Below, piece after piece: positions 1 through 64,000 of a stretch of 64,000 bases of DNA (within the stretch, counting starts at the first letter, position 1; each line of letters starts with the position of its first letter). The translations under genes and the position numbers were made by a program. This DNA comes from Microcoleus sp. FACHB-831. Its GTDB lineage: Bacteria; Cyanobacteriota; Cyanobacteriia; Cyanobacteriales; FACHB-T130. The notes under the pieces are model-generated. The model searched no databases, was not told the DNA's origin, and saw nothing but the letters and a program-made list of their open reading frames with translations. The stretch lies in the NCBI RefSeq assembly GCF_014695585.1, contig NZ_JACJON010000034.1, positions 62,001 to 126,000 of the forward strand. Reading direction: 5' to 3'.

Positions 1-228
1 AGCTTTCTCTATGCGGGAATGCCAGCGCTTTATTTCTTGCGCTGTAGAGAGAATTTCATCCTGCGATCGCTTTTCCCCGCGCTGGAGGTCTGCAATCAAG
101 CGGAGCGTGTCTTGCTCTTGCTCCCGCAGTTGCTCCTCTAGCATTTGTAACTCCAGATGGGGATTATTCCGGAGAAATTCCTCTAACTGGGTTTCTAGAA
201 ACCGTTTGGAATCATCAAATAGTCCCAC
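1..228 (-). CDS. TIGR04376 family protein (N-terminal part, runs off the window)
   Basis: Reading leftwards from a GTG codon at 228, 76 codons stay open to the window edge, so only the N-terminus is present. The start reads VGLFDDSKRFLETQLEEF, followed by a long Glu/Gln/Arg-rich helix with HLELQ and LREQEQDTLRLI, which looks like coiled coil. From memory this matches the cyanobacterial TIGR04376 family, whose members begin with M/V-G-L-F-D-D. That match is why GTG 228 is preferred to the upstream in-frame CTG/TTG codons. The function of the family is not known. The C-terminus lies beyond position 1. Confidence 0.7.
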   Translation of the reverse strand, partial: MGLFDDSKRFLETQLEEFLRNNPHLELQMLEEQLREQEQDTLRLIADLQRGEKRSQDEILSTAQEIKRWHSRIEKA

Positions 229-479
229 TACACGCAATCCTTGGCGACTGTTTATTTTTTTATATGGTAGCAACAGTTAGAGCCATAGGAGCCTCGCTAG
301 CTACAAGATATGATTAAATTTCGATAGCTAATACCGATTTAATGCGCTCGCGCTGCCTGGGATGAAGGCTTTTTTTGCACTAAAATTATACCATTCCCGC
401 CCCATACCGCTAATGCGAAGGTGTATTAATATTTACAAACCTTAGTTGATTTAAAATAATTTAAGTTTAGGCCAAACTA

Positions 480-1115
480 ATGACTTTAAAAGTAATTATT
501 TTTGATTTTGATGGCACGATTGCTGATACCCTAGATGCGCTTGTAAGTATTACAAACGATCTATCTGAAGAGTTTGGATACAAACGAGCCAATCCAGACG
601 ATATCGAACGCCTCAAAAATTTAAGTCCCCGACAAATTATTAAACAATCAGGGATATCATTATTTAAGTTGCCTGGGCTTTTAAGGAAAGTGAAAGTTAG
701 GTTAAATAAAGAGATTGAGCTATTAACGCCAATCTCAGGAATTAGCCCAGTGCTTATACAATTGAAAAACAATGGGCATTTATTAGGTATTATCACATCT
801 AACTCTAAAGAAAATGTGGTGATATTCCTTAAAGCAAACGGATTGGAAGAAGTATTTGATTTTGTTTACTCAGGAACAACACTCTTTGGTAAGAGTAAAG
901 TAATTAACAGTTTCTTGTCCAAAGAACATTTAAAACCTGAAGACGTTATTTATGTAGGAGACGAAGCCAGAGATATTGAAGCTGCCAAAGCAAGTTGGAT
1001 AAAAATTGTTGCAGTTAGTTGGGGATTTAATTCCAAAGAATTATTAACTAAGCATCACCCAGATTTTATAATTGACGCTCCCAAAGAACTGATTGAAGTA
1101 GTAGAAAATTTGTAA
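480..1115 (+). CDS. HAD-superfamily hydrolase, phosphoglycolate phosphatase-like
   Basis: A 211-residue protein with the full haloacid dehalogenase motif set: motif I DFDGTIADT (residues 9-17, nucleophile and acid/base Asp), motif II TSNS near residue 108, a motif III Lys in GKSK near 140, and motif IV GDEARDIEAA near 162. The helical cap between motifs I and II is the type seen in the Gph/phosphoglycolate phosphatase branch. Such enzymes hydrolyse small phosphate esters. The substrate cannot be read from sequence, and 2-phosphoglycolate salvage is only one option. The gene is AT-rich relative to its neighbours and converges on the 147-residue gene to the right, with a strong hairpin between them. 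Confidence 0.85.
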   Translation: MTLKVIIFDFDGTIADTLDALVSITNDLSEEFGYKRANPDDIERLKNLSPRQIIKQSGISLFKLPGLLRKVKVRLNKEIELLTPISGISPVLIQLKNNGHLLGIITSNSKENVVIFLKANGLEEVFDFVYSGTTLFGKSKVINSFLSKEHLKPEDVIYVGDEARDIEAAKASWIKIVAVSWGFNSKELLTKHHPDFIIDAPKELIEVVENL

Positions 1116-1247
1116 AAAATTAGGCGATCGCGGCTTGAAAATTATTTTCAGTTTATGAACAATAGCGCTCGCCTTGAATGTCTAATTTAAATAAAAAGCA
1201 GGTTTAACTAGAGGGATGGCGCAAGTTACCTCCAGACAACCCCGAAA

Positions 1248-1281
1248 ATAAATAAAGCCTGTTTACGCAGGCTTTATTTAT
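1248..1281. terminator. Bidirectional terminator hairpin
   Basis: A perfect 14-bp stem (1248-1261 with 1268-1281, core AAAGCCTG/CAGGCTTT) with a 6-nt loop lies between the convergent genes ending at 1115 (+) and 1305 (-). T-rich flanks are present on both strands, so it can serve both. Confidence 0.75.
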
Positions 1282-1304
1282 CTATCACCAGATTTTTCTG
1301 AGTT

Positions 1305-1748
1305 TTATAGTTTATCAGAAGGGCGAGGGGCGGTAAAAGCATCCCAAGCAGCTTTTGCAGCATCCGCAAGGCGATCGCCTAATGTGGCAACTTCCTTAAG
1401 AACCGATTCCCAATTCTTCTCAGCTTCATACTGGATGAGTTTAATTGAGTAAGCAATTCTCTCAGGATCGACTAGCTTATTTTGTTCAATGTTTTCCCGC
1501 GCCTGACGCACCGCATTGAGATAAGCATCGCGAGTTAGATCGCCAGCAGTTTGCGCCTCTGACTGCGCCCGTTTTTTAATAGCATCAATTAGTGCTTTGG
1601 TTTCGCCCTTCAGAGCATCAGATTCGCCAGCCATTTCCGCTTCCACCAGAGCATTAGTCTCCTCGCTAATATTTCCAGCAAGGGCTTTCTGCTCCTCGGT
1701 GACTTCCACAATGGCATATTCTTTGGCAATGTTACTTTCGGTACTCAT
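1305..1748 (-). CDS. Conserved hypothetical alpha-helical protein
   Basis: 147 residues, rich in Ala, Glu and Lys, with no membrane segment, signal peptide or cysteine. The pattern (EEQKALAGNISEETNALVEAE, then repeated KALIDAIKK and ADAAKAAWDAF segments) predicts a long amphipathic helix or coiled coil throughout. I do not recognise a family with a known role. It is probably a cytosolic stress or structural protein, but that is a guess. A conventional ATG is followed by an acidic N-terminus. It ends just before a shared terminator hairpin. Confidence 0.7.
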   Translation of the reverse strand: MSTESNIAKEYAIVEVTEEQKALAGNISEETNALVEAEMAGESDALKGETKALIDAIKKRAQSEAQTAGDLTRDAYLNAVRQARENIEQNKLVDPERIAYSIKLIQYEAEKNWESVLKEVATLGDRLADAAKAAWDAFTAPRPSDKL

Positions 1749-1790
1749 TGTTTTTCCTCGTTATTAAAAAGTGATTCAAGCTATTAGTAA

Positions 1791-1811
1791 GACGGGCAGC
1801 GCCCAACCTAC
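1791..1811. repeat. Dispersed extragenic repeat, GGGCARYGCC type
   Basis: GACGGGCAGCGCCCAACCTA resembles similar short sequences near 30771, 46586, 54201 and 54991. All contain GGGCA(A/G) followed by a GCCC-like block and a CTA(C/T) end. Confidence 0.45.
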
Positions 1812-1829
1812 TACTTTAAAAAATAGACA

Positions 1830-2380
1830 TCATCTGAGATGTATACCCTGATAGTTCTTTTTCCAGGTGGAACAACCGCAGTCGAACCACATACTGTAGC
1901 TGACTATTTGAGCTAGGAATGAGATAGCACCCCCAATGGTGGCGGCTACAGATTGAGTCAGCCTGTCGCGATTGCGAACGTGGCTCAGTTCGTGGGCGAT
2001 GACTGCTTCGAGTTGATCGCTTGGTAGCAGTTCGATGATGCCTTGTGTAACTGCTACTGCTGCCTTTTCTAGATCTTGCCCTGTTGCGAAGGCTTCTGCT
2101 GCTGGGGTAGGAACTATGCAGATTGCTGGCATGGGAAGCCGGGGCGATCGCACAGTCGTTGTACCATGCTGTACAATCCAGGTGCTTGACTTGGAGTAAC
2201 TGGCTGGGGGGGGTAAGTCGCTAAAGCAATTCGCTCTGAGAAATACCAAGAACCCAGATTCATAACAGCCGCGATCGCAACGCCCACCAATACACCCGAC
2301 CAACCACCAATTATCCAGTAGCTAATTGTAATTAGCACGCTTAATAAACCTAGTAAGGCAACAGTTTTGAATTGATTCAC
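1830..2380 (-). pseudogene. htpX: Frameshifted and truncated HtpX-like M48 zinc metalloprotease
   Basis: Two overlapping reading frames together give the first two thirds of an HtpX-type membrane protease. The frame starting at 2380 has two membrane segments and ends PSQAPGLYSMVQRLCDRPGF before running out of frame. Near 2135-2145 one base appears to be missing, and the other frame continues with IVPTPAAEAFATG and the zinc-binding HELSH motif, then a membrane segment ending SYSMWF. After that the sequence is unrelated and stops at 1830, so the C-terminal third with the third zinc ligand (Glu) and final helices is absent. Intact family members are about 290 residues. A functional copy probably exists elsewhere in the genome. 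Confidence 0.85.
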
Positions 2381-2686
2381 TTGGCCTGCCCTCCTTGCTT
2401 AGGCATAGCTTTGGAATAGGCCTCTATTACATGGATAACATTGCTATACAATATTGTCCTCATTCTATCGGTCTAATCTCTTTTGCTAGGGATGGTTTAC
2501 TCTCATTGTTAGGTACGGCTTACACGATTTGGAATCTTGGAGCGTACAATTCAAGCGGTAAGAAATTTTATAATTGGAAACGCCAGTATTTAACCTGATG
2601 AGTCTAAAAATGTGTCGTATCGAACAAAAACTATCGACTAAGCTGTTGAATGTTTTGTATAAAAATTAACAAATAAATTTTTATAA
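2381..2686. other. Intergenic, no convincing gene
   Basis: An AT-rich stretch between the htpX relic and crcB. A 67-codon open frame at 2395-2598 has no ribosome site and no protein-like composition. I looked for a fluoride riboswitch upstream of crcB and did not see its conserved core. Confidence 0.5.
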
Positions 2687-3085
2687 ATGTTGCAAGATCT
2701 CAATTTCCGCAATCCGATTGCTATTAGTTTAGGAGCGATCGCTGGCGCTTTGAGCCGCTACTATTTGAATTTGTGGTTTAAACAGCACTTTGCCACCGCT
2801 TTTCCCGCAGGCACTTTTTTTATTAACTTGACTGGCTGTTTCGGGATGGGCTTTTTCGTCACTTTGGCATCGGAAAGGGTTGCAAACATTCCTCCAGAAG
2901 TGAAGTTAATGGTAACTACTGGCTTTTTGGGTGCTTACACGACCTTCTCAACTTATGGGTTAGAGACTTTTAGCCTGCTGCGCGATCGCCTGTTGAACGT
3001 CGCTGGTTTGTATGCTTGCGGTAGTGTAATTCTAGGGATTATCAGCGTTCAACTCGGAGCAATGCTGGCGCGGCTGGGGAGGTAG
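2687..3085 (+). CDS. crcB: Fluoride ion channel CrcB/Fluc
   Basis: 132 residues with four predicted membrane helices, the normal size of a Fluc subunit. Family hallmarks are [12 protein letters not shown] in helix 1, [18 protein letters not shown] (conserved Asn in helix 2), and [16 protein letters not shown], which holds the central Na+ site and the phenylalanine/threonine track of helix 3. Fluc proteins form dual-topology dimers that export fluoride and protect enzymes such as enolase and pyrophosphatase. The gene stands alone, and no fluoride riboswitch is evident upstream. Confidence 0.93.
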
Positions 3086-3395
3086 AAAAATGAATTAATC
3101 CTATATTCGTAGGGTAAATTTTTCCACTTATCGACGCCTATCCATCCAAATATTGCAAAATGTCAGTTAAGTCGCTAAAAAGACCAGTTTCTGTCACGAG
3201 GAGGGTAATGGAGCCTCCGCCAGAGAATCAGTAATCAGCGACTAGAAAACTAATAAGTGTTAATAGCATTTGGACAAACTACCCAAGGGAGGAGCGATCG
3301 CTATTATCTCTAGCCATATCCAACGCCTCTTCTTCATTCCAACCTTGGAACCGATGCTAACTCCAACAGCAAGTTCAATTATCGCCAGTTGACTC
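3086..3395. other. Intergenic, no convincing gene
   Basis: No promoter or RNA signature was recognised. A minus-strand stretch near 3290-3350 reads HRFQGWNEEEALDMARDN, which looks protein-like but is bounded by stops, so it may be a decayed fragment. Evidence is weak. Confidence 0.35.
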
Positions 3396-4352
3396 GTGAT
3401 TACTAACTCTGTATCCCATCCTCCCGATCGCATCTGGAAATGCGTCCGCACTATCAAAGGTCATTCTGACTGGGTTCGCTCCCTTGCCATTAGCCCAGAT
3501 GGAGAAACCCTTGCTAGCGGTAGTTTTGATGGCACCATCAAGCTGTGGCGGTTGACTAGCGGGGAGCTTATCCATACGCTATCGGAACATTCCAAGGGTG
3601 TGTTTTGCGTCGCCTTGAGTAACGATGGGCAAACCATCGCTAGTGGCAGTTGGGATGAAACTATCAAGGTGTGGCAACCCAAAACGCAGCATGCGATCCG
3701 TACCCTCAGCGGTCATTGCGGTTCAGTCAGAGCGATCGCCATTAGTCCCGATAATCAAACCCTCTTCAGCGCCAGTACTGACGCGACAATCAAACTCTGG
3801 CATATAAAAACGGGTAAATTAATTGACACGCTCATCTCGTCGCCGGAGCCAATTTATGCGATCGCGCTGAGTCATTACCAGAAATTACCATCCCAAGTAG
3901 GACAAATAGATCGACAAATCCTGGCTTGTGGCGGCGGTGATGGGCTAATTACCCTCTGGGCGCTAGACACCCGCGAACAGGTTGGCGTGCTGACGGGGAA
4001 TTTAAATCAAGTTTGGGCGATCGCGATCGCGCCGGATAACCAACGCCTTGCTTGTGCCAGTGGCGATGGCACTATCAAAATTTGGCATATAAAAACGGGT
4101 GAAATATTCCACGTCCTCCAAGGACACTCGCGACAGGTGACATCAGTTGTTATTCATCCCGACGGGCATCCCCTCATTAGTGGAGGCGCGGATGGCACTA
4201 TCAAGATTTGGGATATGGAGACGGGCAAACAGTTATGTACCCTCAGCGGCGATTCACCTAACTCGGTAATATCTGTTGCCATTAGTCCCAGCAATCATAC
4301 GCTTGCCAGTGGTTATGTAGATGGTAAAATCAAAATTTGGCAGCGCTATTGA
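3396..4352 (+). CDS. WD40 repeat protein, seven-bladed beta-propeller
   Basis: 318 residues made almost wholly of WD40 repeats. Seven units can be counted, each with a strand pattern ending in DGTIKLW, DETIKVW, DATIKLW, DGLITLW, DGTIKIW, DGTIKIW or DGKIKIW. That is a complete seven-bladed propeller, normally a protein-protein interaction platform. The start is GTG at 3396, because a TGA lies two codons upstream in frame. Cyanobacterial WD40 domains are often attached to Ser/Thr kinases. Here no kinase domain is present, so it is either a free-standing propeller or the C-terminal remainder of a larger gene. The fourth blade carries a short insertion (LPSQVGQIDRQ). Confidence 0.88.
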   Translation: MITNSVSHPPDRIWKCVRTIKGHSDWVRSLAISPDGETLASGSFDGTIKLWRLTSGELIHTLSEHSKGVFCVALSNDGQTIASGSWDETIKVWQPKTQHAIRTLSGHCGSVRAIAISPDNQTLFSASTDATIKLWHIKTGKLIDTLISSPEPIYAIALSHYQKLPSQVGQIDRQILACGGGDGLITLWALDTREQVGVLTGNLNQVWAIAIAPDNQRLACASGDGTIKIWHIKTGEIFHVLQGHSRQVTSVVIHPDGHPLISGGADGTIKIWDMETGKQLCTLSGDSPNSVISVAISPSNHTLASGYVDGKIKIWQRY

Positions 4353-5018
4353 TTGAGAACTAAGTTAAATTTAATTTCCGGGTGTAGAAATGCAATCAGA
4401 CTTTTAGCAGCGGCATTTTAGCGGCACATTAAGCTGATTATATTTTCCATAGGATTACAATTTTTCAGGGTTATAACAATTGGGGTGACAAGTCTCTTTA
4501 TTGCTCGAATAGCGAGGAAAAACAAGCCGATAAACTTTTGTCATCCTTATAGTGCAGGTGAATTTTTGACCAACTTGCAACCGAAGCGGATAACTGCAAA
4601 TTCTGGGTGGGGATATAACATAGTGCGATGGTTAGAACGCTGCGATCGCATAAAACTTTTCTTACGGTTGCACGCGATGAATATTGGTCGTCGGAAAGGC
4701 GGCCAAATGTCGAGGCTGTCCTTATATTCGGGTGTAAATCTTTTTACAACACCCCCACAGGTACGACGGTATTTGCTACTGGCTCAATGTAGTTGGGTTG
4801 GGAATTAGATGATTATAATGCGCTTAAGCTGCCTCTCTCCCTTGTGAATTTATCTGCTCAACAACTCACGCACAACGTTCTCGCCTGTCTCAGAAGGATA
4901 GATAATTGCAACTGGGGATTGCACAGACGCGATAAATTAGCGTCTCGATAAGGACTGGCGACTCTTGACGCCGGACTTTTAATCTCCTTTCACCAATTTT
5001 TAATGACTAATTCCCAAG
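4353..5018. other. Long intergenic stretch without a supported gene
   Basis: About 670 bp. A GTG-initiated 107-codon frame (4485-4808, +) is open but rich in Arg, Cys and Trp, has no clear ribosome site and looks like no family, so I do not call it. No RNA or repeat was recognised. Confidence 0.4.
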
Positions 5019-5930
5019 ATGCGTAAATTTCCAAGCTTACTGATTTTAGCGATCGCTGTAGCTGCTTTGGTATTTTGTTTTTTTAAGCCCGATCGGGCTG
5101 TTTCCCAAGAGTGGCATCCCGTGCGGAGTGGCATACTCTTTGGAATTAGTGGTATGGCAACAATAGATCGCCAAAGCGATTCTAACTCGTTTCTAATTGT
5201 CCATGACAATAAAAAGCAGGGTCAAGGGCGTCTAGCAATCCTCACCATCAATAGCAAACAGCCGCCCCAATATTTACCTGTAAATTGGCCTAATAATAGC
5301 GATCTACCCGCAGATTTAGAGTCTATAACTACAGTCCCAGGTGTCTCTAAACCTACTTTCATGGCTGCTAGCAGTACGGGAAAGGTTTATCATTTCACCT
5401 TTGACGCATCTACGAAACAAATCTCGATTCTTAAAGTTTTCGATTTACCTAATATTACAAATAAAAGCAATATTGAAGCATTTGCCTTACAAAAAATTAA
5501 CGGTCAATTATTTGCTGTTTGGGCACATCGCGGGCAAGACCAAGACCCTGGTGTAATATACTGGGGATTGCTCGACGAAAAAAAATATCAGTTTTCCCAA
5601 ACAGGTTCGACAAACTTACAAGTACCTTTGCCTGTTTCAGCAGTTCGCCACGTTTCCGATTTAAAAGTAGACCCTGCGGGAATTGTTTTTATCAGTTCAG
5701 CAAGCGATCCTGGAGATAATGGGCCATTTGCTTCTGCCGTCTATGTAGAAGGCGCGATCGCCATCAACAGCGATCGCATATCGTTTAACCAAAATTCTCA
5801 ACTCGTTCCCCTTTATCGTTTCGACGCTCACAAAATAGAGGCAATTGAGCTTTTACCGGGGCGAGATGGTGGCGTTATTTTTGGTACTGATGATGAGAAT
5901 ATGGGAGGGTCGGTGTATCTCAATTGGTAG
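5019..5930 (+). CDS. Exported hypothetical protein, probable beta-propeller
   Basis: 303 residues. The N-terminus MRKFPSLLILAIAVAALVF is a signal peptide or anchor with likely cleavage near AVSQE, so the protein acts in the periplasm or outside. The remainder alternates short beta strands with Gly/Asp turns (GISGMATID, VYHFTFDAS, GGVIFGTDDENMGGSVYLNW), as in six-bladed propellers of the SdiA-regulated or phytase-like type. The fold is inferred and no catalytic motif is visible. No paralog or operon partner is adjacent. Confidence 0.75.
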   Translation: MRKFPSLLILAIAVAALVFCFFKPDRAVSQEWHPVRSGILFGISGMATIDRQSDSNSFLIVHDNKKQGQGRLAILTINSKQPPQYLPVNWPNNSDLPADLESITTVPGVSKPTFMAASSTGKVYHFTFDASTKQISILKVFDLPNITNKSNIEAFALQKINGQLFAVWAHRGQDQDPGVIYWGLLDEKKYQFSQTGSTNLQVPLPVSAVRHVSDLKVDPAGIVFISSASDPGDNGPFASAVYVEGAIAINSDRISFNQNSQLVPLYRFDAHKIEAIELLPGRDGGVIFGTDDENMGGSVYLNW

Positions 5931-5969
5931 TATTAAACACGCTGTATCTGTGTCTCTACCAGAAAAATT

Positions 5970-6224
5970 TTACAACTCCGATGGACTATCAGGAGCAACA
6001 ATCTCGCCACCAAATCTTATTAAGTCCTGCTGGTCGGTAATCAAGTCGCTCAACTCAGTAAACTTAACGTTGATTCTGTCACAGGCGTGTTTCAGTTCTT
6101 GCTGAAAAGTCTTAATATCATTGCCATAGCCGCACAACTCGGCAGCTGTTGCAACTCCCGACTTTGCGTTAGCTCTAGCACAATCTATTAAGTCAGTATC
6201 CTTCAGCGGTGTGGGCGATGCCAT
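5970..6224 (-). CDS. Small conserved hypothetical protein
   Basis: 84 residues starting MASPTPLKDTDLIDCARANA. It is acidic, soluble and helical, with two cysteines (DLIDCARAN and AELCGYG) followed by an amphipathic helix FQQELKHACDRINVKF. It has proper protein composition, and the opposite frame does not. I think similar short proteins occur in other cyanobacteria but know no function. It lies alone between a convergent exported-protein gene and the amidohydrolase. Confidence 0.6.
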   Translation of the reverse strand: MASPTPLKDTDLIDCARANAKSGVATAAELCGYGNDIKTFQQELKHACDRINVKFTELSDLITDQQDLIRFGGEIVAPDSPSEL

Positions 6225-6370
6225 AATTAGTTTGGAATTTTGCTAGGGTAGCTAAGTAGCAGGTTTTTAGTTGAATTATTAGCATCATAAATTAGCTTTT
6301 TCAGAGCCTAATCCCTCTGGAGTTAGAAAGTTTAGACAATGGCTTCGCCGACGCTAGCGCGTGACGCAGA

Positions 6371-6395
6371 TAACCCCCTTTTTTCAGGGGGGTTA
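6371..6395. terminator. Hairpin downstream of the amidohydrolase gene
   Basis: An 8-bp stem TAACCCCC/GGGGGTTA (6371-6378 and 6388-6395) lies just past the end of the minus-strand gene that stops at 6422. There is no clear T tract after the stem on the minus strand, so terminator activity is uncertain. Confidence 0.45.
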
Positions 6396-6421
6396 GTATA
6401 TTAAAATTGCACATAATGTAA

Positions 6422-7600
6422 TTAGCTCTGCTGCCAATATTGGTAGGCAGCATAAGCGAGGGTGACGACACCAGTAACAATTGCGGTTTCATCCACCTCA
6501 AATTGCGGATGGTGCAGGGGATAGTTTAGTTTGTCCTTGTAACCAACTCCCAGACGGAACATCATACCTGGAGCGTGTTGCAGATACAGAGAAAAATCTT
6601 CAGCACCGAGGGAAGGTTCGAGTAAAATTTCCACGCGATCGCACCCCCAAGCTTCTTTGGCAGCACTTTCGAGTAACTGTGTCAGCGCGGCGTCATTTTG
6701 CACCGATGGCACTCCGCGCTTATAGTTTACTTGGTAGCCAGCACCGTAGGAGTTGCAGATACCAGCGACAATCTGCTCGATCCATTGTGGTAAATTGGCA
6801 TGGGTTTGTGGATGGAGCGATCGCACCGTACCGACCAATCGCACATGATCTGCAATCACATTTGGCGCTCTACCCCCTTCAATTTTCCCAATCGTTAGCA
6901 CAACAGGTCGTAACGGATTCTGCGTCCGGCTAATTGCTTGCTGAAGAGTTGTAATCACCTGCGCGGCAATCCAAATTGCATCAATCGCCTCATGGGGACG
7001 CGCCCCGTGCCCCGATTCTCCGGTTATGATAATTTCCAGGTCATCGGCTGCCGCCGTTAGAGCGCCGTAGCGTATTCCCACCGATCCTGCTGGAATAGAA
7101 GGAAAAACGTGGAGGCTGACGATCGCGCTCACTTTATCCATCGCTCCATCTTGCACCATCCAGCTAGCACCTTGGGCAATTTCTTCTGCTGGTTGGAACA
7201 AGAAGCGGATATTTCCGGGTAAAGCTTCTCCCAATTGCGATAGTACCATCGCCGTGCCTAAACCAACGGTTGTGTGGACATCGTGACCGCAAGCGTGCAT
7301 GATTCCAGGACTTCGGGAGGTAAACTCCAGACTTGTACGCTCCTGAATTGGGAGCGCATCCATATCTGTGCGAATCCCCAGAAGGCGCTCGTCGCTGCCT
7401 TGGCCAATTAATTCCCCAAGTACGCCAGTTCTACCAACTGATTCTTTTACGTGGAGTCCGCAGGATGACAGCACGCCTGCAACGTAGGCTGATGTTTGGT
7501 ACTCAGCACCGCTGAGTTCTGGGTGAGCGTGGATGTGGCGGCGAATTTCAATCAGGCGCGGCGCTAGATTTTGAGCTAAGTCTTTGATACGGGTCAGCAT
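6422..7600 (-). CDS. M20 family amidohydrolase (N-acyl-amino acid / IAA-amino acid hydrolase type)
   Basis: 392 residues, full length for the M20D branch. Family landmarks are the metal motif MHACGHDVH (about residue 100), the Glu pair in FQPAEEIAQGA (about 138), the dimerisation-domain segment GESGHGARPHEAIDA, and a C-terminal SLGAEDFSLYLQ with the last metal ligand. These enzymes use two metal ions to remove acyl groups from N-acyl amino acids, releasing amino acid for reuse. The exact substrate (acetyl, indole-acetyl, hippurate-like) cannot be told. It is transcribed leftwards; the gene at 7649 lies directly upstream on the same strand. Confidence 0.92.
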   Translation of the reverse strand: MLTRIKDLAQNLAPRLIEIRRHIHAHPELSGAEYQTSAYVAGVLSSCGLHVKESVGRTGVLGELIGQGSDERLLGIRTDMDALPIQERTSLEFTSRSPGIMHACGHDVHTTVGLGTAMVLSQLGEALPGNIRFLFQPAEEIAQGASWMVQDGAMDKVSAIVSLHVFPSIPAGSVGIRYGALTAAADDLEIIITGESGHGARPHEAIDAIWIAAQVITTLQQAISRTQNPLRPVVLTIGKIEGGRAPNVIADHVRLVGTVRSLHPQTHANLPQWIEQIVAGICNSYGAGYQVNYKRGVPSVQNDAALTQLLESAAKEAWGCDRVEILLEPSLGAEDFSLYLQHAPGMMFRLGVGYKDKLNYPLHHPQFEVDETAIVTGVVTLAYAAYQYWQQS

Positions 7601-7648
7601 CTATTATTTAATTAAGCTTTTCCCCCATGATAAAGAATTGTTAAACAT

Positions 7649-8233
7649 CTAACGAGTCAGCGAGCGGGAACCTGCGGGACACTCAATTGGAGTTAATTCG
7701 TCTTTGGGAGTAGCTGGCATCGCTGGGGGTGTGTTAGTGGCGCGTAGCGTAGCGGCTGTGCTAACAGCATCGCTTTCACAAATAACTGTAACGGTAGTAA
7801 CTTCATTGCCCTTTTTGATGGCAAAGACAGCACCCGTGTAGCTTTTCAAACCTGAAGTCTTCGCCGCAGCTGTCATCATCACGCTTTTGGACTTATCGTA
7901 TTGAGGCACTATTTTGTAGGTATAATTTTTGGTTTCGGGGCTGACTTCTACCTGCAAGTCCCGGATGGAATTGGCAAATGTAGGTTTCTCTGTCCGGTAA
8001 GCTTGCTGCCTTTTGTTCATAGAACCTATATATATTCTTGCTTCCGATTGCTTTGCTTTATTGGATGAAGTGAGAAAAGTCGGCAAAGAGATCGCGCCAA
8101 TAAGCGAAATTATGAAAAAACTTAAACAGCCGCAACCTGAAGCCCCTGCAACCCAACTCGGAACCTTTGAACTCTTTGATGTATTGGCGACTGGTTCTTG
8201 TGTGAAATCATCCTGGTCTAATGGTTCTGTCAT
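7649..8233 (-). CDS. Type IV pilin-like G/H family protein
   Basis: 194 residues from the ATG at 8233, which has GGAGG placed upstream; the ATG 15 bases earlier overlaps that ribosome site and is not preferred. The layout is a short acidic cytoplasmic tail (MTEPLDQDDF), a hydrophobic segment with CGCLSFFIISLIGAISLPTF, then SEARIYIGSMNKRQQAYRTE. The last part is the conserved helix of the cyanobacterial pilin-like G/H proteins, followed by a beta-rich periplasmic part. Two cysteines at the end (VICESD, IECPAG) could form the pilin disulfide loop. The prepilin peptidase site is not canonical, so it may be anchored rather than assembled into a pilus. Confidence 0.75.
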   Translation of the reverse strand: MTEPLDQDDFTQEPVANTSKSSKVPSWVAGASGCGCLSFFIISLIGAISLPTFLTSSNKAKQSEARIYIGSMNKRQQAYRTEKPTFANSIRDLQVEVSPETKNYTYKIVPQYDKSKSVMMTAAAKTSGLKSYTGAVFAIKKGNEVTTVTVICESDAVSTAATLRATNTPPAMPATPKDELTPIECPAGSRSLTR

Positions 8234-8327
8234 AATAGCAACCTCCACCCATTAGTTTAGATCGAGAATCCCGCACACACCGGAGAATCAAGAATTATTA
8301 AATGCGCGATCGCAACTCTAGTGGAAT

Positions 8328-8909
8328 TTACCTAGCTGACGTTGTAAGCTTTAGTGTTTTGGCAATTTCTACAATGTGTTGCTTGTCTGCATACAACATA
8401 AAGTAAGAGTATGTACCCGAACCGACGCGAACAGGTTTAGGATAGCGAACTATGAGGGTAGATTCACCCTTTTGATCCCGTGTTTGATCCGCAGAAGGTA
8501 ATATCAAACAGGCTGATTGTCCCTGAATTTTCAAATTCTGTATTTTGGGTTTAGAACCATAGGGGAGCAATCTATGATTTGCTAAAGACCGACACCCTTC
8601 CTGTAAGCTTGGTGTTGACATTGCCGATACCAAAAACGAGCCATCACTACCCCTAAAGCGTTCCGGCTGGTCTTTGACTTGTTTCCAGTTGCGGGGATAC
8701 TGAAAGCTAACGCGATAGGTAGAACTGTTGTAACGCTGCCAATTAGCGCGGGCTAATGTTTGGCTTTTTACTGATTGATTTGGTGAGGATATAGCAGATA
8801 TTGCTCCAACTGGCTGGCTGTTAACTGATGCGATCGCCCCGGCGATCGCTGTGCAAGCAACAAAGCCTAAACCGTAGCTGATTGAATTTCTAGAGATAAT
8901 CTTCTTCAT
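8328..8909 (-). CDS. Exported hypothetical protein
   Basis: 193 residues from the ATG at 8909; the longer frame begins at a GTG 12 bases earlier, but GAAG is suitably spaced for the ATG. A signal peptide (MKKIISRNSISYGLGFVACT, cleavage near AIAG or VGAIS) precedes a domain with SSTYRVSFQYPRNWKQV. This start is typical of small beta-sandwich secreted domains that look like PsbP-fold proteins. Cysteines in EGCRSLANH and SACLILPS may form a disulfide. No enzymatic motif is seen. It sits between two other minus-strand exported proteins. Confidence 0.7.
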   Translation of the reverse strand: MKKIISRNSISYGLGFVACTAIAGAIASVNSQPVGAISAISSPNQSVKSQTLARANWQRYNSSTYRVSFQYPRNWKQVKDQPERFRGSDGSFLVSAMSTPSLQEGCRSLANHRLLPYGSKPKIQNLKIQGQSACLILPSADQTRDQKGESTLIVRYPKPVRVGSGTYSYFMLYADKQHIVEIAKTLKLTTSAR

Positions 8910-8995
8910 TGTTTTCTTCACAACATTCTACTTTAGATACATCGAGACTCGATAAATCGTCGTCTCTACAAGAAAAGACTTTAACGGCGATATTT

Positions 8996-9679
8996 TTAAT
9001 CGCAAACTACAAAAGTTTTTTGTTTGCCATCCACCAAATAGAAAGCTTCAGAGCAGTAACCCAGCGTGCTTACATCTAAATTCTGCGGTACGCCATTTTT
9101 AGTTTGCAATGGCGATTTCCATAACGAAATTGCAGGTTTCGCCTCGTATTGTTTCCTTTCTGCCGTTCCTTGTTTCAAGGGGCTATAGTCGCGCAATGCT
9201 AAACCAGGCGATTTTGCTGGCTTGAAGCTCATTGAGGTGTAAATAACTCCTTCAGAAGGCTTCGTTATGCGCTTATAATCTTTCACGATGGCTGAATTAA
9301 ACTTGCTTTTGCCCTTATTCAGCGCCATCTGAAAGCGGAAGTTAGAATTTTTTTTGTTGACTAACAACATGGCATAGTCTTTCAATCCATCTTGATTGAA
9401 ATCAGCCGTAAAAATGCTACAAGTAAACTTTTCTTTTGGACTATAATTTAATTTTAAATTGCGGATGGAAGCTACAAAATCTGATTGCTTCGCTAGTCGA
9501 TAATCACCCAAAATTGCGACAACTTGCTGCGGTACTTGTCCTTGGCACTGGACATCTGAAACTTGAGCTACTTTAGAAGGTGAAGAAGAAGCAGTTGCCT
9601 GAAACTGAGTGAAATTAGCTGCACTACTAGAAGCTGCAAATATGAGCAGTCCGCCCAAAAGGGAAATTTTATTTATCAT
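8996..9679 (-). CDS. Exported hypothetical protein with an FG-GAP/VCBS-like segment
   Basis: 227 residues. The start MINKISLLGGLLIFAASSSA is a signal peptide. The centre contains FTADFNQDGLKDYAMLLVN, an Asp-rich loop of the FG-GAP/VCBS type that can bind calcium. The flanking sequence is beta-rich, and Cys residues at both ends may pair. The function is unknown. Third of three consecutive minus-strand genes for exported or membrane-anchored proteins (7649-9679), with about 90 bp between this and the next, so partial co-transcription is possible. Confidence 0.7.
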   Translation of the reverse strand: MINKISLLGGLLIFAASSSAANFTQFQATASSSPSKVAQVSDVQCQGQVPQQVVAILGDYRLAKQSDFVASIRNLKLNYSPKEKFTCSIFTADFNQDGLKDYAMLLVNKKNSNFRFQMALNKGKSKFNSAIVKDYKRITKPSEGVIYTSMSFKPAKSPGLALRDYSPLKQGTAERKQYEAKPAISLWKSPLQTKNGVPQNLDVSTLGYCSEAFYLVDGKQKTFVVCD

Positions 9680-9776
9680 AGTCTGCGCCTTAAATTTGCG
9701 TACTTAAGTACAGCTTCAAAGGCGCGATCGCGAGTTCCGGGAATTTACTTAGATAAACCTCAACGGGGGATAAACT

Positions 9777-9816
9777 AACTCAAAACTCAAAACTCAAAAC
9801 TCAAAACTCAAAACTC
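9777..9816. repeat. Tandem heptanucleotide repeat (AAAACTC)n
   Basis: Five exact copies of AAAACTC plus a partial one fill 9777-9816, between the exported-protein gene and the 3' end of the kinase gene. Short tandem heptamers of this kind are common in filamentous cyanobacteria and vary in copy number by slippage. Confidence 0.9.
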
Positions 9817-9824
9817 CAACCTAA

Positions 9825-11597
9825 TCACCGCCAACCCAGCCAACGCAGTAAAGGCACGATGAGGTAAGAACTTACGCCCAGCCAGAAGGCGATCGCAATT
9901 GCCAAAACAGGGAAAAAAGCGATCGCAGACAACAACTCTGGCCAGATGTTTACGTTCGTGGGGAAAAAGATACTCTGGAGGATTCTCTCGGCGTCCCAGA
10001 CTGGTAGGCTAACTAAACCTGCAAAGACAGTAAAAGTACCAATTGCAACAACAAAAGAATGAACCAATTGATGACTGGGCAGACCAAGACCAAGAATTAG
10101 AGAAGCAACCGCGATCGCAGTCCATGCTACCAAACGATCTACTAAATCTCCATTAGGCAACCCCGGCCAAATAAACCAGCCCAAACCATAGCCCAAGATA
10201 CCCATCAGGCTGGCCACTGCATACCGCCGCTTTTGCCCAAAGCCACCCGCCTCAGTCAAACCAATTGCTGTGCCAAATCCAGCCAACATAAACACCAGAA
10301 ATGCTGGCTGCACTGCGAGGTCGATATGTGGAAAAATACGAGGCAGCAGTTGAGAGACTAAGTTTGTAATTCTAGCGCCCCAAACAGACAAATAGGCCAA
10401 CCAAAGCCCAACGCCTGCACCTACAAGCCCCCCAATTGCGCCCAATAGCATTCCCCAAACGGTATCGAGGGAAGCTTTGATGACTGTGGTTATGCCCTGG
10501 ATAAGTAAAAGCGTACTCGTTCCAAAAGCTTTACTCAATCCTACGATCGCAACCCAAGACCACTTCAAGCCGATTCGCGCTACTTTGGTGACTATCTGCG
10601 ACAAATCTAAAATTGGCGCAATAGGCACTGTCTTCATTGAGGAAGCGCCAGCCACCCGTTCTAGTATTTCCGTTGCTGTTGCTGGTCGCCGCTGTACATC
10701 CACCTGCACCATGTCATCCAGCAAACTTGCTAGGTTGGGGCTAACCGTCACCTTGTCGCGCCACTTTAACTGGCCAGTTGCCGGATCTTCCATATCTGGA
10801 GGATATTGACCCGTAAGCAAATGAATCATTGTCTGACCCAGCGCGTAAAAATCCGCCGTTGGCCCTATTCCCGCCCCTGCAATCTGTTCGGGTGGACTGT
10901 AGCCTGGAGAAATCAAGCGGGTCGAACTCGTCTCCCCACTCGATGAAAGTCTGCCAATTTGTTTTGCCCCCCCAAAATCAATCGCTACTAGCTGACCTAC
11001 CTGTGCCCCTCCTTTAGAAGACGGTGATTTAGGAGGGGTACGCAGCATTAAGTTAGACGGTTTGATGTCGCGGTGAATAATCTGGCGCAAGTGCAATTCG
11101 TCTAAAATTTCTACTGCCTGCTTTAGCCAATCTCGCACCCACTCTTCTCGACATCCTTGGGGATTCTCTTCAAGGATATTTTCCAACGTTTTACCGTTGA
11201 TTTTTTCCATTACCAGGCAAGGTAGCGTGCGAGTGCGAGGATTACCCACAGTTACTTGAAAATAACTATCTGTTTCCACTCTGGGAACGCCGGGGTGATG
11301 CAGGCTAGCCATAACTGCTGCCTCTTGCTCAAATAGTTCTAGTGCCTTTGCAGAGGGTGACACTAACACTTTGATTACTTTCTCGGATTGCGTCTGTAAA
11401 TCCCAAACTGTGTAGATGGAGGCGAACCCCCCCGAACCCAAACGATCGATGGGAATATAACGATTTTTCAGCCGCAGCAATGACCCGCAGCTATTGCAAA
11501 ACTTGTTATCCCAAGGCTGGGACGCAGGCTGCGGACAATCCGGATTAATGCAGTAGGCAGCAGTAGCAACAGACTGAGACACGATCGCACAGAACAC
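9825..11597 (-). CDS. Serine/threonine protein kinase with N-terminal zinc ribbon and C-terminal membrane domain
   Basis: 590 residues. Residues 16-37 hold four cysteines (CINPDC and CNSC), a zinc ribbon common at the start of cyanobacterial kinases. The kinase domain spans about 47-310: glycine loop LGSGGFASIY (53-62), catalytic Lys76, catalytic loop HRDIKPSNLM near 175, DFGGAK near 205 and GYSPPEQIAG in the activation segment. All catalytic residues are present, so it should be active. From about residue 340 there are six or more hydrophobic segments, placing the kinase on a membrane. Between HRD and DFG sits a Ser/Gly-rich insert (TPPKSPSSKGGA). The target is unknown. Confidence 0.92.
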   Translation of the reverse strand: MFCAIVSQSVATAAYCINPDCPQPASQPWDNKFCNSCGSLLRLKNRYIPIDRLGSGGFASIYTVWDLQTQSEKVIKVLVSPSAKALELFEQEAAVMASLHHPGVPRVETDSYFQVTVGNPRTRTLPCLVMEKINGKTLENILEENPQGCREEWVRDWLKQAVEILDELHLRQIIHRDIKPSNLMLRTPPKSPSSKGGAQVGQLVAIDFGGAKQIGRLSSSGETSSTRLISPGYSPPEQIAGAGIGPTADFYALGQTMIHLLTGQYPPDMEDPATGQLKWRDKVTVSPNLASLLDDMVQVDVQRRPATATEILERVAGASSMKTVPIAPILDLSQIVTKVARIGLKWSWVAIVGLSKAFGTSTLLLIQGITTVIKASLDTVWGMLLGAIGGLVGAGVGLWLAYLSVWGARITNLVSQLLPRIFPHIDLAVQPAFLVFMLAGFGTAIGLTEAGGFGQKRRYAVASLMGILGYGLGWFIWPGLPNGDLVDRLVAWTAIAVASLILGLGLPSHQLVHSFVVAIGTFTVFAGLVSLPVWDAERILQSIFFPTNVNIWPELLSAIAFFPVLAIAIAFWLGVSSYLIVPLLRWLGWR

Positions 11598-11830
11598 AGG
11601 CTCCCTCGATTTTACACAAAAGAGGCGCTTGGGCTAGTTAGTGCTAAGGGTAACAACGGCGCGATCGCTCCGTTATGTGTAATAGCAGCAGGGGATATGC
11701 GGAACCGGACGTGGCTGATTATCCAGCACTATCTATCGCGAGATAGATGAGCGATGGCTTTACCTAACGTTAAGTTAGATTAAAAAAAAGGCAATCTGAT
11801 TTAAATTATGAATACATAAATGGAGTATAT

Positions 11831-12055
11831 GTGCCTCTTCAAAAGGAGAAAAATCTGAGGGAGACAACAATTGAACTTGGCTTTGATTTTGACAAAGTTC
11901 AAGAAACAATTGATAGAATCACAGCTCAACTTGAAGAAGAAATAAATTCAAAAAACTCAACTCTTTGGCTTACTATTGACTTCGATAAGGTTAAGCACAG
12001 AATTGATAAAATTACCAGCCAGCTTGAAGAGGTTCAACGCAAGTTTGGCGCTTAG
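11831..12055 (+). CDS. Small protein with two FDFDK repeats, copy 1
   Basis: 74 residues starting at GTG with GGAG five bases upstream. It consists of a charged N-terminus (KEKNLRETTIEL) and two copies of one helical motif: FDFDKVQETIDRITAQLEE (18-36) and IDFDKVKHRIDKITSQLEE (49-67). The heptad spacing of Ile, Leu and Val suggests a short coiled coil or helical hairpin. No known family comes to mind. A paralog with the same architecture lies 540 bp downstream in the same orientation. Conservation of the motif both within and between the two genes argues strongly that these are real proteins. Confidence 0.75.
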   Translation: MPLQKEKNLRETTIELGFDFDKVQETIDRITAQLEEEINSKNSTLWLTIDFDKVKHRIDKITSQLEEVQRKFGA

Positions 12056-12593
12056 TATAAGTAACTGGATTTTGGTAGGGTGCTAAGGAATTCCAAAGGT
12101 AAAAATTAAAAGGCAAAATCAAGAAAAGCTATGCGCTTCAAGGCTTTTCACCTGAGACTATAGGCAAATTAGATATTGAATAGTTTATTGAAGACTATAA
12201 GCGATCGCTACAATCCTCGCTCATTTATCGCTGATAGTTCATTGCGATCGCATGGGATGCTATAGTGTATTGTCCGATACGCGATCGCATCTTTGCCTAA
12301 GACTTAGTGCATACCTCCCAATGGGGGGTGTTGATATCTTGTTGTAAACATAATCCATTAACCTTTTTTAGGATAAATAGATTTTCTTACTCAGCAGTAG
12401 GATATCCATATCTCTAGCTTAGACCCCGCCTATATTTGTGGGATTAGGAAGAGCGCCTAACCTATATCGGCTGGGTTATTTTATATATCTATATAGTTTC
12501 CATCGCAAGAGGGAGTGATCCCCAAGTAGCAGAAGTTACATTAATTTATATATAAAATGCAATGTGTTTTTAAGTATGTTTAGGAGGTGAGGC
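12056..12593. other. Spacer between the two FDFDK mini-genes
   Basis: About 540 bp with three HIP1-like GCGATCGC sites and a small hairpin ACCTCCC/GGGGGGT near 12315-12328. No open frame of interest. A strong AGGAGGT ribosome site at the right end belongs to the second mini-gene. Confidence 0.4.
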
Positions 12594-12872
12594 GTGGTTA
12601 ATCAAGAAGAAAAAAAACTTAGAGAAAGAACTATCAGGCTTGGTTTTGATTTTGACAAAATTAAACAAACTGTTGATAAAATTGCCGCTCAACTTGAAGA
12701 AGATAAAAGAACAAGAAATAGCCATGTATGGCTTGGCGTTGATTTTGAAAAGGTGAAGCACAGAATTGCTAAGATTACCGCTCAGCTTGATGAGGCGCAC
12801 CGCCACGTAGAAAAGGGCGCGGGTAACCACGCCTTTTCCCAGAGACAAAGCGAGCGCAGCGATCGCGCGTAA
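12594..12872 (+). CDS. Small protein with two FDFDK repeats, copy 2
   Basis: 92 residues from a GTG start preceded by AGGAGGTGA, a near-perfect ribosome site. It is the paralog of the 74-residue protein upstream: LGFDFDKIKQTVDKIAAQLE (16-35) and LGVDFEKVKHRIAKITAQLD (47-66) are the two repeats, joined by a basic linker KRTRNSHVW. Unlike copy 1 it does not stop after the second repeat. About 22 further residues of low complexity (KGAGNHAFSQRQSERSDRA) are encoded by GC-rich DNA containing an imperfect inverted repeat and a HIP1 site, as if the original stop was lost. Function unknown. Confidence 0.75.
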   Translation: MVNQEEKKLRERTIRLGFDFDKIKQTVDKIAAQLEEDKRTRNSHVWLGVDFEKVKHRIAKITAQLDEAHRHVEKGAGNHAFSQRQSERSDRA

Positions 12873-12970
12873 ATATAATATCCACGCTATATCTTTAGTC
12901 TTTTTTAATCTTTTTCTGCCTCTCCCGGCTTAGCGCAAGCACCCTGTAATCAACCACAGGCAATTTTATT

Positions 12971-14587
12971 TTATCCCGCAGCATTCCAAGCAATAGGAGT
13001 ACTCGGCTGCGATAGTAAAACATTAGAATTTTTGAAGTTGGTTTTAGTTTCTTCATCTAGCACTTTAACAACTTTGTTATAAATTTCCTCTGCATGTTGC
13101 ATAGAATCACCAATACTGGTTAATCCCAACTTGCCAAATTCTGAAAGGCAACCCATGAGATGAAAAACAGTGCCCGTCTCAGTGCTGGTGTCAAAGTGTA
13201 GGTGATGGTGAGCAATAATATCCATCAGATCGTTAGGAAGCAAACCGCGATATCTGTCTTTTTGCAAATTATCAGTGGCAATATAGTATTTGGCTCGTCC
13301 TTGCTGGCTGTAAAACAGACCAGTGGCGCGGTCGTAGCGACCGTTAGTTAGAAACTTGAGCGTCATAAAGGGGTGGGTGGTTCCGCCTTTACGCAAGTTA
13401 ATTTCAATGGCTTGGATGTCCCATTGAGGGATACCGTCATTGTCGGGTAGGCGAACGGCGATAAAGTCTACACCAAATCGTTCTAACGCCCCTTTTTCTG
13501 CCAATTTCATGCCAACTTTTAAACCTAATTCTTGCAAGCGCAAGCGATAAGTTTCATCGGCTGGGAAGCGACAACCGAGATAAATTTGACCGTCCGGGCC
13601 ACCCAAAATTTGGTCGTGGGTGGAGAGAATTTCCACCTGTCCATCTGGTGTAATGCGACCTTGAACGCTGGGAGATAGCTTCTCTTCTCCTTCAATAAAT
13701 GCCTCAACAATAGCCCCTAACTCTGGGATGCGATTGCGGAAATTTTCCCAATGCTCGCATTTAGCTTGAAAGCGCAGAGATGGGAAGCGATCGCTCATTG
13801 CTGCTACTCGTTCTTGGTGGGATGCGTTTCCCGGAGCCATATTGGGAATTGGTCTTAAATCTAAAAGTGCATTTCCTTCGCCGGAAATACCTTCATTGAG
13901 TTTAACGACCATCCGCTGTAAAGTCGGCTGGCGTTCCCATAATTCGGCTGCGGCGATCGCCAGTTCTTGAGCATCCCAAGCGCTAGAACTACCATCGGGA
14001 TGAGGAACGCCGCTTTCTGCAAAAATTTGCCGACTTCCGCTCTTAGTTCCCCAATTCTGCAAATTGGGATCGCAAGCAAACAAAGGTACGCCTAGCCGCA
14101 CGGACAACTCACGCTCCCAAGAGCTAGAGTTGTAACAAATCATATAAGACTGTTCTAGGCGCAACGCTTGGCGAATGCGTTCCATTAAGCGGGGACGCTC
14201 TAAAATTTTTTGGGAAAGAGGTTTGAGAGATGAATCGTAAGTTGAAAGTAATAGCAGGCGATCGCGTGCGTGGGAAAAGGGAATTCCCGGTAGCAGTTGC
14301 AAATAGTAATCTATAACGCTGGGATGCAACGGCTGGGACGTTACATAAATTAGCCGCGTTTGCGGGTTTTGCAGGCGAATCAGCGAGAATAGCAGTCGTT
14401 CCTCATAGTGATGAACGCCTTGAATCTTCTGCATTTCTCGCTGATCGAGGCTGAGGGAGGGGATGACCAAAATATCGCCATTGCTGTTATCAAATAGTTC
14501 GGCTCTAGGAGAGCGATCGCGCAGTAACCCCTGAAGAAGGCTAAATTGATCCGCCTGTTCGTTTATATGTGAATCTATAGTTTGCAT
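12971..14587 (-). CDS. ATP-grasp peptide ligase, PGM1-related
   Basis: 538 residues. The N-terminal third binds no obvious cofactor (LVIPSLSLDQREMQKIQGV). The middle has ATP-grasp features: RMVVKLNEGISGEGNALLDL (nucleotide-binding strand and loop), EAFIEGEEKLSPSVQGRI, and the metal-binding end GVDFIAVR...IQAIEINLRKGGTTHPFM. The C-terminus with HFDTSTETGTVFHLMGCLSE matches the PGM1_C domain of the pheganomycin ligase family. Such enzymes join amino acids or peptides using ATP. A secondary-metabolite or storage role is possible, but no biosynthetic cluster surrounds it. It lies downstream of the giant kinase gene on the same strand, 200 bp away. Confidence 0.85.
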   Translation of the reverse strand: MQTIDSHINEQADQFSLLQGLLRDRSPRAELFDNSNGDILVIPSLSLDQREMQKIQGVHHYEERLLFSLIRLQNPQTRLIYVTSQPLHPSVIDYYLQLLPGIPFSHARDRLLLLSTYDSSLKPLSQKILERPRLMERIRQALRLEQSYMICYNSSSWERELSVRLGVPLFACDPNLQNWGTKSGSRQIFAESGVPHPDGSSSAWDAQELAIAAAELWERQPTLQRMVVKLNEGISGEGNALLDLRPIPNMAPGNASHQERVAAMSDRFPSLRFQAKCEHWENFRNRIPELGAIVEAFIEGEEKLSPSVQGRITPDGQVEILSTHDQILGGPDGQIYLGCRFPADETYRLRLQELGLKVGMKLAEKGALERFGVDFIAVRLPDNDGIPQWDIQAIEINLRKGGTTHPFMTLKFLTNGRYDRATGLFYSQQGRAKYYIATDNLQKDRYRGLLPNDLMDIIAHHHLHFDTSTETGTVFHLMGCLSEFGKLGLTSIGDSMQHAEEIYNKVVKVLDEETKTNFKNSNVLLSQPSTPIAWNAAG

Positions 14588-14784
14588 AATCGTAATTCCG
14601 CCATAATCCCCATTAAGGCGATCTTACTGCGCTCTAGCTATTAAACAAAATATGTCTTAAGTAACAATCAAATTATTTGCAGATTCACTCCTTATCACTC
14701 TTTAGCTATATTTAGGTGTTGCAGACGCTTAAATTATGTTTCTAGGGGTGCTGAATACCAAATGTTTTCCTGGCGCGATCGCTA

Positions 14785-17700
14785 CTACAATGGCAACTCG
14801 ATCGCAAACTCTGCTCCTACTCCCGGTGCAGAAATACAACTCAACTTACCCCCGTGTTTTTCCACTACAATCTGATGCGAGATAGACAGGCCTAATCCAG
14901 TACCAGAACCGACTGGTTTTGTAGTGAACAAGTGGTCAAACACTCGTTTTTGTATCGATTCCGACATTCCAGGGCCATTATCTTTAATCCGAATTACTAC
15001 ACTGCGATCGCCTGGTTTTATTTCAGTGCGGATCGAAATTTTATTGGGCGATCGCATTATTTCTTCAAAAGAACGCCCAATATTTGATTCTTCCAATGCA
15101 TCAATCGCATTGGCAATAATATTCATAAATACCTGGTTAATTTGCCCTGGTAAACACTTTACCTCTGGTAGACACCCATATTCTTTAATAACTTCAATTG
15201 CCGGACGGCTGCCGTTTGCTTTGAGCCGATGTTTCAAAATTAGCAGAGTGCTATCAATGCCGTCATGGAGGTTGAATTGCACCTTGCTGGTAGTATCAGA
15301 TCGTGAAAACGTGCGTAAGCTAGTGCTAATGTTACGGATGCGCTCGGTTCCACCTTTTAGGGAGCAAATGAGATGGGGCAGGTCTTCCTTCAAATATTCT
15401 AAATCTATTGTTTCTATTTCCTCCTCTATTTCAGAGCCAGGATTAGGAAATTTTTCCGCATAAAGGTTTAAAAGATTAATCATGTCGTTTACATATGCTT
15501 CAGCGTGGCTAATATTCCCCGTAATGAAGCCAACAGGGTTATTAATTTCGTGGGCAACACCAGCTATTAACTGACCCAAACTCGACATTTTTTCACTTTG
15601 AATTAGTTGTATCTGAGTCTGTTGGAGCGAGTGCAGAGACTGTTCTAACTGAGTTGCTTTTTGTTGTAGTTGCGCTTCGGAATGCTGCAATGCCTCGTTA
15701 GCACTTTGTAAATTATGGTAAAGCAAGGCATTTTCTAGAGAAATAGCAGCTTGAGAGGACAGCAACTTTAGAACCTGCAACCTATCTTCTGTAAATACTC
15801 CCGTACTCAAGTTATTTTCTAAGTAAAGGATTGCTTGGCGTTTGCCTTTATAGATGATTGGGGAACACAGGATAGATTTTGGCTCAAATTTATTTATATA
15901 AGGGTCGTGCTTAAATAATGGTTCTTTTAATGCATTTTTAAGCACTAGATTTGATTGAGTTATTTCAACGTAGTTTATGATTGTTACTGGTAGCAAGCAG
16001 CTATCTTCTATGGGAATAGATTGTAAGACAGCAACATCATCACGATTTATTGACCCTATAGCTTCGATTACTAGCTTGCCTGCTTTTTCCATAATCAAGC
16101 AGCCTTTTTGCGCCCCAGCATTTTCAAGGATGACTTTCATCAGCGACTCAAGCAACTTATCAAGAAGAATTTCTTCAGAAAGAGCAAGGGAAGCTTTCAT
16201 CACCGTTGTTAAGTCCAGCACGCTGGATTCGCCTGTGGTAGTCGGGCTAGTTGTATGAGTGGATTTTATAGATATTGTTTCTATTGTATTGAACGCATTC
16301 AAGTAGTCGGGAATATCCTGTTTAGAAGTTTTGTGGAGGTACTGAGGATATTGTTTTTCTAAGTCTTGAGCTTTGGCGATCGCTCCCCAACGGATATAAG
16401 CATAGTAGGCATCAGTCATATATACTTGACCAATCTTTTCTCTACTTATAGATAAATAAAATTTGGCTGCTAGTTCATTTCCTAAACCTTCTTCTTGGAT
16501 ATATCCAGCCTTGCTCGCTCCGCTTATTGCGCGGTCGTAAAGCACCTGAGCTTTATGATTTTGACCCAAAATTCTACTCTTTTCTGCTTCCACTAAGTCA
16601 TACTTATGTTGAAAGTTCATTGGGGCATTGTTAGACCATTTCGCCATTTTCTCCTGATTAGACTGTACTTTCTCCAAATAGTGCTTTTTGGTTTCTACAT
16701 CGGCATCATCATAGTGAGCTAAAAGCGCCAAAGAATAATAAAAGTTATGCTCAGGCACATAAATTAGTCCCGTGCCGCCTTGTTCGTATTTTTCTCCTAA
16801 CTTAGCCGCTTCAACTGCCCCTTTGTATTCTTGGAACAAATACATGAGCATAGTTTTACAACAATAGAGGGAGAAAACCAGAAGAGCAGAGTTTTCTTTT
16901 TCCCAAATCGGCAAAACTTCTAATTCATTAAAACTTTCTCCTACTAACTGGCATGGATCTTCTGATTGACCCAACAGATTTAAAACCCTCTGTCTCCATA
17001 TTTTGAACCAAGAAATATGAAGCTCTAGTTTGAGCTTTTCCGTCATTTCTATATATTGCGCCAGCTTTAGATTAAGAGATTCTAGCGGTTCCCCAATAAA
17101 AAATAGGTGGTTTCCATGATGGACAGCATTATAAAAGGCATATTCTAAATCCCCAGCTTCAATTCCGCTTTGCACCGATTCACGCAAAGGTTCAATAGTG
17201 TCTTTAACATGGTCTTTCCAGTATCTTACAAACGAGTTAAATAGATTTATTGCTTTAACTTTAAGTTCAGGAACATTAAATTGCTCCCATACCTTTACAG
17301 TTAGTTGCCCAAATCGATATCCTGAGTCTAAATCGTCATAAACTCCGCATAACAAAACCCCATAATACCCATAGCCAGGAATAGCTTGGGGCGAATTTCC
17401 ATATTGAATAGAACGCTTGACCATTGTGCAAGCAATTAGTTGCAACAATAGAGGGTCGGCCTGATAAGCTGGAGCTAACGTACTCATAAGAATTCGCATT
17501 GTTGCCAGTTGATAAGGGTCGGTCATTACTGGTAAGTTAGCTAGATCTTCGATTCGTTTGACACTCCAACTTAACTCGTTTTTCAAATTAGTAGCGCAAA
17601 TATTTATTTCCTCTTCTTCTGTAGGTATAGATATACCTAGCATTTTAAGAACTGACCTAGCCGTTGATATTGCTTCGCGCGGCTGGTTTTGAGCTACATA

Positions 17701-20247
17701 AAACAGGATTTGTAGCTCATAAACTTTGACCCCATCTAGGATATCTTTGGCGTATCGCAATACTTCTTCAGATAGTTGCTTGGCCTTTTCAAAATTAATG
17801 TTTAAGTATTCTGCTTCTACTGCTGCCACATAGAGTTGTAGTGTTAATTCATAATTATCAGTCCAGCTATCAGCCGCAAGTAGATCCAGACCACTATTCA
17901 AATATCTGACAGCGGGTTCATAAGCTGTCGCTAACTTTGCTTTCCTACCTGCTATTAAATTTAGAGAAGCCAGGTTATTTTTTTCTGACTTATTTGCTAG
18001 CAATTCACTGCCGATATTTAGTTGATTGACCAAATCGAATATATTTTCTTCTAAATCAACAGATTTAGTGTTTTTTAGTAAAAGCTGACCAATCTTTAGG
18101 TGAGTAGCTTTTTTATCGGCTTCTGGGATAAGAGAATAAGCTGCTTGCTGTACCCGATCGTGTAAAAATTTATAGGAAACTGTCAGTTGTCCATTGCTAG
18201 TTGGCCGTTGTTCTTCTAGCGACCACCCATCTTGGATTGTATCTGCATGAAAGAACTTGTAAATGTCAGAGCAAGGTAAGATTAAGCCTGATTGCAATGC
18301 TCTCCACAAATCAGCAGCGGTTTCAGTAGGAGATTTTTCATAAACAATCGATAATGTTTCCAAGTCGAATTTATGACCAATACAAGCAGCAAGTTTTAAT
18401 ACCCCTTGTGCATGAATTGGCAATTTTTGCAATTGAGCAGCCATGAACTCGACTACATTATCAGAAACTGCTAAGGCTTTTACTTTGGCAAGATCGCACT
18501 GCCAATAGCCGCGATCGCAGTCATAAGATAACAGCTCGTCATTATACAGAGACGTTAAAAACTGAGTCGCAAAAAATGGATTGCCTTCTGTCTTCTGAAA
18601 CACCAGTTCAGAAAGTAGCTTTGATTGTTCTTGCGGACAGCTTAGGGCATCAGCTATTAAGCTATTTACATCGCTTTGACCTAAAGAATGCAAAACAATT
18701 TTATTGACTGTAGCGCCCGTTTTTTTAATTTCATCTAAAGTCAGCATCGTTGGATGAACTGGACTGACTTCGTTATCTCGATAAGCGCCAATAAAAAATA
18801 AGTATTTTGTATCGGGGTCAGTCATAAGTAGCTGAATCAACTTCAGGGAAGCTGAATCAGCCCATTGCAAGTCATCCAGGAATAAAACCAACGGATGTTC
18901 AGCTTGAGTAAACACCCGGATAAAGTTTTGAAATACTAAATTAAATCTATTTTGCGATTCGGTTGGTCCCAGTTCCTGCACCGGAGGCTGTTGACCAACG
19001 ATTTTTTCAACTTCAGGAATAACATCGATAATTACCTGACCATTACTGCCTAATGCTGTGGTAAGTTTCTTGTGCCAAATAGCAATATCAACTTTAGTTT
19101 CTGTCAATAATTGCTGTATTAAGTCGCGGAATGCCTGGACAAGAGACGCGAAGGGAATATTTCGTTTAAATTGGTCAAATTTGCCGGAAATAAAATATCC
19201 GCGCTGTCTTACAATCGGTTTATGAACTTCATGGACTAAGGCTGATTTCCCGATGCCAGAGTAACCAGCTACTAACATCATTTCCGTGCTACCCAGGCTT
19301 ACCCTCTCAAAAGCCGCCATCAAGGTATCAATTTCTGCTTGCCTTCCATATAACTTTTCAGGTATGTGGAATTTCTCAGAAATATCCCGCCTTCCCAGAA
19401 CAAATCTTTCAATCTTCCCCTTATTTTCTAGCTGACTCAGGCAAGTTTCTAAGTCGGCTTTTAAACCTCTGGCACTCTGATATCTTTCTTCAGCAGTTTT
19501 AGCCATTAATTTCATTACAATATCCGAAACCACACTAGGAATTGCGGAATTTACAAATCTTGGTGGCATCGGCTGAAGAGCAATGTGACAGTGGACTAAT
19601 TCCATCGGATCGCTGGTAGTAAATGGCAGCTGACCTGTTAACATTTCATAGAATGTTACTCCTAAAGAGTAGAAATCGCTGCGATAATCAATGCCCCGAT
19701 TCATTCTCCCAGTCTGTTCGGGTGATATGTAAGCTAAAGAGCCTTCAAGTCGGTTTGGGTTAATTATGCTGGCTTGTTCTTTAGGTAGTAGAGAAGAAAT
19801 GCTAAAATCAGTAATTTTTACCTCAAAAGTTTGGGGATTAATTAGGATGTTGTGTGGTTTTATATCTTTATGAATAATGCGATTTAAAACCAGTCCTTCT
19901 AAAGCTTCCGCTATCTGAATGGCTAGTTTCAAAAACTCAGTTAAGGTTAGTTTATAAAAGGTAATATAATCTTTTAAAGATTTGCCGCCAAAGTCTTCTA
20001 ATACTAGCGCAAACCCATTGTGATAGTTTTCCAAGCTCAAGGGTTTGATAATACCAGATAAATTTAAATTCTTGGCAATTGTATATTGATTCCTCAAACG
20101 GATAAGTTCGCTGAGTGTAGGATAGGCAGTATTTAGAAGTTTAATAACAACTGGTGTTTCATCCGAGTCGCGATGACCGCGATAGACTACTGTCTTGGCA
20201 CTTTCATGAATTTTGTCCTCTAGAATATATCCGGCAAGTGGTTGCAT
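14785..20247 (-). CDS. Trifunctional Ser/Thr kinase / AAA ATPase / GAF / sensor histidine kinase
   Basis: 1820 residues. Order: a Ser/Thr kinase domain (1-275; loop HKDIKPHNILI; TDFS replaces DFG; SPEQTGRMNRG), an AAA ATPase (about 300-650; Walker A GYSGIGKSALV near 328; LFLDDLQWADS), a long helical repeat region (about 700-1320), a GAF domain (about 1345-1500), a coiled coil, and a histidine kinase with H-box AGVAHEINNPVGF (about 1566), N-box NIIANAIDAL, DNGPGM and GTGLGLS. This architecture is common in filamentous cyanobacteria and links Ser/Thr to His-Asp signalling. The kinase glycine loop is degenerate (IHESAKTVVYRG), so Ser/Thr kinase activity is not certain. The signal and cognate response regulator are not evident in the window. 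Confidence 0.93.
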   Translation of the reverse strand: MQPLAGYILEDKIHESAKTVVYRGHRDSDETPVVIKLLNTAYPTLSELIRLRNQYTIAKNLNLSGIIKPLSLENYHNGFALVLEDFGGKSLKDYITFYKLTLTEFLKLAIQIAEALEGLVLNRIIHKDIKPHNILINPQTFEVKITDFSISSLLPKEQASIINPNRLEGSLAYISPEQTGRMNRGIDYRSDFYSLGVTFYEMLTGQLPFTTSDPMELVHCHIALQPMPPRFVNSAIPSVVSDIVMKLMAKTAEERYQSARGLKADLETCLSQLENKGKIERFVLGRRDISEKFHIPEKLYGRQAEIDTLMAAFERVSLGSTEMMLVAGYSGIGKSALVHEVHKPIVRQRGYFISGKFDQFKRNIPFASLVQAFRDLIQQLLTETKVDIAIWHKKLTTALGSNGQVIIDVIPEVEKIVGQQPPVQELGPTESQNRFNLVFQNFIRVFTQAEHPLVLFLDDLQWADSASLKLIQLLMTDPDTKYLFFIGAYRDNEVSPVHPTMLTLDEIKKTGATVNKIVLHSLGQSDVNSLIADALSCPQEQSKLLSELVFQKTEGNPFFATQFLTSLYNDELLSYDCDRGYWQCDLAKVKALAVSDNVVEFMAAQLQKLPIHAQGVLKLAACIGHKFDLETLSIVYEKSPTETAADLWRALQSGLILPCSDIYKFFHADTIQDGWSLEEQRPTSNGQLTVSYKFLHDRVQQAAYSLIPEADKKATHLKIGQLLLKNTKSVDLEENIFDLVNQLNIGSELLANKSEKNNLASLNLIAGRKAKLATAYEPAVRYLNSGLDLLAADSWTDNYELTLQLYVAAVEAEYLNINFEKAKQLSEEVLRYAKDILDGVKVYELQILFYVAQNQPREAISTARSVLKMLGISIPTEEEEINICATNLKNELSWSVKRIEDLANLPVMTDPYQLATMRILMSTLAPAYQADPLLLQLIACTMVKRSIQYGNSPQAIPGYGYYGVLLCGVYDDLDSGYRFGQLTVKVWEQFNVPELKVKAINLFNSFVRYWKDHVKDTIEPLRESVQSGIEAGDLEYAFYNAVHHGNHLFFIGEPLESLNLKLAQYIEMTEKLKLELHISWFKIWRQRVLNLLGQSEDPCQLVGESFNELEVLPIWEKENSALLVFSLYCCKTMLMYLFQEYKGAVEAAKLGEKYEQGGTGLIYVPEHNFYYSLALLAHYDDADVETKKHYLEKVQSNQEKMAKWSNNAPMNFQHKYDLVEAEKSRILGQNHKAQVLYDRAISGASKAGYIQEEGLGNELAAKFYLSISREKIGQVYMTDAYYAYIRWGAIAKAQDLEKQYPQYLHKTSKQDIPDYLNAFNTIETISIKSTHTTSPTTTGESSVLDLTTVMKASLALSEEILLDKLLESLMKVILENAGAQKGCLIMEKAGKLVIEAIGSINRDDVAVLQSIPIEDSCLLPVTIINYVEITQSNLVLKNALKEPLFKHDPYINKFEPKSILCSPIIYKGKRQAILYLENNLSTGVFTEDRLQVLKLLSSQAAISLENALLYHNLQSANEALQHSEAQLQQKATQLEQSLHSLQQTQIQLIQSEKMSSLGQLIAGVAHEINNPVGFITGNISHAEAYVNDMINLLNLYAEKFPNPGSEIEEEIETIDLEYLKEDLPHLICSLKGGTERIRNISTSLRTFSRSDTTSKVQFNLHDGIDSTLLILKHRLKANGSRPAIEVIKEYGCLPEVKCLPGQINQVFMNIIANAIDALEESNIGRSFEEIMRSPNKISIRTEIKPGDRSVVIRIKDNGPGMSESIQKRVFDHLFTTKPVGSGTGLGLSISHQIVVEKHGGKLSCISAPGVGAEFAIELPL

Positions 20248-20822
20248 AGTGCTTCTTTATACCTAAATATTAATGGCGATCGCGCCCTAAAATTTCATCG
20301 TAATTCAAATTATTTCAAAGACCAACAATTTTGTTACATTTGTTACATATCTTCAGATAGATTAATATATAGCTATTAGTAAATGAGTTGGGGCGATACT
20401 AAAAAAACAGCAAGCGCTCCCTACCTGTCCGGTAATATAGTTTTTCATGTACTTAAGCCGTACTATTACTGAGCTAGAGGGTAATCAACATCTAGCGCTA
20501 TTTAAGTAATAACACTTAAAATAAATGTATAAACGCTAAAAATAGTTAGTAAAAATATACATAAACAATAGCAGCTACAATAAATATTCTTTTCCAATTT
20601 ACTCTTGCTATTTTTATCAAATTAATCCCACAAACTTAAGTTTACCTGCCGCCAAAAAGAGTTGTATTACGAAATGTATGAGTAAAGTGGCACTTAAGTT
20701 AATTCATGTTAAACATACTTATTCATTTTAGATTTGATTGGTTAAGTTTATGTAGATGTAGAGCTTATCTACCTACATAGCGGCGTTGGTATTAGTTAGA
20801 TAAGCGTTAAGACAAAAGCACT
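20248..20822. other. Regulatory intergenic region upstream of the urea/amide transporter operon
   Basis: 575 bp between divergent genes, AT-rich. I searched for an NtcA site (GTA-N8-TAC) and found only an N9 variant near 20448, which does not qualify. The imperfect inverted repeat at 20749-20779 is listed separately. Confidence 0.45.
20749..20779. promoter_or_regulatory. Inverted repeat upstream of the ABC transporter operon
   Basis: TATGTAG-AT-GTAGA (20749-20762) faces TCTACCTACATA (20768-20779), an imperfect palindrome ending 43 bp before the first gene of the operon. It could be an operator or a leader hairpin. No known binding consensus is matched. Confidence 0.4.
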
Positions 20823-22079
20823 ATGGAAAGAAAACTTAATCGGCGTAAATTTATCCTGTATGGCTCCGCTGCTTTTGGCACTAGCTTGTTGGCGAAAGGT
20901 TGTGCAAAGACTTCTTCTAGCAGCAACGACCGCAAGCCGATTATAGTCGGCGGACTCCATGATGAAACGGGGGCGATCGCACTATACGGCGTGCAGATGG
21001 TTTCTGCGGCTAAAATGGCGATCGCGGAAATCAATGCTGCCGGGGGTCTGCTAGGTCGCCAAGTAGAATTTAAGCAATACGACACCCAATCCGACATCCA
21101 GAAATATACGCAACTTGCCCAACAACTCATCCTGGGGGATAAAGTTGATGTGCTGGTTGGTGGCATCACCAGCGCTTCTCGCGAGGCAATTCGTCCTATT
21201 GTTGACAAGTACAAGAAACTCTATTTCTACAATACCCAGTATGAGGGGGGAGTGTGCGACAAATACGTTTTTTGTACCGGGGTGACTCCCTCATCCCAGT
21301 CGAAGTTATTAATAGACTACGCCGCTAAAAAACTTAAAGCAAAAAGAATCTACACTATCGCCGCTGACTATAATTTTGGCCGAATTACAGCCGATTGGGG
21401 AAAGCTTTATGCCAATAAAAATAATATGCAAGTGGTGAGCGAAGAATTTATACCCCTTGATGTTTCTGATTTCAGCACCACAATCGGCAAAATCCAGCAA
21501 GCCAAGCCAGACGTAATTTATTCTGTTTTAGTTGGTAGCAACCATGAGGGCTTTTTTGGTCAGTGGGCAGCAGCAGGGTTGCAGAACAAAATACCCTATT
21601 TGTCCCCAACTTTTGTGCAGCCTTACGACCAGGATGGCAGCAAAAGGCCTGAAAAAGCAGGCTACATTTCAGCTCATTCTTATTACATTAACGAGCCAAG
21701 GGAAGCTAACAAAAACTTTGTTAGTAAGTTTCACCAGCAATATGGCGATCGCAAATATATCAATTTTTTTGGAGCAGATACTTATACGGGTGTAATGCTC
21801 TGGGCTGAGGCTGTTAAAAAAGCTGGCACGACTGAAAATGAGGCAGTAATTAAGGCACTAGAAGACGGATTAATCTACGATCGCGGCCCTTTGGGTTCTA
21901 AGAGTTTTGATAAAACCCACCATGTCAATCACACAATTTATATCCTCAAATCTAATGCAGAGCAGGGGTTTAACTTGGTAGATGGCCCTTATAATAATCT
22001 CAGGGCTGTTGACGATCAGGGGCAATGCGATTTGAAGGCTAAGGCTAATACTTCTAAGCAGTTTGTGCCTAAATTTTAA
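20823..22079 (+). CDS. Urea/amide-type ABC transporter substrate-binding protein
   Basis: 418 residues. The N-terminus NRRKFILYGSAAFGTSLL is a twin-arginine type signal ending near a cysteine (AKGC, residue 27), so it is probably a Tat-exported lipoprotein. The mature part is a periplasmic-binding fold of the Leu/Ile/Val-urea-amide class: IIVGGLHDETGAIALYGVQM, AIAEINAAGGLLGRQVEF, VLVGGITSASREAI and the hinge NFFGADTYTGVML. The pattern QYEGGVCDKYVFCTG resembles UrtA and FmdD proteins, so urea or short amides are the best guess. Canonical cyanobacterial UrtA differs around the first strand, so I do not assign urtA. Confidence 0.85.
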   Translation: MERKLNRRKFILYGSAAFGTSLLAKGCAKTSSSSNDRKPIIVGGLHDETGAIALYGVQMVSAAKMAIAEINAAGGLLGRQVEFKQYDTQSDIQKYTQLAQQLILGDKVDVLVGGITSASREAIRPIVDKYKKLYFYNTQYEGGVCDKYVFCTGVTPSSQSKLLIDYAAKKLKAKRIYTIAADYNFGRITADWGKLYANKNNMQVVSEEFIPLDVSDFSTTIGKIQQAKPDVIYSVLVGSNHEGFFGQWAAAGLQNKIPYLSPTFVQPYDQDGSKRPEKAGYISAHSYYINEPREANKNFVSKFHQQYGDRKYINFFGADTYTGVMLWAEAVKKAGTTENEAVIKALEDGLIYDRGPLGSKSFDKTHHVNHTIYILKSNAEQGFNLVDGPYNNLRAVDDQGQCDLKAKANTSKQFVPKF

Positions 22080-22185
22080 TGAAAAATTTAATGCCTTTAA
22101 AAGCAAAAAAATTATGGCCGTGTAATGTGGAAGTTTTACCTGTTATGTTGGTCTGTCTGCCTAGTTTATTAATAGGTGAGCAACT

Positions 22186-23046
22186 TTGGAACAAATTACC
22201 CTACTTTTCATAAACGCTTTGACAAGTATTTCACTGTTGCTAATTGTATCTTTAGGTATTGCAGTTACAGTAGGAATGATGGGCGTTATAAATTTAGCTC
22301 ACGGAGAGTTAGTAACGATCGGCGCTTATACGGTCGTGGTACTAACTCAGGCAAAAGTTCCCTTAGTTATAGCAATGCTAGCCGCGCCCATTGTGTCAGG
22401 AATTTTTGGATTAATAATTGAGCGTTTAATTATTCGCAGGCTGTACGGAAGGGTAATTGATACGCTTCTGGCAACTGCGGGATTAAGTATGTTTCTAATT
22501 CAAGTTACCAGATTGATGTTCGGGTCAGATAGCCGCAGCGTACAGATGCCTTTGGGTAGTGTAACGATTGGGAATACAGCGATCGCATCCTACCGATTAT
22601 TAACGATTGTAGTGGCGATCGCTCTAAGCGTTTTCACTTACTTAATCTTCACCCGCACCCGCTACGGATTGGAAGCAAGAGCAGCAATTAGTAACCCTAG
22701 TATGGCGGCGGCAGTAGGTATCAACGCCTCACAAGTTAATATGTGGACTTTTGCCTTTGGTTCGGCGCTGGCGGGGATTGCGGGAGCAATGCTAGCCCCT
22801 TTCACAGCAGTTACGCCCTCAATGTCTGGCTTATTTATGGCGCGGGCGTTTATGACTTCTTTAGTAGGTGGCCCTGCAATTATATTGGGGACAGCCACTT
22901 CAGCGGGAGTTCTTGGCTTAGTCGAGAGTGTCGTTGCTTTTGCAACTACGACTGTATTTGGCCAGGTGGCGTTGTTGGCTTTTTCAGTTTTGCTGCTGCG
23001 TGTTTTTCCTAAAGGAATTTCGGGTAATTGGGGAAGGTCGCTTTAA
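22186..23046 (+). CDS. ABC transporter permease, LivH/UrtB type
   Basis: 286 residues and about eight hydrophobic segments, the usual size of LivH/UrtB-class permeases. Motifs include GMMGVINLAHGELVTIGAY, the conserved NLAHG signature of the family, and the cytoplasmic loop TRYGLEARAAISNPSMAAAVGI that contacts the ATPase. The start is TTG at 22186, preceded by AGGTGAG at ideal distance; no ATG fits as well. Second gene of the operon with the substrate-binding protein upstream and the permease-ATPase fusion downstream. Confidence 0.9.
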   Translation: MEQITLLFINALTSISLLLIVSLGIAVTVGMMGVINLAHGELVTIGAYTVVVLTQAKVPLVIAMLAAPIVSGIFGLIIERLIIRRLYGRVIDTLLATAGLSMFLIQVTRLMFGSDSRSVQMPLGSVTIGNTAIASYRLLTIVVAIALSVFTYLIFTRTRYGLEARAAISNPSMAAAVGINASQVNMWTFAFGSALAGIAGAMLAPFTAVTPSMSGLFMARAFMTSLVGGPAIILGTATSAGVLGLVESVVAFATTTVFGQVALLAFSVLLLRVFPKGISGNWGRSL

Positions 23047-23122
23047 TTGTGATTTTAGATTAAGGTCTAAATGCCACAGATGTTTAATCGCCCATAATTA
23101 TTTATTAAATGCATTTCACTTT

Positions 23123-24892
23123 ATGGCTAAAACTATTTATTTAAATACTTTATTGCAATTTTCTCCAGGTTTGATTTTGCTGGCAGCTCTTTTGCTGCTA
23201 CCAATAGTCGCCGATCCCTTTACTATCGTCAATTCAACTTATTGGCTGATTTGCGGATTGCTTGCCCTCAGCCTAAGCTTTGTTTGGGGCATCGGGGGAA
23301 TTTTTAGTTTTGGGCAGACTATTTTTTTTGGGCTGGCTGGTTATACCTACGGTATAGTTAGCCTAAATATTCAGGGAATTGGTGGGACAATTTTAGGTTT
23401 ACTCGTTGGGATAATAATAGCAGCTTTAGCCGCTACAATTATGGGTTATTTCATGTTTTACGGTCGGGTTGCTAGCTTATACGTTGCTATTATTACTCTC
23501 GCTACTACCTTGATATTTTACAACCTATTTGTCAGTACTTCGGGCGCTCAATACCAAATAGGTGAAGCAGCGTTGGGAGGGTTTAATGGTATGCAAAGAG
23601 TGCCAACTTTGCTGGATTTAGATATTACCTTCACCTATTGGCTAGTTACCGCTATTTCCGTAGTGGCTTTCGCATTGCTTGTGTCGCTGCGGCGCACTCG
23701 TTTTGGTCGGGTATTTAATGCAGTACGAGTGAACGAAGAACGCACGGAGTTGCTAGGTTATGATGTGCGCGGGTTAAAACTTACAGGGTTTGTAATTGGG
23801 GGAGCGATCGCGGCTTTAGCAGGAGTCTTGCATACCTCTTGGGGAAACACTATTAACCCAACAGTTTTTAACTTAGATCAAGCGACTCTAGTGGCAATTT
23901 GGGTAATGGTGGGAGGACGAACTAAACTTTGGGGTGCTTTTCTGGGTGCAGCACTCATCCAGTCTTTTTCCAACTTTTTGGGTACAACAGCCCAGTACGC
24001 AACCCCGTTAATTTTGGGTGCAACCTTAATCGCGCTCGTGCTTTTCCTACCCGAAGGAATTGCGCCCGCGATTGAAAAACTATGGCAGCAAGTTTTCCCT
24101 ATAAATTGCCAGGTTGACTTACCTTTGTCTACGCCCATCTCTCTAGTAGATACACCGCTGGAAATTAATAAATCCTACGAAATTCTCATAGCTAAAAATC
24201 TTAAGCGTAAATTTGGTAATTTTTGGGCAGTTGATGGCGTAGATCTTGAGTTTAAAACAGGACAACCTTACTGCATAATTGGCCCTAATGGAGCGGGTAA
24301 ATCAACCTTTTTCAACTTGCTCACAGGTCGCCTGAGAGCAACTGGTGGACAGGTGATTTATGATGGCGAGGATGTCACCGCGTTAATGCCTTTTGAGCGT
24401 GCTAGGCGGGGAATCAGTATCAAGCTGCAAATTCCTAATATTTACAATGAGTTAAGCGTATATGAAAACCTCTGGCTGGCAGCAGCTATTCGCTACCCTA
24501 ATTTAGTAGAAAAACACGCCAAAATGGCTCAAATTGTGGACGAAATTGGGCTGCGCGATCGCCTCAATACTCGCGCAGGCGAACTTTCACATGGCGAAAA
24601 ACAATGGCTAGAAATTGGCATGGCGGCGGTGACAGACCCCAGGCTAATATTGCTAGATGAGCCAACGGGCGGTATGAGTCGCGGGGAAACCCTAAAAACA
24701 GTTGAACTTGTCAATAAATTGGCTAATAATTCTACAGTAATTGTAGTTGAACACGATATGGAATTTGTTCGCCAACTTGGTGCGTTTACTACGGTATTTG
24801 CTCAAGGTAAAGTATTAGCAACGGGAACGATAGAAAACATCCAGCAAGATGAGCGCGTAATTGAAGTTTATCTGGGAAAAGCTCATGTTTAG
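23123..24892 (+). CDS. Fused ABC permease-ATPase (LivM/UrtC plus LivG/UrtD)
   Basis: 589 residues from the ATG at 23123 (MAKTIYLNTLLQFSPGL). The open frame extends left, but that part overlaps the upstream permease out of frame and lacks a ribosome site. Residues 1-335 form a LivM/UrtC-type permease with about nine membrane segments (FGRVFNAVRVNEERTELLGY is the ATPase-contact loop). Residues 350-589 form a complete ATPase: Walker A GPNGAGKST (about 387), signature LSHGEKQWLEIGM (about 488), Walker B LILLDEPTGGM (about 509) and the switch histidine in VVEHDMEF. In canonical urtCD these are separate genes, so this is a fusion. Confidence 0.92.
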   Translation: MAKTIYLNTLLQFSPGLILLAALLLLPIVADPFTIVNSTYWLICGLLALSLSFVWGIGGIFSFGQTIFFGLAGYTYGIVSLNIQGIGGTILGLLVGIIIAALAATIMGYFMFYGRVASLYVAIITLATTLIFYNLFVSTSGAQYQIGEAALGGFNGMQRVPTLLDLDITFTYWLVTAISVVAFALLVSLRRTRFGRVFNAVRVNEERTELLGYDVRGLKLTGFVIGGAIAALAGVLHTSWGNTINPTVFNLDQATLVAIWVMVGGRTKLWGAFLGAALIQSFSNFLGTTAQYATPLILGATLIALVLFLPEGIAPAIEKLWQQVFPINCQVDLPLSTPISLVDTPLEINKSYEILIAKNLKRKFGNFWAVDGVDLEFKTGQPYCIIGPNGAGKSTFFNLLTGRLRATGGQVIYDGEDVTALMPFERARRGISIKLQIPNIYNELSVYENLWLAAAIRYPNLVEKHAKMAQIVDEIGLRDRLNTRAGELSHGEKQWLEIGMAAVTDPRLILLDEPTGGMSRGETLKTVELVNKLANNSTVIVVEHDMEFVRQLGAFTTVFAQGKVLATGTIENIQQDERVIEVYLGKAHV

Positions 24893-25586
24893 CGTTGATA
24901 ATCTTTCCTCGGGTTACGGTTCAACTCAAGTTCTCAGGGGAGTTAATTTAAATGTGGCGGATGGTTCTATTGTTGCGGTTTTGGGCCGTAATGGGGTTGG
25001 CAAAACAACGCTATTAAAGACCATTATCGGATTAGTACCTATAACTACAGGGAAAATTAGTATTAGCAACGTTGACCTCACCCATTTGCCAGCGCATCAA
25101 AGGGTGCGTCGTGGAATTAGTTATGTCCCCCAAGGTCGAGAAATTTTTGCTTCGCTATCTGTGCGCGAGAATATTATTTCTGGTCAGTATGGGAGAAAAA
25201 AATCTGATAACACCAGCATGGAGTGGCTGCTTGATATTTTCCCGATGCTGAAACCAAAGCTGAATGAAAGAGGCGATCGCTTATCTGGTGGTCAACAGCA
25301 GCAACTAGCGATCGCACGCGCTTTAGCATCCCGTCCCAAAATTTTACTACTTGATGAACCTTCTGATGGCATTCAGCCATCCATCGTGCTTGAAATTACT
25401 CATAAACTTAAGGAAATCAATATTTTATTTGGAACGACCATAATCCTAGTGGAACAAAATTTAGAGGTTGTTCAGTCTCTAGCACAGCAAGTTTATATCA
25501 TGGTCAAAGGCGAGATTATTGACAGCATCGCCACAGATAAACTCACCTTTGATAGCCCTATTCTACGCGAACACTTAGGCGTTTGA
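24885..25586 (+). CDS. ABC transporter ATPase, LivF/UrtE type
   Basis: 233 residues from ATG 24885, overlapping the stop of the fusion gene by 8 bases, a sign of translational coupling; the frame is open eight codons further, but MFSVDNLSSGYG matches family N-termini. It has Walker A GRNGVGKTT, Q-loop SYVPQGREIF, signature LSGGQQQQLAIARAL, Walker B ILLLDEPSDG and VEQNLEVV. It is the second ATPase of the importer, pairing with the fused ATPase domain. The operon is therefore substrate-binding protein, permease, permease-ATPase, ATPase: a complete importer. Confidence 0.92.
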   Translation: MFSVDNLSSGYGSTQVLRGVNLNVADGSIVAVLGRNGVGKTTLLKTIIGLVPITTGKISISNVDLTHLPAHQRVRRGISYVPQGREIFASLSVRENIISGQYGRKKSDNTSMEWLLDIFPMLKPKLNERGDRLSGGQQQQLAIARALASRPKILLLDEPSDGIQPSIVLEITHKLKEINILFGTTIILVEQNLEVVQSLAQQVYIMVKGEIIDSIATDKLTFDSPILREHLGV

Positions 25587-25620
25587 CTGCGCTTATTAGC
25601 ATCAAGGACTGGTGATTTTT

Positions 25621-26955
25621 TTAGCGTTCTATTGCTGCAACTTCCTTGGGTACAGCATCAGTTAATACCTCATGTCCTTCTGCGGTAACTAATACATCAT
25701 CCTCAATCCGAATTCCAATTCCGCGCCATTTTTCATCTACCTCTGGTTGTCCTTCGGCTGGTTTGATATTCTGTGCGATATAAATTCCAGGTTCTACTGT
25801 TAGCACATGTCCAGGTTGTAAACTTTGCCAGACTTCTTCACCGTGCTTATAAACCCCAGCATCATGCACGTCTAACCCTAGCCAATGTCCGGTGCTGTGC
25901 ATATAAAAAGGTTTGTACTTCTCCTCTTTGATAATTTCGTCAATATTACCAGCTAGGAGTCCTAAATCAATTAAACCTTGAACCAAAACGCGCACTGCTG
26001 TATCGTGAATTAGATTATAAGGATTGCCAGGTTTAACTTGCGCGATCGCTTGTAGTTGCGCCTCTAAAACCAACTCGTATATCGCCTTTTGTTCTGGCGT
26101 AAATTTGCCGCCTACTGGAAATGTGCGAGTAATGTCAGCGTTGTAGTAATCGTATGCACAACCCGCATCAATTAACAGCAACTCGTTATCCAGCATCTGC
26201 CGATTATTCTCGATGTAGTGCAGCACGCAGGCATTAGCGCCAGATGCCACAATTGAGGGATAAGCTGGCCCCATTCCGCCCCGCAGGCGAAATATGTGTT
26301 CGAGTTCGGCTTGAATTTCGTATTCGTAACGCCCTGGTTGCGTAAATTCACGGACGTGGTTGTGCGCTTCAACCGAGATTTCTGCCGCTTTTCGCATTAA
26401 CTCCAACTCAGCGGGACTTTTCACCAGTCGCATCGCATGAACGATGGGGTTTGTGTCTTCAATAGCAATTGGCCCATACCCCCGTTTGGGATAACCCGCC
26501 ATTAAGTTTTGCCAGTGTTTGAGGATCTTGTCATTGAAAGGGCGATCGCGTCCTAAATGGTAATAAATTCGCTCCGCTTTTTCCAAATATAGCGGTAAGT
26601 TCTTATCTAGTTCGCTAATCGGATACGCTTCATCAGCCCCATATCGTTCCTTCGCCCCTTCCACTCCAACTCGGTATCCCGTCCACGTTTCCTTCACCGG
26701 ATCTTTCGGCTGGACGAACAAAATGAATCGGTGTTTATCGTGATGCGGTGCTAAAACTGCTACTGCTTCTGGTTCGTTAAACCCCGTCAAGTAGTAAAAA
26801 TCGCTATCTTGTCGAAAAACGTACTCGACATCGTTGTGCATCACAGCCATTGGCGCACTGCGAAATATAGCAGTTCCTCTGCCAATCTTAGCCATCAACT
26901 GTTCGCGGCGTGAAACGTAGCTATCCCTTAGTGACTCGCGGTATTCTGCTTGCAT
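25621..26955 (-). CDS. pepP: Aminopeptidase P family (Xaa-Pro aminopeptidase)
   Basis: 444 residues, full length. The N-terminal creatinase-like domain has SAPMAVMHNDVEYVFRQDSD and YYLTGFNEPEAVAVL. The C-terminal pita-bread fold holds the five dinuclear-metal ligands: two Asp in IDAGCAYDYYNADITRTF, His in STGHWLGLDVHD, Glu in TVEPGIYI and Glu in GIRIEDDVLV. It removes the N-terminal residue from peptides with proline in second position, in the cytosol. It converges with the ABC operon (34 bp between stop codons) and is divergent from the AhpD-like gene, with a perfect palindrome just upstream of its start. Confidence 0.93.
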   Translation of the reverse strand: MQAEYRESLRDSYVSRREQLMAKIGRGTAIFRSAPMAVMHNDVEYVFRQDSDFYYLTGFNEPEAVAVLAPHHDKHRFILFVQPKDPVKETWTGYRVGVEGAKERYGADEAYPISELDKNLPLYLEKAERIYYHLGRDRPFNDKILKHWQNLMAGYPKRGYGPIAIEDTNPIVHAMRLVKSPAELELMRKAAEISVEAHNHVREFTQPGRYEYEIQAELEHIFRLRGGMGPAYPSIVASGANACVLHYIENNRQMLDNELLLIDAGCAYDYYNADITRTFPVGGKFTPEQKAIYELVLEAQLQAIAQVKPGNPYNLIHDTAVRVLVQGLIDLGLLAGNIDEIIKEEKYKPFYMHSTGHWLGLDVHDAGVYKHGEEVWQSLQPGHVLTVEPGIYIAQNIKPAEGQPEVDEKWRGIGIRIEDDVLVTAEGHEVLTDAVPKEVAAIER

Positions 26956-27000
26956 GCTCCCCTAGCTTTGTTTTCTTAACATCTTTACAAACCACTTTTT

Positions 27001-27039
27001 ACCTTGTTAAAACTATATACCTCCTAGTTTTAACAAGGT
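27001..27039. promoter_or_regulatory. Perfect 15-bp palindrome between divergent genes
   Basis: ACCTTGTTAAAACTA (27001-27015) and its exact complement TAGTTTTAACAAGGT (27025-27039) flank a 9-nt loop containing CCTCC. It lies 46 bp upstream of the aminopeptidase start and 176 bp upstream of the AhpD-like gene. It could be an operator or a leader hairpin; no T tract follows, so a terminator is less likely. Confidence 0.5.
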
Positions 27040-27214
27040 TAGTGTTTAGAATTAATTCTATATTCATCTGTCTTGCGAAAGATTTTAAAGTTATCGGTAA
27101 AATAAATTTTATTGCTTATTAATTAGGTTAAATAATATACTTTTTAAGCATTTTTGCTGAAGCAAACCAAAAATTTATTAAAGAAGATAGTAGAAGTCAA
27201 GACAAAAAGCAACA

Positions 27215-27757
27215 ATGGCTCACTTTCCCATACTGGAATACGATAGCGTCACCGATGCAAAGGTGAAAGCAGTTTACGAGGAAATTATGGCAGAACTGGG
27301 GTTTGGCATCATCCCCAATTTGTTTAAATCGATGGCTACAAACCCAGACGTACTGGAAGCCAACTGGAAAAAGTTCCGCGCTACAATCTTACAAGGGGAT
27401 GTGCCTCGCACGCTCAAGGAAATGGTTGGTGTTGCCATCTCGCAAGCTAACAACAGTCCCTATGCCCTAAACGTTCACCTGCATGGATTATCAGCCTTGG
27501 GGATGAGCGAGGAAGTTCTCAAGACGTTAGTCTCAGACTTTGTTGCTTGCCCGCTACCCGAACGAGAAAAAGCTGTCATTAGCTTTGGTTTAAGGGCTGG
27601 TACAAAGCCCCATGAGTTGACGGCTGCGGATTACCAACAACTAAAGGATTTGGGGCTGGATGAGTCAGAAATTTTTGAGATTATAGCAACAGCAGATTTA
27701 TTCGCCAGCGTCAATCGATATACAGATGCGATCGCCCTCGAAATTGACTCCTTATAA
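27215..27757 (+). CDS. Carboxymuconolactone decarboxylase/AhpD-like protein lacking the redox cysteines
   Basis: 180 residues with the AhpD fold pattern. The family active site Glu-x11-Cys-x2-Cys-x3-His aligns exactly with Glu69, Ser81, Ala84 and His88 (segment ISQANNSPYALNVHLHG). The proton-relay Glu and His are therefore kept while both catalytic cysteines are replaced. Overall it resembles peroxidase-related proteins of the uncharacterised type (LGFGIIPNLFKSMATNPDVL at the N-terminus). Without the cysteine pair it cannot work as a peroxiredoxin-type reductase, so a different reaction or a binding role is likely. It is a single gene divergent from the aminopeptidase. Confidence 0.85.
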   Translation: MAHFPILEYDSVTDAKVKAVYEEIMAELGFGIIPNLFKSMATNPDVLEANWKKFRATILQGDVPRTLKEMVGVAISQANNSPYALNVHLHGLSALGMSEEVLKTLVSDFVACPLPEREKAVISFGLRAGTKPHELTAADYQQLKDLGLDESEIFEIIATADLFASVNRYTDAIALEIDSL

Positions 27758-27862
27758 AATGCTGTGATTTTCTTCAGGGTGCAACTCGTTGGCTTGTTCC
27801 GAATGATGCGTTCATTCGTCGCCCTTCCAGACAATGATTTTACTTAATGGGCAACACTCCGC

Positions 27863-29170
27863 ATGAACACTTTACCTCGGGCTATTAATGGCAATGGGCT
27901 GGATAATCTCGATCGCGAACAACTGTTGCTGACAGCCCGCCGCCTGCTTGCAGAAGCCCAAGCACTTTCTTCGCGCATCGCCGCCGTCAATGAAATTGCC
28001 ACAGTAATTAACCGTTCTCTGAACTTAGATGAAATTTTGCGAGTAGTGGGCAAACAAGCTAAATGGTTGTTAGATTTTGAACACCTTAGCGTCTATCTTT
28101 GCAAGAATGATTCCTGTCGCTTCATTCAACTTTTTGGCCCTCGTGTAGACTTTGATGAATCCGCGATCGCAGATAGCAGTCCTGTGAATAAAGCCATCAA
28201 AACCAATCAATCACAACTGATCCGCGAAGGTTCTGCAAACGATTTTCTCAAGCCTTATGCCTCGCAGATTATCATCCCATTGGGAAGCGATCGCCAAGTT
28301 ATGGGTACGATCAATTTTGCCACAACACTACGGTCGGTTTACACTCTAGAAGACGTGCGTATCGGCTATTTACTGGCTGTGCAAGTATCAGCAGCTATCC
28401 GCAACGCTAATTGTTTTGAAGAGTTAAATCTCCTGTATGCCCAAATAAATTCCGAAAAACGCAATTCTGAGCACCTGCTCTTAAACGTACTTCCAGCCAA
28501 TATTGCCGATGAATTGAAGCGTACTGGCAAAGTCAAACCAGTTCATTATGAATCAGCTTCTGTTATATTTACGGACTTCAAAAACTTTACTAAATTATCC
28601 GAATATTTAACACCCCAAGAGCTAGTAGATGAACTAGATTATTGTTTTTCTTCCTTCGATATGATTATCGATGCACACAATTTGGAGAAATTGAAAACAA
28701 TTGGGGACAGTTATATGTGTGTTGGGGGGATTCCTACTCCTAACCAAACCCATGCAATTGATGCCATCCTAGCCGCCCTACAAATTCAAGCTTTTATGCA
28801 ATGGCGCAAGCTAGAGAAGCAGCAGAACAATCAACCCTACTGGGAAATCCGCATTGGCATCCACTCAGGGCCATTACTAGCGGGTACAATTGGCCATAAG
28901 AAGTTTGCTTACGATGTTTGGGGCGATACTGTTAACATTGCATCTCGAATGGAATCATCGGGTCTTCCTGGATGCATAAATATTTCCCAAGCAACTTATG
29001 AGTTAGCAAAGGATTTCTTTGAGTGTGAATATCGTGGGAAGATTAATGCCAAAAATAAAGGTGAAGTCGATATGTATCTTGTCACCGGGATTAAAGAAGG
29101 ATTGTCATTAACTTCAAGGCGTTTGATACCAAATGATGAGTTTAATAACCTGTATTTGGCAATCACATAG
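27863..29170 (+). CDS. GAF domain adenylate cyclase (class III)
   Basis: 435 residues. Residues 35-195 are a GAF sensor domain (AAVNEIATVINRSLNLDEIL to LLAVQVSAAIRNAN), then a helical linker (SEKRNSEHLLLNVLPANIA), then a class III cyclase domain (about 230-400). Catalytic features are present: metal Asp in VIFTDFKNFT, adenine-specifying Lys in KLKTIGDSYMCVGG, the second specificity Asp in YDVWGDTVN, and the transition-state Asn and Arg in NIASRMES. The Lys/Asp pair indicates ATP, so cAMP is the product. GAF domains in cyanobacterial cyclases often bind cyclic nucleotides. No membrane segment, so cytosolic. Confidence 0.92.
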   Translation: MNTLPRAINGNGLDNLDREQLLLTARRLLAEAQALSSRIAAVNEIATVINRSLNLDEILRVVGKQAKWLLDFEHLSVYLCKNDSCRFIQLFGPRVDFDESAIADSSPVNKAIKTNQSQLIREGSANDFLKPYASQIIIPLGSDRQVMGTINFATTLRSVYTLEDVRIGYLLAVQVSAAIRNANCFEELNLLYAQINSEKRNSEHLLLNVLPANIADELKRTGKVKPVHYESASVIFTDFKNFTKLSEYLTPQELVDELDYCFSSFDMIIDAHNLEKLKTIGDSYMCVGGIPTPNQTHAIDAILAALQIQAFMQWRKLEKQQNNQPYWEIRIGIHSGPLLAGTIGHKKFAYDVWGDTVNIASRMESSGLPGCINISQATYELAKDFFECEYRGKINAKNKGEVDMYLVTGIKEGLSLTSRRLIPNDEFNNLYLAIT

Positions 29171-29244
29171 ATGCTAGGGAATGGTGGTTGTGGAATTCAA
29201 TGACCCCATACCCGATACCCCATTCCCAATTACCAACCCCGATC

Positions 29245-30027
29245 TTAAAACTTGTAACTCAAAACTGCGATCGCGCTTCCATTACCAGCAATATCGGCTG
29301 GCTTAATACTTATCGTGTCACTAGCGACGCGACGCACGTTCATTCCATTCGCCAATCCTAGAAACTCATCTAACGAGGCAAGATCGCAGCTATTGGCATC
29401 AGCAGCCTGCGTGCGGTAATGCGTAGGAATCACCAGTTTTGGGTTAAGAGCTTGCACAGCCTGCATCGCTTCTTCAGCCTTGTAGGCTTTAGGTCCACCC
29501 CCGACAGGAACCAGCACCACATCGGGGCGCCCCATTAAGATTTTTTGTTCGACCTCAATCGGCGCAGCAGCTCCGCCTAAGTGGAGAATATTGATTCCCC
29601 CTTGGGTCCAGCGCCAAGCAACATTAGTTCCAAATCTGCGCCCGCCCTCGCGATCGTGGTTTAAACTAATTCCTTGGAGTTGCAGACCCTCCACCTTATA
29701 CGCGCCCGGTTCGTAAAGGAACTTCGGCTCACCAGGCAGATCTTCAATAGCTCCTTCATCTAGCATCTGGCTGCTGATTAGCACAACATCTGACGCCACT
29801 TTGGGCGATCGATACCCAGCCGTGCAGCCCAGCTTGCGGAACGGATTTACCAGGACTTTAAGACCACTCCCGCTAAAAAGAAAGCAGGTATGGCCCAGCC
29901 ATTGCACTGAAAGCGAACCACTGGGCGTTGCAGCTTGGTAACTCCTGAATCCAGAAGTCAAGCCTGTTCCCATAGCTGCAAGCAAGCCTGCCCCAGCATA
30001 GCGCATCAACTCTCGCCGTTTCATCAT
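29245..30027 (-). CDS. Tat-exported MBL-fold hydrolase-like protein with degenerate metal motif
   Basis: 260 residues from ATG 30027. The frame is open further upstream to 30156, but a twin-arginine signal (KRRELMRYAGAGLLAAM) begins right after this ATG, which decides the start. The body resembles UPF0173-type metallo-beta-lactamase folds: VQWLGHTCFLF, GGINILHLGGAAAPIE, VLVPVGGGPKAY and LVIPTHYRTQ. Where the family has the HxHxDH zinc motif, the sequence reads SSQMLDEG, so most of the expected ligands are gone. It may bind one metal or none. Last gene of a leftward series after pabA, 135 bp downstream of it. Confidence 0.8.
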   Translation of the reverse strand: MMKRRELMRYAGAGLLAAMGTGLTSGFRSYQAATPSGSLSVQWLGHTCFLFSGSGLKVLVNPFRKLGCTAGYRSPKVASDVVLISSQMLDEGAIEDLPGEPKFLYEPGAYKVEGLQLQGISLNHDREGGRRFGTNVAWRWTQGGINILHLGGAAAPIEVEQKILMGRPDVVLVPVGGGPKAYKAEEAMQAVQALNPKLVIPTHYRTQAADANSCDLASLDEFLGLANGMNVRRVASDTISIKPADIAGNGSAIAVLSYKF

Positions 30028-30162
30028 CCGTTGTTCGTTGTTCCTTGTCTGTAGCTGTTTAGCTTTGGTAGATTTTTGGCGATCGCATTCACGAAAGAGC
30101 GATCGCACCAACACTACCACCTCACGCTCGTTAGTTGTCAATTGGTAAATGACCAACGACCG

Positions 30163-30750
30163 CTAAAGCGACTCCAGAAAGTTCCTGAGCAGTTGCTTGC
30201 CTGAAGTCGTAAGAATGCTCTCTGGGTGGAATTGGACGCCTTGAATGTGCGGATAGTTCCGGTGTCGGACGCCCATGATAGTTCCATCATCAACCCACGC
30301 GGTAATTTCCAGGATATCTGGACAAGTTTGCCGCTCGATAGCCAGACTATGATAGCGGGTAGCGGTGAAAGGATTTTCTAATCCCTGGAAAACGCCGACC
30401 CCCATGTGATGGATTTCAGAGGTTTTGCCATGCATCAAAGTTGGGGCAGAAACAACTTTACCGCCGAACACCTGACCGATGCCTTGATGTCCCAAACAAA
30501 CTCCTAGAATAGGAATGCTAGAACCGAGGTTTTCGATCAATTCTTGGGAAACACCAGCATCTTCTGGGCGTCCGGGGCCAGGAGAAATGACAATTCCATC
30601 TGGTTGCAGCTTGCGGATTTCTTCTAAAGAAATTTGGTCGTTGCGGTAAACCCGAATATCACCCAACGAGGGGAATTCATAGCTTAGTTCGCCTAGATAT
30701 TGCACTAGGTTGTAGGTAAAGCTGTCGTAGTTATCAATAACAATAATCAA
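30163..30750 (-). CDS. pabA: Anthranilate/aminodeoxychorismate synthase glutamine amidotransferase subunit
   Basis: 195 residues, a complete class I glutaminase. Catalytic residues are Cys in PILGVCLGHQGIGQVFGG (oxyanion and nucleophile elbow) and His-Glu in QFHPESILTTSG. The N-terminus MIIVIDNYDSFTYNLVQYL and VISPGPGRPEDAG are hallmarks of TrpG/PabA. It supplies ammonia to a chorismate-using partner for tryptophan or folate synthesis. Many bacteria use one protein for both, so trpG is an equally valid name. It lies in the cyanobacterial cluster prfB-DUF3285-ybeY-dgkA-pabA. Confidence 0.93.
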   Translation of the reverse strand: MIIVIDNYDSFTYNLVQYLGELSYEFPSLGDIRVYRNDQISLEEIRKLQPDGIVISPGPGRPEDAGVSQELIENLGSSIPILGVCLGHQGIGQVFGGKVVSAPTLMHGKTSEIHHMGVGVFQGLENPFTATRYHSLAIERQTCPDILEITAWVDDGTIMGVRHRNYPHIQGVQFHPESILTTSGKQLLRNFLESL

Positions 30751-30770
30751 AGGCCATCGCTCCTTCTAAG

Positions 30771-30796
30771 GATGGTGGGCAATACCGGGCTACTCA
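30771..30796. repeat. Dispersed extragenic repeat, GGTGGGCAATRCC type
   Basis: GATGGTGGGCAATACCGGGC followed by TACTCA sits between pabA and dgkA and is nearly the same as the copies at 46586 and 54991. Confidence 0.6.
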
Positions 30797-30812
30797 AAAA
30801 CTTAAGAAGCTG

Positions 30813-31268
30813 CTAACGCACAGCAGATTGAATTAAAGCTAACAAGGGGGGGAGTAGCAGCGAACCAGCTACCAACACAGACGCGATCGCGCTAACTAAA
30901 ACCGCACCTGCTGCACAATCCTTAGCAATTTTAGCAAGCTCGTGGTATGAATTTTTAACCGTTAAGTCAACTACAGACTCAAGCGCCGTATTTAATAATT
31001 CCATACCCATAACTAGGGCGATAGTTAGCCCAATAACCGTCATTTCCACACGCGATAAATGCAAAAACACGCCTAGCGCGATCGCACCCGTTCCTATTAC
31101 AACGTCGATGCGAAAGTTGCGTTGAGTTATAAAAGCATAGCTTAGTCCAGCCCAAGCGTATTTAAAACTTGTGACTAAGTTAGGAGCAATATTCCACGCT
31201 AATTCACGGTTTGGCTTTTGGGGCATTACAGAGCAATTAGAAGTCGGCTTTGAAAGTTCTTGAGTCAT
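30813..31268 (-). CDS. dgkA: Diacylglycerol/undecaprenol kinase, DgkA family
   Basis: 151 residues: a roughly 30-residue hydrophilic N-terminus and then the compact DgkA domain with three membrane helices. Signatures are SFKYAWAGLSYAFITQRNFR (N-terminal amphipathic helix), MGMELLNTALESVVDL (conserved Glu and Asn of the active site) and KIAKDCAAGAVLVSAI. The enzyme phosphorylates diacylglycerol or, in Gram-positive-like members, undecaprenol at the inner membrane; which one is used here cannot be told. Between ybeY and pabA on the minus strand. Confidence 0.93.
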   Translation of the reverse strand: MTQELSKPTSNCSVMPQKPNRELAWNIAPNLVTSFKYAWAGLSYAFITQRNFRIDVVIGTGAIALGVFLHLSRVEMTVIGLTIALVMGMELLNTALESVVDLTVKNSYHELAKIAKDCAAGAVLVSAIASVLVAGSLLLPPLLALIQSAVR

Positions 31269-31387
31269 GGCAGGATTTTTTGCGTGCCTCTAAAAAATTA
31301 ACCTTTCATCCAGTTTAAGTAAATAAAACTTTAGTCTGGATAGGTCGCAATTGAATCAAACTAATCGTACAACCCCAGCTAAAGGCT

Positions 31388-31924
31388 TTATGCTAACTTT
31401 GTATCCACACCGACGATATTAAGCAACCTTTCTTGCTCGTTGAGCATTTGAGTCAGGCTGTCGTCATCGGGGTGATCCCAGCCGAGTAGATGTAGCAGTC
31501 CATGAGCAGCTAACCATGCTAGCTCTGTTTTTAACGTATGCCCCTGTTGTTGAGCCTGTCGGTTAGCTGTATCAACAGAAATTACAATATCACCCAGATA
31601 CAAAGGCTCGCACTCGCTTAAATCAGCGGGTTGAGGACAGTCTACCTCTAAGGCTGCAAATGCCAATACATCTGTGGGTTTATTTTGGTGACGGTACTGT
31701 GAATTCAGGGCTTGAATTTCCGCATCGTCGGTGAGACGCAGGCTGAGTTCGTAGTTTGTCGTTACTGGTTGAGTATCTGAGTGCAGATTTTGCAGCCAAT
31801 GATGGAACCATATTTCCCATGTTTCAGCGGAAATGGGGGGTTCTAACGCTTCAGCACCAGCCAACGGTGATATATGGCTGCTGTAAAAACAATCTTGGAC
31901 GCTAATTTCAACTTGGATGGTCAT
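31388..31924 (-). CDS. ybeY: Endoribonuclease YbeY (16S rRNA maturation)
   Basis: 178 residues, usual length for the cyanobacterial form. The zinc motif H-x3-H-x5-H is seen in [17 protein letters not shown], and the family strand segments [20 protein letters not shown] and [11 protein letters not shown] are present, followed by [11 protein letters not shown]. YbeY is a metal-dependent endonuclease that acts in 16S rRNA 3' processing and ribosome quality control. The gene starts 17 bp after the DUF3285 stop codon, so the two are likely co-transcribed. Confidence 0.95.
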
Positions 31925-31941
31925 GCCTTGCTGTTCTATAG

Positions 31942-32136
31942 TTAATGAGTCAAGTAGGCAAGACCTACGAGAACAGCCAGTAAGCCGATGGTTGTAAGAG
32001 CAAAGTGTTTTAAGGAAGTGCCTCCTTTGCGTACCATATTACGCATCGCTAGTTTGACGTAACTGGGTTCTTGGCTTTCGCTGGAAGCATTAGTTGGTGC
32101 CTGGGGCGATTGAGGGGCTGAGGAAGGACTGCTCAT
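31942..32136 (-). CDS. DUF3285 small membrane protein
   Basis: 64 residues: a Ser/Pro/Gln-rich N-terminal half, then [20 protein letters not shown] and one membrane helix ([19 protein letters not shown]). This is the cyanobacterial DUF3285 family, which in my recollection sits next to ybeY in many genomes. Single-pass membrane protein of unknown role; conserved placement suggests a link to translation or envelope functions of this cluster. Confidence 0.88.
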
Positions 32137-32243
32137 AAGAGTAGGTGGTGTGAGTCAAAAAGTTGGTGAGGAACTATTCATCCAACAATGTAACAGTTTG
32201 TTCACAAATTAGGCTAAATTACGCAACTCGCAGGTAGAAACTG

Positions 32244-32275
32244 GAAACCCGCTTTCTCGCGAGAAAACGGGTTTC
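32244..32275. repeat. Palindromic repeat between prfB and DUF3285
   Basis: A 32-base near-perfect palindrome, arms GAAACCCGCTTTCTCG and CGAGAAAACGGGTTTC, one mismatch, no loop. It belongs with the GATACC...GGTATC palindromes at 36241 and 43698 and can also act as a stem-loop after prfB. Confidence 0.7.
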
Positions 32276-32332
32276 TAGGGGTTGGATTTTTTAAGGCGCA
32301 CTGCCTACCGAACGTACTAACTTTTACCAGAA

Positions 32333-33443
32333 TTAGGCTAACTGATTTTCTTGGCGAAGGTAGGCTTCAATGAATGAGTCAATTTCGCCATTCATCACAT
32401 CAGCGATCGCAGTCGTTTCCACAGCAGTACGCAAATCTTTTACCATCTGGTAGGGGTGGAAAACGTAGTTGCGGATCTGGTTGCCCCAAGCTGCTTCCAC
32501 TATATCGCCTCGAATTTGGGCAATTTCCTGGGCGCGTTGCTCTTGGGCAATAATTAGCAACTTGGCTTTAAGGATAGCAAGGGCTTTTTCTTTGTTTTGT
32601 AGCTGACTTCGCTCTTGGGTACAGCGCACAGCAATCCCAGTGGGAATATGAACGATCCGCACCGCTGTTTCCACCTTGTTGACATTCTGGCCCCCCTTGC
32701 CCCCAGAACGAGTGGTGCTGATATCTAAATCCTTTTCTGGAATGTCCAGCTTTACCGAGTTATCTATCAGCGGCATAACTTCGACGCCAGCAAAGCTAGT
32801 TTGTCGCTTATCGTTGGCGTTAAAGGGGGAAATTCGCACGAGTCGGTGCGTCCCTTTCTCTGCCTTCAGGTAGCCATAAGCATAACGCCCGTCAATTTCC
32901 AAGGTGGCAGACTTAATTCCTGCTTCCTCACCCTCAGAAATTTCCGCCATCGTTACTTTATAGCCCTGATTTTCCGCCCAACGAGTGTACATCCGCACCA
33001 ACATTTCCGCCCAGTCTTGGGCATCCGTGCCGCCCGCACCAGCATTAATTGTTAAGACGGCGCCTTTTTGGTCATATGTACCGGATAGCAGCTGTTCCAG
33101 CTCCCATCGATCGAGTTGGTGGTTAAGCTGGGTAAGGTTAGTTTGGGCTTCTTGCAGCAGTGCCTCATCTGTTTCTAATTCCAGCAGTTCCATTACAGCC
33201 TTGGCGTCTTCGAGGCTGGTTTTCCATTGGTGGAATTGCTCTAGGTGGGATTTAAGGTCGTTAAGTTCTTGGAGCGTTTTTTGGGCTGTATTTTGGTCGT
33301 CCCAGAATGTTGGTTGAGCCGCTACCTGCTCTAGGTCTTGAATTTTAGCAGTCAGAGCGGGTACGTCAAAGATAGTCCTGGGTTTTACCCAGGCGCTGAG
33401 ACAACGTTTCGACGGCGCGTTTGATGTCTGTTATGTCAATCAT
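32333..33443 (-). CDS. prfB: Peptide chain release factor 2 with programmed +1 frameshift
   Basis: The true start is ATG 33443. Twenty-five codons lead to CTT TGA C at 33371-33365, the classic RF2 autoregulatory slip site, with AGGA just upstream acting as the internal Shine-Dalgarno. After +1 slippage the frame continues with GAC GTA CCC (33367 to 32333), so the protein is join(33443-33369, 33367-32333), 369 residues. Landmarks: the stop-codon recognition tripeptide SPF in [17 protein letters not shown] and the GGQ loop in [19 protein letters not shown]. It reads UGA and UAA and releases peptide. When RF2 is scarce, the ribosome pauses at the internal UGA and slips, raising RF2 output. Confidence 0.95.
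33365..33384 (-). promoter_or_regulatory. prfB: RF2 programmed +1 frameshift site
   Basis: On the minus strand the sequence reads CCCAGGACTATCTTTGAC: an AGGA Shine-Dalgarno-like element, the slippery CTT and an in-frame UGA followed by C, the poor-termination context used by prfB genes in many bacteria. Confidence 0.92.
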
Positions 33444-33532
33444 GGTTCTTAGCGTGATTTAGAGAGCGATCGCTTTTATTGCTTTGTTGTCGATCTTAGC
33501 TGGAGTCTCCCTCGCAGTGCAGAAACTCTAGT

Positions 33533-33990
33533 TTAGACTAATGGTTTGTTGTTCTGCTTCGCATAGGCGTTAATGAACTGGTCGATTTCGCCTTTGAAAA
33601 CTTCCGCGATCGCAGTTGTTTCTACTCCTGTACGCAGATCCTTCACTTTTTGGTAAGGAACAAAGACATATTCGCGGATTGTTTTGCTATAGGCAGCTTC
33701 AATTTTATCGCGCTGTATTTCGGCAATTGCTCGAACGCCTAGAAAGAGTGGCAGATTCTTCTAAGTATCTTAGACACCAGCCGCAGGATTACTGGTTAGA
33801 TATACGGGGTTTTGTTCGTAAGCGGGAGACAACAGTTCTTGTCTTTCCCAATGCTCTATTTCTTGGTTGAGGTGGATAATGTTGGTTTGGGCTTCTTGCA
33901 ACAGTTCAGCGTCGGCTTGAAATTCTAGCAGTCCCAAAGCAGCTAGAGTATCTACGAAGAGCGATCGCCACTTGCAATGTTGCAGCCTCT
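33533..33990 (-). pseudogene. Remnant of a second RF2-like gene
   Basis: Two fragments on the minus strand, just upstream of prfB, align with RF2. Fragment one (about 33990-33800) reads LQHCKWRSLFVDTLAALGLL and then [19 protein letters not shown], matching the prfB helical domain ([19 protein letters not shown]). Fragment two (33740-33533) reads IREYVFVPYQKVKDLRTGVE and EVFKGEIDQFINAYAKQN, matching the RF2 C-terminus ([20 protein letters not shown]). The whole middle, including SPF and GGQ, is missing. The differences from prfB show that it diverged for some time before decaying. Confidence 0.85.
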
Positions 33991-34018
33991 TCTAGTTAGC
34001 AACGTCCAATACCAAGAA

Positions 34019-34050
34019 AAAACCCCGCACCTCACGGTTAACGGGGTTTT
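34019..34050 (-). terminator. Terminator of the Bax inhibitor-1 gene
   Basis: Stem AAAACCCCG (34019-34027) with CGGGGTTTT (34042-34050), 14-nt loop. On the minus strand the stem is followed by a T run (TTTTTTCTTGG). It lies 40 bp after the stop codon at 34091. Confidence 0.8.
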
Positions 34051-34090
34051 CTATTAACTTAGACTTTGCCCCCTCGGAGCAGAAGCGCCA

Positions 34091-34819
34091 TTAGTCGCGG
34101 CTATTGATAGCAATCAGCAAGCGCAAAATGAAGATAAACAAATTGATGTAAGTCAGGTACATCGACAGCGCTGCTGGCAGATATTCGTCATCGCGGTAGG
34201 TGCGGGGCAAGATATAGAAATCCACCACAGCAGCACCAGCGAACAGAAAAACCCCTATTCCAGAAATCCCAATTTCTAGCCATGTGGGTGTATATACGCC
34301 AAAGAACGAAAATCCCACCTGAGCTAGTACGACTACAAACAGGGCAATTATACCCAGCTGTACAGTCTTACTCAAAGCCATACCGTCAGACTCGGAGAGG
34401 TTCGAGCCAATCTGTCTGGCGACAATAAAGGTAATGCCACAACTTAGGGCAGCAATACCAATGCCTGCCATACCAACGCCCTGTGTCCTCAAAGCAAGGA
34501 ACACCAAGCCGCTGAGAGTATAGCCCGACAGCAGGCTGTAGGTAGCAAGGAGAGGCAGGGCGACGCTCTTGTTACCGTTTCGGGCAACGCCAGAGGCGAC
34601 AAAGAAGAGACCAATCTCGACAACCAACGCAACCCAGAAGGTTGTCATAAATAGCCCTGGATTGGAACGGAGAACGCCCAGCCCTCCATAAGTACCCAGT
34701 GCAGTTAAAACAAGCCCGCCGCCTACATAGGGGAGAGCGTTGGCAATAACATTGGGGCCTACAAGCGCGTGATTTTTAGCCTCGCGCATCGCTTGACGAA
34801 AGTTGCTGGTATTGCTCAT
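34091..34819 (-). CDS. Bax inhibitor-1 family membrane protein (YccA/YbhL-like)
   Basis: 242 residues with about seven membrane helices, typical of the TMBIM/BI-1 superfamily. Family motifs include LFFVASGVARNG, PLLATYSLLSGYTLSG and the C-terminal half AAVVDFYILPRT...ALSMYLTYINLFIFILRLL, which holds the conserved Asp-rich pH/calcium-sensing region. Bacterial members are calcium-leak channels or modulators of the FtsH protease. Which applies in cyanobacteria is not established. A single gene with its own terminator, divergent from sigF. Confidence 0.88.
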   Translation of the reverse strand: MSNTSNFRQAMREAKNHALVGPNVIANALPYVGGGLVLTALGTYGGLGVLRSNPGLFMTTFWVALVVEIGLFFVASGVARNGNKSVALPLLATYSLLSGYTLSGLVFLALRTQGVGMAGIGIAALSCGITFIVARQIGSNLSESDGMALSKTVQLGIIALFVVVLAQVGFSFFGVYTPTWLEIGISGIGVFLFAGAAVVDFYILPRTYRDDEYLPAALSMYLTYINLFIFILRLLIAINSRD

Positions 34820-34907
34820 AGGGATATTTCAAAACACTTAAGTAATGGACGGGAACTGGTAATTACTTCTATTGTGACTGAGATTTTTTGAGATTCGGCG
34901 TTGTTAT

Positions 34908-34927
34908 AAAACCTACTTATAGGTTTT
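34908..34927. promoter_or_regulatory. Short inverted repeat between the BI-1 gene and sigF
   Basis: AAAACCTA (34908-34915) and TAGGTTTT (34920-34927) with a 4-nt spacer, roughly 90 bp upstream of the BI-1 start and 200 bp upstream of the sigma factor. A possible operator; the rest of this 305-bp gap shows no gene. Confidence 0.3.
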
Positions 34928-35124
34928 CTGTCCTCAAACTGCCTCTCAGCTTGCTGTAAATAGGTATTTTGCGTATTTATGCGTAGTTTGCCAGCACCCA
35001 CTGCGGGGATTTCCGTAAAACGACGATGGTGGCTTGCCTTGTATATGCAGACAATGAATTCAGATTGGATTGATAAAGTTAATCAATTTAAACTGATTTA
35101 TTTTCACTGCTGGGGCTTCTTGAT

Positions 35125-35907
35125 ATGGCAACTCAGTTTTTTTGTTCGAGGGGTATGGAACTTTTGGTTGCTTACTACCGCAATCCATCTATAAAAGTTC
35201 GCAATCAGCTAGTTCAGTTGAATGCTGGGTTGGTAAGAACAATGGCTCATAGAGCCAGCCAGCAGTGTGCTGAACCTTATGAAGATTTGGAGCAGATAGG
35301 CTATCTTGGTTTGATTCGAGCTGTTGAGCGGTTTAACCCTCATCAAGGCTGTGCTTTCAGCTCTTTTGCGGTTCCCTATATTCGCGGCGAAATTTTGCAT
35401 TATTTGCGCGACAAAGGCAGTGTGGTAAAGATCCCGCGCCGCTGGCAGGAACTGCAAAAGGAAGGCAAAAAAGTTCGTAAAGAGTTGACAGAAAAACTCG
35501 GACGTTCCCCTAAAGATGCTGAGATTGCCCAAGCACTCCGCGTATCTGTTCAAGAGTGGCGCGAAAGCAAGACGGCGACTGAGAACCGTCTGCCCGTGAG
35601 TTTAGATGCGGCTGTAGGACAACAGGTTGATTTACCTATAACTTTGGCAGATACGCTACCAGATCAGCGCGAACTAGCGCTACAGCATTTAGAAGAAGAT
35701 CGGCAACAGCTCGAAGGCGCTCTTAACTTGTTGGAAGAGAAGACGCAGGCTGCAATTGAGTTGGTGTTGTTGCGGGAGTTATCGCGTAAGGAAGCCGCCA
35801 AGCGAATTGGTGTTAGTCCGATGACGGTGACGCGCCATCTTAACCGAGGAATCGATCAGCTCGTGTTGCTGTTGCAGCCTCAAGCTACAGAGCGGCTGGC
35901 TAGCTAA
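35125..35907 (+). CDS. sigF: RNA polymerase sigma factor SigF (group 3)
   Basis: 260 residues with regions 2, 3 and 4 of a sigma-70 factor: LVRTMAHRASQQ...EDLEQIGYLGLIRAVERFNP (region 2.1-2.3, core binding and -10 recognition), FSSFAVPYIRGEILHYLRDK (2.4), KIPRRWQELQKEGKKVRKEL (3.0-3.1), and a C-terminal helix-turn-helix LSRKEAAKRIGVSPMTVTRHL (region 4.2). The lack of region 1.1 and the sequence place it with cyanobacterial group 3 SigF, linked in Synechocystis to pilus and motility genes and to stress. An internal ATG at 35155, preceded by GAGGGG, is an alternative start. No anti-sigma gene is adjacent. Confidence 0.9.
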   Translation: MATQFFCSRGMELLVAYYRNPSIKVRNQLVQLNAGLVRTMAHRASQQCAEPYEDLEQIGYLGLIRAVERFNPHQGCAFSSFAVPYIRGEILHYLRDKGSVVKIPRRWQELQKEGKKVRKELTEKLGRSPKDAEIAQALRVSVQEWRESKTATENRLPVSLDAAVGQQVDLPITLADTLPDQRELALQHLEEDRQQLEGALNLLEEKTQAAIELVLLRELSRKEAAKRIGVSPMTVTRHLNRGIDQLVLLLQPQATERLAS

Positions 35908-36936
35908 ACCATTACAATTTACAACGAAAATTTAAAAGGAAGCTTTTTGCCTTTTGGCTTCTGTTTCGCTTAAAGTTGTCGGGGATAGCAGCTTTTTTCA
36001 CAGCCGTTAGGCTTAACTTGTGAAAATTAACTATGGTAATGCTGCTATTGTCGTATATCCGGCATTTCCCCGCCTTTGCACTATTTATTTAATGGTTGAT
36101 GGCATTTCGGACGTTTAACCCTTGAAGCTGCCTAGTTTGTAGCAGGAACTTAGCGCGTGCAGGATTTTATAGCTTGTCCTAGCTACTAAACATAAATTAC
36201 TTAAAGGGGGAGCGATCGCTCTTTTTAATTTTTTCCTTCAGATACCGGACTTCTCTAAGAAGTCCGGTATCTCGCTACTGCGAATTATTTATGAGTGGGC
36301 TTCATAGGCGCGATCGCCCCTTGCCCGCAGCGCCCTACTAAGCCAAAGCGATTTTTTCAGCCAATAGTAATATCCATAATCCCAAACCATATCATCGTTA
36401 ACAGTTATTTTTGATACAAAATGGCAAAAATAATTATTTTTTTCAGGTTTTAATAATCCGATTGTTTACATATTTCTAAGCGTCCCCCTTATTCCACTTA
36501 TATCGCTTGGCAGATGAAAACCTTCTACTTCCTAGCGACTGTAAGAATAGCGCCTGGAATCTAGAGAAATAAATGACTTTTACAATAAGCGCAATTGCTA
36601 TTTATGATACAAAATTACCTACAAAAAGGAAGTAGAGAGATAATAAAATCACAACTAGGGAACTTTACATAAATCTCTGCCTCGATATAAAAAAGCGAGC
36701 GCTTACAAGAACATTTTTTAAGAAATGTGCGAATTCATACTGATTTATTAACTAATTTCAATAATACAAGTACATTACCACTGAAGGCAGAGCTTATAAA
36801 AATTATCCTTATTTCTGAGGGCAGATTATAAACTAGGAATTATTGAGCAAATATTGAATGTGTTAAGTCTGGCTTCCGGACGAAACTTTAGATAAGCGAA
36901 ACACTTAACAAATCTAATTTTTTACCAACACTTCAA
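35908..36936. other. 1-kb gene-free region
   Basis: AT-rich and without an open frame of note on either strand. It contains one perfect 14-bp palindrome at 36241-36271 and scattered HIP1 sites. Size and AT content would allow a non-coding RNA or a decayed gene, but I see no known signature. Confidence 0.5.
36241..36271. repeat. Perfect extragenic palindrome, GATACC family
   Basis: GATACCGGACTTCT (36241-36254) and AGAAGTCCGGTATC (36258-36271) with a CTA loop. Same design as the elements at 43698 and, more distantly, 32244. It lies in a 1-kb gene-free stretch, so it is not simply a gene terminator. Confidence 0.8.
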
Positions 36937-37596
36937 ATGAGCTTCTTTAACTTGCAGACACCGATTTTTCGCAGAAAAGAAATAACTCAAGATGTGCAAA
37001 ATTCTCCAGGCATATTGAGGATACACTTGCATATTGGAAAACTTACAATTTTTTCAACTTTCTATACAAGGCTGGATCAAGCTTGTATTTTGTGGGGTTT
37101 GATATCAGCAGCGATCTTTATAACTGCCCAATTTCTGCCTATTAGTTGGATAGATCAAGCAGTCTGGTGGTCAACGCTGACTATTGTTGGTACGATTTGC
37201 ATGGTTAATCTCACTTGGTTTCGGGTAAGGCTGGAAAAACTCCATTCTGTACTATATTGCTGGATAACTATGATGCTTGCAGGTCTGGCGATCACAGATT
37301 TGAGCATTTTCCTGGGATGGGGGGAAGTTTTGATGCGCCTGTGTCCGATGTGGTTGGGATTGGTGGCGTTTTGTTATTTGTGGACTGGGGTGGAAATGCG
37401 ATCGCGCACCTTTTTCCTGACTGGGATAATCCACTTGCTAGCTATATTAATTTTGCCTTTAGTGGAGAGTTGGCAGTTTTTAACGACGGGGATTGTGATG
37501 GGACTGAGCGTAGTGTTGCTGGCGGAGTTCCGCTGGGATATGCAACATAAAATAGATTGGGATTTGTTGACTCCAGAACAGAAACTGTATATCTAA
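36937..37596 (+). CDS. Conserved membrane protein of unknown function
   Basis: 219 residues with five or six membrane helices (ILWGLISAAIFITAQFLPI, WWSTLTIVGTICMVNLTW, VLYCWITMMLAGLAITDL, CPMWLGLVAFCYLWTG, FFLTGIIHLLAILILPLV, LTTGIVMGLSVVLLAEF) and a hydrophilic N-terminus. The C-terminus ends RWDMQHKIDWDLLTPEQ. I recognise no transporter motif; similar proteins exist in other cyanobacteria. It is followed by a very strong terminator and preceded by the 1-kb gene-free region, so it is a single-gene unit. Confidence 0.75.
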   Translation: MSFFNLQTPIFRRKEITQDVQNSPGILRIHLHIGKLTIFSTFYTRLDQACILWGLISAAIFITAQFLPISWIDQAVWWSTLTIVGTICMVNLTWFRVRLEKLHSVLYCWITMMLAGLAITDLSIFLGWGEVLMRLCPMWLGLVAFCYLWTGVEMRSRTFFLTGIIHLLAILILPLVESWQFLTTGIVMGLSVVLLAEFRWDMQHKIDWDLLTPEQKLYI

Positions 37597-37642
37597 GATG
37601 ACGCGATCGCTTTTGGATGATGCTAATTCCCCAAATACAAAG

Positions 37643-37675
37643 AAAAGAGGAGAGCGACTATCGCTCTCCTCTTTT
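37643..37675 (+). terminator. Strong terminator after the membrane protein gene
   Basis: Perfect 15-bp stem AAAAGAGGAGAGCGA / TCGCTCTCCTCTTTT with a 3-nt CTA loop, 46 bp after the stop codon, ending in TTTT. Confidence 0.85.
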
Positions 37676-37713
37676 GTTACTACCAACAATAAGTTCTATT
37701 ACCTCAGATGACT

Positions 37714-37742
37714 AGCGGGATTTCATGTCTGCGATCGCACCT
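37714..37742 (-). repeat. Duplicated 3' tail of chlD
   Basis: The roughly 28 bases GCGGGATTTCATGTCTGCGATCGCACCTT repeat, with only a few changes, the sequence at 37818-37846 that encodes the last residues ([10 protein letters not shown]) and stop of chlD. The copy lies about 105 bp beyond the real stop and is not in a gene. Confidence 0.75.
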
Positions 37743-37814
37743 TAATTTCTTGAAACCCGCCCAGGTGGGGTTTGTGTATCTAGGCGCGATTAAAATCGCC
37801 GGAATATGTTGATG

Positions 37815-39794
37815 TTACCGGGATTTCATATCTGCGATCGCACCTTTCGTCATAGCAGCGAGCGTCTTATCATTGGCTTTGGGTAAGTGATAATATTTCC
37901 CTCCAGCATTCTTAGCCAATTCTTTGGCAAAACCAGTGGAAACAAACTTATTCTCCGTATCAATTACTAACAACTGAATTCCCAAAGCGCGAACCCTAGC
38001 AGCAATCTCCAAAAGTTCTTTCTTAATATCCGGCTTCTCCCCTTCCTGCATCGGTTCACCCAAAGAACGAGCGAGGGGAATATTACCCCTTCCATCGGTA
38101 ATCGCCACAATCACAACTTGACCGATATCTCCGCTCATCTGAGCATTAGTTCCCACGCGCACGGCTTGAGTTAAACCATGCGCTAAAGGCGAACCACCCC
38201 CGCATGGCATTCTCTCCAAACGCCGTCTCGCTAATGCAATCGAACGAGTCGGAGGTAATAAAACTTCTGCTTGTTCTCCCCGGAAAGGAATCAGCGCCAC
38301 TTGATCGCGGCTTTCATAAGCTTCTGTTAGTAATTGCAAGACGGCACCCTTAGCAGATTGCATTCGGTTAAGCGCCATCGAGCCAGAAGCATCAACTACA
38401 AAAATTACTAAAGAACCAGCTTTGCGTACTAAGCGCTTGCCGCGAATATCTCCCTGTTCTACTATTACTTTGCGGTTGGGTTGACGCGCTCGCCTTGCTT
38501 TTTGATAAGGTGAAGCTGCTCTCAAAGTAGCATCAACTGCAATCCTTCGCACTGGCCCTTTGGGTAACATCGGTTTGATGTAGCGTCCCCTATCTTCCGA
38601 GAAGATTTTACTGCGACTTCCAGACTTACCCCGTCGCTGCGCCATCTGAGCAAAATAAAGTACGCTGGGGTCGAGAATTACTCCTTCTGGATCGAAGACA
38701 AATTCTTCGGGAACATTTGGCTGATCCTGTTGCGGTTCTTCTGGCTTTTCCTCCTCATCTTGTTCATCCTGCTCATCTTGTTCTTGCTGAGATTCATCTT
38801 GTGGCGGTGGCGGTGGTGGCGGTGGTGGTGGTGGCGTTTCTTCGGGTGGAGTTTGCACGATTGTGGCGCGAGGAACTATTACTAATTCGACAGCACGCCG
38901 CAAATCTTCTGCGGTTACTTCCGTGCGTCCTTCTAGCGCTGCTGCTGCTTTGGCAACTCGCAAGGCAAATAATTCGGCTCGATGTCCTTGCACTCCGCCT
39001 CGAATTGCTTCATTCACCAAATATTCGATTTGCTCGTGGGTGATGCGGACATCTTTCAGCCATTCCCGTGCTAACACGATTTGGGTTTTGAGGTCGTCGA
39101 TGTCTTCGGTGTATTGAGTGAGAAAATCTTGGGCAGATTTGGCGTATGCGATCGCTTGATCTACTGCTTCGACTCGTTGATCTAATCCCAGGACGGCATC
39201 AGCGCTAAGAGTAATTGCAATTCTGTCTAGCAAATGTTCTCTAATATCGCCTTCTTCCGGATTATAGGTAGATATCAACAAAGGCTTGCAAGGGTGTTCA
39301 AAACTAATCCCTTCTCGCTCAATTAAATTGCGTCCTTCGGATAATACGCTTAGCAGTTGGTTGGCAATTTGGTCGTCGAGTAGATTAATTTCATCGACAT
39401 ACAAAACGCCTCGATTTGCAGTTGCAAGCAAGCCTGGTTGAAATACGGTGTCTCCCTGTTTTACAGATTGCTCGACATCAACTGAACCCAGCAATCTATC
39501 TTCTGTTATTCCCAGAGGAATTTGTACAAAAGGTGCTGGGATAACTTCGGTTTCCGATCCATCGTTGGGGTCGGCGTTGCAGAAAGAGCCTTTTACGACT
39601 TCAATGGGTGGTAAAAGTGCGTGTATGGCGCGTGCCATAACGGATTTGGCCGTCCCGCGACGACCAGCGATCGCAACTCCCCCCAGTCCCGGATCGACTG
39701 CTGCCAAAAGCAGCGCTAGTTTGATTGCCTCTTGTCCCACAACAGCTGTGAGGGGAAAAGCAGTAATTGTAGAAGTGGTAGTAGGCGCAGGCAT
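37815..39794 (-). CDS. chlD: Magnesium chelatase subunit D
   Basis: 659 residues. The N-terminal AAA+ domain has [20 protein letters not shown]-loop [14 protein letters not shown] and the ChlI-like [21 protein letters not shown] linker of polyproline followed by an acidic run ([15 protein letters not shown]) connects to a von Willebrand A domain with MIDAS motif [13 protein letters not shown]. ChlD pairs with ChlI and ChlH to insert Mg2+ into protoporphyrin IX, the first committed step of chlorophyll synthesis. Polypeptide and domain order are complete. Gene alone on the minus strand. Confidence 0.96.
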
Positions 39795-40156
39795 CGGTTT
39801 AATCTTCGCTAGTCCAGGTTTTTAGCATATCAACTTTGCCCTCCGTTCTAAAGGTTATGGTTGGGTTTTTTTATTGCCTGTGCGATCGCCTCCTCTGCTG
39901 GGAATACTAAAATTAGCTGCCTAAACTGAGCGATGGTTCTATTTTTTCTATCATTCTGACTCTATAACCGCGTTATAGCTGGTAGCAGGCATGATTACCT
40001 ACTTTCTACTGTCTATATGTTCCGGAGAGTCTGTCTAGAGTTAGTAAATTCTCTAAATTTATTAACTAAGCTTAATAATTGATTGACATATCATAAGATA
40101 TTCCTTAGTTTCAATATAAGGAATTCGTAAATATCTAACTCAAGGAGGATGCAAAC
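39795..40156. other. Intergenic region upstream of aqpZ
   Basis: Divergent promoters for chlD and the aquaporin should lie here. AAGGAGGATGC just before 40157 is the aquaporin ribosome site. No further motif recognised. Confidence 0.4.
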
Positions 40157-40846
40157 ATGAACAAGAATGCAAAAATACTGCTTGCTGAAACGTTTGGCAC
40201 TTTTGTGTTGGTTTTAGGTGGATGCGGAAGTGCTGTTTTAGCAGGAAAAAATATTGGCTACCTGGGAGTATCGATTGCCTTTGGTTTGTCGTTATTAGTG
40301 ATGGCTTATACGATTGGGGGAGTTTCAGGATGCCATATTAATCCAGCTGTCACTGTTGGTTTATTTGTTGCAAAAAAAATGGATAAAGGATTGCTGCCCT
40401 TTTATATAATTGGTCAGCTTTCGGGAGCAATAATAGCCGGAGGCGTGTTGTATTTAATAGCATCAGGAACGGCTGATTTTGATATAAGTAAAGGATTTGC
40501 AACTAATGGGTATGGAGAACATTCTCCTGGTGGCTACAATCTGATTGCAGCAGCGGTAACGGAAATTGTATTAACATTTTTCTTGTTATTCACAATTATG
40601 GGAACTAGCCATCCTAAATTCCCACTCGGATTTGAAGGGATTTCTATAGGTTTGGTGCTGGTATTAATTCATCTTGTGGGTATCCCTGTAACCAATACTT
40701 CAGTAAATCCTGCCAGAAGCATTGGAGTTGCAGTTTATCAGGGCGGATGGGCAATAACAGAATTATGGTTGTTTATTGTAGCGCCGATAATTGGTGCGGT
40801 TTTAGCTGTTTATGCTTATAACTTAATTAAGCCAGAACATAGTTAA
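40157..40846 (+). CDS. aqpZ: Aquaporin Z
   Basis: 229 residues, six membrane helices and two half-helices with the signature NPA boxes: [11 protein letters not shown] and [30 protein letters not shown] is the typical AqpZ N-terminus. The selectivity-filter residues expected for a water-selective pore are present (His in [12 protein letters not shown], Arg after the second NPA). It conducts water across the plasma membrane, likely in osmotic adjustment. The ribosome site AAGGAGG is strong. Single gene followed by a GC-rich hairpin. Confidence 0.95.
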
Positions 40847-40858
40847 GCAGTGAATTAG

Positions 40859-40903
40859 GGGTGCGATCGCGCGGTTGATTTAAGGAGAGCCGCGATCGCA
40901 CCC
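40859..40903 (+). terminator. GC-rich hairpin after aqpZ
   Basis: GGGTGCGATCGCG (40859-40871) pairs with CGCGATCGCACCC (40891-40903); both arms contain HIP1. It lies 13 bp after the aqpZ stop. No T run, so terminator function is likely but not certain. Confidence 0.55.
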
Positions 40904-41026
40904 TCTCACAACAAACAAATAAAAGTATGCAGCCAGTTGTGTAAAATTTATATTTTAATAGAAATTATAACGACGGAAGCCTTTTGAGGAAATGACATAC
41001 TAGCTTATAGTATCTAAAATTTTAAA

Positions 41027-42214
41027 ATGGCTATTAGCAACCACGAACAAGTTGGGAGAGCTTTAACCTTTTTACGTCAAGGATTGTACCCGTATGTCGA
41101 GCGGGAAATGCAGGCCGTTTACGGCGATCGCTGGCTGACAGCCGCCACATCGAGCCTACCCTACGACCGGGGTGAAGAAGTTATGCGTGAGGACGTTTCT
41201 GCTTTACTAACAGTCATGTCAAGGCAGTGGGATAGCGTCTTCAAACAAAAACTGAGTTACGTTGAACGCGCTCTAGTGAGTGAAATAATTGAAATCCGCA
41301 ACAAATGGGCGCACAAACCTACCTTTTCTACAGATGACACCTATCGCGCTCTTGACAGTATTGCCCGGCTCCTCAAGGCTATTTCTGCATTAGAGGCAGA
41401 TACAGTAGAAAAGCAGAAGCAAGAAGTTATGCGAATCCTGTCTCAAGAGCAAACACGTTATGAAAATCGCCGTATTTCAGCTGAAGAATCTCGCATTAGA
41501 GAGAGATTCGATGAACTATTAAAACAACTGCCATTTCAGGATGCTTCTCTCCTACATCGCGCACTTACCCACCGCTCATACCTTTATGAAAACCCCAGAG
41601 AAGTAAGCGAGGACAACGAGCGCCTAGAGTTTCTGGGTGATGCTGTTCTGGGTTTTCTAAGCAGCGAGTTTATGTATAGTTTTTACCCGGAAATGAATGA
41701 AGCTCAAATGACTCGTCTACGCTCGGAGTTAGTCGATGAGGAACAATTGGCAAGATTTGCTAATGCCCTAGAGCTAGGCAAATGGATGCGACTAGGTAAG
41801 GGGACGATGATAGATGGAGGACGTACAAATTCTTTATTGCTTAGTAACACTTTTGAAGCAATTATCGGTGCTTACTTTCTTGATTCGGGCATTGATGCAG
41901 CCCGCGATTTGTTGTCACCTTTGTTTACATCGGTAGCTGAAGAAGTGGTTTCTTATCAGTCCGATGTAGACTCTCAGATTCTTGTAGACTCCAAGAATGT
42001 GTTTCAGCAGTGGGCGCAGGCGAACACTAGCTCGCTTCTCCCTAAGTACTTCACAATCAAGGAGGAAGGGCCATCTCACGATAAAAAGTTCACTGTTGAA
42101 GTGCGTGTGGGTGACACCAAGTATGGAAGCGGTACGGGGAGCAGCAAAAAAGATGCTGAAAAGCGTGCAGCTGAAGATGCGATCGCGAAGCTGAAAAAAC
42201 GAGGGCTGATGTAA
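41027..42214 (+). CDS. HEPN (Swt1-type)-ribonuclease III fusion protein
   Basis: 395 residues. Residues 160-395 are a full RNase III: signature NERLEFLGDAVL (197-208), a second catalytic segment SNTFEAIIGAYFLDSG (273-288) and a C-terminal double-stranded RNA-binding domain (about 320-392). Residues 1-125 are an extra domain absent from ordinary RNase III: EQVGRALTFLRQGLYPYVER, then RNKWAHKPTFSTDDTYRALD with the HEPN motif Arg91-x4-His96, matching my recollection of Swt1-family HEPN domains. A charged helix (126-160) links them. HEPN domains are usually RNases. The RNase III metal position aligned with E. coli Asp114 is Asn274, while Glu198, Glu201, Asp205 and Glu277 are kept. Not obviously in an operon. 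Confidence 0.9.
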   Translation: MAISNHEQVGRALTFLRQGLYPYVEREMQAVYGDRWLTAATSSLPYDRGEEVMREDVSALLTVMSRQWDSVFKQKLSYVERALVSEIIEIRNKWAHKPTFSTDDTYRALDSIARLLKAISALEADTVEKQKQEVMRILSQEQTRYENRRISAEESRIRERFDELLKQLPFQDASLLHRALTHRSYLYENPREVSEDNERLEFLGDAVLGFLSSEFMYSFYPEMNEAQMTRLRSELVDEEQLARFANALELGKWMRLGKGTMIDGGRTNSLLLSNTFEAIIGAYFLDSGIDAARDLLSPLFTSVAEEVVSYQSDVDSQILVDSKNVFQQWAQANTSSLLPKYFTIKEEGPSHDKKFTVEVRVGDTKYGSGTGSSKKDAEKRAAEDAIAKLKKRGLM

Positions 42215-42380
42215 ACATGTTAGCCCGCATCCTATGAACCAAAGTGCGAGCGCTAGGAAAATAGTCTTGGTTGCTTACTAATCTATGGCGGCGGTTAGAT
42301 GAAATGCTGTAGTAACTCGCGTACTAATAAAGACAGAATTAGTTTCAGCGTTGTTCGTCCAGCTTTTTACAATAGCAGCA

Positions 42381-43502
42381 ATGACACAGGCACCTCCCCG
42401 CAGAAAACAATCTGTGTCTCTGACACCCAAGGTGATTTTTGGGCTGCTCAAAGAGACATTTAAAGAATGGCAAGAAGATAAGGCGTCGCGGCTGGCGGCA
42501 GCGCTGGCATACTACACCACATTCTCGCTGGCACCACTATTAATTATTGCGATCGCGATCGCTAGTCTGGTTTTTGGGCAAGAAGCCGCCCAAGGCACTA
42601 TTGACGATCAACTTAGAGGTTTAATTGGCTCGGAAGGCGCAACAGCCATCCAAGACATGATTAAAAATTCCCAGAAACCAGCCGAGGGCACAATCGCCAC
42701 CATCATCAGCTTCGTCCTCCTCTTCTTTGGTGCCTCTGGAGTTTTTGCCGAATTGCAAGATTCGCTCAACACTATCTGGGAAGTAGCACCAAAGCCGGAT
42801 GCAGGCGTTAAGAACATCCTACGCTCTCGCTTTTTGTCTTTCACAATGGTGTTGGTGATTGGTTTCTTGCTGCTGGTGTCGCTCGTATTGAGTGCGGGTT
42901 TGGCAGCATTGGGAAATTATTTTGGCAATCTGGTTCCCAATCTAGCCATACTGTGGCAAACCTTAAACTTCCTCATCTCCTTCGGCGTCATCACCGTCCT
43001 GTTTGCGATGATTTACAGAATTTTGCCCGATGCAAAAATCGCCTGGGGTGATGTATGGATTGGTGCTGCTATCACTTCGTTACTATTTAGCATCGGTAAG
43101 TGGCTGATTGGGCTGTATCTAGGTAATAGCAGCGTCGGTTCAACTTATGGTGCAGCTGGTTCCTTTGTGGTTCTACTTCTGTGGGTGAATTATTCTGCAC
43201 AAATTCTGTTTTTTGGGGCTGAATTTACTCAGGTTTATGCCAATAAGTTTGGCTCCCAAATTGTCCCCGATAAGAATGCGGTATTCGTCACCAAAGAGAC
43301 TAGGGCACAGCAAGGAATACCCCATAAGCAAGATCTCAACGACGCAGTAGCTGAAAGCGATAATGCATCTAACAATATTCAGCAACGGGAAAATAAGCGA
43401 AAGTCACCACATCCAGCGGCGGTAGCACTCAGCGCGATCGTCGGCGCTTATCGGGGCGTTACCCAGATGGGGAAAGGTAAAGGAAAAAAGAAAAACAGGT
43501 AG
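42381..43502 (+). CDS. YihY/BrkB family membrane protein
   Basis: 373 residues from ATG 42381; the frame is open ten codons further to a TTG, but MTQAPPRRKQ is the natural start. About six membrane helices follow a cytoplasmic helix: TFKEWQEDKASRLAAALAYYTTFSLAPLLIIAIAI (family signature, Tyr-Tyr-Thr at the membrane entry), FFGASGVFAELQDSLNTIW, ILPDAKIAWGDVWIGA and GAAGSFVVLLLWVNYSAQIL. The tail is basic and hydrophilic. Formerly annotated as RNase BN, which is incorrect for this family. The role in bacteria is unknown. Same strand as the RNase III fusion but with a 166-bp gap. Confidence 0.9.
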   Translation: MTQAPPRRKQSVSLTPKVIFGLLKETFKEWQEDKASRLAAALAYYTTFSLAPLLIIAIAIASLVFGQEAAQGTIDDQLRGLIGSEGATAIQDMIKNSQKPAEGTIATIISFVLLFFGASGVFAELQDSLNTIWEVAPKPDAGVKNILRSRFLSFTMVLVIGFLLLVSLVLSAGLAALGNYFGNLVPNLAILWQTLNFLISFGVITVLFAMIYRILPDAKIAWGDVWIGAAITSLLFSIGKWLIGLYLGNSSVGSTYGAAGSFVVLLLWVNYSAQILFFGAEFTQVYANKFGSQIVPDKNAVFVTKETRAQQGIPHKQDLNDAVAESDNASNNIQQRENKRKSPHPAAVALSAIVGAYRGVTQMGKGKGKKKNR

Positions 43503-43697
43503 CAATGGAACAGGGCAACCAAGATGCCCACTCCACAAGAAAAGATTATTTCTGATTTTCCTTTAACAATACTTGGGACAGTGCAAATTTGGCGGCGGAA
43601 AACTTTGAGTTTTCGTTACTGCTGAGAGACTATATTAGGCCCATTCTTTCGCGAAGCTGTGCCTCATATAGCCGTCCTACATGATTCGTGAAGGCGT

Positions 43698-43728
43698 GAT
43701 ACCCGATTTCCCTAAGAAGTCGGGTATC
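43698..43728. repeat. Extragenic palindrome, GATACC family, second copy
   Basis: GATACCCGATTTC (43698-43710) and GAAGTCGGGTATC (43716-43728) form a 13-bp stem with one G-T pair and a 5-nt loop. It is nearly the same in size and outer sequence as the element at 36241. Confidence 0.75.
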
Positions 43729-43811
43729 TGAACCTCTGCCATCTCACAACTCAAATAGTATTGCTGGAGTATTGCTCTAAACCCCGCTTAGTCAAAGCTT
43801 CTTGTCCTATA

Positions 43812-43843
43812 GCCCCACCCTTCCAGGGTAGGGCATTTTTTTT
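43812..43843 (+). terminator. Rho-independent terminator
   Basis: GCCCCACCCT/AGGGTAGGGC stem (43812-43821 and 43825-43834; one mismatch) with TCC loop, followed by ATTTTTTTT. A textbook terminator on the + strand, about 310 bp after the YihY stop. It may end a non-coding transcript from this gap or prevent read-through into nirB. Confidence 0.85.
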
Positions 43844-43920
43844 GCGGCTGAGATTTTTAAACACTAAATGCAAAAAATAAATGGGGATCGAGCATACCTT
43901 GCATAGCGAAACACTGGTTT

Positions 43921-43934
43921 GTAATCAAATATAC
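43921..43934. promoter_or_regulatory. NtcA-like site GTA-N8-TAC upstream of nirB
   Basis: GTAATCAAATATAC is an exact GTA-N8-TAC match, the core of sites bound by NtcA, the nitrogen regulator of cyanobacteria, located before a nitrite reductase gene. The expected TAN3T -10 element is not found 20-24 bases further on; the nearest TAN3T is at 43969. The site is plausible but unproven. Confidence 0.5.
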
Positions 43935-44002
43935 GAAATGCCACTTGAAGATTTTTTGAGCGGTCTTATAGGATGACTAAGACACAAAGCGCTGAGAAAT
44001 TT

Positions 44003-46546
44003 ATGACCGCCAAAAAGAATCTCGTAGTTATCGGTAACGGCATGGTTGGGCACAAGTTCTTAGAGTTGATGATCGCCAAAGGAGCGACGCAGCAATGGAA
44101 TTTAGTTACCTTCTGTGAAGAAACCCGCGTAGCTTACGATCGCGTCAACCTCAGCGGCTACTTTTCAGGCAAAACTGCCGCAGATTTATCTTTAGTTGAA
44201 CCCGGTTTATATCAAGAAAACGGTATTGAGATTCATATCGGTGATAAAGCAGTTGCCATCAACCGGGAAGAAAAAACAGTTACGTCGGCGAATGGAGTAG
44301 AAGTTACTTACGACAAGATTGTTCTTGCAACTGGTTCTTATCCTTTTGTGCCTCCTATTACGGGAAAAGATGCGCAAGGCACTTTTGTTTATCGGACAAT
44401 CGACGATCTAGAGGCAATGTCTGCCTACGCCAAAACTTGTAAAGTTGGGGTAGTTATTGGCGGTGGCTTATTAGGTTTGGAATGCGCTAACGCTCTCAAG
44501 AATATGGGTTTGACTACCCATGTTATTGAATTTGCACCGCGACTGATGCCAGTACAAATTGATGATGCTGGCGGTGCCATTCTCCGCAATAAAATAGAAG
44601 AACTTGGAGTGTCGGTTCATACCAACAAATCAACGACGGAAATTCTCAACGAAAACGGCAAAGTTGTGAAGATGCTGTTTGCTGACGGTTCCTTTTTGGA
44701 AACAGACATGATTGTGTTTTCAGCTGGAATTCGTCCCCGCGATGAGATTGCTAGAAATAGTGGAATAGAAGTAGGCGATCGCGGTGGAATTATTATCAAC
44801 GATTATTGTCAAACCTCCGATCCAAACATCTACGCTATTGGAGAATGCGCCCTCTACCAAAATCGCATCTACGGCTTAGTAGCACCCGGCTACACAATGG
44901 CAGGCGTCGTAGCAGATATCCTGAGCAACAGTGCGAAGAGCAGCTTTACTGGCGCGGATATGTCCACAAAACTAAAACTTTTGGGCGTGGACGTTGCCAG
45001 CTTTGGCGATAATTTTGCTAAAACTCCTGGTGCTAAAGAAATTGCGATCGCTGATTCAGTCCAAGGTGTTTACAAAAAGTTGGTTTTGAATCAGGATGGA
45101 ACTCTTTTATTAGGTGGAATTCTAGTAGGAGATGCATCTGCTTACGGCACGCTGCTGCAATTTATGCAGAATGCGATCGCTCTCCCACCCCATCCCGAAG
45201 ATTTGCTAATGCCGCCCCGCGAAGGGAAAGCCGCCGCAGTGGGTATGGGAGTAGACAGCCTACCCGATACAGCCCAAATTTGCTCTTGCAATAATGTCAG
45301 CAAGGCTCAAATTTGTACAGCTATTCAAGAAGGCAATATTACAGATATTGCTACACTCAAAAAATGTACCAAAGCTGGTACGGGTTGCGGCGGTTGCGTT
45401 CCCCTCGTGACAGATATCCTCAAGTCTGAGATGAAGAAAGCGGGGATAGAAGTTAAAAATAATCTCTGCGAACACTTCTCCTATTCTCGTCAAGAACTCT
45501 ATCATTTGGTGCGTACCCACAACATTAAAACCTTTGATGATTTGATTCACAGACACGGCAAGGGAATGGGTTGCGAAATTTGCAAGCCTGCTGTTGCTTC
45601 GATTCTCGCTTCTACTTGGAACGACCATATTTTAGAAACTCCCCATGTTAGTTTGCAGGATACTAATGATTACTACCTGGCAAACATTCAGCGGGATGGT
45701 ACTTATTCCGTAGTGCCTAGAGTTCCTGGCGGCGAGCTAACACCAGATAAGCTGATTGTATTAGGAGAAGTTGCCAAAGATTTTGGACTTTACACCAAGA
45801 TTACTGGCGGACAGCGCATCGATTTGTTTGGAGCGCGTGTAGATCAATTACCCCACATTTGGAGGCGATTGATAGATACTGGCTTTGAATCTGGACACGC
45901 TTATGGAAAAGCACTCCGCACTGTGAAATCTTGTGTCGGTAGTACGTGGTGTCGCTTTGGCGTGCAGGATTCTACAAGTTTGGCAATCGAGGTAGAATTG
46001 CGTTATCGCGGTTTAAGAGCGCCGCACAAACTCAAGTCTGCTGTCTCTGGTTGCACGCGGGAATGTGCCGAAGCTCAAAGCAAAGATTTTGGCATTATCG
46101 CAACAGAAAAAGGCTGGAATTTGTATGTGTGCGGTAATGGTGGCATGAAGCCTCAACACGCAGTATTGTTAGCCTCGGATATTGACAAGGAAACGCTGAT
46201 TAAGTATGTAGATCGGTTCTTGATGTTCTATATCCGCACGGCGAACAGACTTGAAAGAACGGCTACTTGGTTCAACAAATTAGAAGGTGGAATTGATTAC
46301 CTGAAGCAGGTGATTCTTGAAGATTCCTTGGGAATTTGTGCTGAGTTGGAAGCAGAAATGACGCACTTGATAAACACTTATGAGTGTGAGTGGAAAGCCA
46401 CGATAGAAGATCCAGAAAAAATTCAGCGTTTCCGCCATTTCGTGAATGATGATTCTCCCGATCCCAGTTTGGTGCATATAGAAGAGCGGGGCCAAAAGCG
46501 CCCAGCTTACGAACACGAAAAATCCCCAGTTGGTAGCTTAAATTAA
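44003..46546 (+). CDS. nirB: NAD(P)H-dependent nitrite reductase large subunit
   Basis: 847 residues from ATG 44003; the frame is open ten codons further to 43973, but family members begin only a few residues before the FAD motif LVVIGNGMVGHKF. Domains: FAD and NAD(P) binding (to about 390; VGVVIGGGLLGLECANAL), two BFD-like [2Fe-2S] segments (ICSCNNVSK...CGGC about 425-465, and CEHFSYSR...CEICKP about 488-530), then the sirohaem/[4Fe-4S] half with CVGSTWC and CTRECAEA (about 643-690), which holds the four cluster cysteines. It reduces nitrite to ammonium with pyridine nucleotide. Most cyanobacteria use ferredoxin-dependent NirA instead, so this form is noteworthy. nirD follows. Confidence 0.93.
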   Translation: MTAKKNLVVIGNGMVGHKFLELMIAKGATQQWNLVTFCEETRVAYDRVNLSGYFSGKTAADLSLVEPGLYQENGIEIHIGDKAVAINREEKTVTSANGVEVTYDKIVLATGSYPFVPPITGKDAQGTFVYRTIDDLEAMSAYAKTCKVGVVIGGGLLGLECANALKNMGLTTHVIEFAPRLMPVQIDDAGGAILRNKIEELGVSVHTNKSTTEILNENGKVVKMLFADGSFLETDMIVFSAGIRPRDEIARNSGIEVGDRGGIIINDYCQTSDPNIYAIGECALYQNRIYGLVAPGYTMAGVVADILSNSAKSSFTGADMSTKLKLLGVDVASFGDNFAKTPGAKEIAIADSVQGVYKKLVLNQDGTLLLGGILVGDASAYGTLLQFMQNAIALPPHPEDLLMPPREGKAAAVGMGVDSLPDTAQICSCNNVSKAQICTAIQEGNITDIATLKKCTKAGTGCGGCVPLVTDILKSEMKKAGIEVKNNLCEHFSYSRQELYHLVRTHNIKTFDDLIHRHGKGMGCEICKPAVASILASTWNDHILETPHVSLQDTNDYYLANIQRDGTYSVVPRVPGGELTPDKLIVLGEVAKDFGLYTKITGGQRIDLFGARVDQLPHIWRRLIDTGFESGHAYGKALRTVKSCVGSTWCRFGVQDSTSLAIEVELRYRGLRAPHKLKSAVSGCTRECAEAQSKDFGIIATEKGWNLYVCGNGGMKPQHAVLLASDIDKETLIKYVDRFLMFYIRTANRLERTATWFNKLEGGIDYLKQVILEDSLGICAELEAEMTHLINTYECEWKATIEDPEKIQRFRHFVNDDSPDPSLVHIEERGQKRPAYEHEKSPVGSLN

Positions 46547-46585
46547 CCGGGGCTGGCATAGGGTGGCATTGCTCGCCTAAATAGA

Positions 46586-46630
46586 GATGGTGGGCAGTGC
46601 CCCGGACTACACAAAACGGACTACACAAAA
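46586..46630. repeat. Dispersed extragenic repeat with a 14-bp tandem duplication
   Basis: GATGGTGGGCAGTGCCCCGG belongs to the same family as 30771 and 54991. Its end, CGGACTACACAAAA, occurs twice in direct tandem (46603-46616 and 46617-46630). It fills the nirB-nirD gap. Confidence 0.7.
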
Positions 46631-46652
46631 GCAAAATTTAGAGGAAAAGAAC

Positions 46653-47021
46653 ATGGTTCAAGCATTAGCGATTCGCGAACGTATTACCAATTGGGTGGAT
46701 GTGTGTCACCTTTCCGCTATTAAGCCTAATACTGGAGTTTGTGCCTTAGTAGAAAATCAACAGATAGCAATTTTTCGAGTGGGCAAAGATGCTGATTTGT
46801 ATGCAATTAGCAACTACGATCCTTTTAGCAAGACGTTCGTGCTGTCGAGGGGAATTATAGGCGATCGCAATGGTATTCCCAAAGTGGCATCACCGATTTA
46901 CAAGCAAAATTTCAACTTAATTACTGGACAATGTTTTGATGATGAAACTGTAAGCGTTCCCACTTATCTGGCTAGAGTGGTTAATGATAGAGTGCAAGTA
47001 GCAATTAGCGATCTCTCTTAA
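46653..47021 (+). CDS. nirD: Nitrite reductase small subunit NirD
   Basis: 122 residues from ATG 46653 with GAGGAAAAG upstream; the open frame extends left through the extragenic repeat but that part is not protein-like. It has the Rieske-like beta fold: WVDVCHLSAIKPNTGVCALV, IAIFRVGKDADLYAISNYDP, SRGIIGDRNGIPKVASPIYK and FNLITGQCFDDETVSVPTY. As in other NirD proteins the Rieske Cys-His cluster ligands are absent. It associates with NirB. It lies 106 bp after nirB, so likely one transcript. Confidence 0.9.
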   Translation: MVQALAIRERITNWVDVCHLSAIKPNTGVCALVENQQIAIFRVGKDADLYAISNYDPFSKTFVLSRGIIGDRNGIPKVASPIYKQNFNLITGQCFDDETVSVPTYLARVVNDRVQVAISDLS

Positions 47022-47143
47022 AGGAGATTTTTCCGTAGAAGACTCTATTGAGAAACCAGCCTTGGGGAAGACGCTAACTCAGCTGTTAGTTCTTAAAATG
47101 CATTTGAAGTTACAACCAAAAGCTAGTAAAAAGATATTCTCCA

Positions 47144-47530
47144 ATGTTTGAAATCAATAGAGTCTTTAAGTTACTGCGCCGCACAATCTTAATGGTACTG
47201 CTGGCGGGTCTAATTGGACTAATTGGCTTACCCGCTGCCTCAGTTCAGGCAGACGCTGCGACAGGTATTCCGGCAGACGTTACAAAAGCGAACAAAGAGG
47301 GCAACCGTCCTTTTGGCGAACGGGGAGGGGCTAAGATAATTCAGGCAGACAACAACGATATCGACGCTGGTACTAAGGCTACTATTAAGAGTATCCAAGA
47401 CCAGGCGGAAGATTTGGGTGAGGGCCGCCGAGATATTGGTGAGACTGGCTTGAAGAACATTAAAAAGCTCGGCGAAAATATTCCTGAAACAATTGAACTT
47501 AAGGCTCGCCAAGTTTTTGGTGATGACTAA
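47144..47530 (+). CDS. Exported hypothetical protein
   Basis: 128 residues. A basic start followed by a hydrophobic stretch (TILMVLLAGLIGLIGLPAAS) is a signal peptide with likely cleavage at VQADA, leaving a small, highly charged mature protein of about 93 residues. It ends in an amphipathic region with repeated Gly-Glu-Leu patterns (EDLGEGRRDIGETGLKNIKK). No cysteines or motifs. Similar small exported proteins occur in cyanobacteria, but no function is known to me. It sits between nirD and a strong hairpin, so it may be co-transcribed with nirBD. Confidence 0.7.
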   Translation: MFEINRVFKLLRRTILMVLLAGLIGLIGLPAASVQADAATGIPADVTKANKEGNRPFGERGGAKIIQADNNDIDAGTKATIKSIQDQAEDLGEGRRDIGETGLKNIKKLGENIPETIELKARQVFGDD

Positions 47531-47592
47531 TAGGTTTTGAACATCATAGACAACCTATTTGCCGCGAAGCGTTAAAGTTCTAGAAAAATCCA

Positions 47593-47618
47593 TAGCCCGT
47601 CACATAAGTGGCGGGCTA
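47593..47618. terminator. Terminator between convergent genes
   Basis: TAGCCCGTCAC (47593-47603) pairs with GTGGCGGGCTA (47608-47618), 11 bp with one G-T pair and a 4-nt loop, then TTAATTT. Convergent genes end at 47530 (+) and 47673 (-). Confidence 0.75.
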
Positions 47619-47672
47619 TTAATTTAAGCTTGTAAAATGAGCTTAAATAATTCAGGCCAATTATATTAAGTA

Positions 47673-48884
47673 CTAAAGCTTTAACATGGCTTCTGATATT
47701 TTAACTTCTAGGGGCAAAGTTACAGTGAAAGTGGAGCCAACCCCGACCTCTGAAACTAGCTCGATTTTTCCTTGTAATAGTTTTACCAGGCTTAATACAA
47801 TAGCCAAACCTAATCCGGTACTTTCTGGCAATAAACTGCCGCTCTTGCCAGCTCGAAAGTAAGCGTCAAATATATGCTTTTGATCTTCTGTAGAAATACC
47901 AATACCCGTGTCTGTTACGGCGATCGCCCACTGTTGATCTGATACAACTTCGCAGGTTAATCTGACAACCCCTGCATCTGTGTAGCGAATCGCATTACTT
48001 AGAAGGTTGGTTATAATTTGCTGCAATCGCAAGCAGTCGGTGATGATTTGTTCGGGGGCGCGATCGCACTCAACTACAATTTCTAGTTTTTTTGAATGCG
48101 CCAACGGCTCTACCATCTCCACAATGTTGTTAACTATAGAGCGTACATCCGTTGCTCTTGGCTGCAATTTCATCTTGCCCGCTTGAGACCTTGAAATTTC
48201 TAGCGTATCGTTGATCAGGTGAAGTAACTGCCGCCCGCTATTTAGTACGCGCTCGATATGTCCTAAATTAGGAACGGTGTCGTTTGTCGCAGATTTGTTT
48301 CGTTGTAGCCGCAAAAACAAGTCTGAGTAGCCAATAATTGATGTAAGAGGCGTTTTCAGTTCGTGAGCTAGGTGCGAAAGATTATCTTGATTGGCACGAA
48401 GTAAGCGAGTTAGTTCCTGATTTGTAAGCTGTAGTTGGCTTTGAAGCTCTTGTAGTTCCCGCAATCGCTCTTCTGTAAAACTTTTGAAACATCGGGCAAT
48501 CACTTCATCAAGCGCTGTATCAATCAGACGCATGGCTCGAATCACTTCCGATGGTGAGCCTTTGAGTAAATCTTCCTCTAATACCGAGAAGATAGTCCAG
48601 CGCACTAAACGGTACTCGCGTGCCATTTCTTCTGCATCGTAGCCTTGTTTTGCCCTGAGAATGCCATGCTCCAAACTTGTCTCCACTAGCGTTTTAATAT
48701 CGCTGTCCTGTGATTGGGAAAGCATTGTAACGATCGCTTGGAGAACAATGGGAAGACTATTACGCACGCCCTTGTATGTTAAATCTTTGGCAGTTTCAAT
48801 CTGCTCATCCTGGCGAACTGCCTCCACCCACGTTTCAACAATTATGTCAATTTTATCGCGCAGTACTTGACTAAAATCCATCAT
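47673..48884 (-). CDS. Sensor histidine kinase with RsbRD-like N-terminal domain
   Basis: 403 residues, no membrane segment. Residues 1-140 are a helical domain (KIDIIVETWVEAVRQDEQ, HGILRAKQGYDAEEMAREY) of the RsbRD/rsbU-N type used in stress sensing. A coiled coil precedes the HisKA domain with H-box LSHLAHELKTPLTSIIGYSD (about 175-195). The ATPase domain has N-box LQQIITNLLSNAIRY, G1 DTGIGIS, F-box IFDAYFRAG and G2 STGLGLAIV. A cytosolic hybrid-free kinase; its response regulator is not adjacent. Transcribed convergently with nirBD, so unlikely to be in the same unit. Confidence 0.9.
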   Translation of the reverse strand: MMDFSQVLRDKIDIIVETWVEAVRQDEQIETAKDLTYKGVRNSLPIVLQAIVTMLSQSQDSDIKTLVETSLEHGILRAKQGYDAEEMAREYRLVRWTIFSVLEEDLLKGSPSEVIRAMRLIDTALDEVIARCFKSFTEERLRELQELQSQLQLTNQELTRLLRANQDNLSHLAHELKTPLTSIIGYSDLFLRLQRNKSATNDTVPNLGHIERVLNSGRQLLHLINDTLEISRSQAGKMKLQPRATDVRSIVNNIVEMVEPLAHSKKLEIVVECDRAPEQIITDCLRLQQIITNLLSNAIRYTDAGVVRLTCEVVSDQQWAIAVTDTGIGISTEDQKHIFDAYFRAGKSGSLLPESTGLGLAIVLSLVKLLQGKIELVSEVGVGSTFTVTLPLEVKISEAMLKL

Positions 48885-49032
48885 GGCTCAGGCACGCATA
48901 GCAGTAGCAAAGGCATTCCTAGAATAGATTAACTTAGGATGCGCTAAATTACTTGAGCCTGATGGTATAGAGAGCGATCGCGAGGTTTAAGTGCCAAATT
49001 CTCTTGAATTACCGATGCCACAACCTCGATTT

Positions 49033-49296
49033 TTAATTTACTCGCAGGCCGTCGCAGTTAATTCTATCTGATAAAATCTCCTTGCCCGTCCCGCTCGTAT
49101 GAATTTCCAGTTGAGCGTTTGGCATTGCTTCAAATAACATACGCTGTCCTGGAAAAACAACACGCTCAAAGTTACAGTCTTTAATATTATTAATTTTAGC
49201 AACTTGGATTTTGCTAGTGTAGTTGGTATAAAAGCATAAAAATATTTCGCCTTCTTGAGCTAGTTTTTCAGAACCCACATTATAAGTTGCTTGCAT
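49033..49296 (-). CDS. DUF1830 domain protein
   Basis: 87 residues with the family core ILCCYVN-like segment (EIFLCFYTNYTSKIQVAKI) and FERVVFPGQRMLFEAMPNAQLEIHT. DUF1830 is a cyanobacteria-specific small domain of unknown function, about 70-90 residues, predicted to be beta-rich. No signal peptide. Gene stands alone between the histidine kinase and the transporter operon. No clear regulator site is seen upstream. Confidence 0.85.
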   Translation of the reverse strand: MQATYNVGSEKLAQEGEIFLCFYTNYTSKIQVAKINNIKDCNFERVVFPGQRMLFEAMPNAQLEIHTSGTGKEILSDRINCDGLRVN

Positions 49297-49564
49297 CCTG
49301 TTTTCTTCCTTGAATCTTTATTCAGCTTATATTTTTTTGTTTCCTTTCAATTATAAATCTTTCGACTTAAATTTGCTCTATCTAGAGTTCGCATTTATAT
49401 AAATAAAAATTGTGTTTTTAGATACAAAAAAACTAATAAGTTAATTTTAAGAAAAATTTATAATTTGCTATTAAAAGTTTAATTTGGCCAGCAGATACTA
49501 AATAATTATGCAATCGTCAAGCTAGACGGTTTTGAGTAAACGTGTTAAAATTGTGAAAAAATTG
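49297..49564. other. AT-rich upstream region of the transporter riboswitch
   Basis: Very AT-rich. The transporter promoter probably lies just before the riboswitch, but I cannot pick a convincing -35/-10 pair. No NtcA site was seen. Confidence 0.35.
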
Positions 49565-49745
49565 AGTAAGTCAGCCTAATCCGATGTTTCACCCGCATAT
49601 GCGAGGTGAAATTGGAACGGAGGAACCAACTTTTGGGGCGTATCTCTGCTTTTGTATATCTCTACTTAGGGAGGTGAGCAGAGAAGGACATCTCTCAGTC
49701 CTAGCCCGTCAGCTAACTTCGTAGGCATTGAGAGAAGACTGATAG
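49565..49745 (+). ncRNA. Cyclic di-AMP riboswitch (ydaO/yuaA type)
   Basis: The conserved ydaO/yuaA blocks occur in order: CCGATG at the start, a hairpin with TTTCACC/GGTGAAA arms, GGAACGGAGGAACCAAC, TTTTGGGGCGTATCT, a stem with AGGGAGGTGAGCAGAGA, and the 3' block AGCCCGTCAGCTAACTTCGT followed by GGCATTGAGAGAAGA. The pairing TCAG near 49571 with CTGA near 49739 closes the outer helix. Known members sense c-di-AMP and often govern potassium, osmolyte or wall genes. Here the RNA ends about 95 bp before the first gene of an NrtB/A/D-class transporter, in the leader of that operon. Confidence 0.8.
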
Positions 49746-49838
49746 AGTCAGCATTTTTATAAATTTCTGAACTCGTCAGTGTTCTCGGCTGGTACTGCTC
49801 GGCTTTCTTGTACCTGCTCATAACTCTGAGGATAAATA

Positions 49839-50690
49839 ATGATATTGCAGCTAAACTTGTCTGCGATCGCTGTTGCTGGGCAAATGGCCTGGAAAAAAGC
49901 GAAACCCGTAATATTACGGGATGTTGTAATACTTCCTGCCCTTGGGTTTTTGGGGCTGATCCTGCTGTGGTGGATTATAGCCCTGTGGCGAAGCGATTTG
50001 ATGCCCACCCCAGCTCAAGCTTTAGTCGCAAATTTAGACTTTATACTCAACCCATTTTATCAGCGCGGCCCCGGCGATTTAGGCATTGGGTGGCTATTAA
50101 TAGCCAGCTTGCGACGGGTATTAATTGGGTTTGGACTTGGTGCTATTGTTGCCATTCCGGTTGGTTTTCTCATCGGGATGTCCAAACCAGCAATGATGGC
50201 GCTAAATCCCGTTATTCAAATTCTCAAACCAGTATCGCCCCTGGCTTGGCTGCCCATTGCTTTAGCAATATTCAACTTGGCAGATCCATCGGCGATTTTT
50301 GTTATCTTCATCACTTCTTTGTGGCCGACAATTATCAACACTGCCCTTGGGGTTTCTAGCGTTTCCAAAGATTATATAGATGTGGCGAGAGTGCTGGAAA
50401 TGCCCCGGTGGCGACGAATTACCAAGATTATTTGGCCTGCAAGTTTGCCCTATATTTTCACAGGATTGCGGATAAGTTTGGGTATTGCTTGGCTAGTAAT
50501 CGTCGCTGTAGAAATGTTAACTGGCGGTGTTGGTATCGGCTTTTTTGTGTGGGATGAATGGAGCCGCTTAAACCTGAGTTCCGTGTTTTTGGCAGTGCTG
50601 GTAATTGGTTTAACTGGTCTGCTTCTAGATTATGCAGTGGGTCAACTTGAGGTTTTAGTTACTCGCCGCCGCCCGAAGCCTGTTTCTTAG
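49839..50690 (+). CDS. NrtB/CmpB-type ABC transporter permease
   Basis: 283 residues and about six membrane helices. The N-terminus has VVILPALGFLGLILLWWII, and the EAA-like loop that docks the ATPase is VARVLEMPRWRRITKIIWPA. The segment SPLAWLPIALAIFNLADPS is the NrtB/CmpB signature within the TauC/SsuC permease class. It probably forms a homodimer for nitrate/nitrite or bicarbonate uptake. First gene of an operon following a c-di-AMP riboswitch. Without biochemical data nitrate and bicarbonate cannot be separated. Confidence 0.88.
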   Translation: MILQLNLSAIAVAGQMAWKKAKPVILRDVVILPALGFLGLILLWWIIALWRSDLMPTPAQALVANLDFILNPFYQRGPGDLGIGWLLIASLRRVLIGFGLGAIVAIPVGFLIGMSKPAMMALNPVIQILKPVSPLAWLPIALAIFNLADPSAIFVIFITSLWPTIINTALGVSSVSKDYIDVARVLEMPRWRRITKIIWPASLPYIFTGLRISLGIAWLVIVAVEMLTGGVGIGFFVWDEWSRLNLSSVFLAVLVIGLTGLLLDYAVGQLEVLVTRRRPKPVS

Positions 50691-50882
50691 TTATTAACTC
50701 AGAGATTTTAGATTGGCACTTCTATTCAAAATAGAAAAAGTGCTAATTTCTAAAATCTTATTACTTGGATGCGATCGCTACTTCAATCGCAAGTTTTCTT
50801 TGGCGTCAATGGTATGGCAAAAGCTTGGCAATAGCTCAACCCAATGCGGTTGAGCAGACTTAAAGCATTAATGGAACAAACT

Positions 50883-52364
50883 ATGAGTGACACCACGAAC
50901 TGGACGCGGCGAAGTTTTATCACGGGGTTGGGTGCGACGGCGGCGGGAATGGCACTTTCTTCATGTGCAGTAAGCAGCGATTCGCCTGACGGCGATAGCT
51001 CCGCTTCACGCTCTGCCAAAGGCCTCACGGAAGAAGCTAGGGCAATTGAACAGGTAGTAAAACCCGGCGATTTAGAAAAATCTGACATTACCGTTGGATA
51101 CGTTCCCGTTAATGACTGCGCGCCCTTTGCGATCGCATGGAAAAAAGGATTTTTCCGCAAATACGGCCTTAACGTCAAACTCGTCCGCGAAGCTAGCTGG
51201 GCAACCTCACGCGACGGATTAATATTCGGTCGCACCGATGCCGCGCCTGTTGTATCCGGAGCCGTAACCAATGCCAGAATCGGAGCCGAAGGCGCACGCC
51301 ACGCTCCCATGTGTGCCGCTATGGTAATTCACCGTCACGGTAACGCCATGACGATGAACAAAGCCATGTGGGATTTTGGGTTGCGTCCCTGGTACGAGTA
51401 CCAACAACAGTACGGCGATCGCGCTTTAGAAGAATTTGGCAAACAATTTAAAGCCTACTTTGACAGCCAACCACCAGAACAGAGAGTTTGGGCTGTTGTA
51501 CTAAGTTCATCCATTTACGAATACTTCGTCCGCTATTTATCCGCCGCCGCCGGAGTCGATCCCATCAAAGAGTTTCGCATCATCATTGTTCCCCCGCCGC
51601 AGATGGTTAGTAACGTGCGGATTGGTGCAATGCAAGCCTACATGGTTGCAGAACCTTGGAATACACGAGCAATTTACGAAAAAGCAATTACTGGCGAACA
51701 GGGAATCGGTTTTACCTTCGCTCAAGGTAAAGAAGTATGGTTGGGACACCCAGACCGACTTTTGGGAGTTATGGAAGAATTTATTGATAAAAATCCCAAA
51801 ACTTATCGTTCCCTAGTCAAGGCAATGATTGAAGCCTGCCAGTATTGCAGCAAACCCGAAAACCACCAAGAAGTTGCCACGCTACTTACCGAGCGCTCGT
51901 TTACGGGTGCAAAACCTAAAAAAGGCCCAGTGGATAAGTTTACGCGCCCTGCAATTATGGGTGAATACAACTATGGGGGCTTTGATAGCAAAGACCGCAC
52001 TATAAAAGCCGCTGACGGCACAATTTTCTTCGATATTCCTAACGGCATTCCCAAACAGCCAGGAGAACATTCAACGTTTCTCTGGCGCTCTAGAAGCATT
52101 TGGTTGATGACTCAAGCAGCTCGTTGGGGACAAATTAAGGAATTTCCTAAAAATGCCGAAGAACTGGCAAGCAAAGGCTGGCGAACCGATCTCTATCGCA
52201 ATATTGCCGCCGAAATGGGAATTGAGTGCCCCAAAGATGATTACAAAGTCGAATCCCCTGAAGTCTTTATTGACAAAAAAGGCTTCGATCCCAGCGATCC
52301 AGTCGGCTATCTAAAAAGTTTTGAAATCCGCCATAATAGCCCGGTTTCTTTCTTCATGTCTTAA
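50883..52364 (+). CDS. NrtA/CmpA-type substrate-binding lipoprotein
   Basis: 493 residues from ATG 50883, chosen because GGAAC lies at good distance and a Tat signal follows (WTRRSFITGLGATAAGMAL) ending at a lipobox-like LSSC. Upstream ATGs at 50844 and 50871 are in frame but lack a better ribosome site. The mature protein has the NrtA/CmpA features: DITVGYVPVNDCAPFAIAW, FFRKYGLNVKLVREASW, AMVIHRHGNAMTMN and PWYEYQQQYGD. This family binds nitrate/nitrite (NrtA) or bicarbonate (CmpA), often with calcium in CmpA. Gene order B-A-D here differs from nrtABCD and cmpABCD. Confidence 0.87.
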   Translation: MSDTTNWTRRSFITGLGATAAGMALSSCAVSSDSPDGDSSASRSAKGLTEEARAIEQVVKPGDLEKSDITVGYVPVNDCAPFAIAWKKGFFRKYGLNVKLVREASWATSRDGLIFGRTDAAPVVSGAVTNARIGAEGARHAPMCAAMVIHRHGNAMTMNKAMWDFGLRPWYEYQQQYGDRALEEFGKQFKAYFDSQPPEQRVWAVVLSSSIYEYFVRYLSAAAGVDPIKEFRIIIVPPPQMVSNVRIGAMQAYMVAEPWNTRAIYEKAITGEQGIGFTFAQGKEVWLGHPDRLLGVMEEFIDKNPKTYRSLVKAMIEACQYCSKPENHQEVATLLTERSFTGAKPKKGPVDKFTRPAIMGEYNYGGFDSKDRTIKAADGTIFFDIPNGIPKQPGEHSTFLWRSRSIWLMTQAARWGQIKEFPKNAEELASKGWRTDLYRNIAAEMGIECPKDDYKVESPEVFIDKKGFDPSDPVGYLKSFEIRHNSPVSFFMS

Positions 52365-52457
52365 CAAGCGGAAGTTGATGATTTGTTTTCTGTTAACAGA
52401 AGTCTGCTTGTTAACGCCTTTAAAATTGCCAAAAATGACACTATCTAGGAGCCTTTT

Positions 52458-53297
52458 ATGACTCAATCTACTTCTTACCCCACAGGACAAAATATCATGG
52501 TTAACTCCCGCCAGGGATTTTTGGAAATTGAAAATCTTGTAAAGTCGTATCCAAGTGCTGACGGCAGTAAGTTTGTCGTCCTAGACGGTGTTAATCTCAG
52601 CATAAACGAAGACGAATTCATCTGCGTAATTGGTCACTCTGGTTGCGGTAAATCAACGCTACTAAAAATAGTCGCTGGTTTAGAACAACAGACTTCCGGC
52701 TCGGTGCGACTAGACGGCAAAGAAATTCGCAAACCCGGTGCAGAGCGCATGATGGTGTTCCAGCAATATTCTCTGCTTCCTTGGCTGACAGTGAAGGAAA
52801 ATATCCGTTTGGCGGTAGATGAAGTGCTAAAGAATGCCACTCGTGCCGAGAAAATCAGCATTGTTAACGAACACTTGGCAATGGTGAATTTAAACGCAGC
52901 CGCTGACAAATATCCCGATGAAATTTCTGGGGGAATGAAACAGCGAGTTGGCATTGCAAGAGCATTAGCAATTCGTCCGAAAATGTTACTGATGGATGAA
53001 CCATTTGGAGCGCTGGATGCGCTGACTAGGGGCAAGTTACAACGGCAAGTGCTGGAAATTTGGGAAAACCATAAGCAAGCGGTTATGATGATTACGCATG
53101 ATGTGGATGAAGCGCTGTATATGTCAGATAGGATCGTGCTGATGACTAATGGCCCCCACGCAAAAATTGGCGAAATTTTGGAAGTTCCTTTTCCTCATCC
53201 GCGCGATCGCCAAGAGTTACGCAACTCTCGCGAGTATTTTGAACTTCGCAACCATGCTCTCAACTTTCTAGATCGCTATTTTTCCCATGACGAGTAA
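52458..53297 (+). CDS. NrtD/CmpD-type ABC transporter ATPase
   Basis: 279 residues with AGGAG upstream. Walker A GHSGCGKST, Q-loop MMVFQQYSLLPWL, signature SGGMKQRVGIARAL, Walker B MLLMDEPFGALDA and the switch His in ITHDVDEAL are all present. It lacks the fused substrate-binding domain of NrtC/CmpC, so this operon has only a single ATPase gene. Together with the upstream permease and binding protein it forms a three-gene importer (permease, binding protein, ATPase). Confidence 0.9.
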   Translation: MTQSTSYPTGQNIMVNSRQGFLEIENLVKSYPSADGSKFVVLDGVNLSINEDEFICVIGHSGCGKSTLLKIVAGLEQQTSGSVRLDGKEIRKPGAERMMVFQQYSLLPWLTVKENIRLAVDEVLKNATRAEKISIVNEHLAMVNLNAAADKYPDEISGGMKQRVGIARALAIRPKMLLMDEPFGALDALTRGKLQRQVLEIWENHKQAVMMITHDVDEALYMSDRIVLMTNGPHAKIGEILEVPFPHPRDRQELRNSREYFELRNHALNFLDRYFSHDE

Positions 53298-53363
53298 TTA
53301 ATAGCTGTCCTATGTGAGTTATTGAGTAGGTAGCCTAATAATGCAATTAAGGAGGTTAAATCT

Positions 53364-54062
53364 GTGAATATCAAGTCAATGTTACTGCGCCTTGAAAGCG
53401 CAATGGGTCGTCAAGACTTAACGGAACAAATGCTTTTGGTGCCTACTCCTGCATCATCTTCTGAAGAGCGGGAGCAATTTACAAAATCGGTTAACCTAAT
53501 TGTTGGCTATAACAGATCCCCTAGCAGCCAAACAGCTCTAGATCTTACTCTATGGATTGCCCATCAAACTCGTTTAGTCACAAAGGCGCAAGTCACAGTT
53601 CAAGTTGTCTATGTTTTAGATAGCGAACTACCCACTAAAAGTTCAGATATCGTCAACTCAACCCCTCACATACCCTTGGAGTTTGCCGAATCATCTGCAT
53701 TAAGATCTCCTACCCCTGTTTTAACTCAACCATCACAAATGGCTATGGCAACACCGCCACGAGTAACCTCCATAGAGCCATCTTATTTAAGAGCTACCTT
53801 TTACCAAGATAATCACTTAGACCAAGCAAACCGCATATTATCCCAAGCACGCAGTCTCGCTGACGAATGGCGCGGTTCCTTCAAAGCCCATCTCCGCTTT
53901 GGTTGCGTTGCTGCGGAACTAAGAAAAGTTGTTGAATCTGAAGCGGCGGCTCTATTGTTTTTGGGCTGTACTTCTGCGAATCATCCACTTGTCCAGAAAT
54001 TAGGTGCTGATTTCCCCTGCCCGGTTTTGGGAATTCCTTCGGATTGCCACCAAGAAGATTAG
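53364..54062 (+). CDS. Universal stress protein-like protein
   Basis: 232 residues. The UspA-type Rossmann-like fold is suggested by NLIVGYNRSPSSQTALDLTL at the N-terminus, VTVQVVYVLDS, and ALLFLGCTSANHPLVQKLG near the C-terminus. A central Pro/Ser/Thr-rich insert of about 60 residues separates the strands, unusual for Usp proteins. The start is GTG 53364, with AAGGAGGT a little upstream. It lies 66 bp after the transporter ATPase and may share its transcript, ending at a clear terminator. Confidence 0.75.
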   Translation: MNIKSMLLRLESAMGRQDLTEQMLLVPTPASSSEEREQFTKSVNLIVGYNRSPSSQTALDLTLWIAHQTRLVTKAQVTVQVVYVLDSELPTKSSDIVNSTPHIPLEFAESSALRSPTPVLTQPSQMAMATPPRVTSIEPSYLRATFYQDNHLDQANRILSQARSLADEWRGSFKAHLRFGCVAAELRKVVESEAAALLFLGCTSANHPLVQKLGADFPCPVLGIPSDCHQED

Positions 54063-54093
54063 CTATTCGCAACAAATTTAATCTGTTTTTTAG

Positions 54094-54122
54094 TCCCAAA
54101 TTTCGATAATTTGGGATTTTTT
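54094..54122 (+). terminator. Terminator of the transporter-stress protein unit
   Basis: TCCCAAATT (54094-54102) pairs with AATTTGGGA (54108-54116), 5-nt loop, then TTTTTTG. It lies about 30 bp after the stress protein stop. Confidence 0.8.
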
Positions 54123-54200
54123 GTTTAGTTTTTTATTATTTATACTGTGCGATCGCGGCTCTTCGCCACCATACCCGCTTATATATACACATGAACTTAA

Positions 54201-54225
54201 ATAGGGCGGGCAATGCCCACCCTAT
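54201..54225. repeat. Dispersed extragenic repeat, GGGCAATGCCC type
   Basis: TAGGGCGGGCAATGCCCACC followed by CTATA is self-complementary in its centre (GGGCA/TGCCC) and belongs with the copies at 1791, 30771, 46586 and 54991. Confidence 0.6.
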
Positions 54226-54249
54226 AGCTTAATGATATTACCGACCTAA

Positions 54250-54450
54250 TTAGTAAGAAATCAGGTGCAGGATGTCGCGGACAACGCTATACCCAGCTAA
54301 ATCCCACAACAAGTAAGCAAGAAAACCGATCATCGCCAAGCGTCCATTCCATAGTTCAGCTTGGGGATTGAAGCCAAACAAAAATGCATTGCGGTCTTTA
54401 CCGTTGTAAGCGCTAGCTACAGGAGGTAGATCGGTAGTGCGAGTTTCCAT
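54250..54450 (-). CDS. High-light-inducible protein (one-helix chlorophyll-binding), copy 1
   Basis: 66 residues with a single membrane helix. The chlorophyll-binding motif E-x-x-N-x-R is seen in AELWNGRLAMIGFLAYLLW. The N-terminus METRTTDLPPVASAYNGKDR is soluble, and the tail is VVRDILHLISY. Such Hlip/SCP proteins dimerise in the thylakoid, bind chlorophyll and carotenoid, quench excess energy and escort photosystem II assembly. It is almost identical over its last 45 residues to the next upstream gene, 44 bp away. Confidence 0.95.
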   Translation of the reverse strand: METRTTDLPPVASAYNGKDRNAFLFGFNPQAELWNGRLAMIGFLAYLLWDLAGYSVVRDILHLISY

Positions 54451-54494
54451 TTTGTTTCTCCTAAATGATGTTTTAAAATTACGATGCTGAGCGA

Positions 54495-54695
54495 TTAGTA
54501 AGAAATCAGGTGCAGGATGTCGCGGACAACGCTATAACCAGCTAAATCCCAAAGCAAGTAAGCAAGAAAACCGATCATTGCCAAGCGTCCGTTCCATAGT
54601 TCAGCTTGGGGGTTGAATCCAAACAGAAAGGCATTGCGGTCTACGCCGTTGTAAGCTTTAGCAACAGCAGGTAAATCAGTAGTGCGAGTTTCCAT
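54495..54695 (-). CDS. High-light-inducible protein, copy 2
   Basis: 66 residues, differing from copy 1 at only a few N-terminal positions (PAVAKAYNGVDRN in place of PPVASAYNGKDRN). The chlorophyll-binding helix is identical. The DNA of the two genes repeats with a period of about 245 bp, indicating a recent tandem duplication. Probably transcribed with copy 1 as a bicistronic unit in the minus direction. Confidence 0.95.
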   Translation of the reverse strand: METRTTDLPAVAKAYNGVDRNAFLFGFNPQAELWNGRLAMIGFLAYLLWDLAGYSVVRDILHLISY

Positions 54696-54990
54696 TGTTT
54701 TTGTTCCTAAACTTTGTTAATTAACTTATCTTTATATTATTCAACATGACCTCAAACTGATGTCTGTCTATAGGTACAAAGTTGACGCATTACTAATGGC
54801 AGATATCATAACAAGCTAATCTCATTAACAAGAATAAGTGGTGGTTTTATTAAACGAATCGAACCCAAAAACCCTCTGTAACACTAGGGTTTGGTGGTTT
54901 AAACACACGTCGTTCGACGGGGTTTGCCCTAGCCGAGGAGTAACTTCCCAACCTATACGTGGGTTAATTTATTAAAAGACAATAAAACCT

Positions 54991-55013
54991 TTAGTGGGCA
55001 ATGCCGGGCTACG
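54991..55013. repeat. Dispersed extragenic repeat, GTGGGCAATGCCGGGC type
   Basis: TTAGTGGGCAATGCCGGGCT followed by ACG, nearly the same as the sequence at 30771 (GTGGGCAATACCGGGCTAC). Confidence 0.6.
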
Positions 55014-55057
55014 TTTAATTTAAGTAAAAGTAGCTAAGTTTTAACTTTATTTATATA

Positions 55058-55104
55058 AAAATAGAGCTGGAGGTTTTAATTAGTAAAACCTCCAGCTCTA
55101 TTTT
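55058..55104 (-). terminator. Terminator of hli copy 3
   Basis: Perfect 21-bp stem: 55058-55078 (core ATAGAGCTGGAGGTTTTA) with 55084-55104, 5-nt loop. It lies 15 bp beyond the stop of copy 3 on the minus strand; on that strand TTTT closes the stem. Confidence 0.85.
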
Positions 55105-55118
55105 ATCCAATTCTAATG

Positions 55119-55334
55119 TTAGCGAACTGTAGTAGTATATGAAACGAGGTGGAGGATATCGCGCACCACGCTATAGCCAGCAAGATCCCAAAGCAAGTAA
55201 GCTAGAAAACCTATCATCGCCAAGCGTCCGTTCCACAGTTCAGCTTGAGGATTCCAGCCAAACAAAAAGGCGTTGCGATCTTTACCATTATAAGCGAGAG
55301 TTTTAGGAGCTAAATCAGGTGTGCGGGTTTCCAT
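55119..55334 (-). CDS. High-light-inducible protein, copy 3
   Basis: 71 residues with the same chlorophyll-binding helix (AELWNGRLAMIGFLAYLLW) as copies 1 and 2. The N-terminus (METRTPDLAPKTLAYNGKDR) is closer to copy 4, and the tail is extended by TTTVR. It has its own terminator, a 21-bp perfect stem just downstream. Confidence 0.94.
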   Translation of the reverse strand: METRTPDLAPKTLAYNGKDRNAFLFGWNPQAELWNGRLAMIGFLAYLLWDLAGYSVVRDILHLVSYTTTVR

Positions 55335-55638
55335 TTTTTTTCCTTTAATTGCGTTGTTTAACTTATCTTTACAATAGCAACAATAACACTTAACGATCTA
55401 TACCTATAGGTACAAACTGCACGCATTGCTAACGGTAGACAGGAGAAAAGTGCAAATGTAAAATTAATAACATTATTTTTATTTTTGCTATAAAAATGTA
55501 CTCTTTGCTACAGCTAAAGAATGGCAAACTTGGCAAGAAGTAGCCATTAAGTTGATAGCGTATAAATGAAACAGGCGGCTTTATTAAATAAAGCCGCCTG
55601 GGCGATCGCGGAACATAGCTAGGAATTAAGGTTTCAAA
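55335..55638. other. Intergenic region between hli copies 3 and 4
   Basis: About 300 bp with no gene, holding the promoter of copy 3 and the terminator of copy 4 (55572-55600). Upstream of copies 2 and 3 a similar stretch recurs (TTAACTTATCTTTA and CTATAGGTACAAA), the likely shared promoter region of the family. Confidence 0.5.
55572..55600 (-). terminator. Terminator of hli copy 4
   Basis: CAGGCGGCTTTAT (55572-55584) and ATAAAGCCGCCTG (55588-55600), a perfect 13-bp stem with a 3-nt loop, about 40 bp after the stop of copy 4. Confidence 0.8.
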
Positions 55639-55836
55639 TTAGCCGATCAAGTGAAGGATGTCCCGAACCACACTATAACCAGCAATATCCCACAGCAAAT
55701 ACGCAACAAAGCCCAGCATTGCCAAGCGTCCGTTCCAAAGTTCAGCTTGAGGATTCCAGCCAAACAGAAAAGTGTTACGGTCTTTGCCGTTATAAGCAAG
55801 AGTTTTAGGAGCTAGTTCAGGTGTGCTTGTTTGCAT
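55639..55836 (-). CDS. High-light-inducible protein, copy 4
   Basis: 65 residues; the most divergent member (MQTSTPELAPKTLAYNGKD, then AELWNGRLAMLGFVAYLLWD). The E-x-x-N-x-R chlorophyll site is intact. AGGAGTG precedes the ATG. A GCACCTGCT/AGCAGGTGC inverted repeat lies about 165 bp upstream. Confidence 0.94.
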   Translation of the reverse strand: MQTSTPELAPKTLAYNGKDRNTFLFGWNPQAELWNGRLAMLGFVAYLLWDIAGYSVVRDILHLIG

Positions 55837-56371
55837 TCTTTACACTCCTTTATAAATCTTTACCCTTTCATCCTAATTTCCTGGATCGGCACTGAGGTCT
55901 GTCTAAAGATACAAGATAAATATATTGCTAAGGGCAGAGGAGTTATTAGCTTTGTTAAAAATACATCTATCGATAGAGATATGTATGTAACTTTAAAGCA
56001 CCTGCTAAGTGGTACGCCCAGCAGGTGCATAACATAAATGTTCAATCAAACTTAGTTATCCTCAAAACAAAAAGGGATAACAGCCAAAGATTATTCTTCC
56101 TTTTAGTGGTGAGGCGTTTACTTCCTTGGGTGGATGCTTTAATCAACCGTATTCGGTGATTCTGGGCTATAGAGTGTAGTTTTGCAAAAATTCAGACTTC
56201 TACTTAAAAAACCTCTAACTAGCAGCAAGCCACCAGCAATAAGCATAAAAGCGTGAACAATGAAGGATGAAACGTTTAAATTCATCCTTCACAATTTACG
56301 CATCGTGCTTTCGGATGAGAGCTGAGGGCTAAAAAATTTGCGCGGACATAAGCTTGGATGAAGGAAATACC
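55837..56371. other. Intergenic region between the hli cluster and the repeat-protein gene
   Basis: 535 bp between divergent genes. Contains GCACCTGCT (55998-56006) facing AGCAGGTGC (56020-56028), a 9-bp inverted repeat of unknown use. No gene is seen. Confidence 0.45.
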
Positions 56372-59300
56372 ATGTTACAAAGTACAGGAATGACTTGGGG
56401 GCTGTGCAAAACACTATTCTGGCTCGGTCAGGTTCCCGTGGATAACACAGCAACCACGCCCAAAGAGGCAGCGTTTATATTTGCAGGGCCGCAGTTTTTG
56501 ATGGCATTGGTTGCTGGGGTGGTTCTGGCGTTTGCAATCCAATTGCTGATAACAAACTTGGGTGTTGCCTACTTATTGGGAAATACCTCAGATTCTAAAT
56601 CGCATGATGACGATGCAGACAGCTTAGGAACCAGCATTCGCAAAATTGGAACCGCGCTAGGGTTGGCAACATTAATCAGTGTAACGGTTGCCTTATCCAT
56701 AGCTTGTTTCCTAGCAGTGAAACTGAGCCTAAATAACAGCGATCGCTTCTTGGGAGCTATTATAGGCTTAGTAATTTGGGGGACTTATTTTTCCCTACTC
56801 GTCTGGGTGGGTTCGGCAAAAGTCGGTTCCTTAATCGGTTCGGTAGTTAATGCCGCAAGTTCCGGATTGCAAACAATTTTTGGAACAGCAACCGCCGCAC
56901 TGGGAGCAAAAGCAGTAAACGATCAGGTTGTGGCGACAGCCGAAGCAGCAGCCGTAGCGGTGCGCCGCGAATTGGGGTCAGCGATAGACCCAACAAGCAT
57001 ACGCGAGACGCTAGAAGATTATTTTGATAGGCTGCGACCAGCAGAACTAGACCTCAAATCAATTCGGGGCGAATTTGAAAAATTGCTCAACGATCCCCAA
57101 TTGAAAGCGATCGCTCCAGAAAATCTCCGCGACATCGACAGATCGAAGTTTGTTGAATTAGTCAGCAGTCGCACCGACCTCTCGAAGCGAGACGTGAAAA
57201 GAATCGTCGATCAGCTAGAGAATGTCTGGAAACAGGTTGTAGACCAGCAAGCGCCTCAAGCTAAAAATGGGATGGGCGAATTGTTGGACTATCTCAAATC
57301 GGCTTCCCCAGATAAGCTGACGAACGAACTAGGCGGAAAGCTCGATCAGCTGATTGGAGAAATGCGCTCGAATAAACAGCCGGGAGAAAACCAAGATCAA
57401 CAAACTCCAGGTATGATGGATCGCTTAATCACTACGCTAAGCCCAGTTCTTGGCGTGGTAATGGGCAGAACCGATATATCGGATCTCGATCTCGAAAAAA
57501 TTCTGGGTCAGCTACAAACAGCTAAAGCCAAAGTAAACGAGGTAAGCGATAAAATAGCAGGCGAGGTTAGCGGTACCCCAGCGCTTCCTTACAGCACCAT
57601 TCGCGCCGACGTAGATAACTACCTGCTCAACACATACTCGTGGCAGATGAAGCCAGAAGTGCTGGCGCAGGAATTTCGGGATGTTATCTACGATCCGCAA
57701 GCAGATCCCAAGAAAGTTCGCCAGCAAATAGAGCAGTTGAAGCGGTCAGATTTTGTAGATTTGCTGCAACAGCGGGGCATATTTACTCAAGCCAAAATCA
57801 ACGAAATTGCCGATCGGCTAGAAGCCGTCCGCCAAGATGTTTTGGCAACAGTGCGGCAAGCTGAAGAAGAAGAAAAGATATCAACACTCCGCAAGAGTGT
57901 AGAAAATTATCTGCGCTACACTCCAGTCGAACAATTGTCGCAAGAAGCAATCGATCGAGATTTCCCAGCGTGGCTGGAAGATCCCGACGCAGACTATGAA
58001 ACGGTGCGTCGTCGCCTTGCAGTGTTTGACCGCGACACGCTTTTGCAAATGCTGTTAGCTCGGACAGATATAAATGCAGCACAAGCCGAGCCGATAGTAA
58101 CGAATTTGATAAGCACCCGCGATCGCGTCTTAACAGATGCTCAGTCGCAAGAAGAACAAGCCAAATCTCAAGCAGAGGCGTTGTGGCTCAAGGTAGAGTC
58201 TTATCTGCGTAACACTGGTAAGGATGAACTGAATCCAGAAGGCATCAAGCGGGATTTAAGTTTGTTCTTAGACGATCCCCGTATAGGATTGAGTTTAGTG
58301 CGTGCCCGTGCGTCTCGCTTTGACCGCGATACCTTAGTGCAATTGCTCTCATCGCGCCAAGACATAAGCCAGGATCAAGCGAATCAGATCGTAGATCAAG
58401 TGCAGAGCCGCTGGAATAGCGTTATGCATGCACCGCAAGCAGTAGCAGATAAAGCTAAAGAGTTGACTGGTACGGCTAAAGACCAGTACGACAAAACAAC
58501 AAATACGATCGCCGAGTACCTCCGCAACACTGGCAAGGACGAACTCAACCCCGAAGGCATCAAGCGCGATTTGCAGAAATTGTTGGACGATCCCAAAGGA
58601 GGAGCGCTGGCGCTGCGCGATCGCGTAAGTAATATCGACCGCGATACCCTCGTCAAGCTGCTCAGCCAACGGCAAGATCTCAGCGAGGAGCAAGTCAATC
58701 AAATCATCGATCAGGTGCAAGAAAACCTTCGCAGCATCGTCAGAGCGCCCCGCCGCTTAGCTGCTCGTACTCAAGCCAAAGTACAGGATTTTCAATCAAC
58801 TCTTCAAGAGTACCTGCGGAACACTGGGAAGGACGAACTCAATCCCGAAGGTATCAAGCGCGACTTGCAATTGTTGCTGCACGATCCCCGAACTGGAGTG
58901 GAGAGTTTTGCCGACCGCCTATCTAAGGTTGACCGCGAAACAGTAGTCTCGCTCTTGTCGCAACGCCCGGATATTTCTGAAGAAGAAGCGAACCGAATTG
59001 TGGATCAAGTCTTGGCGGTGCGCGAGCAATTTGTAGAACAAGTTCGCGATATCCAGCGTCGCATTCAATCGGTTATTGATGGGGTATTTGCCAAAATTCG
59101 CAATTACCTCAACTCGCTGGATCGGCCAGAACTTAACTATGACGGCATCAAGCACGATGTTCGCACCTTGTTTGATGACCCGCAAGCTGGTTTTGATGCT
59201 CTCAAAGATCGCCTTGGTCACTTTAATCGCGATACCGTAGTAGCGCTCCTCAGTTCCCGCGAGGATATCTCGGAAGCTGACGCCAATCGCATCGTAGACC

Positions 59301-59515
59301 AGATCGAACGGACGCGCACGAGCGTGCTTCAACGGGCGGAACGCTTGCAGCAAGAAGCGCAACGACGGGTGGAAGATGTTAAACGGCAAGCCCAGCGCCA
59401 AGCCGAGGAAACCCGCAAAGCCGCAGCTACAGCAGCATGGTGGTTGTTTGGCACGGCAGCTACCTCAGCAATTGCTAGCGCGATCGCTGGAGCATTAGCA
59501 GTCCGGGGCGGTTAA
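56372..59515 (+). CDS. Large membrane-anchored tandem-repeat protein of unknown function
   Basis: 1047 residues from ATG 56372, which has AAGGA eight bases before; an ATG six codons earlier is in frame but lacks this. Three N-terminal membrane helices (about 20-165) are followed by at least seven copies of an approximately 80-residue unit and a final hydrophobic segment (WWLFGTAATSAIASAIAG). Each unit has YLRNTGKDELNPEGIKRDL, a LLDDP turn, then DRDTLVKLLSQRQDLSEEQ and ANQIVDQVQ; early units diverge (IRETLEDYFDRLRPAELDLK). An incomplete unit (RTDISDLDLEKILGQLQ) lies near residue 370. The repeat region is hydrophilic and helical. No known domain; perhaps a scaffold at the plasma or thylakoid membrane. 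Confidence 0.85.
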   Translation: MLQSTGMTWGLCKTLFWLGQVPVDNTATTPKEAAFIFAGPQFLMALVAGVVLAFAIQLLITNLGVAYLLGNTSDSKSHDDDADSLGTSIRKIGTALGLATLISVTVALSIACFLAVKLSLNNSDRFLGAIIGLVIWGTYFSLLVWVGSAKVGSLIGSVVNAASSGLQTIFGTATAALGAKAVNDQVVATAEAAAVAVRRELGSAIDPTSIRETLEDYFDRLRPAELDLKSIRGEFEKLLNDPQLKAIAPENLRDIDRSKFVELVSSRTDLSKRDVKRIVDQLENVWKQVVDQQAPQAKNGMGELLDYLKSASPDKLTNELGGKLDQLIGEMRSNKQPGENQDQQTPGMMDRLITTLSPVLGVVMGRTDISDLDLEKILGQLQTAKAKVNEVSDKIAGEVSGTPALPYSTIRADVDNYLLNTYSWQMKPEVLAQEFRDVIYDPQADPKKVRQQIEQLKRSDFVDLLQQRGIFTQAKINEIADRLEAVRQDVLATVRQAEEEEKISTLRKSVENYLRYTPVEQLSQEAIDRDFPAWLEDPDADYETVRRRLAVFDRDTLLQMLLARTDINAAQAEPIVTNLISTRDRVLTDAQSQEEQAKSQAEALWLKVESYLRNTGKDELNPEGIKRDLSLFLDDPRIGLSLVRARASRFDRDTLVQLLSSRQDISQDQANQIVDQVQSRWNSVMHAPQAVADKAKELTGTAKDQYDKTTNTIAEYLRNTGKDELNPEGIKRDLQKLLDDPKGGALALRDRVSNIDRDTLVKLLSQRQDLSEEQVNQIIDQVQENLRSIVRAPRRLAARTQAKVQDFQSTLQEYLRNTGKDELNPEGIKRDLQLLLHDPRTGVESFADRLSKVDRETVVSLLSQRPDISEEEANRIVDQVLAVREQFVEQVRDIQRRIQSVIDGVFAKIRNYLNSLDRPELNYDGIKHDVRTLFDDPQAGFDALKDRLGHFNRDTVVALLSSREDISEADANRIVDQIERTRTSVLQRAERLQQEAQRRVEDVKRQAQRQAEETRKAAATAAWWLFGTAATSAIASAIAGALAVRGG

Positions 59516-59548
59516 ACGCTAGCCGATATCTTTGGATAACCTCACAGC

Positions 59549-59577
59549 AAGCCTCTCAAATGAGAGGCTTTTTTTTT
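59549..59577 (+). terminator. Terminator of the repeat-protein gene
   Basis: AAGCCTCTCA (59549-59558) pairs with TGAGAGGCTT (59561-59570), followed by a run of T. It lies 33 bp after the stop codon. Confidence 0.9.
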
Positions 59578-59764
59578 ACAGATATTACAAATAAAAGAAC
59601 TTTGCTTAAGGCATTTTCAAGGGTTTTGGGCACAACGTTGGGTGTCGATATCCATCAAAAGATATATCAAGCCCATGCTTTATTCTTTCTGTGGGAATAC
59701 ACCCCCTGTCCTTAACAGTTTTAACGTTTAACTATACCTAACAGTAAAGCAAGGAGAAGAATTA

Positions 59765-60214
59765 ATGAATCAACCTGCATCTGTTAACTTGAAAATGTCA
59801 AAAATTGCCTTGGGAGCTGCACTAACTCTAGCTTGCCTCAGTTTGGAAACACTGGGGAGCGTTGCCCACGCCGCGCCCGCTAAGTCTATTCCATTAAGTA
59901 ACCTTGCTGATGGAACATATCTATTTGGCGAAATTCCTCGCCCCAATCAACTTGGTATGGCTTATGTGGTCTTTCAACGTCAAAAGGGCAAAGTTGTGGG
60001 AGCTTTTTATTACCCTAGTTCTGGGTTTGACTGCTTTAGTGGCAATGTAAAAAACAATGCGCTAGATGTTAAGTCGGAGAATCCTAACGATTCCCAAGTT
60101 GCTAAGGTTAAAGTTAACCTGACTAGCATGTATCCCATCAAACAAGTTAGTTCCAACGATCAACGCATAATTTCTGCGTGCAAAAAATCAACTGCGGCGC
60201 TTGCTAACAGATAA
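59765..60214 (+). CDS. Exported hypothetical protein
   Basis: 149 residues; AAGGAGAAG precedes the ATG. The signal peptide (MSKIALGAALTLACLSLETL within the first 38 residues) is cleaved near AHAAPA. The mature part is a small beta-rich domain: DGTYLFGEIPRPNQLGMAYV and VVGAFYYPSSGFDCFSGNVK, with Cys in DCFSG and SACKK that could pair. Similar exported proteins occur in cyanobacteria; function unknown. Single gene with a clear upstream terminator from its neighbour. Confidence 0.75.
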   Translation: MNQPASVNLKMSKIALGAALTLACLSLETLGSVAHAAPAKSIPLSNLADGTYLFGEIPRPNQLGMAYVVFQRQKGKVVGAFYYPSSGFDCFSGNVKNNALDVKSENPNDSQVAKVKVNLTSMYPIKQVSSNDQRIISACKKSTAALANR

Positions 60215-60461
60215 GCATCACTCTTGTTAAAATGTTAGGCAAGCTAAGAAGAATATTAACTTGGGATAGGGCTAATATGAGTGAAGCTGATACCTCTGCA
60301 TACTGACTAGCTAAAGTATGCCTAAATAAACCTTAATTTGATGTTGGGTTCGCTCATATTAACCACAGTGCGATCGCACTTATAATTTTACTAATTATTG
60401 GTAATTTTTTGTAAAATTAATTATCCTCGCTTCCGTTTATTGACCTGTTAACCAATTCTAG

Positions 60462-60686
60462 TTAGTCGTTGTCCCATTCTTCCGAGCCAATCAAATCGCC
60501 AATGTAATCCCTGAGCAGAAAGTTGCTATTTTCTAACTCCTGCTCCATATAAATCCATTCGCGAGCAGCAATGTATCTCCACAGGCTAACTATGCGTTGC
60601 CGACGGCTAACAACTCCCTTCTCTACAAGCATCCGCACTTCATCTCGAATCACGGCTAGGGAGTATTGATTATTAGATTGAATCAT
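60462..60686 (-). CDS. DUF4327 family protein
   Basis: 74 residues from ATG 60686, preceded by AAGGTGAAT; the open frame extends further to 60761, but the ribosome site and family length favour this start. The core SLAVIRDEVRMLVEKGVVSR and SLWRYIAAREWIYMEQELE matches DUF4327, a small cyanobacterial family of unknown function. Soluble and helical, with an acidic tail (GSEEWDND). Single gene. Confidence 0.85.
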   Translation of the reverse strand: MIQSNNQYSLAVIRDEVRMLVEKGVVSRRQRIVSLWRYIAAREWIYMEQELENSNFLLRDYIGDLIGSEEWDND

Positions 60687-60889
60687 ATTCACCTTCTTTG
60701 AAATAGGGTGTTTCATGACATAATTAGTGATGTAAAAGCGGGCATTTGCTGTCTTAGCCAAACGCCCGCCCTTCGTGCTAGTAAAAATTTAATCCTCTTC
60801 TTTACTATATAAAAAATTAACTACCTTTTCGGTTGCAAAAATAACTATTTAGTTTTACATTATTTAAATATTTAGGTAGATGTAATTTA

Positions 60890-62233
60890 ATGGGTATCTT
60901 GCAATCTGCCTATGCAGCACCTTTGGCGATCGCGATCTTCATCGTCACTCTCATCCTAGTTATCTGGCAACCGCGAGGACTGGGCATAGGATTTAGCGCG
61001 ATCGCAGGAGCTATATTTGCTCTTGCTACTGGCGTTGTCAGTTGGCAAGATATTCCCCAGGTTTGGGGTATTGTTTGGAATGCCACTTTTACCCTAGTTG
61101 CTCTAATAATTATTTCCCTGATCCTGGATGCAGCCGGATTCTTTCGGTGGTTGGCAATGCACCTTGCAAGGTGGGGGCTAGGAAGAGGAGGGTTGTTGTT
61201 TTCACTTGTGGTGTTGTTGGGAGCAGCAGTAACGGCACTATTAACAAACGACGGCACGGTATTGATTTGGACGCCAACTGTAATGGAAATGCTGCTGGCG
61301 CTGGGCTTTAGCAAGGAAGCAACCTTGGCCTTTGTTATAGCAAGCGGCTTTATTGCCGACGCTACAAGCCTACCCTTTCCAGTTAGTAACCTGGTGAATA
61401 TAATTACTGCTGACTATTTTAAAATTTCCTTTTTGCGCTATTCCTTGGTTATGGTTCCGTGTACCTTAGTAGCGATTGCAACCAGTTTGGGGGTTTTATG
61501 GTTCTACTTTGGTCGCTATATACCCAAGACTTATAATATTAGCGGTTTACAACTAACAAGCGATCGCATCATAAAAGATCCCCTCGTTTTCCGTTATAGT
61601 TTTGTTGTTTTAGGATTGCTGCTGCTTGGCTACTTCTTTGCTGAACCGCTAGGGGCTCCAGTTTCCTTCATTGCTGGTTTGGGAGCCTTATTCATGCTGG
61701 CGCTAGCTGGACGCTGGTTTCACCGAAAAACAGCTAGGGTAATTAACTTAAAGCAAGTTTTGCGGGAAGCGCCTTGGCAAGTAATTTTATTTAGCTTGGG
61801 TATGTATTTAGTTGTCACAGGACTCCGCAATGTTGGCTTAACCAACGGACTCAGCGATCGCTTACAATATCTTTCCCATTGGGGAATTACCCAAGTGGCA
61901 ATTGGTACTGGGTTTTTGGCTACCTTGCTGGCTTCAGTGATGAACAATCTGCCCGCAGTGCTGATTAACGCTATAGCAATTCAAGACACTGATGTTACCA
62001 GTCCTCATATTAGAGAAGCAATGATCTACGCCAATGCGATCGCTTGCGATTTGGGAGCAAAAATAACTCCCATTGGTAGTTTAGCAACTCTGCTGTGGAT
62101 GGACGTATTGGCGCGCAAAGGAATCCGCATCAGTTGGGTTCAATATATTCGCACCAGCATCATCCTCACCCTGCCAGTTTTGTTTGTAACGCTTCTGAGT
62201 TTAGCTATTTGGCTACCCTGGCTGATTGCGTGA
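60890..62233 (+). CDS. arsB: ArsB/NhaD-type arsenite efflux transporter
   Basis: 447 residues and about 11 membrane helices. The ArsB family is shown by LLTNDGTVLIWTPTVMEML and by FIADATSLPFPVSNLVNII, the two conserved half-sites of the IT-superfamily fold, and by MNNLPAVLINAIAI in the second half. It would export arsenite or antimonite. No arsenate reductase, ArsR repressor or ArsA ATPase is adjacent, so it would work alone as a secondary pump. The start ATG is preceded by an AT-rich leader with no strong ribosome site. Confidence 0.88.
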   Translation: MGILQSAYAAPLAIAIFIVTLILVIWQPRGLGIGFSAIAGAIFALATGVVSWQDIPQVWGIVWNATFTLVALIIISLILDAAGFFRWLAMHLARWGLGRGGLLFSLVVLLGAAVTALLTNDGTVLIWTPTVMEMLLALGFSKEATLAFVIASGFIADATSLPFPVSNLVNIITADYFKISFLRYSLVMVPCTLVAIATSLGVLWFYFGRYIPKTYNISGLQLTSDRIIKDPLVFRYSFVVLGLLLLGYFFAEPLGAPVSFIAGLGALFMLALAGRWFHRKTARVINLKQVLREAPWQVILFSLGMYLVVTGLRNVGLTNGLSDRLQYLSHWGITQVAIGTGFLATLLASVMNNLPAVLINAIAIQDTDVTSPHIREAMIYANAIACDLGAKITPIGSLATLLWMDVLARKGIRISWVQYIRTSIILTLPVLFVTLLSLAIWLPWLIA

Positions 62234-62533
62234 TTTGTTTTAATCTTTAAATAACTGGTTATATACCAGCATATGTATTTCACTATTATTTGTAGTTAAT
62301 AATACATAAACAAGTAAAATAACTGAGTGAAATCCTGTCATTTTGTAGATTGAGTTGAGGTTTCGCTTCCCCTATCCACATTCTAGAAATAATTAAGTGT
62401 GGCTACTTATAATAGATCGCTAATGTAATGTAAGCCAGCAGAGCCAAATTATTTGCTAAGTTATATCTAAAATATAAAATCCTACCAGGGTGCAGCAAAG
62501 ACACCACTAATGCGATCGCACTGCATTTTCCTG

Positions 62534-63823
62534 ATGAAAAAGATATTTGCTTACATCACCCTCAGCTTACCCGTCGCTCTTTTTATTCTGCTCTGGCGCA
62601 TGCAACCTTTGGGGAATGGGGAACTCAGTCAGTCTGAATGTCCCGTGAAACAGAAGAATATACCAATAGCCGCCATTCCCCAACCTAAAAAGACACCCGC
62701 ACAGAAACAAAAAGCGACCAAGCGCGTACCCCTCTTACCCACCAAAGGGTTGCAAACTGTGGCTTGTTGTCCGCTTAGCACTTGCCTAGATGTGCAGATA
62801 TGGGAGCGAAACGGTCAACCAGGAGATAAAAAAGCACTGTTGAACGCGATCGCGCGAAGTCTGCAATACTTGCAAACTGGGGATGCTGCTACTGTTTACA
62901 AACGCTATCAAGTCGCTGGGATTACCCGCGATCGCGTCCTTCGCAGTCTCAAAAGATTTCGCGAACTGGTACTCAAGTCTAATTCAGCCGCAGAACTTCA
63001 AGCAGCCGTCAACCGCGAGTTTATCTTTTACCAGTCTGTGGGACACGACGCCAAAGGAAGCGTTTTGTTTACCGCCTACTACGAGCCGATTTATGCCGCC
63101 AGTCGCGTTCGTACCGCAGAATATCGCTATCCCATCTATCGGCTACCACCAGATTTGGAGTCTTGGCCTCAGCCCCATCCTACTAGGGAACAACTAGAAG
63201 GCAAGGATGGTTTGCAATTTTCCAAAACTCGGTTGCGGGGGTTGGAGTTGTTCTGGCTGCGATCGCGCATGGATGCATTCATAGCTCAAATCGAAGGTTC
63301 TGCCCGACTTGAGTTGACTGATGGTAGTCAGACTACTGTAGGCTATGCCGGAAATACAAAATACTCCTATACCAGCATAGGCCGAGAACTGGCAGAAGAT
63401 GGCAAATTACCATTAGAGGGCATGACTATGCCAATTATTCTCCAGTATTTCAACAAGCATCCTCTTGAATTGAATAACTATCTACCGCGCAATCGCAGCT
63501 TTGTTTTCTTTCAGGACAACAAAGGTAAACCAGCGATGGGTAGCATCAACGTACCAGTGACAGCAGAACGCTCCATTGCAACAGATAAATCCCTAATGCC
63601 TCCTGGCGCTTTAGCCTTCATTCGCACCTCTATTCCTTTTGTTAATAACTCTGGAAAAATAGAGCATCGTATTGTTAGCCGCTACGTTCTTGACCAGGAT
63701 ACAGGTGGCGCGATTAAAGGAGCTGGTCGAGTAGATTATTTTTTAGGAACTGGCAAACAAGCGGGCGATCGCGCTGGCGTCACAGTCAGCACCGGAAACC
63801 TATATTATCTGTTGCTCAAGTAA
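62534..63823 (+). CDS. mltA: Membrane-bound lytic murein transglycosylase A (MltA)
   Basis: 429 residues from ATG 62534, where a signal peptide begins (MKKIFAYITLSLPVALFILL); the ATG eight codons earlier would put extra residues before it. A Lys/Pro-rich linker follows, then the MltA domain: VLFTAYYEPIYAASRV, FSKTRLRGLELFWLRSRMDA and the double-psi 3D domain NLYYLLLK-terminated with VDYFLGTGKQAGDRAG, which contains the catalytic Asp (DYFLG). It cleaves the glycan strands of peptidoglycan in the periplasm, making 1,6-anhydro ends. No lipobox is obvious, unlike in E. coli MltA. Confidence 0.92.
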   Translation: MKKIFAYITLSLPVALFILLWRMQPLGNGELSQSECPVKQKNIPIAAIPQPKKTPAQKQKATKRVPLLPTKGLQTVACCPLSTCLDVQIWERNGQPGDKKALLNAIARSLQYLQTGDAATVYKRYQVAGITRDRVLRSLKRFRELVLKSNSAAELQAAVNREFIFYQSVGHDAKGSVLFTAYYEPIYAASRVRTAEYRYPIYRLPPDLESWPQPHPTREQLEGKDGLQFSKTRLRGLELFWLRSRMDAFIAQIEGSARLELTDGSQTTVGYAGNTKYSYTSIGRELAEDGKLPLEGMTMPIILQYFNKHPLELNNYLPRNRSFVFFQDNKGKPAMGSINVPVTAERSIATDKSLMPPGALAFIRTSIPFVNNSGKIEHRIVSRYVLDQDTGGAIKGAGRVDYFLGTGKQAGDRAGVTVSTGNLYYLLLK

Positions 63824-64000
63824 TAAAATTATCGCTTTGAACAACCAGTAACACTTTTCGTGCGAATGTTATTTATCACTGGCCAAAAGTATTAAAGGCC
63901 ATAGCTTTCCGTTCTTTTTCATCCCAGCCTTTACTCCCTGGCGGGAATACGTTTATATTACTTAGTCGCTTTTGTGAAACTCACGCCAGATTGCAATCGA

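Follow-up and report, generated by a model that had tools for sequence, protein, structure and literature searches.

A c-di-AMP riboswitch is paired across cyanobacteria with an Nrt-like ABC transporter that probably imports a small anion other than nitrate or bicarbonate

In Gram-positive bacteria c-di-AMP is familiar above all for signalling in potassium and wall control, and we know of few direct c-di-AMP gene targets in cyanobacteria. In this study we analyzed a stretch of 64 kb from Microcoleus sp. FACHB-831 (the window), in which a first-pass annotation had placed a ydaO/yuaA c-di-AMP riboswitch at 49565-49745, suggesting a covariance-model search as a check. Scanning the window with cmscan gave a match to the ydaO/yuaA family RF00379 within four bases of the proposed element. 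It covers the complete model (positions 1-134), exceeds the gathering score of 38 bits, and is the sole Rfam match above gathering score within the 64 kb. The riboswitch in front of the transporter operon is confirmed. The following features make up the locus.

49523-49551, + strand: promoter-like TAGACG-17 nt-TAAAAT with TG before the -10 (3 in the region, 3.2 expected; weak on its own)
49563-49741, + strand: c-di-AMP riboswitch aptamer, RF00379, 76.5 bits, E 5.4e-16
49691-49696, + strand: pseudoknot loop strand UCUCUC, pairing with 49730-49735
49730-49735, + strand: pseudoknot tail strand GAGAGA, the last two bases common to hairpin A
49734-49784, + strand: expression-platform hairpin A, with 96.3% and 95.5% pairing in its helices over 45 leaders
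49788-49817, + strand: hairpin B with GGUAC...GUACC core, 86.6% paired
49827-49831, + strand: Shine-Dalgarno (SD)-like UGAGG, from sequence, 7 nt 5' of the ATG at 49839
49839-50690, + strand: ABC permease, NrtB-like, 283 aa (TIGR01183, 240.2 bits, cut-off 209.05)
50844-52364, + strand: substrate-binding protein (SBP) with twin-arginine and lipobox signal, 506-aa ORF (PF13379, E 1.1e-61)
52458-53297, + strand: ABC ATPase, NrtD-like, 279 aa (TIGR01184, 367.7 bits, cut-off 291.8)
53364-54062, + strand: Usp-domain protein (PF00582, 24.9 bits, cut-off 24)

The aptamer is the only one found in the genome, as a search of the 6.4-Mb assembly (85 contigs, 99.4% complete) returned no second RF00379 match. 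Also encoded in this genome are a single DAC domain protein (PF02457, E 4.5e-38) and a single 7TM-HD protein (PF07698, E 1.8e-29). DAC-type proteins make c-di-AMP, and the 7TM-HD type probably degrades it.

Profile matches bore out the earlier assignment of the downstream genes to the NrtB/A/D or CmpB/A/D class, the three proteins being NrtB-, NMT1_2/SBP- and NrtD-like. The permease starts 97 nt after the end of the aptamer. Both permease and ATPase pass the NCBIfam nitrate models, and these models will therefore label the operon a nitrate transporter. The binding protein matched general models only in Pfam (PF13379 with 209.2 bits and, barely, PF09084 with 22 vs 20.5 bits), and in NCBIfam only the Tat signal was recognized. 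The family alignment suggests that translation of this protein begins at 50883, within the ORF that opens at 50844; in the alignment of its clade the twin arginine is present in 49 of 49 sequences and the lipobox cysteine in 45. The ATPase is single and short, without the C-terminal regulatory domain of NrtC and CmpC, and the proteins of its cluster among the genes called in 51 transporter loci (n=49, see below) measure 174-361 aa. The fourth gene, missing from the gene list of the first-pass annotation, lies 66 nt 3' of the ATPase gene without an aptamer of its own. In an alignment of 28 of 73 Usp proteins (that of the window and 72 found by tblastn) PF00582 was present in 27 at E 0.01; one distant member of the Usp cluster had no PF00582 match. 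The AlphaFold2 model of the Usp protein of the window (pLDDT 49.4) was too poor for use.

Other genes of the window deserve mention. An NADH-type nitrite reductase (nirB and nirD) is encoded at 43973-47021 (+ strand), and a GTAN8TAC motif lies at 43921, 52 bp 5' of nirB. In the protein encoded at 41027-42214 (+ strand), RNase III and a dsRNA-binding domain are preceded by a Swt1-like HEPN domain, an unusual N-terminal addition to RNase III. The ORF at 56354-59515 (+ strand) encodes a protein of 1053 aa that has hydrophobic stretches at its N-terminus and long repeats in its interior; members of its cluster (c5, n=21) occur downstream of riboswitch genes, mostly in family f6.

We scanned 386 cyanobacterial genomes, drawn evenly across the phylum, for RF00379, scoring at most eight candidates per genome with stricter filters, so that absence from a genome is not proof. 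This gave 140 matches in 93 genomes, 138 of them above the gathering score; the two weaker ones kept came from G233 (29.5 bits), one of the 51 loci, and G129 (29.9 bits). Genes were called with our own ORF caller, and the first same-strand gene at any distance among the first six called was taken as the first gene 3' of the aptamer. This gene encoded the transporter permease in 52 of 140 cases, from 52 genomes, 34 genera and 15 families. The 52 include G060, in which the binding-protein ORF overlaps an open permease frame; leader alignments and leader counts rest on the 51 permease-type leaders without it. In G278 the aptamer, the permease and the ATPase are present, and a search for the binding protein did not find it.

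The remaining aptamers precede a Usp gene (41/140), a CitMHS/ArsB-type carrier (29/140) or, less often, a glycosyltransferase (4), ExoD (2), a Na+/H+ exchanger with Usp domain (2) or a P-type cation ATPase (1). Ten further first genes were of other kinds in the first tally, including one case without a gene called and G060, later recognized as a permease. One member of the CitMHS/ArsB cluster was scanned, and its best NCBIfam models were ArsB and DASS-type carriers, all below cut-off. Across genomes the aptamers co-occur with ion-carrier genes by class, the genome of the window having its one aptamer only. In a few genomes aptamers lie before, or in operons beside, ExoD and P-type cation ATPase genes (L038, L052, L054 and L118). 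A downstream Usp gene with a second aptamer of its own was present in 17 of the 51 transporter loci, and seven loci, including the window, had Usp among the called genes without a second aptamer; in four of these seven (G000, G099, G203 and G354) it follows the ATPase gene by 46-66 nt. No Usp was among the called genes of the other 27 loci. By tblastn, a Usp homologue was found in 72 of the best 80 of 273 named loci.

Members of the clade to which the binding protein of the window belongs were found in 54 of the 386 genomes, scoring 840-988 bits against 470 for the next match. In 51 of the 54 the aptamer lies directly upstream of the transporter; for two of these (G008 and G039) contig ends divide the locus and we inferred the join. 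The other three genomes kept pieces of the leader. G048 and G064 keep 40 nt that match a related leader at 95% identity and include the first 29 aptamer bases, together with a 32-nt piece of the promoter region; the remainder of the aptamer is lost, and cmscan at permissive settings detected no RF00379 in either leader. G070 retains the last 49 aptamer positions, truncated by the end of the contig; this remnant lies some 530 nt 5' of the permease gene and scores 35.9 bits, under the cut-off. As judged by eye, a decayed copy stands closer to the permease. The leader-piece search gave 0/150 matches in shuffled sequence. The pieces stand before intact transporter operons (L280:4153-4192 for G064, L279 for G048, L269 for G070).

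The named loci overlap the 386-genome sample and so are not an independent sample; among the best 80 of 273 the aptamer was upstream in 79, 72 of them recognized by the core motif, which had no matches on the other strand or in shuffled sequence, and the other 7 with cmscan. The one locus lacking it, L219 of Dolichospermum sp. ST_sed8, probably comes from the genome sampled as G048. Of the named relatives in this set Trichocoleus sp. FACHB-40 (L159) is the closest, with a binding protein 90% identical. The two counts, 51/54 genomes and 79 of these best 80 loci, rule out a one-off riboswitch, and the pairing of aptamer and transporter is old and near-obligate. Searching 3' of the 89 non-permease aptamers revealed transporter pieces in G005, G129, G174 and, weakly, G320. 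In G129 the 29.9-bit aptamer (C7:1961235-1961414) runs straight into pieces of the binding-protein and ATPase genes, and directly after this decayed operon comes another aptamer, of 72.1 bits, with a Usp gene. Genomes in which the riboswitch decayed and the transporter was kept (G048 and G064), and the reverse (G129 and G174), offer natural comparisons.

A pseudoknot between a loop and the tail of the aptamer has been described for the RF00379 class. Its six pairs form in 125, 130, 139, 139, 139 and 140 of the 140 aptamers, with compensatory types UCUCUC/GAGAGG and, in Usp leaders, CCUUCC/GGAAGG. To describe the expression platform we aligned 45 of the 51 transporter leaders; the six with a divergent platform (L101, L118, L127, L133, L146 and L149) were left out, and the covariation counts accordingly lean towards leaders that share the platform. 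Two hairpins follow the aptamer. Changes on both sides were found in 6 of the 11 pairs of hairpin A, which RNAalifold found, and in 5 of the 7 pairs of hairpin B. Of all cells in the combined 18 pairs 92.3% are paired, 11 pairs have double changes, and none of 500 shuffles was as high on any of five covariation measures. Sliding one partner by 1-3 columns lowered pairing to 32-47%, with double changes still in 5-8 pairs; these leaders had partly served to find the helices, and the counts therefore favour them over the slid versions. Bases 49734-49735 belong both to the tail strand of the pseudoknot and to the 5' strand of hairpin A.

How the platform acts is less clear from its sequence. A search of both strands for terminators found 2 vs 1.9 expected, none above chance, and the 130 nt behind the aptamer, folded alone, were no better than shuffles (z -0.88). 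A simple terminator switch is thus unsupported, the terminator-like stems being weak and the U-run in hairpin B missing from some leaders. In 18 of the 45 leaders, against 4.1 expected from shuffling with kinship ignored, anti-SD pairing between the SD sequence and the 3' strand of hairpin B extends to at least four bases; in the leader of the window it extends to only three.

Upstream of the aptamer, an extended -10-like TGNTA occurs within 8-53 nt in 39 of 51 leaders, compared with 5-12 of 51 in five control windows, and no clear peak at one fixed -10 position was seen across the leaders. This excess makes a transcription start before the aptamer probable. A start inside or after the element, named in the first-pass annotation as an outcome that would speak against it, is unlikely by the same count, which answers the point in part. 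Its observation that the operon has no NtcA site held for the window and for the family: no GTAN8TAC was present in the 200 nt before the aptamer of the window, and the motif occurred within this distance in 3 of 51 leaders vs 2.95 expected, which is no excess.

We next consider the binding protein. In the PDB it matched chains of CmpC and NrtC best (215.9-217.1 bits), the matching part being the C-terminal regulatory domain (CRD) of these chains; NrtA (158.8 bits) and CmpA (144.2 bits) came next. The genome encodes two other binding proteins, both nearer NrtA than CmpA (603.8 vs 411.6 and 541.5 vs 387.8 bits), and each of these two Nrt-type sets lies near a fused ATPase-regulatory-domain protein of 666-672 aa. 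The protein of the window shares 29% identity with both NrtA-like proteins, and 36% and 33% with the two regulatory domains of its own genome. The operon was ruled out as the NrtABCD of this genome, whose NrtA is encoded on another contig (L150) behind an ORF read as ferredoxin-type nirA. A tree was calculated from 37 proteins, 21 taken from the 49 in the clade and 16 from outside it; one partial NrtA was left out. The riboswitch-linked proteins formed one clade (support 100/100, stem 1.01 changes per column), which in the unrooted tree grouped with nine stand-alone regulatory-domain-like lipoproteins, apart from CRDs and NrtA (99/96).

Nitrate clusters surround four of these nine stand-alone proteins. 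The cluster reads nirA-B-A-C-D-narB in G118 and B-A-C-D-narB in G135, and the proteins of G360 and G197 have nirA, nrtP and narB as neighbours. NirA and NrtP of these clusters pass NCBIfam cut-offs; narB is our reading of nitrate-reductase-type molybdoenzymes that score below curated cut-offs, in G197 identified by BLAST only. Further stand-alone lipoproteins of this kind (L273, L274, L275, L276 and L277) have a strongly altered pocket (W/S/D/S/K in the order of contacts given below) and no transporter permease or ATPase directly beside them in the stretch fetched.

NrtA contacts nitrate through Trp102, Gln155, His196, Gly240 and Lys269 (PMC13204499, excerpt). We transferred these positions by alignments to 2g29, for which a constant offset of 29 fits all five. 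The riboswitch-linked clade has W/N/Y/A/R in 49 of 49 aligned sequences, so that four of the five nitrate contacts are replaced (Gln by Asn, His by Tyr, Gly by Ala, Lys by Arg) and Trp is kept. The NrtA of the same genome has W/Q/H/G/K, and the five regulatory domains and the stand-alone proteins of G118 and G135 have W/N/H/G/K; the other stand-alone proteins are variable at the remaining contact positions. Lys at the Lys269 position is kept in 17 of 17 others (3 NrtA-type, 5 regulatory-domain and 9 stand-alone proteins). In the clade this position is Arg305 throughout (49/49), and the acidic Glu of CmpA, which reads W/N/Q/G/E in the alignments, is absent. With Arg at this position the pocket is still positively charged, as suits an anion. 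As predicted from these alignments it differs from both the nitrate and the bicarbonate pocket, and the transporter is, on the sequence evidence, neither NrtABCD nor CmpABCD. The second Nrt-like set of this genome (L151 and L153) has Ser at the His196 position and perhaps another substrate, e.g. cyanate or nitrite.

The first-pass annotation had left two options, c-di-AMP control of nitrogen or carbon import, or transport of another, osmotically important solute. The separate clade, the changed pocket and the two Nrt-type sets elsewhere in the genome favour the second, and the interpretation as a whole is partly supported. We consider it reasonably probable that the operon encodes a distinct importer of a small anion other than nitrate or bicarbonate, controlled by a c-di-AMP riboswitch within an ion/osmotic regulon. 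With no NtcA site and no PII/nitrate regulatory domain, the operon appears to be under c-di-AMP control, in a regulon with Usp and CitMHS/ArsB-type carriers.

Other readings have to be weighed against this one. The transporter could be a nitrate/nitrite importer, an Nrt paralogue tied to c-di-AMP and not to NtcA/PII, with uptake matched to the osmotic or day/night state. Permease and ATPase score above the cut-offs of the NrtB and NrtD models, and the exchange of Lys for Arg at the Lys269 position retains a positive charge, so nitrate or nitrite may still bind. The occurrence of four of the nine stand-alone relatives in nitrate clusters (e.g. nirA-B-A-C-D-narB and nirA-SBP-nrtP-narB), together with the NADH-type nirB-nirD 2.5 kb 5' of the aptamer, also runs counter to a new substrate. 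However, four of five nitrate contacts are changed in all 49 clade members while the Lys is kept in all 17 others, NtcA motifs show no excess, two Nrt-type sets are already present, and the co-regulated genes are mostly carriers and Usp; we consider a nitrate/nitrite importer unlikely, though it is the strongest of the alternatives.

The operon could also encode a bicarbonate importer like CmpABCD that, in common with other carbon-concentration genes, came under c-di-AMP. This would agree with the loss of the cyclase in Synechocystis, which de-represses BCT1, SbtA and BicA (PMC10117731, excerpt), and among PDB entries a CmpC chain does score highest with the binding protein, about 1 bit ahead of the NrtC chains. 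Yet this match concerns the regulatory domain, which is reported to sense nitrate and not bicarbonate (PMC13249358, excerpt), and W/N/Q/G/E of CmpA stands against W/N/Y/A/R here, with Arg in place of the acidic residue, which makes this reading improbable. Finally, the riboswitch could be a relic, non-functional here, with transcription starting after the aptamer. Such decay does occur, as seen from the leader pieces in G048, G064 and G070 and the transporter pieces behind aptamers in G129, G174 and G005. The full-length match with its conserved core, the retained platform pairs and the promoter-like element upstream of the aptamer argue for an intact element, and we give the relic very little credence.

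For the importer of another small anion we propose the following working model. Permease, lipoprotein binding protein, ATPase and Usp protein would be made from one four-gene transcript under the c-di-AMP riboswitch, transcription probably beginning just before the aptamer. At high c-di-AMP the aptamer would fold with its pseudoknot, and the two bases shared by its tail and hairpin A may be the point at which pseudoknot and hairpin A compete, shifting the platform. By analogy with what is assumed for this riboswitch class, the shift would most likely lower expression. The transporter may descend from nitrate-type importers, its pocket re-tuned by exchange of Lys for Arg and of His for Tyr with Trp retained, and, judging from its context, would import a small anion whose uptake needs limiting when c-di-AMP signals a high ion load, the Usp protein presumably acting in the same response. 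The full history, in which an early duplicate of a nitrate-type importer lost its regulatory domain and NtcA control, had its pocket rebuilt and acquired a c-di-AMP leader for osmotic-anion uptake switched between pseudoknot and hairpin A, is more tentative; we regard it as possible and a little short of even.

A riboswitch operon conserved across 15 families would provide a direct read-out of c-di-AMP in filamentous and terrestrial cyanobacteria. Our data also suggest that the automatic label 'nitrate transporter' is wrong for the whole clade. If so, an unnamed osmotic-anion uptake system is present in 54 of the 386 cyanobacterial genomes and is scored today as a nitrate transporter. The riboswitch class and the control of carriers by c-di-AMP are already known, cyanobacteria included. 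In the literature searched we found no description of the transporter clade or of its pairing with the riboswitch; the 2013 target survey may list the transporter.

The system shares with NrtABCD the permease and ATPase families and a PF13379 binding protein with a Tat lipoprotein signal. It differs in the low identity of this protein to the NrtA-like proteins of its own genome (29%), the single nitrate contact kept out of five, the gene order B-A-D without NrtC, and the absence of an NtcA site. CmpABCD (BCT1) belongs to the same superfamily, and the binding protein of the window matches the C-terminal domain of CmpC, but here there is no fused CmpC, and the position of Lys269 is Arg instead of the Glu of CmpA. 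The nearest relatives are the CRDs of NrtC and CmpC and the stand-alone CRD-like lipoproteins; with the CRDs the clade shares Asn at the Gln155 position. PII acts on the regulatory domain of NrtC, and the corresponding domain of CmpC is the reported nitrate sensor (PMC13249358, excerpt). In contrast to the CRD-like proteins, the clade has His to Tyr, Gly to Ala and Lys to Arg changes in its pocket, and a riboswitch transporter operon of its own in place of a nitrate-cluster context.

Compared with ydaO/yuaA riboswitches, such as that of Bacillus subtilis ydaO/kimA, the aptamer of the window is alike in matching the full covariance model above the curated score. It differs in its target, an Nrt-like ABC importer with a Usp gene, and in its platform, where two hairpins covary and no clear terminator is present. 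B. subtilis ydaO is reported to have a terminator and to act as an OFF switch, and control of translation is supposed for Corynebacterium glutamicum nlpC (PMC9960051, excerpt); kdpFABC of B. thuringiensis is another case of a c-di-AMP riboswitch (PMC6488665, excerpt). As described in papers citing Nelson et al. 2013, cyanobacterial targets of c-di-AMP riboswitches include osmoprotectant synthesis and transport. In Synechocystis, slr0753, a putative chloride efflux carrier, is controlled by such a riboswitch (PMC10117731, excerpt). Its leader resembles that of the window as a cyanobacterial RF00379 element before a carrier, just as 29 of our 140 aptamers precede CitMHS/ArsB-type genes; the two differ in transporter class, the window encoding an importer with binding protein and ATPase.
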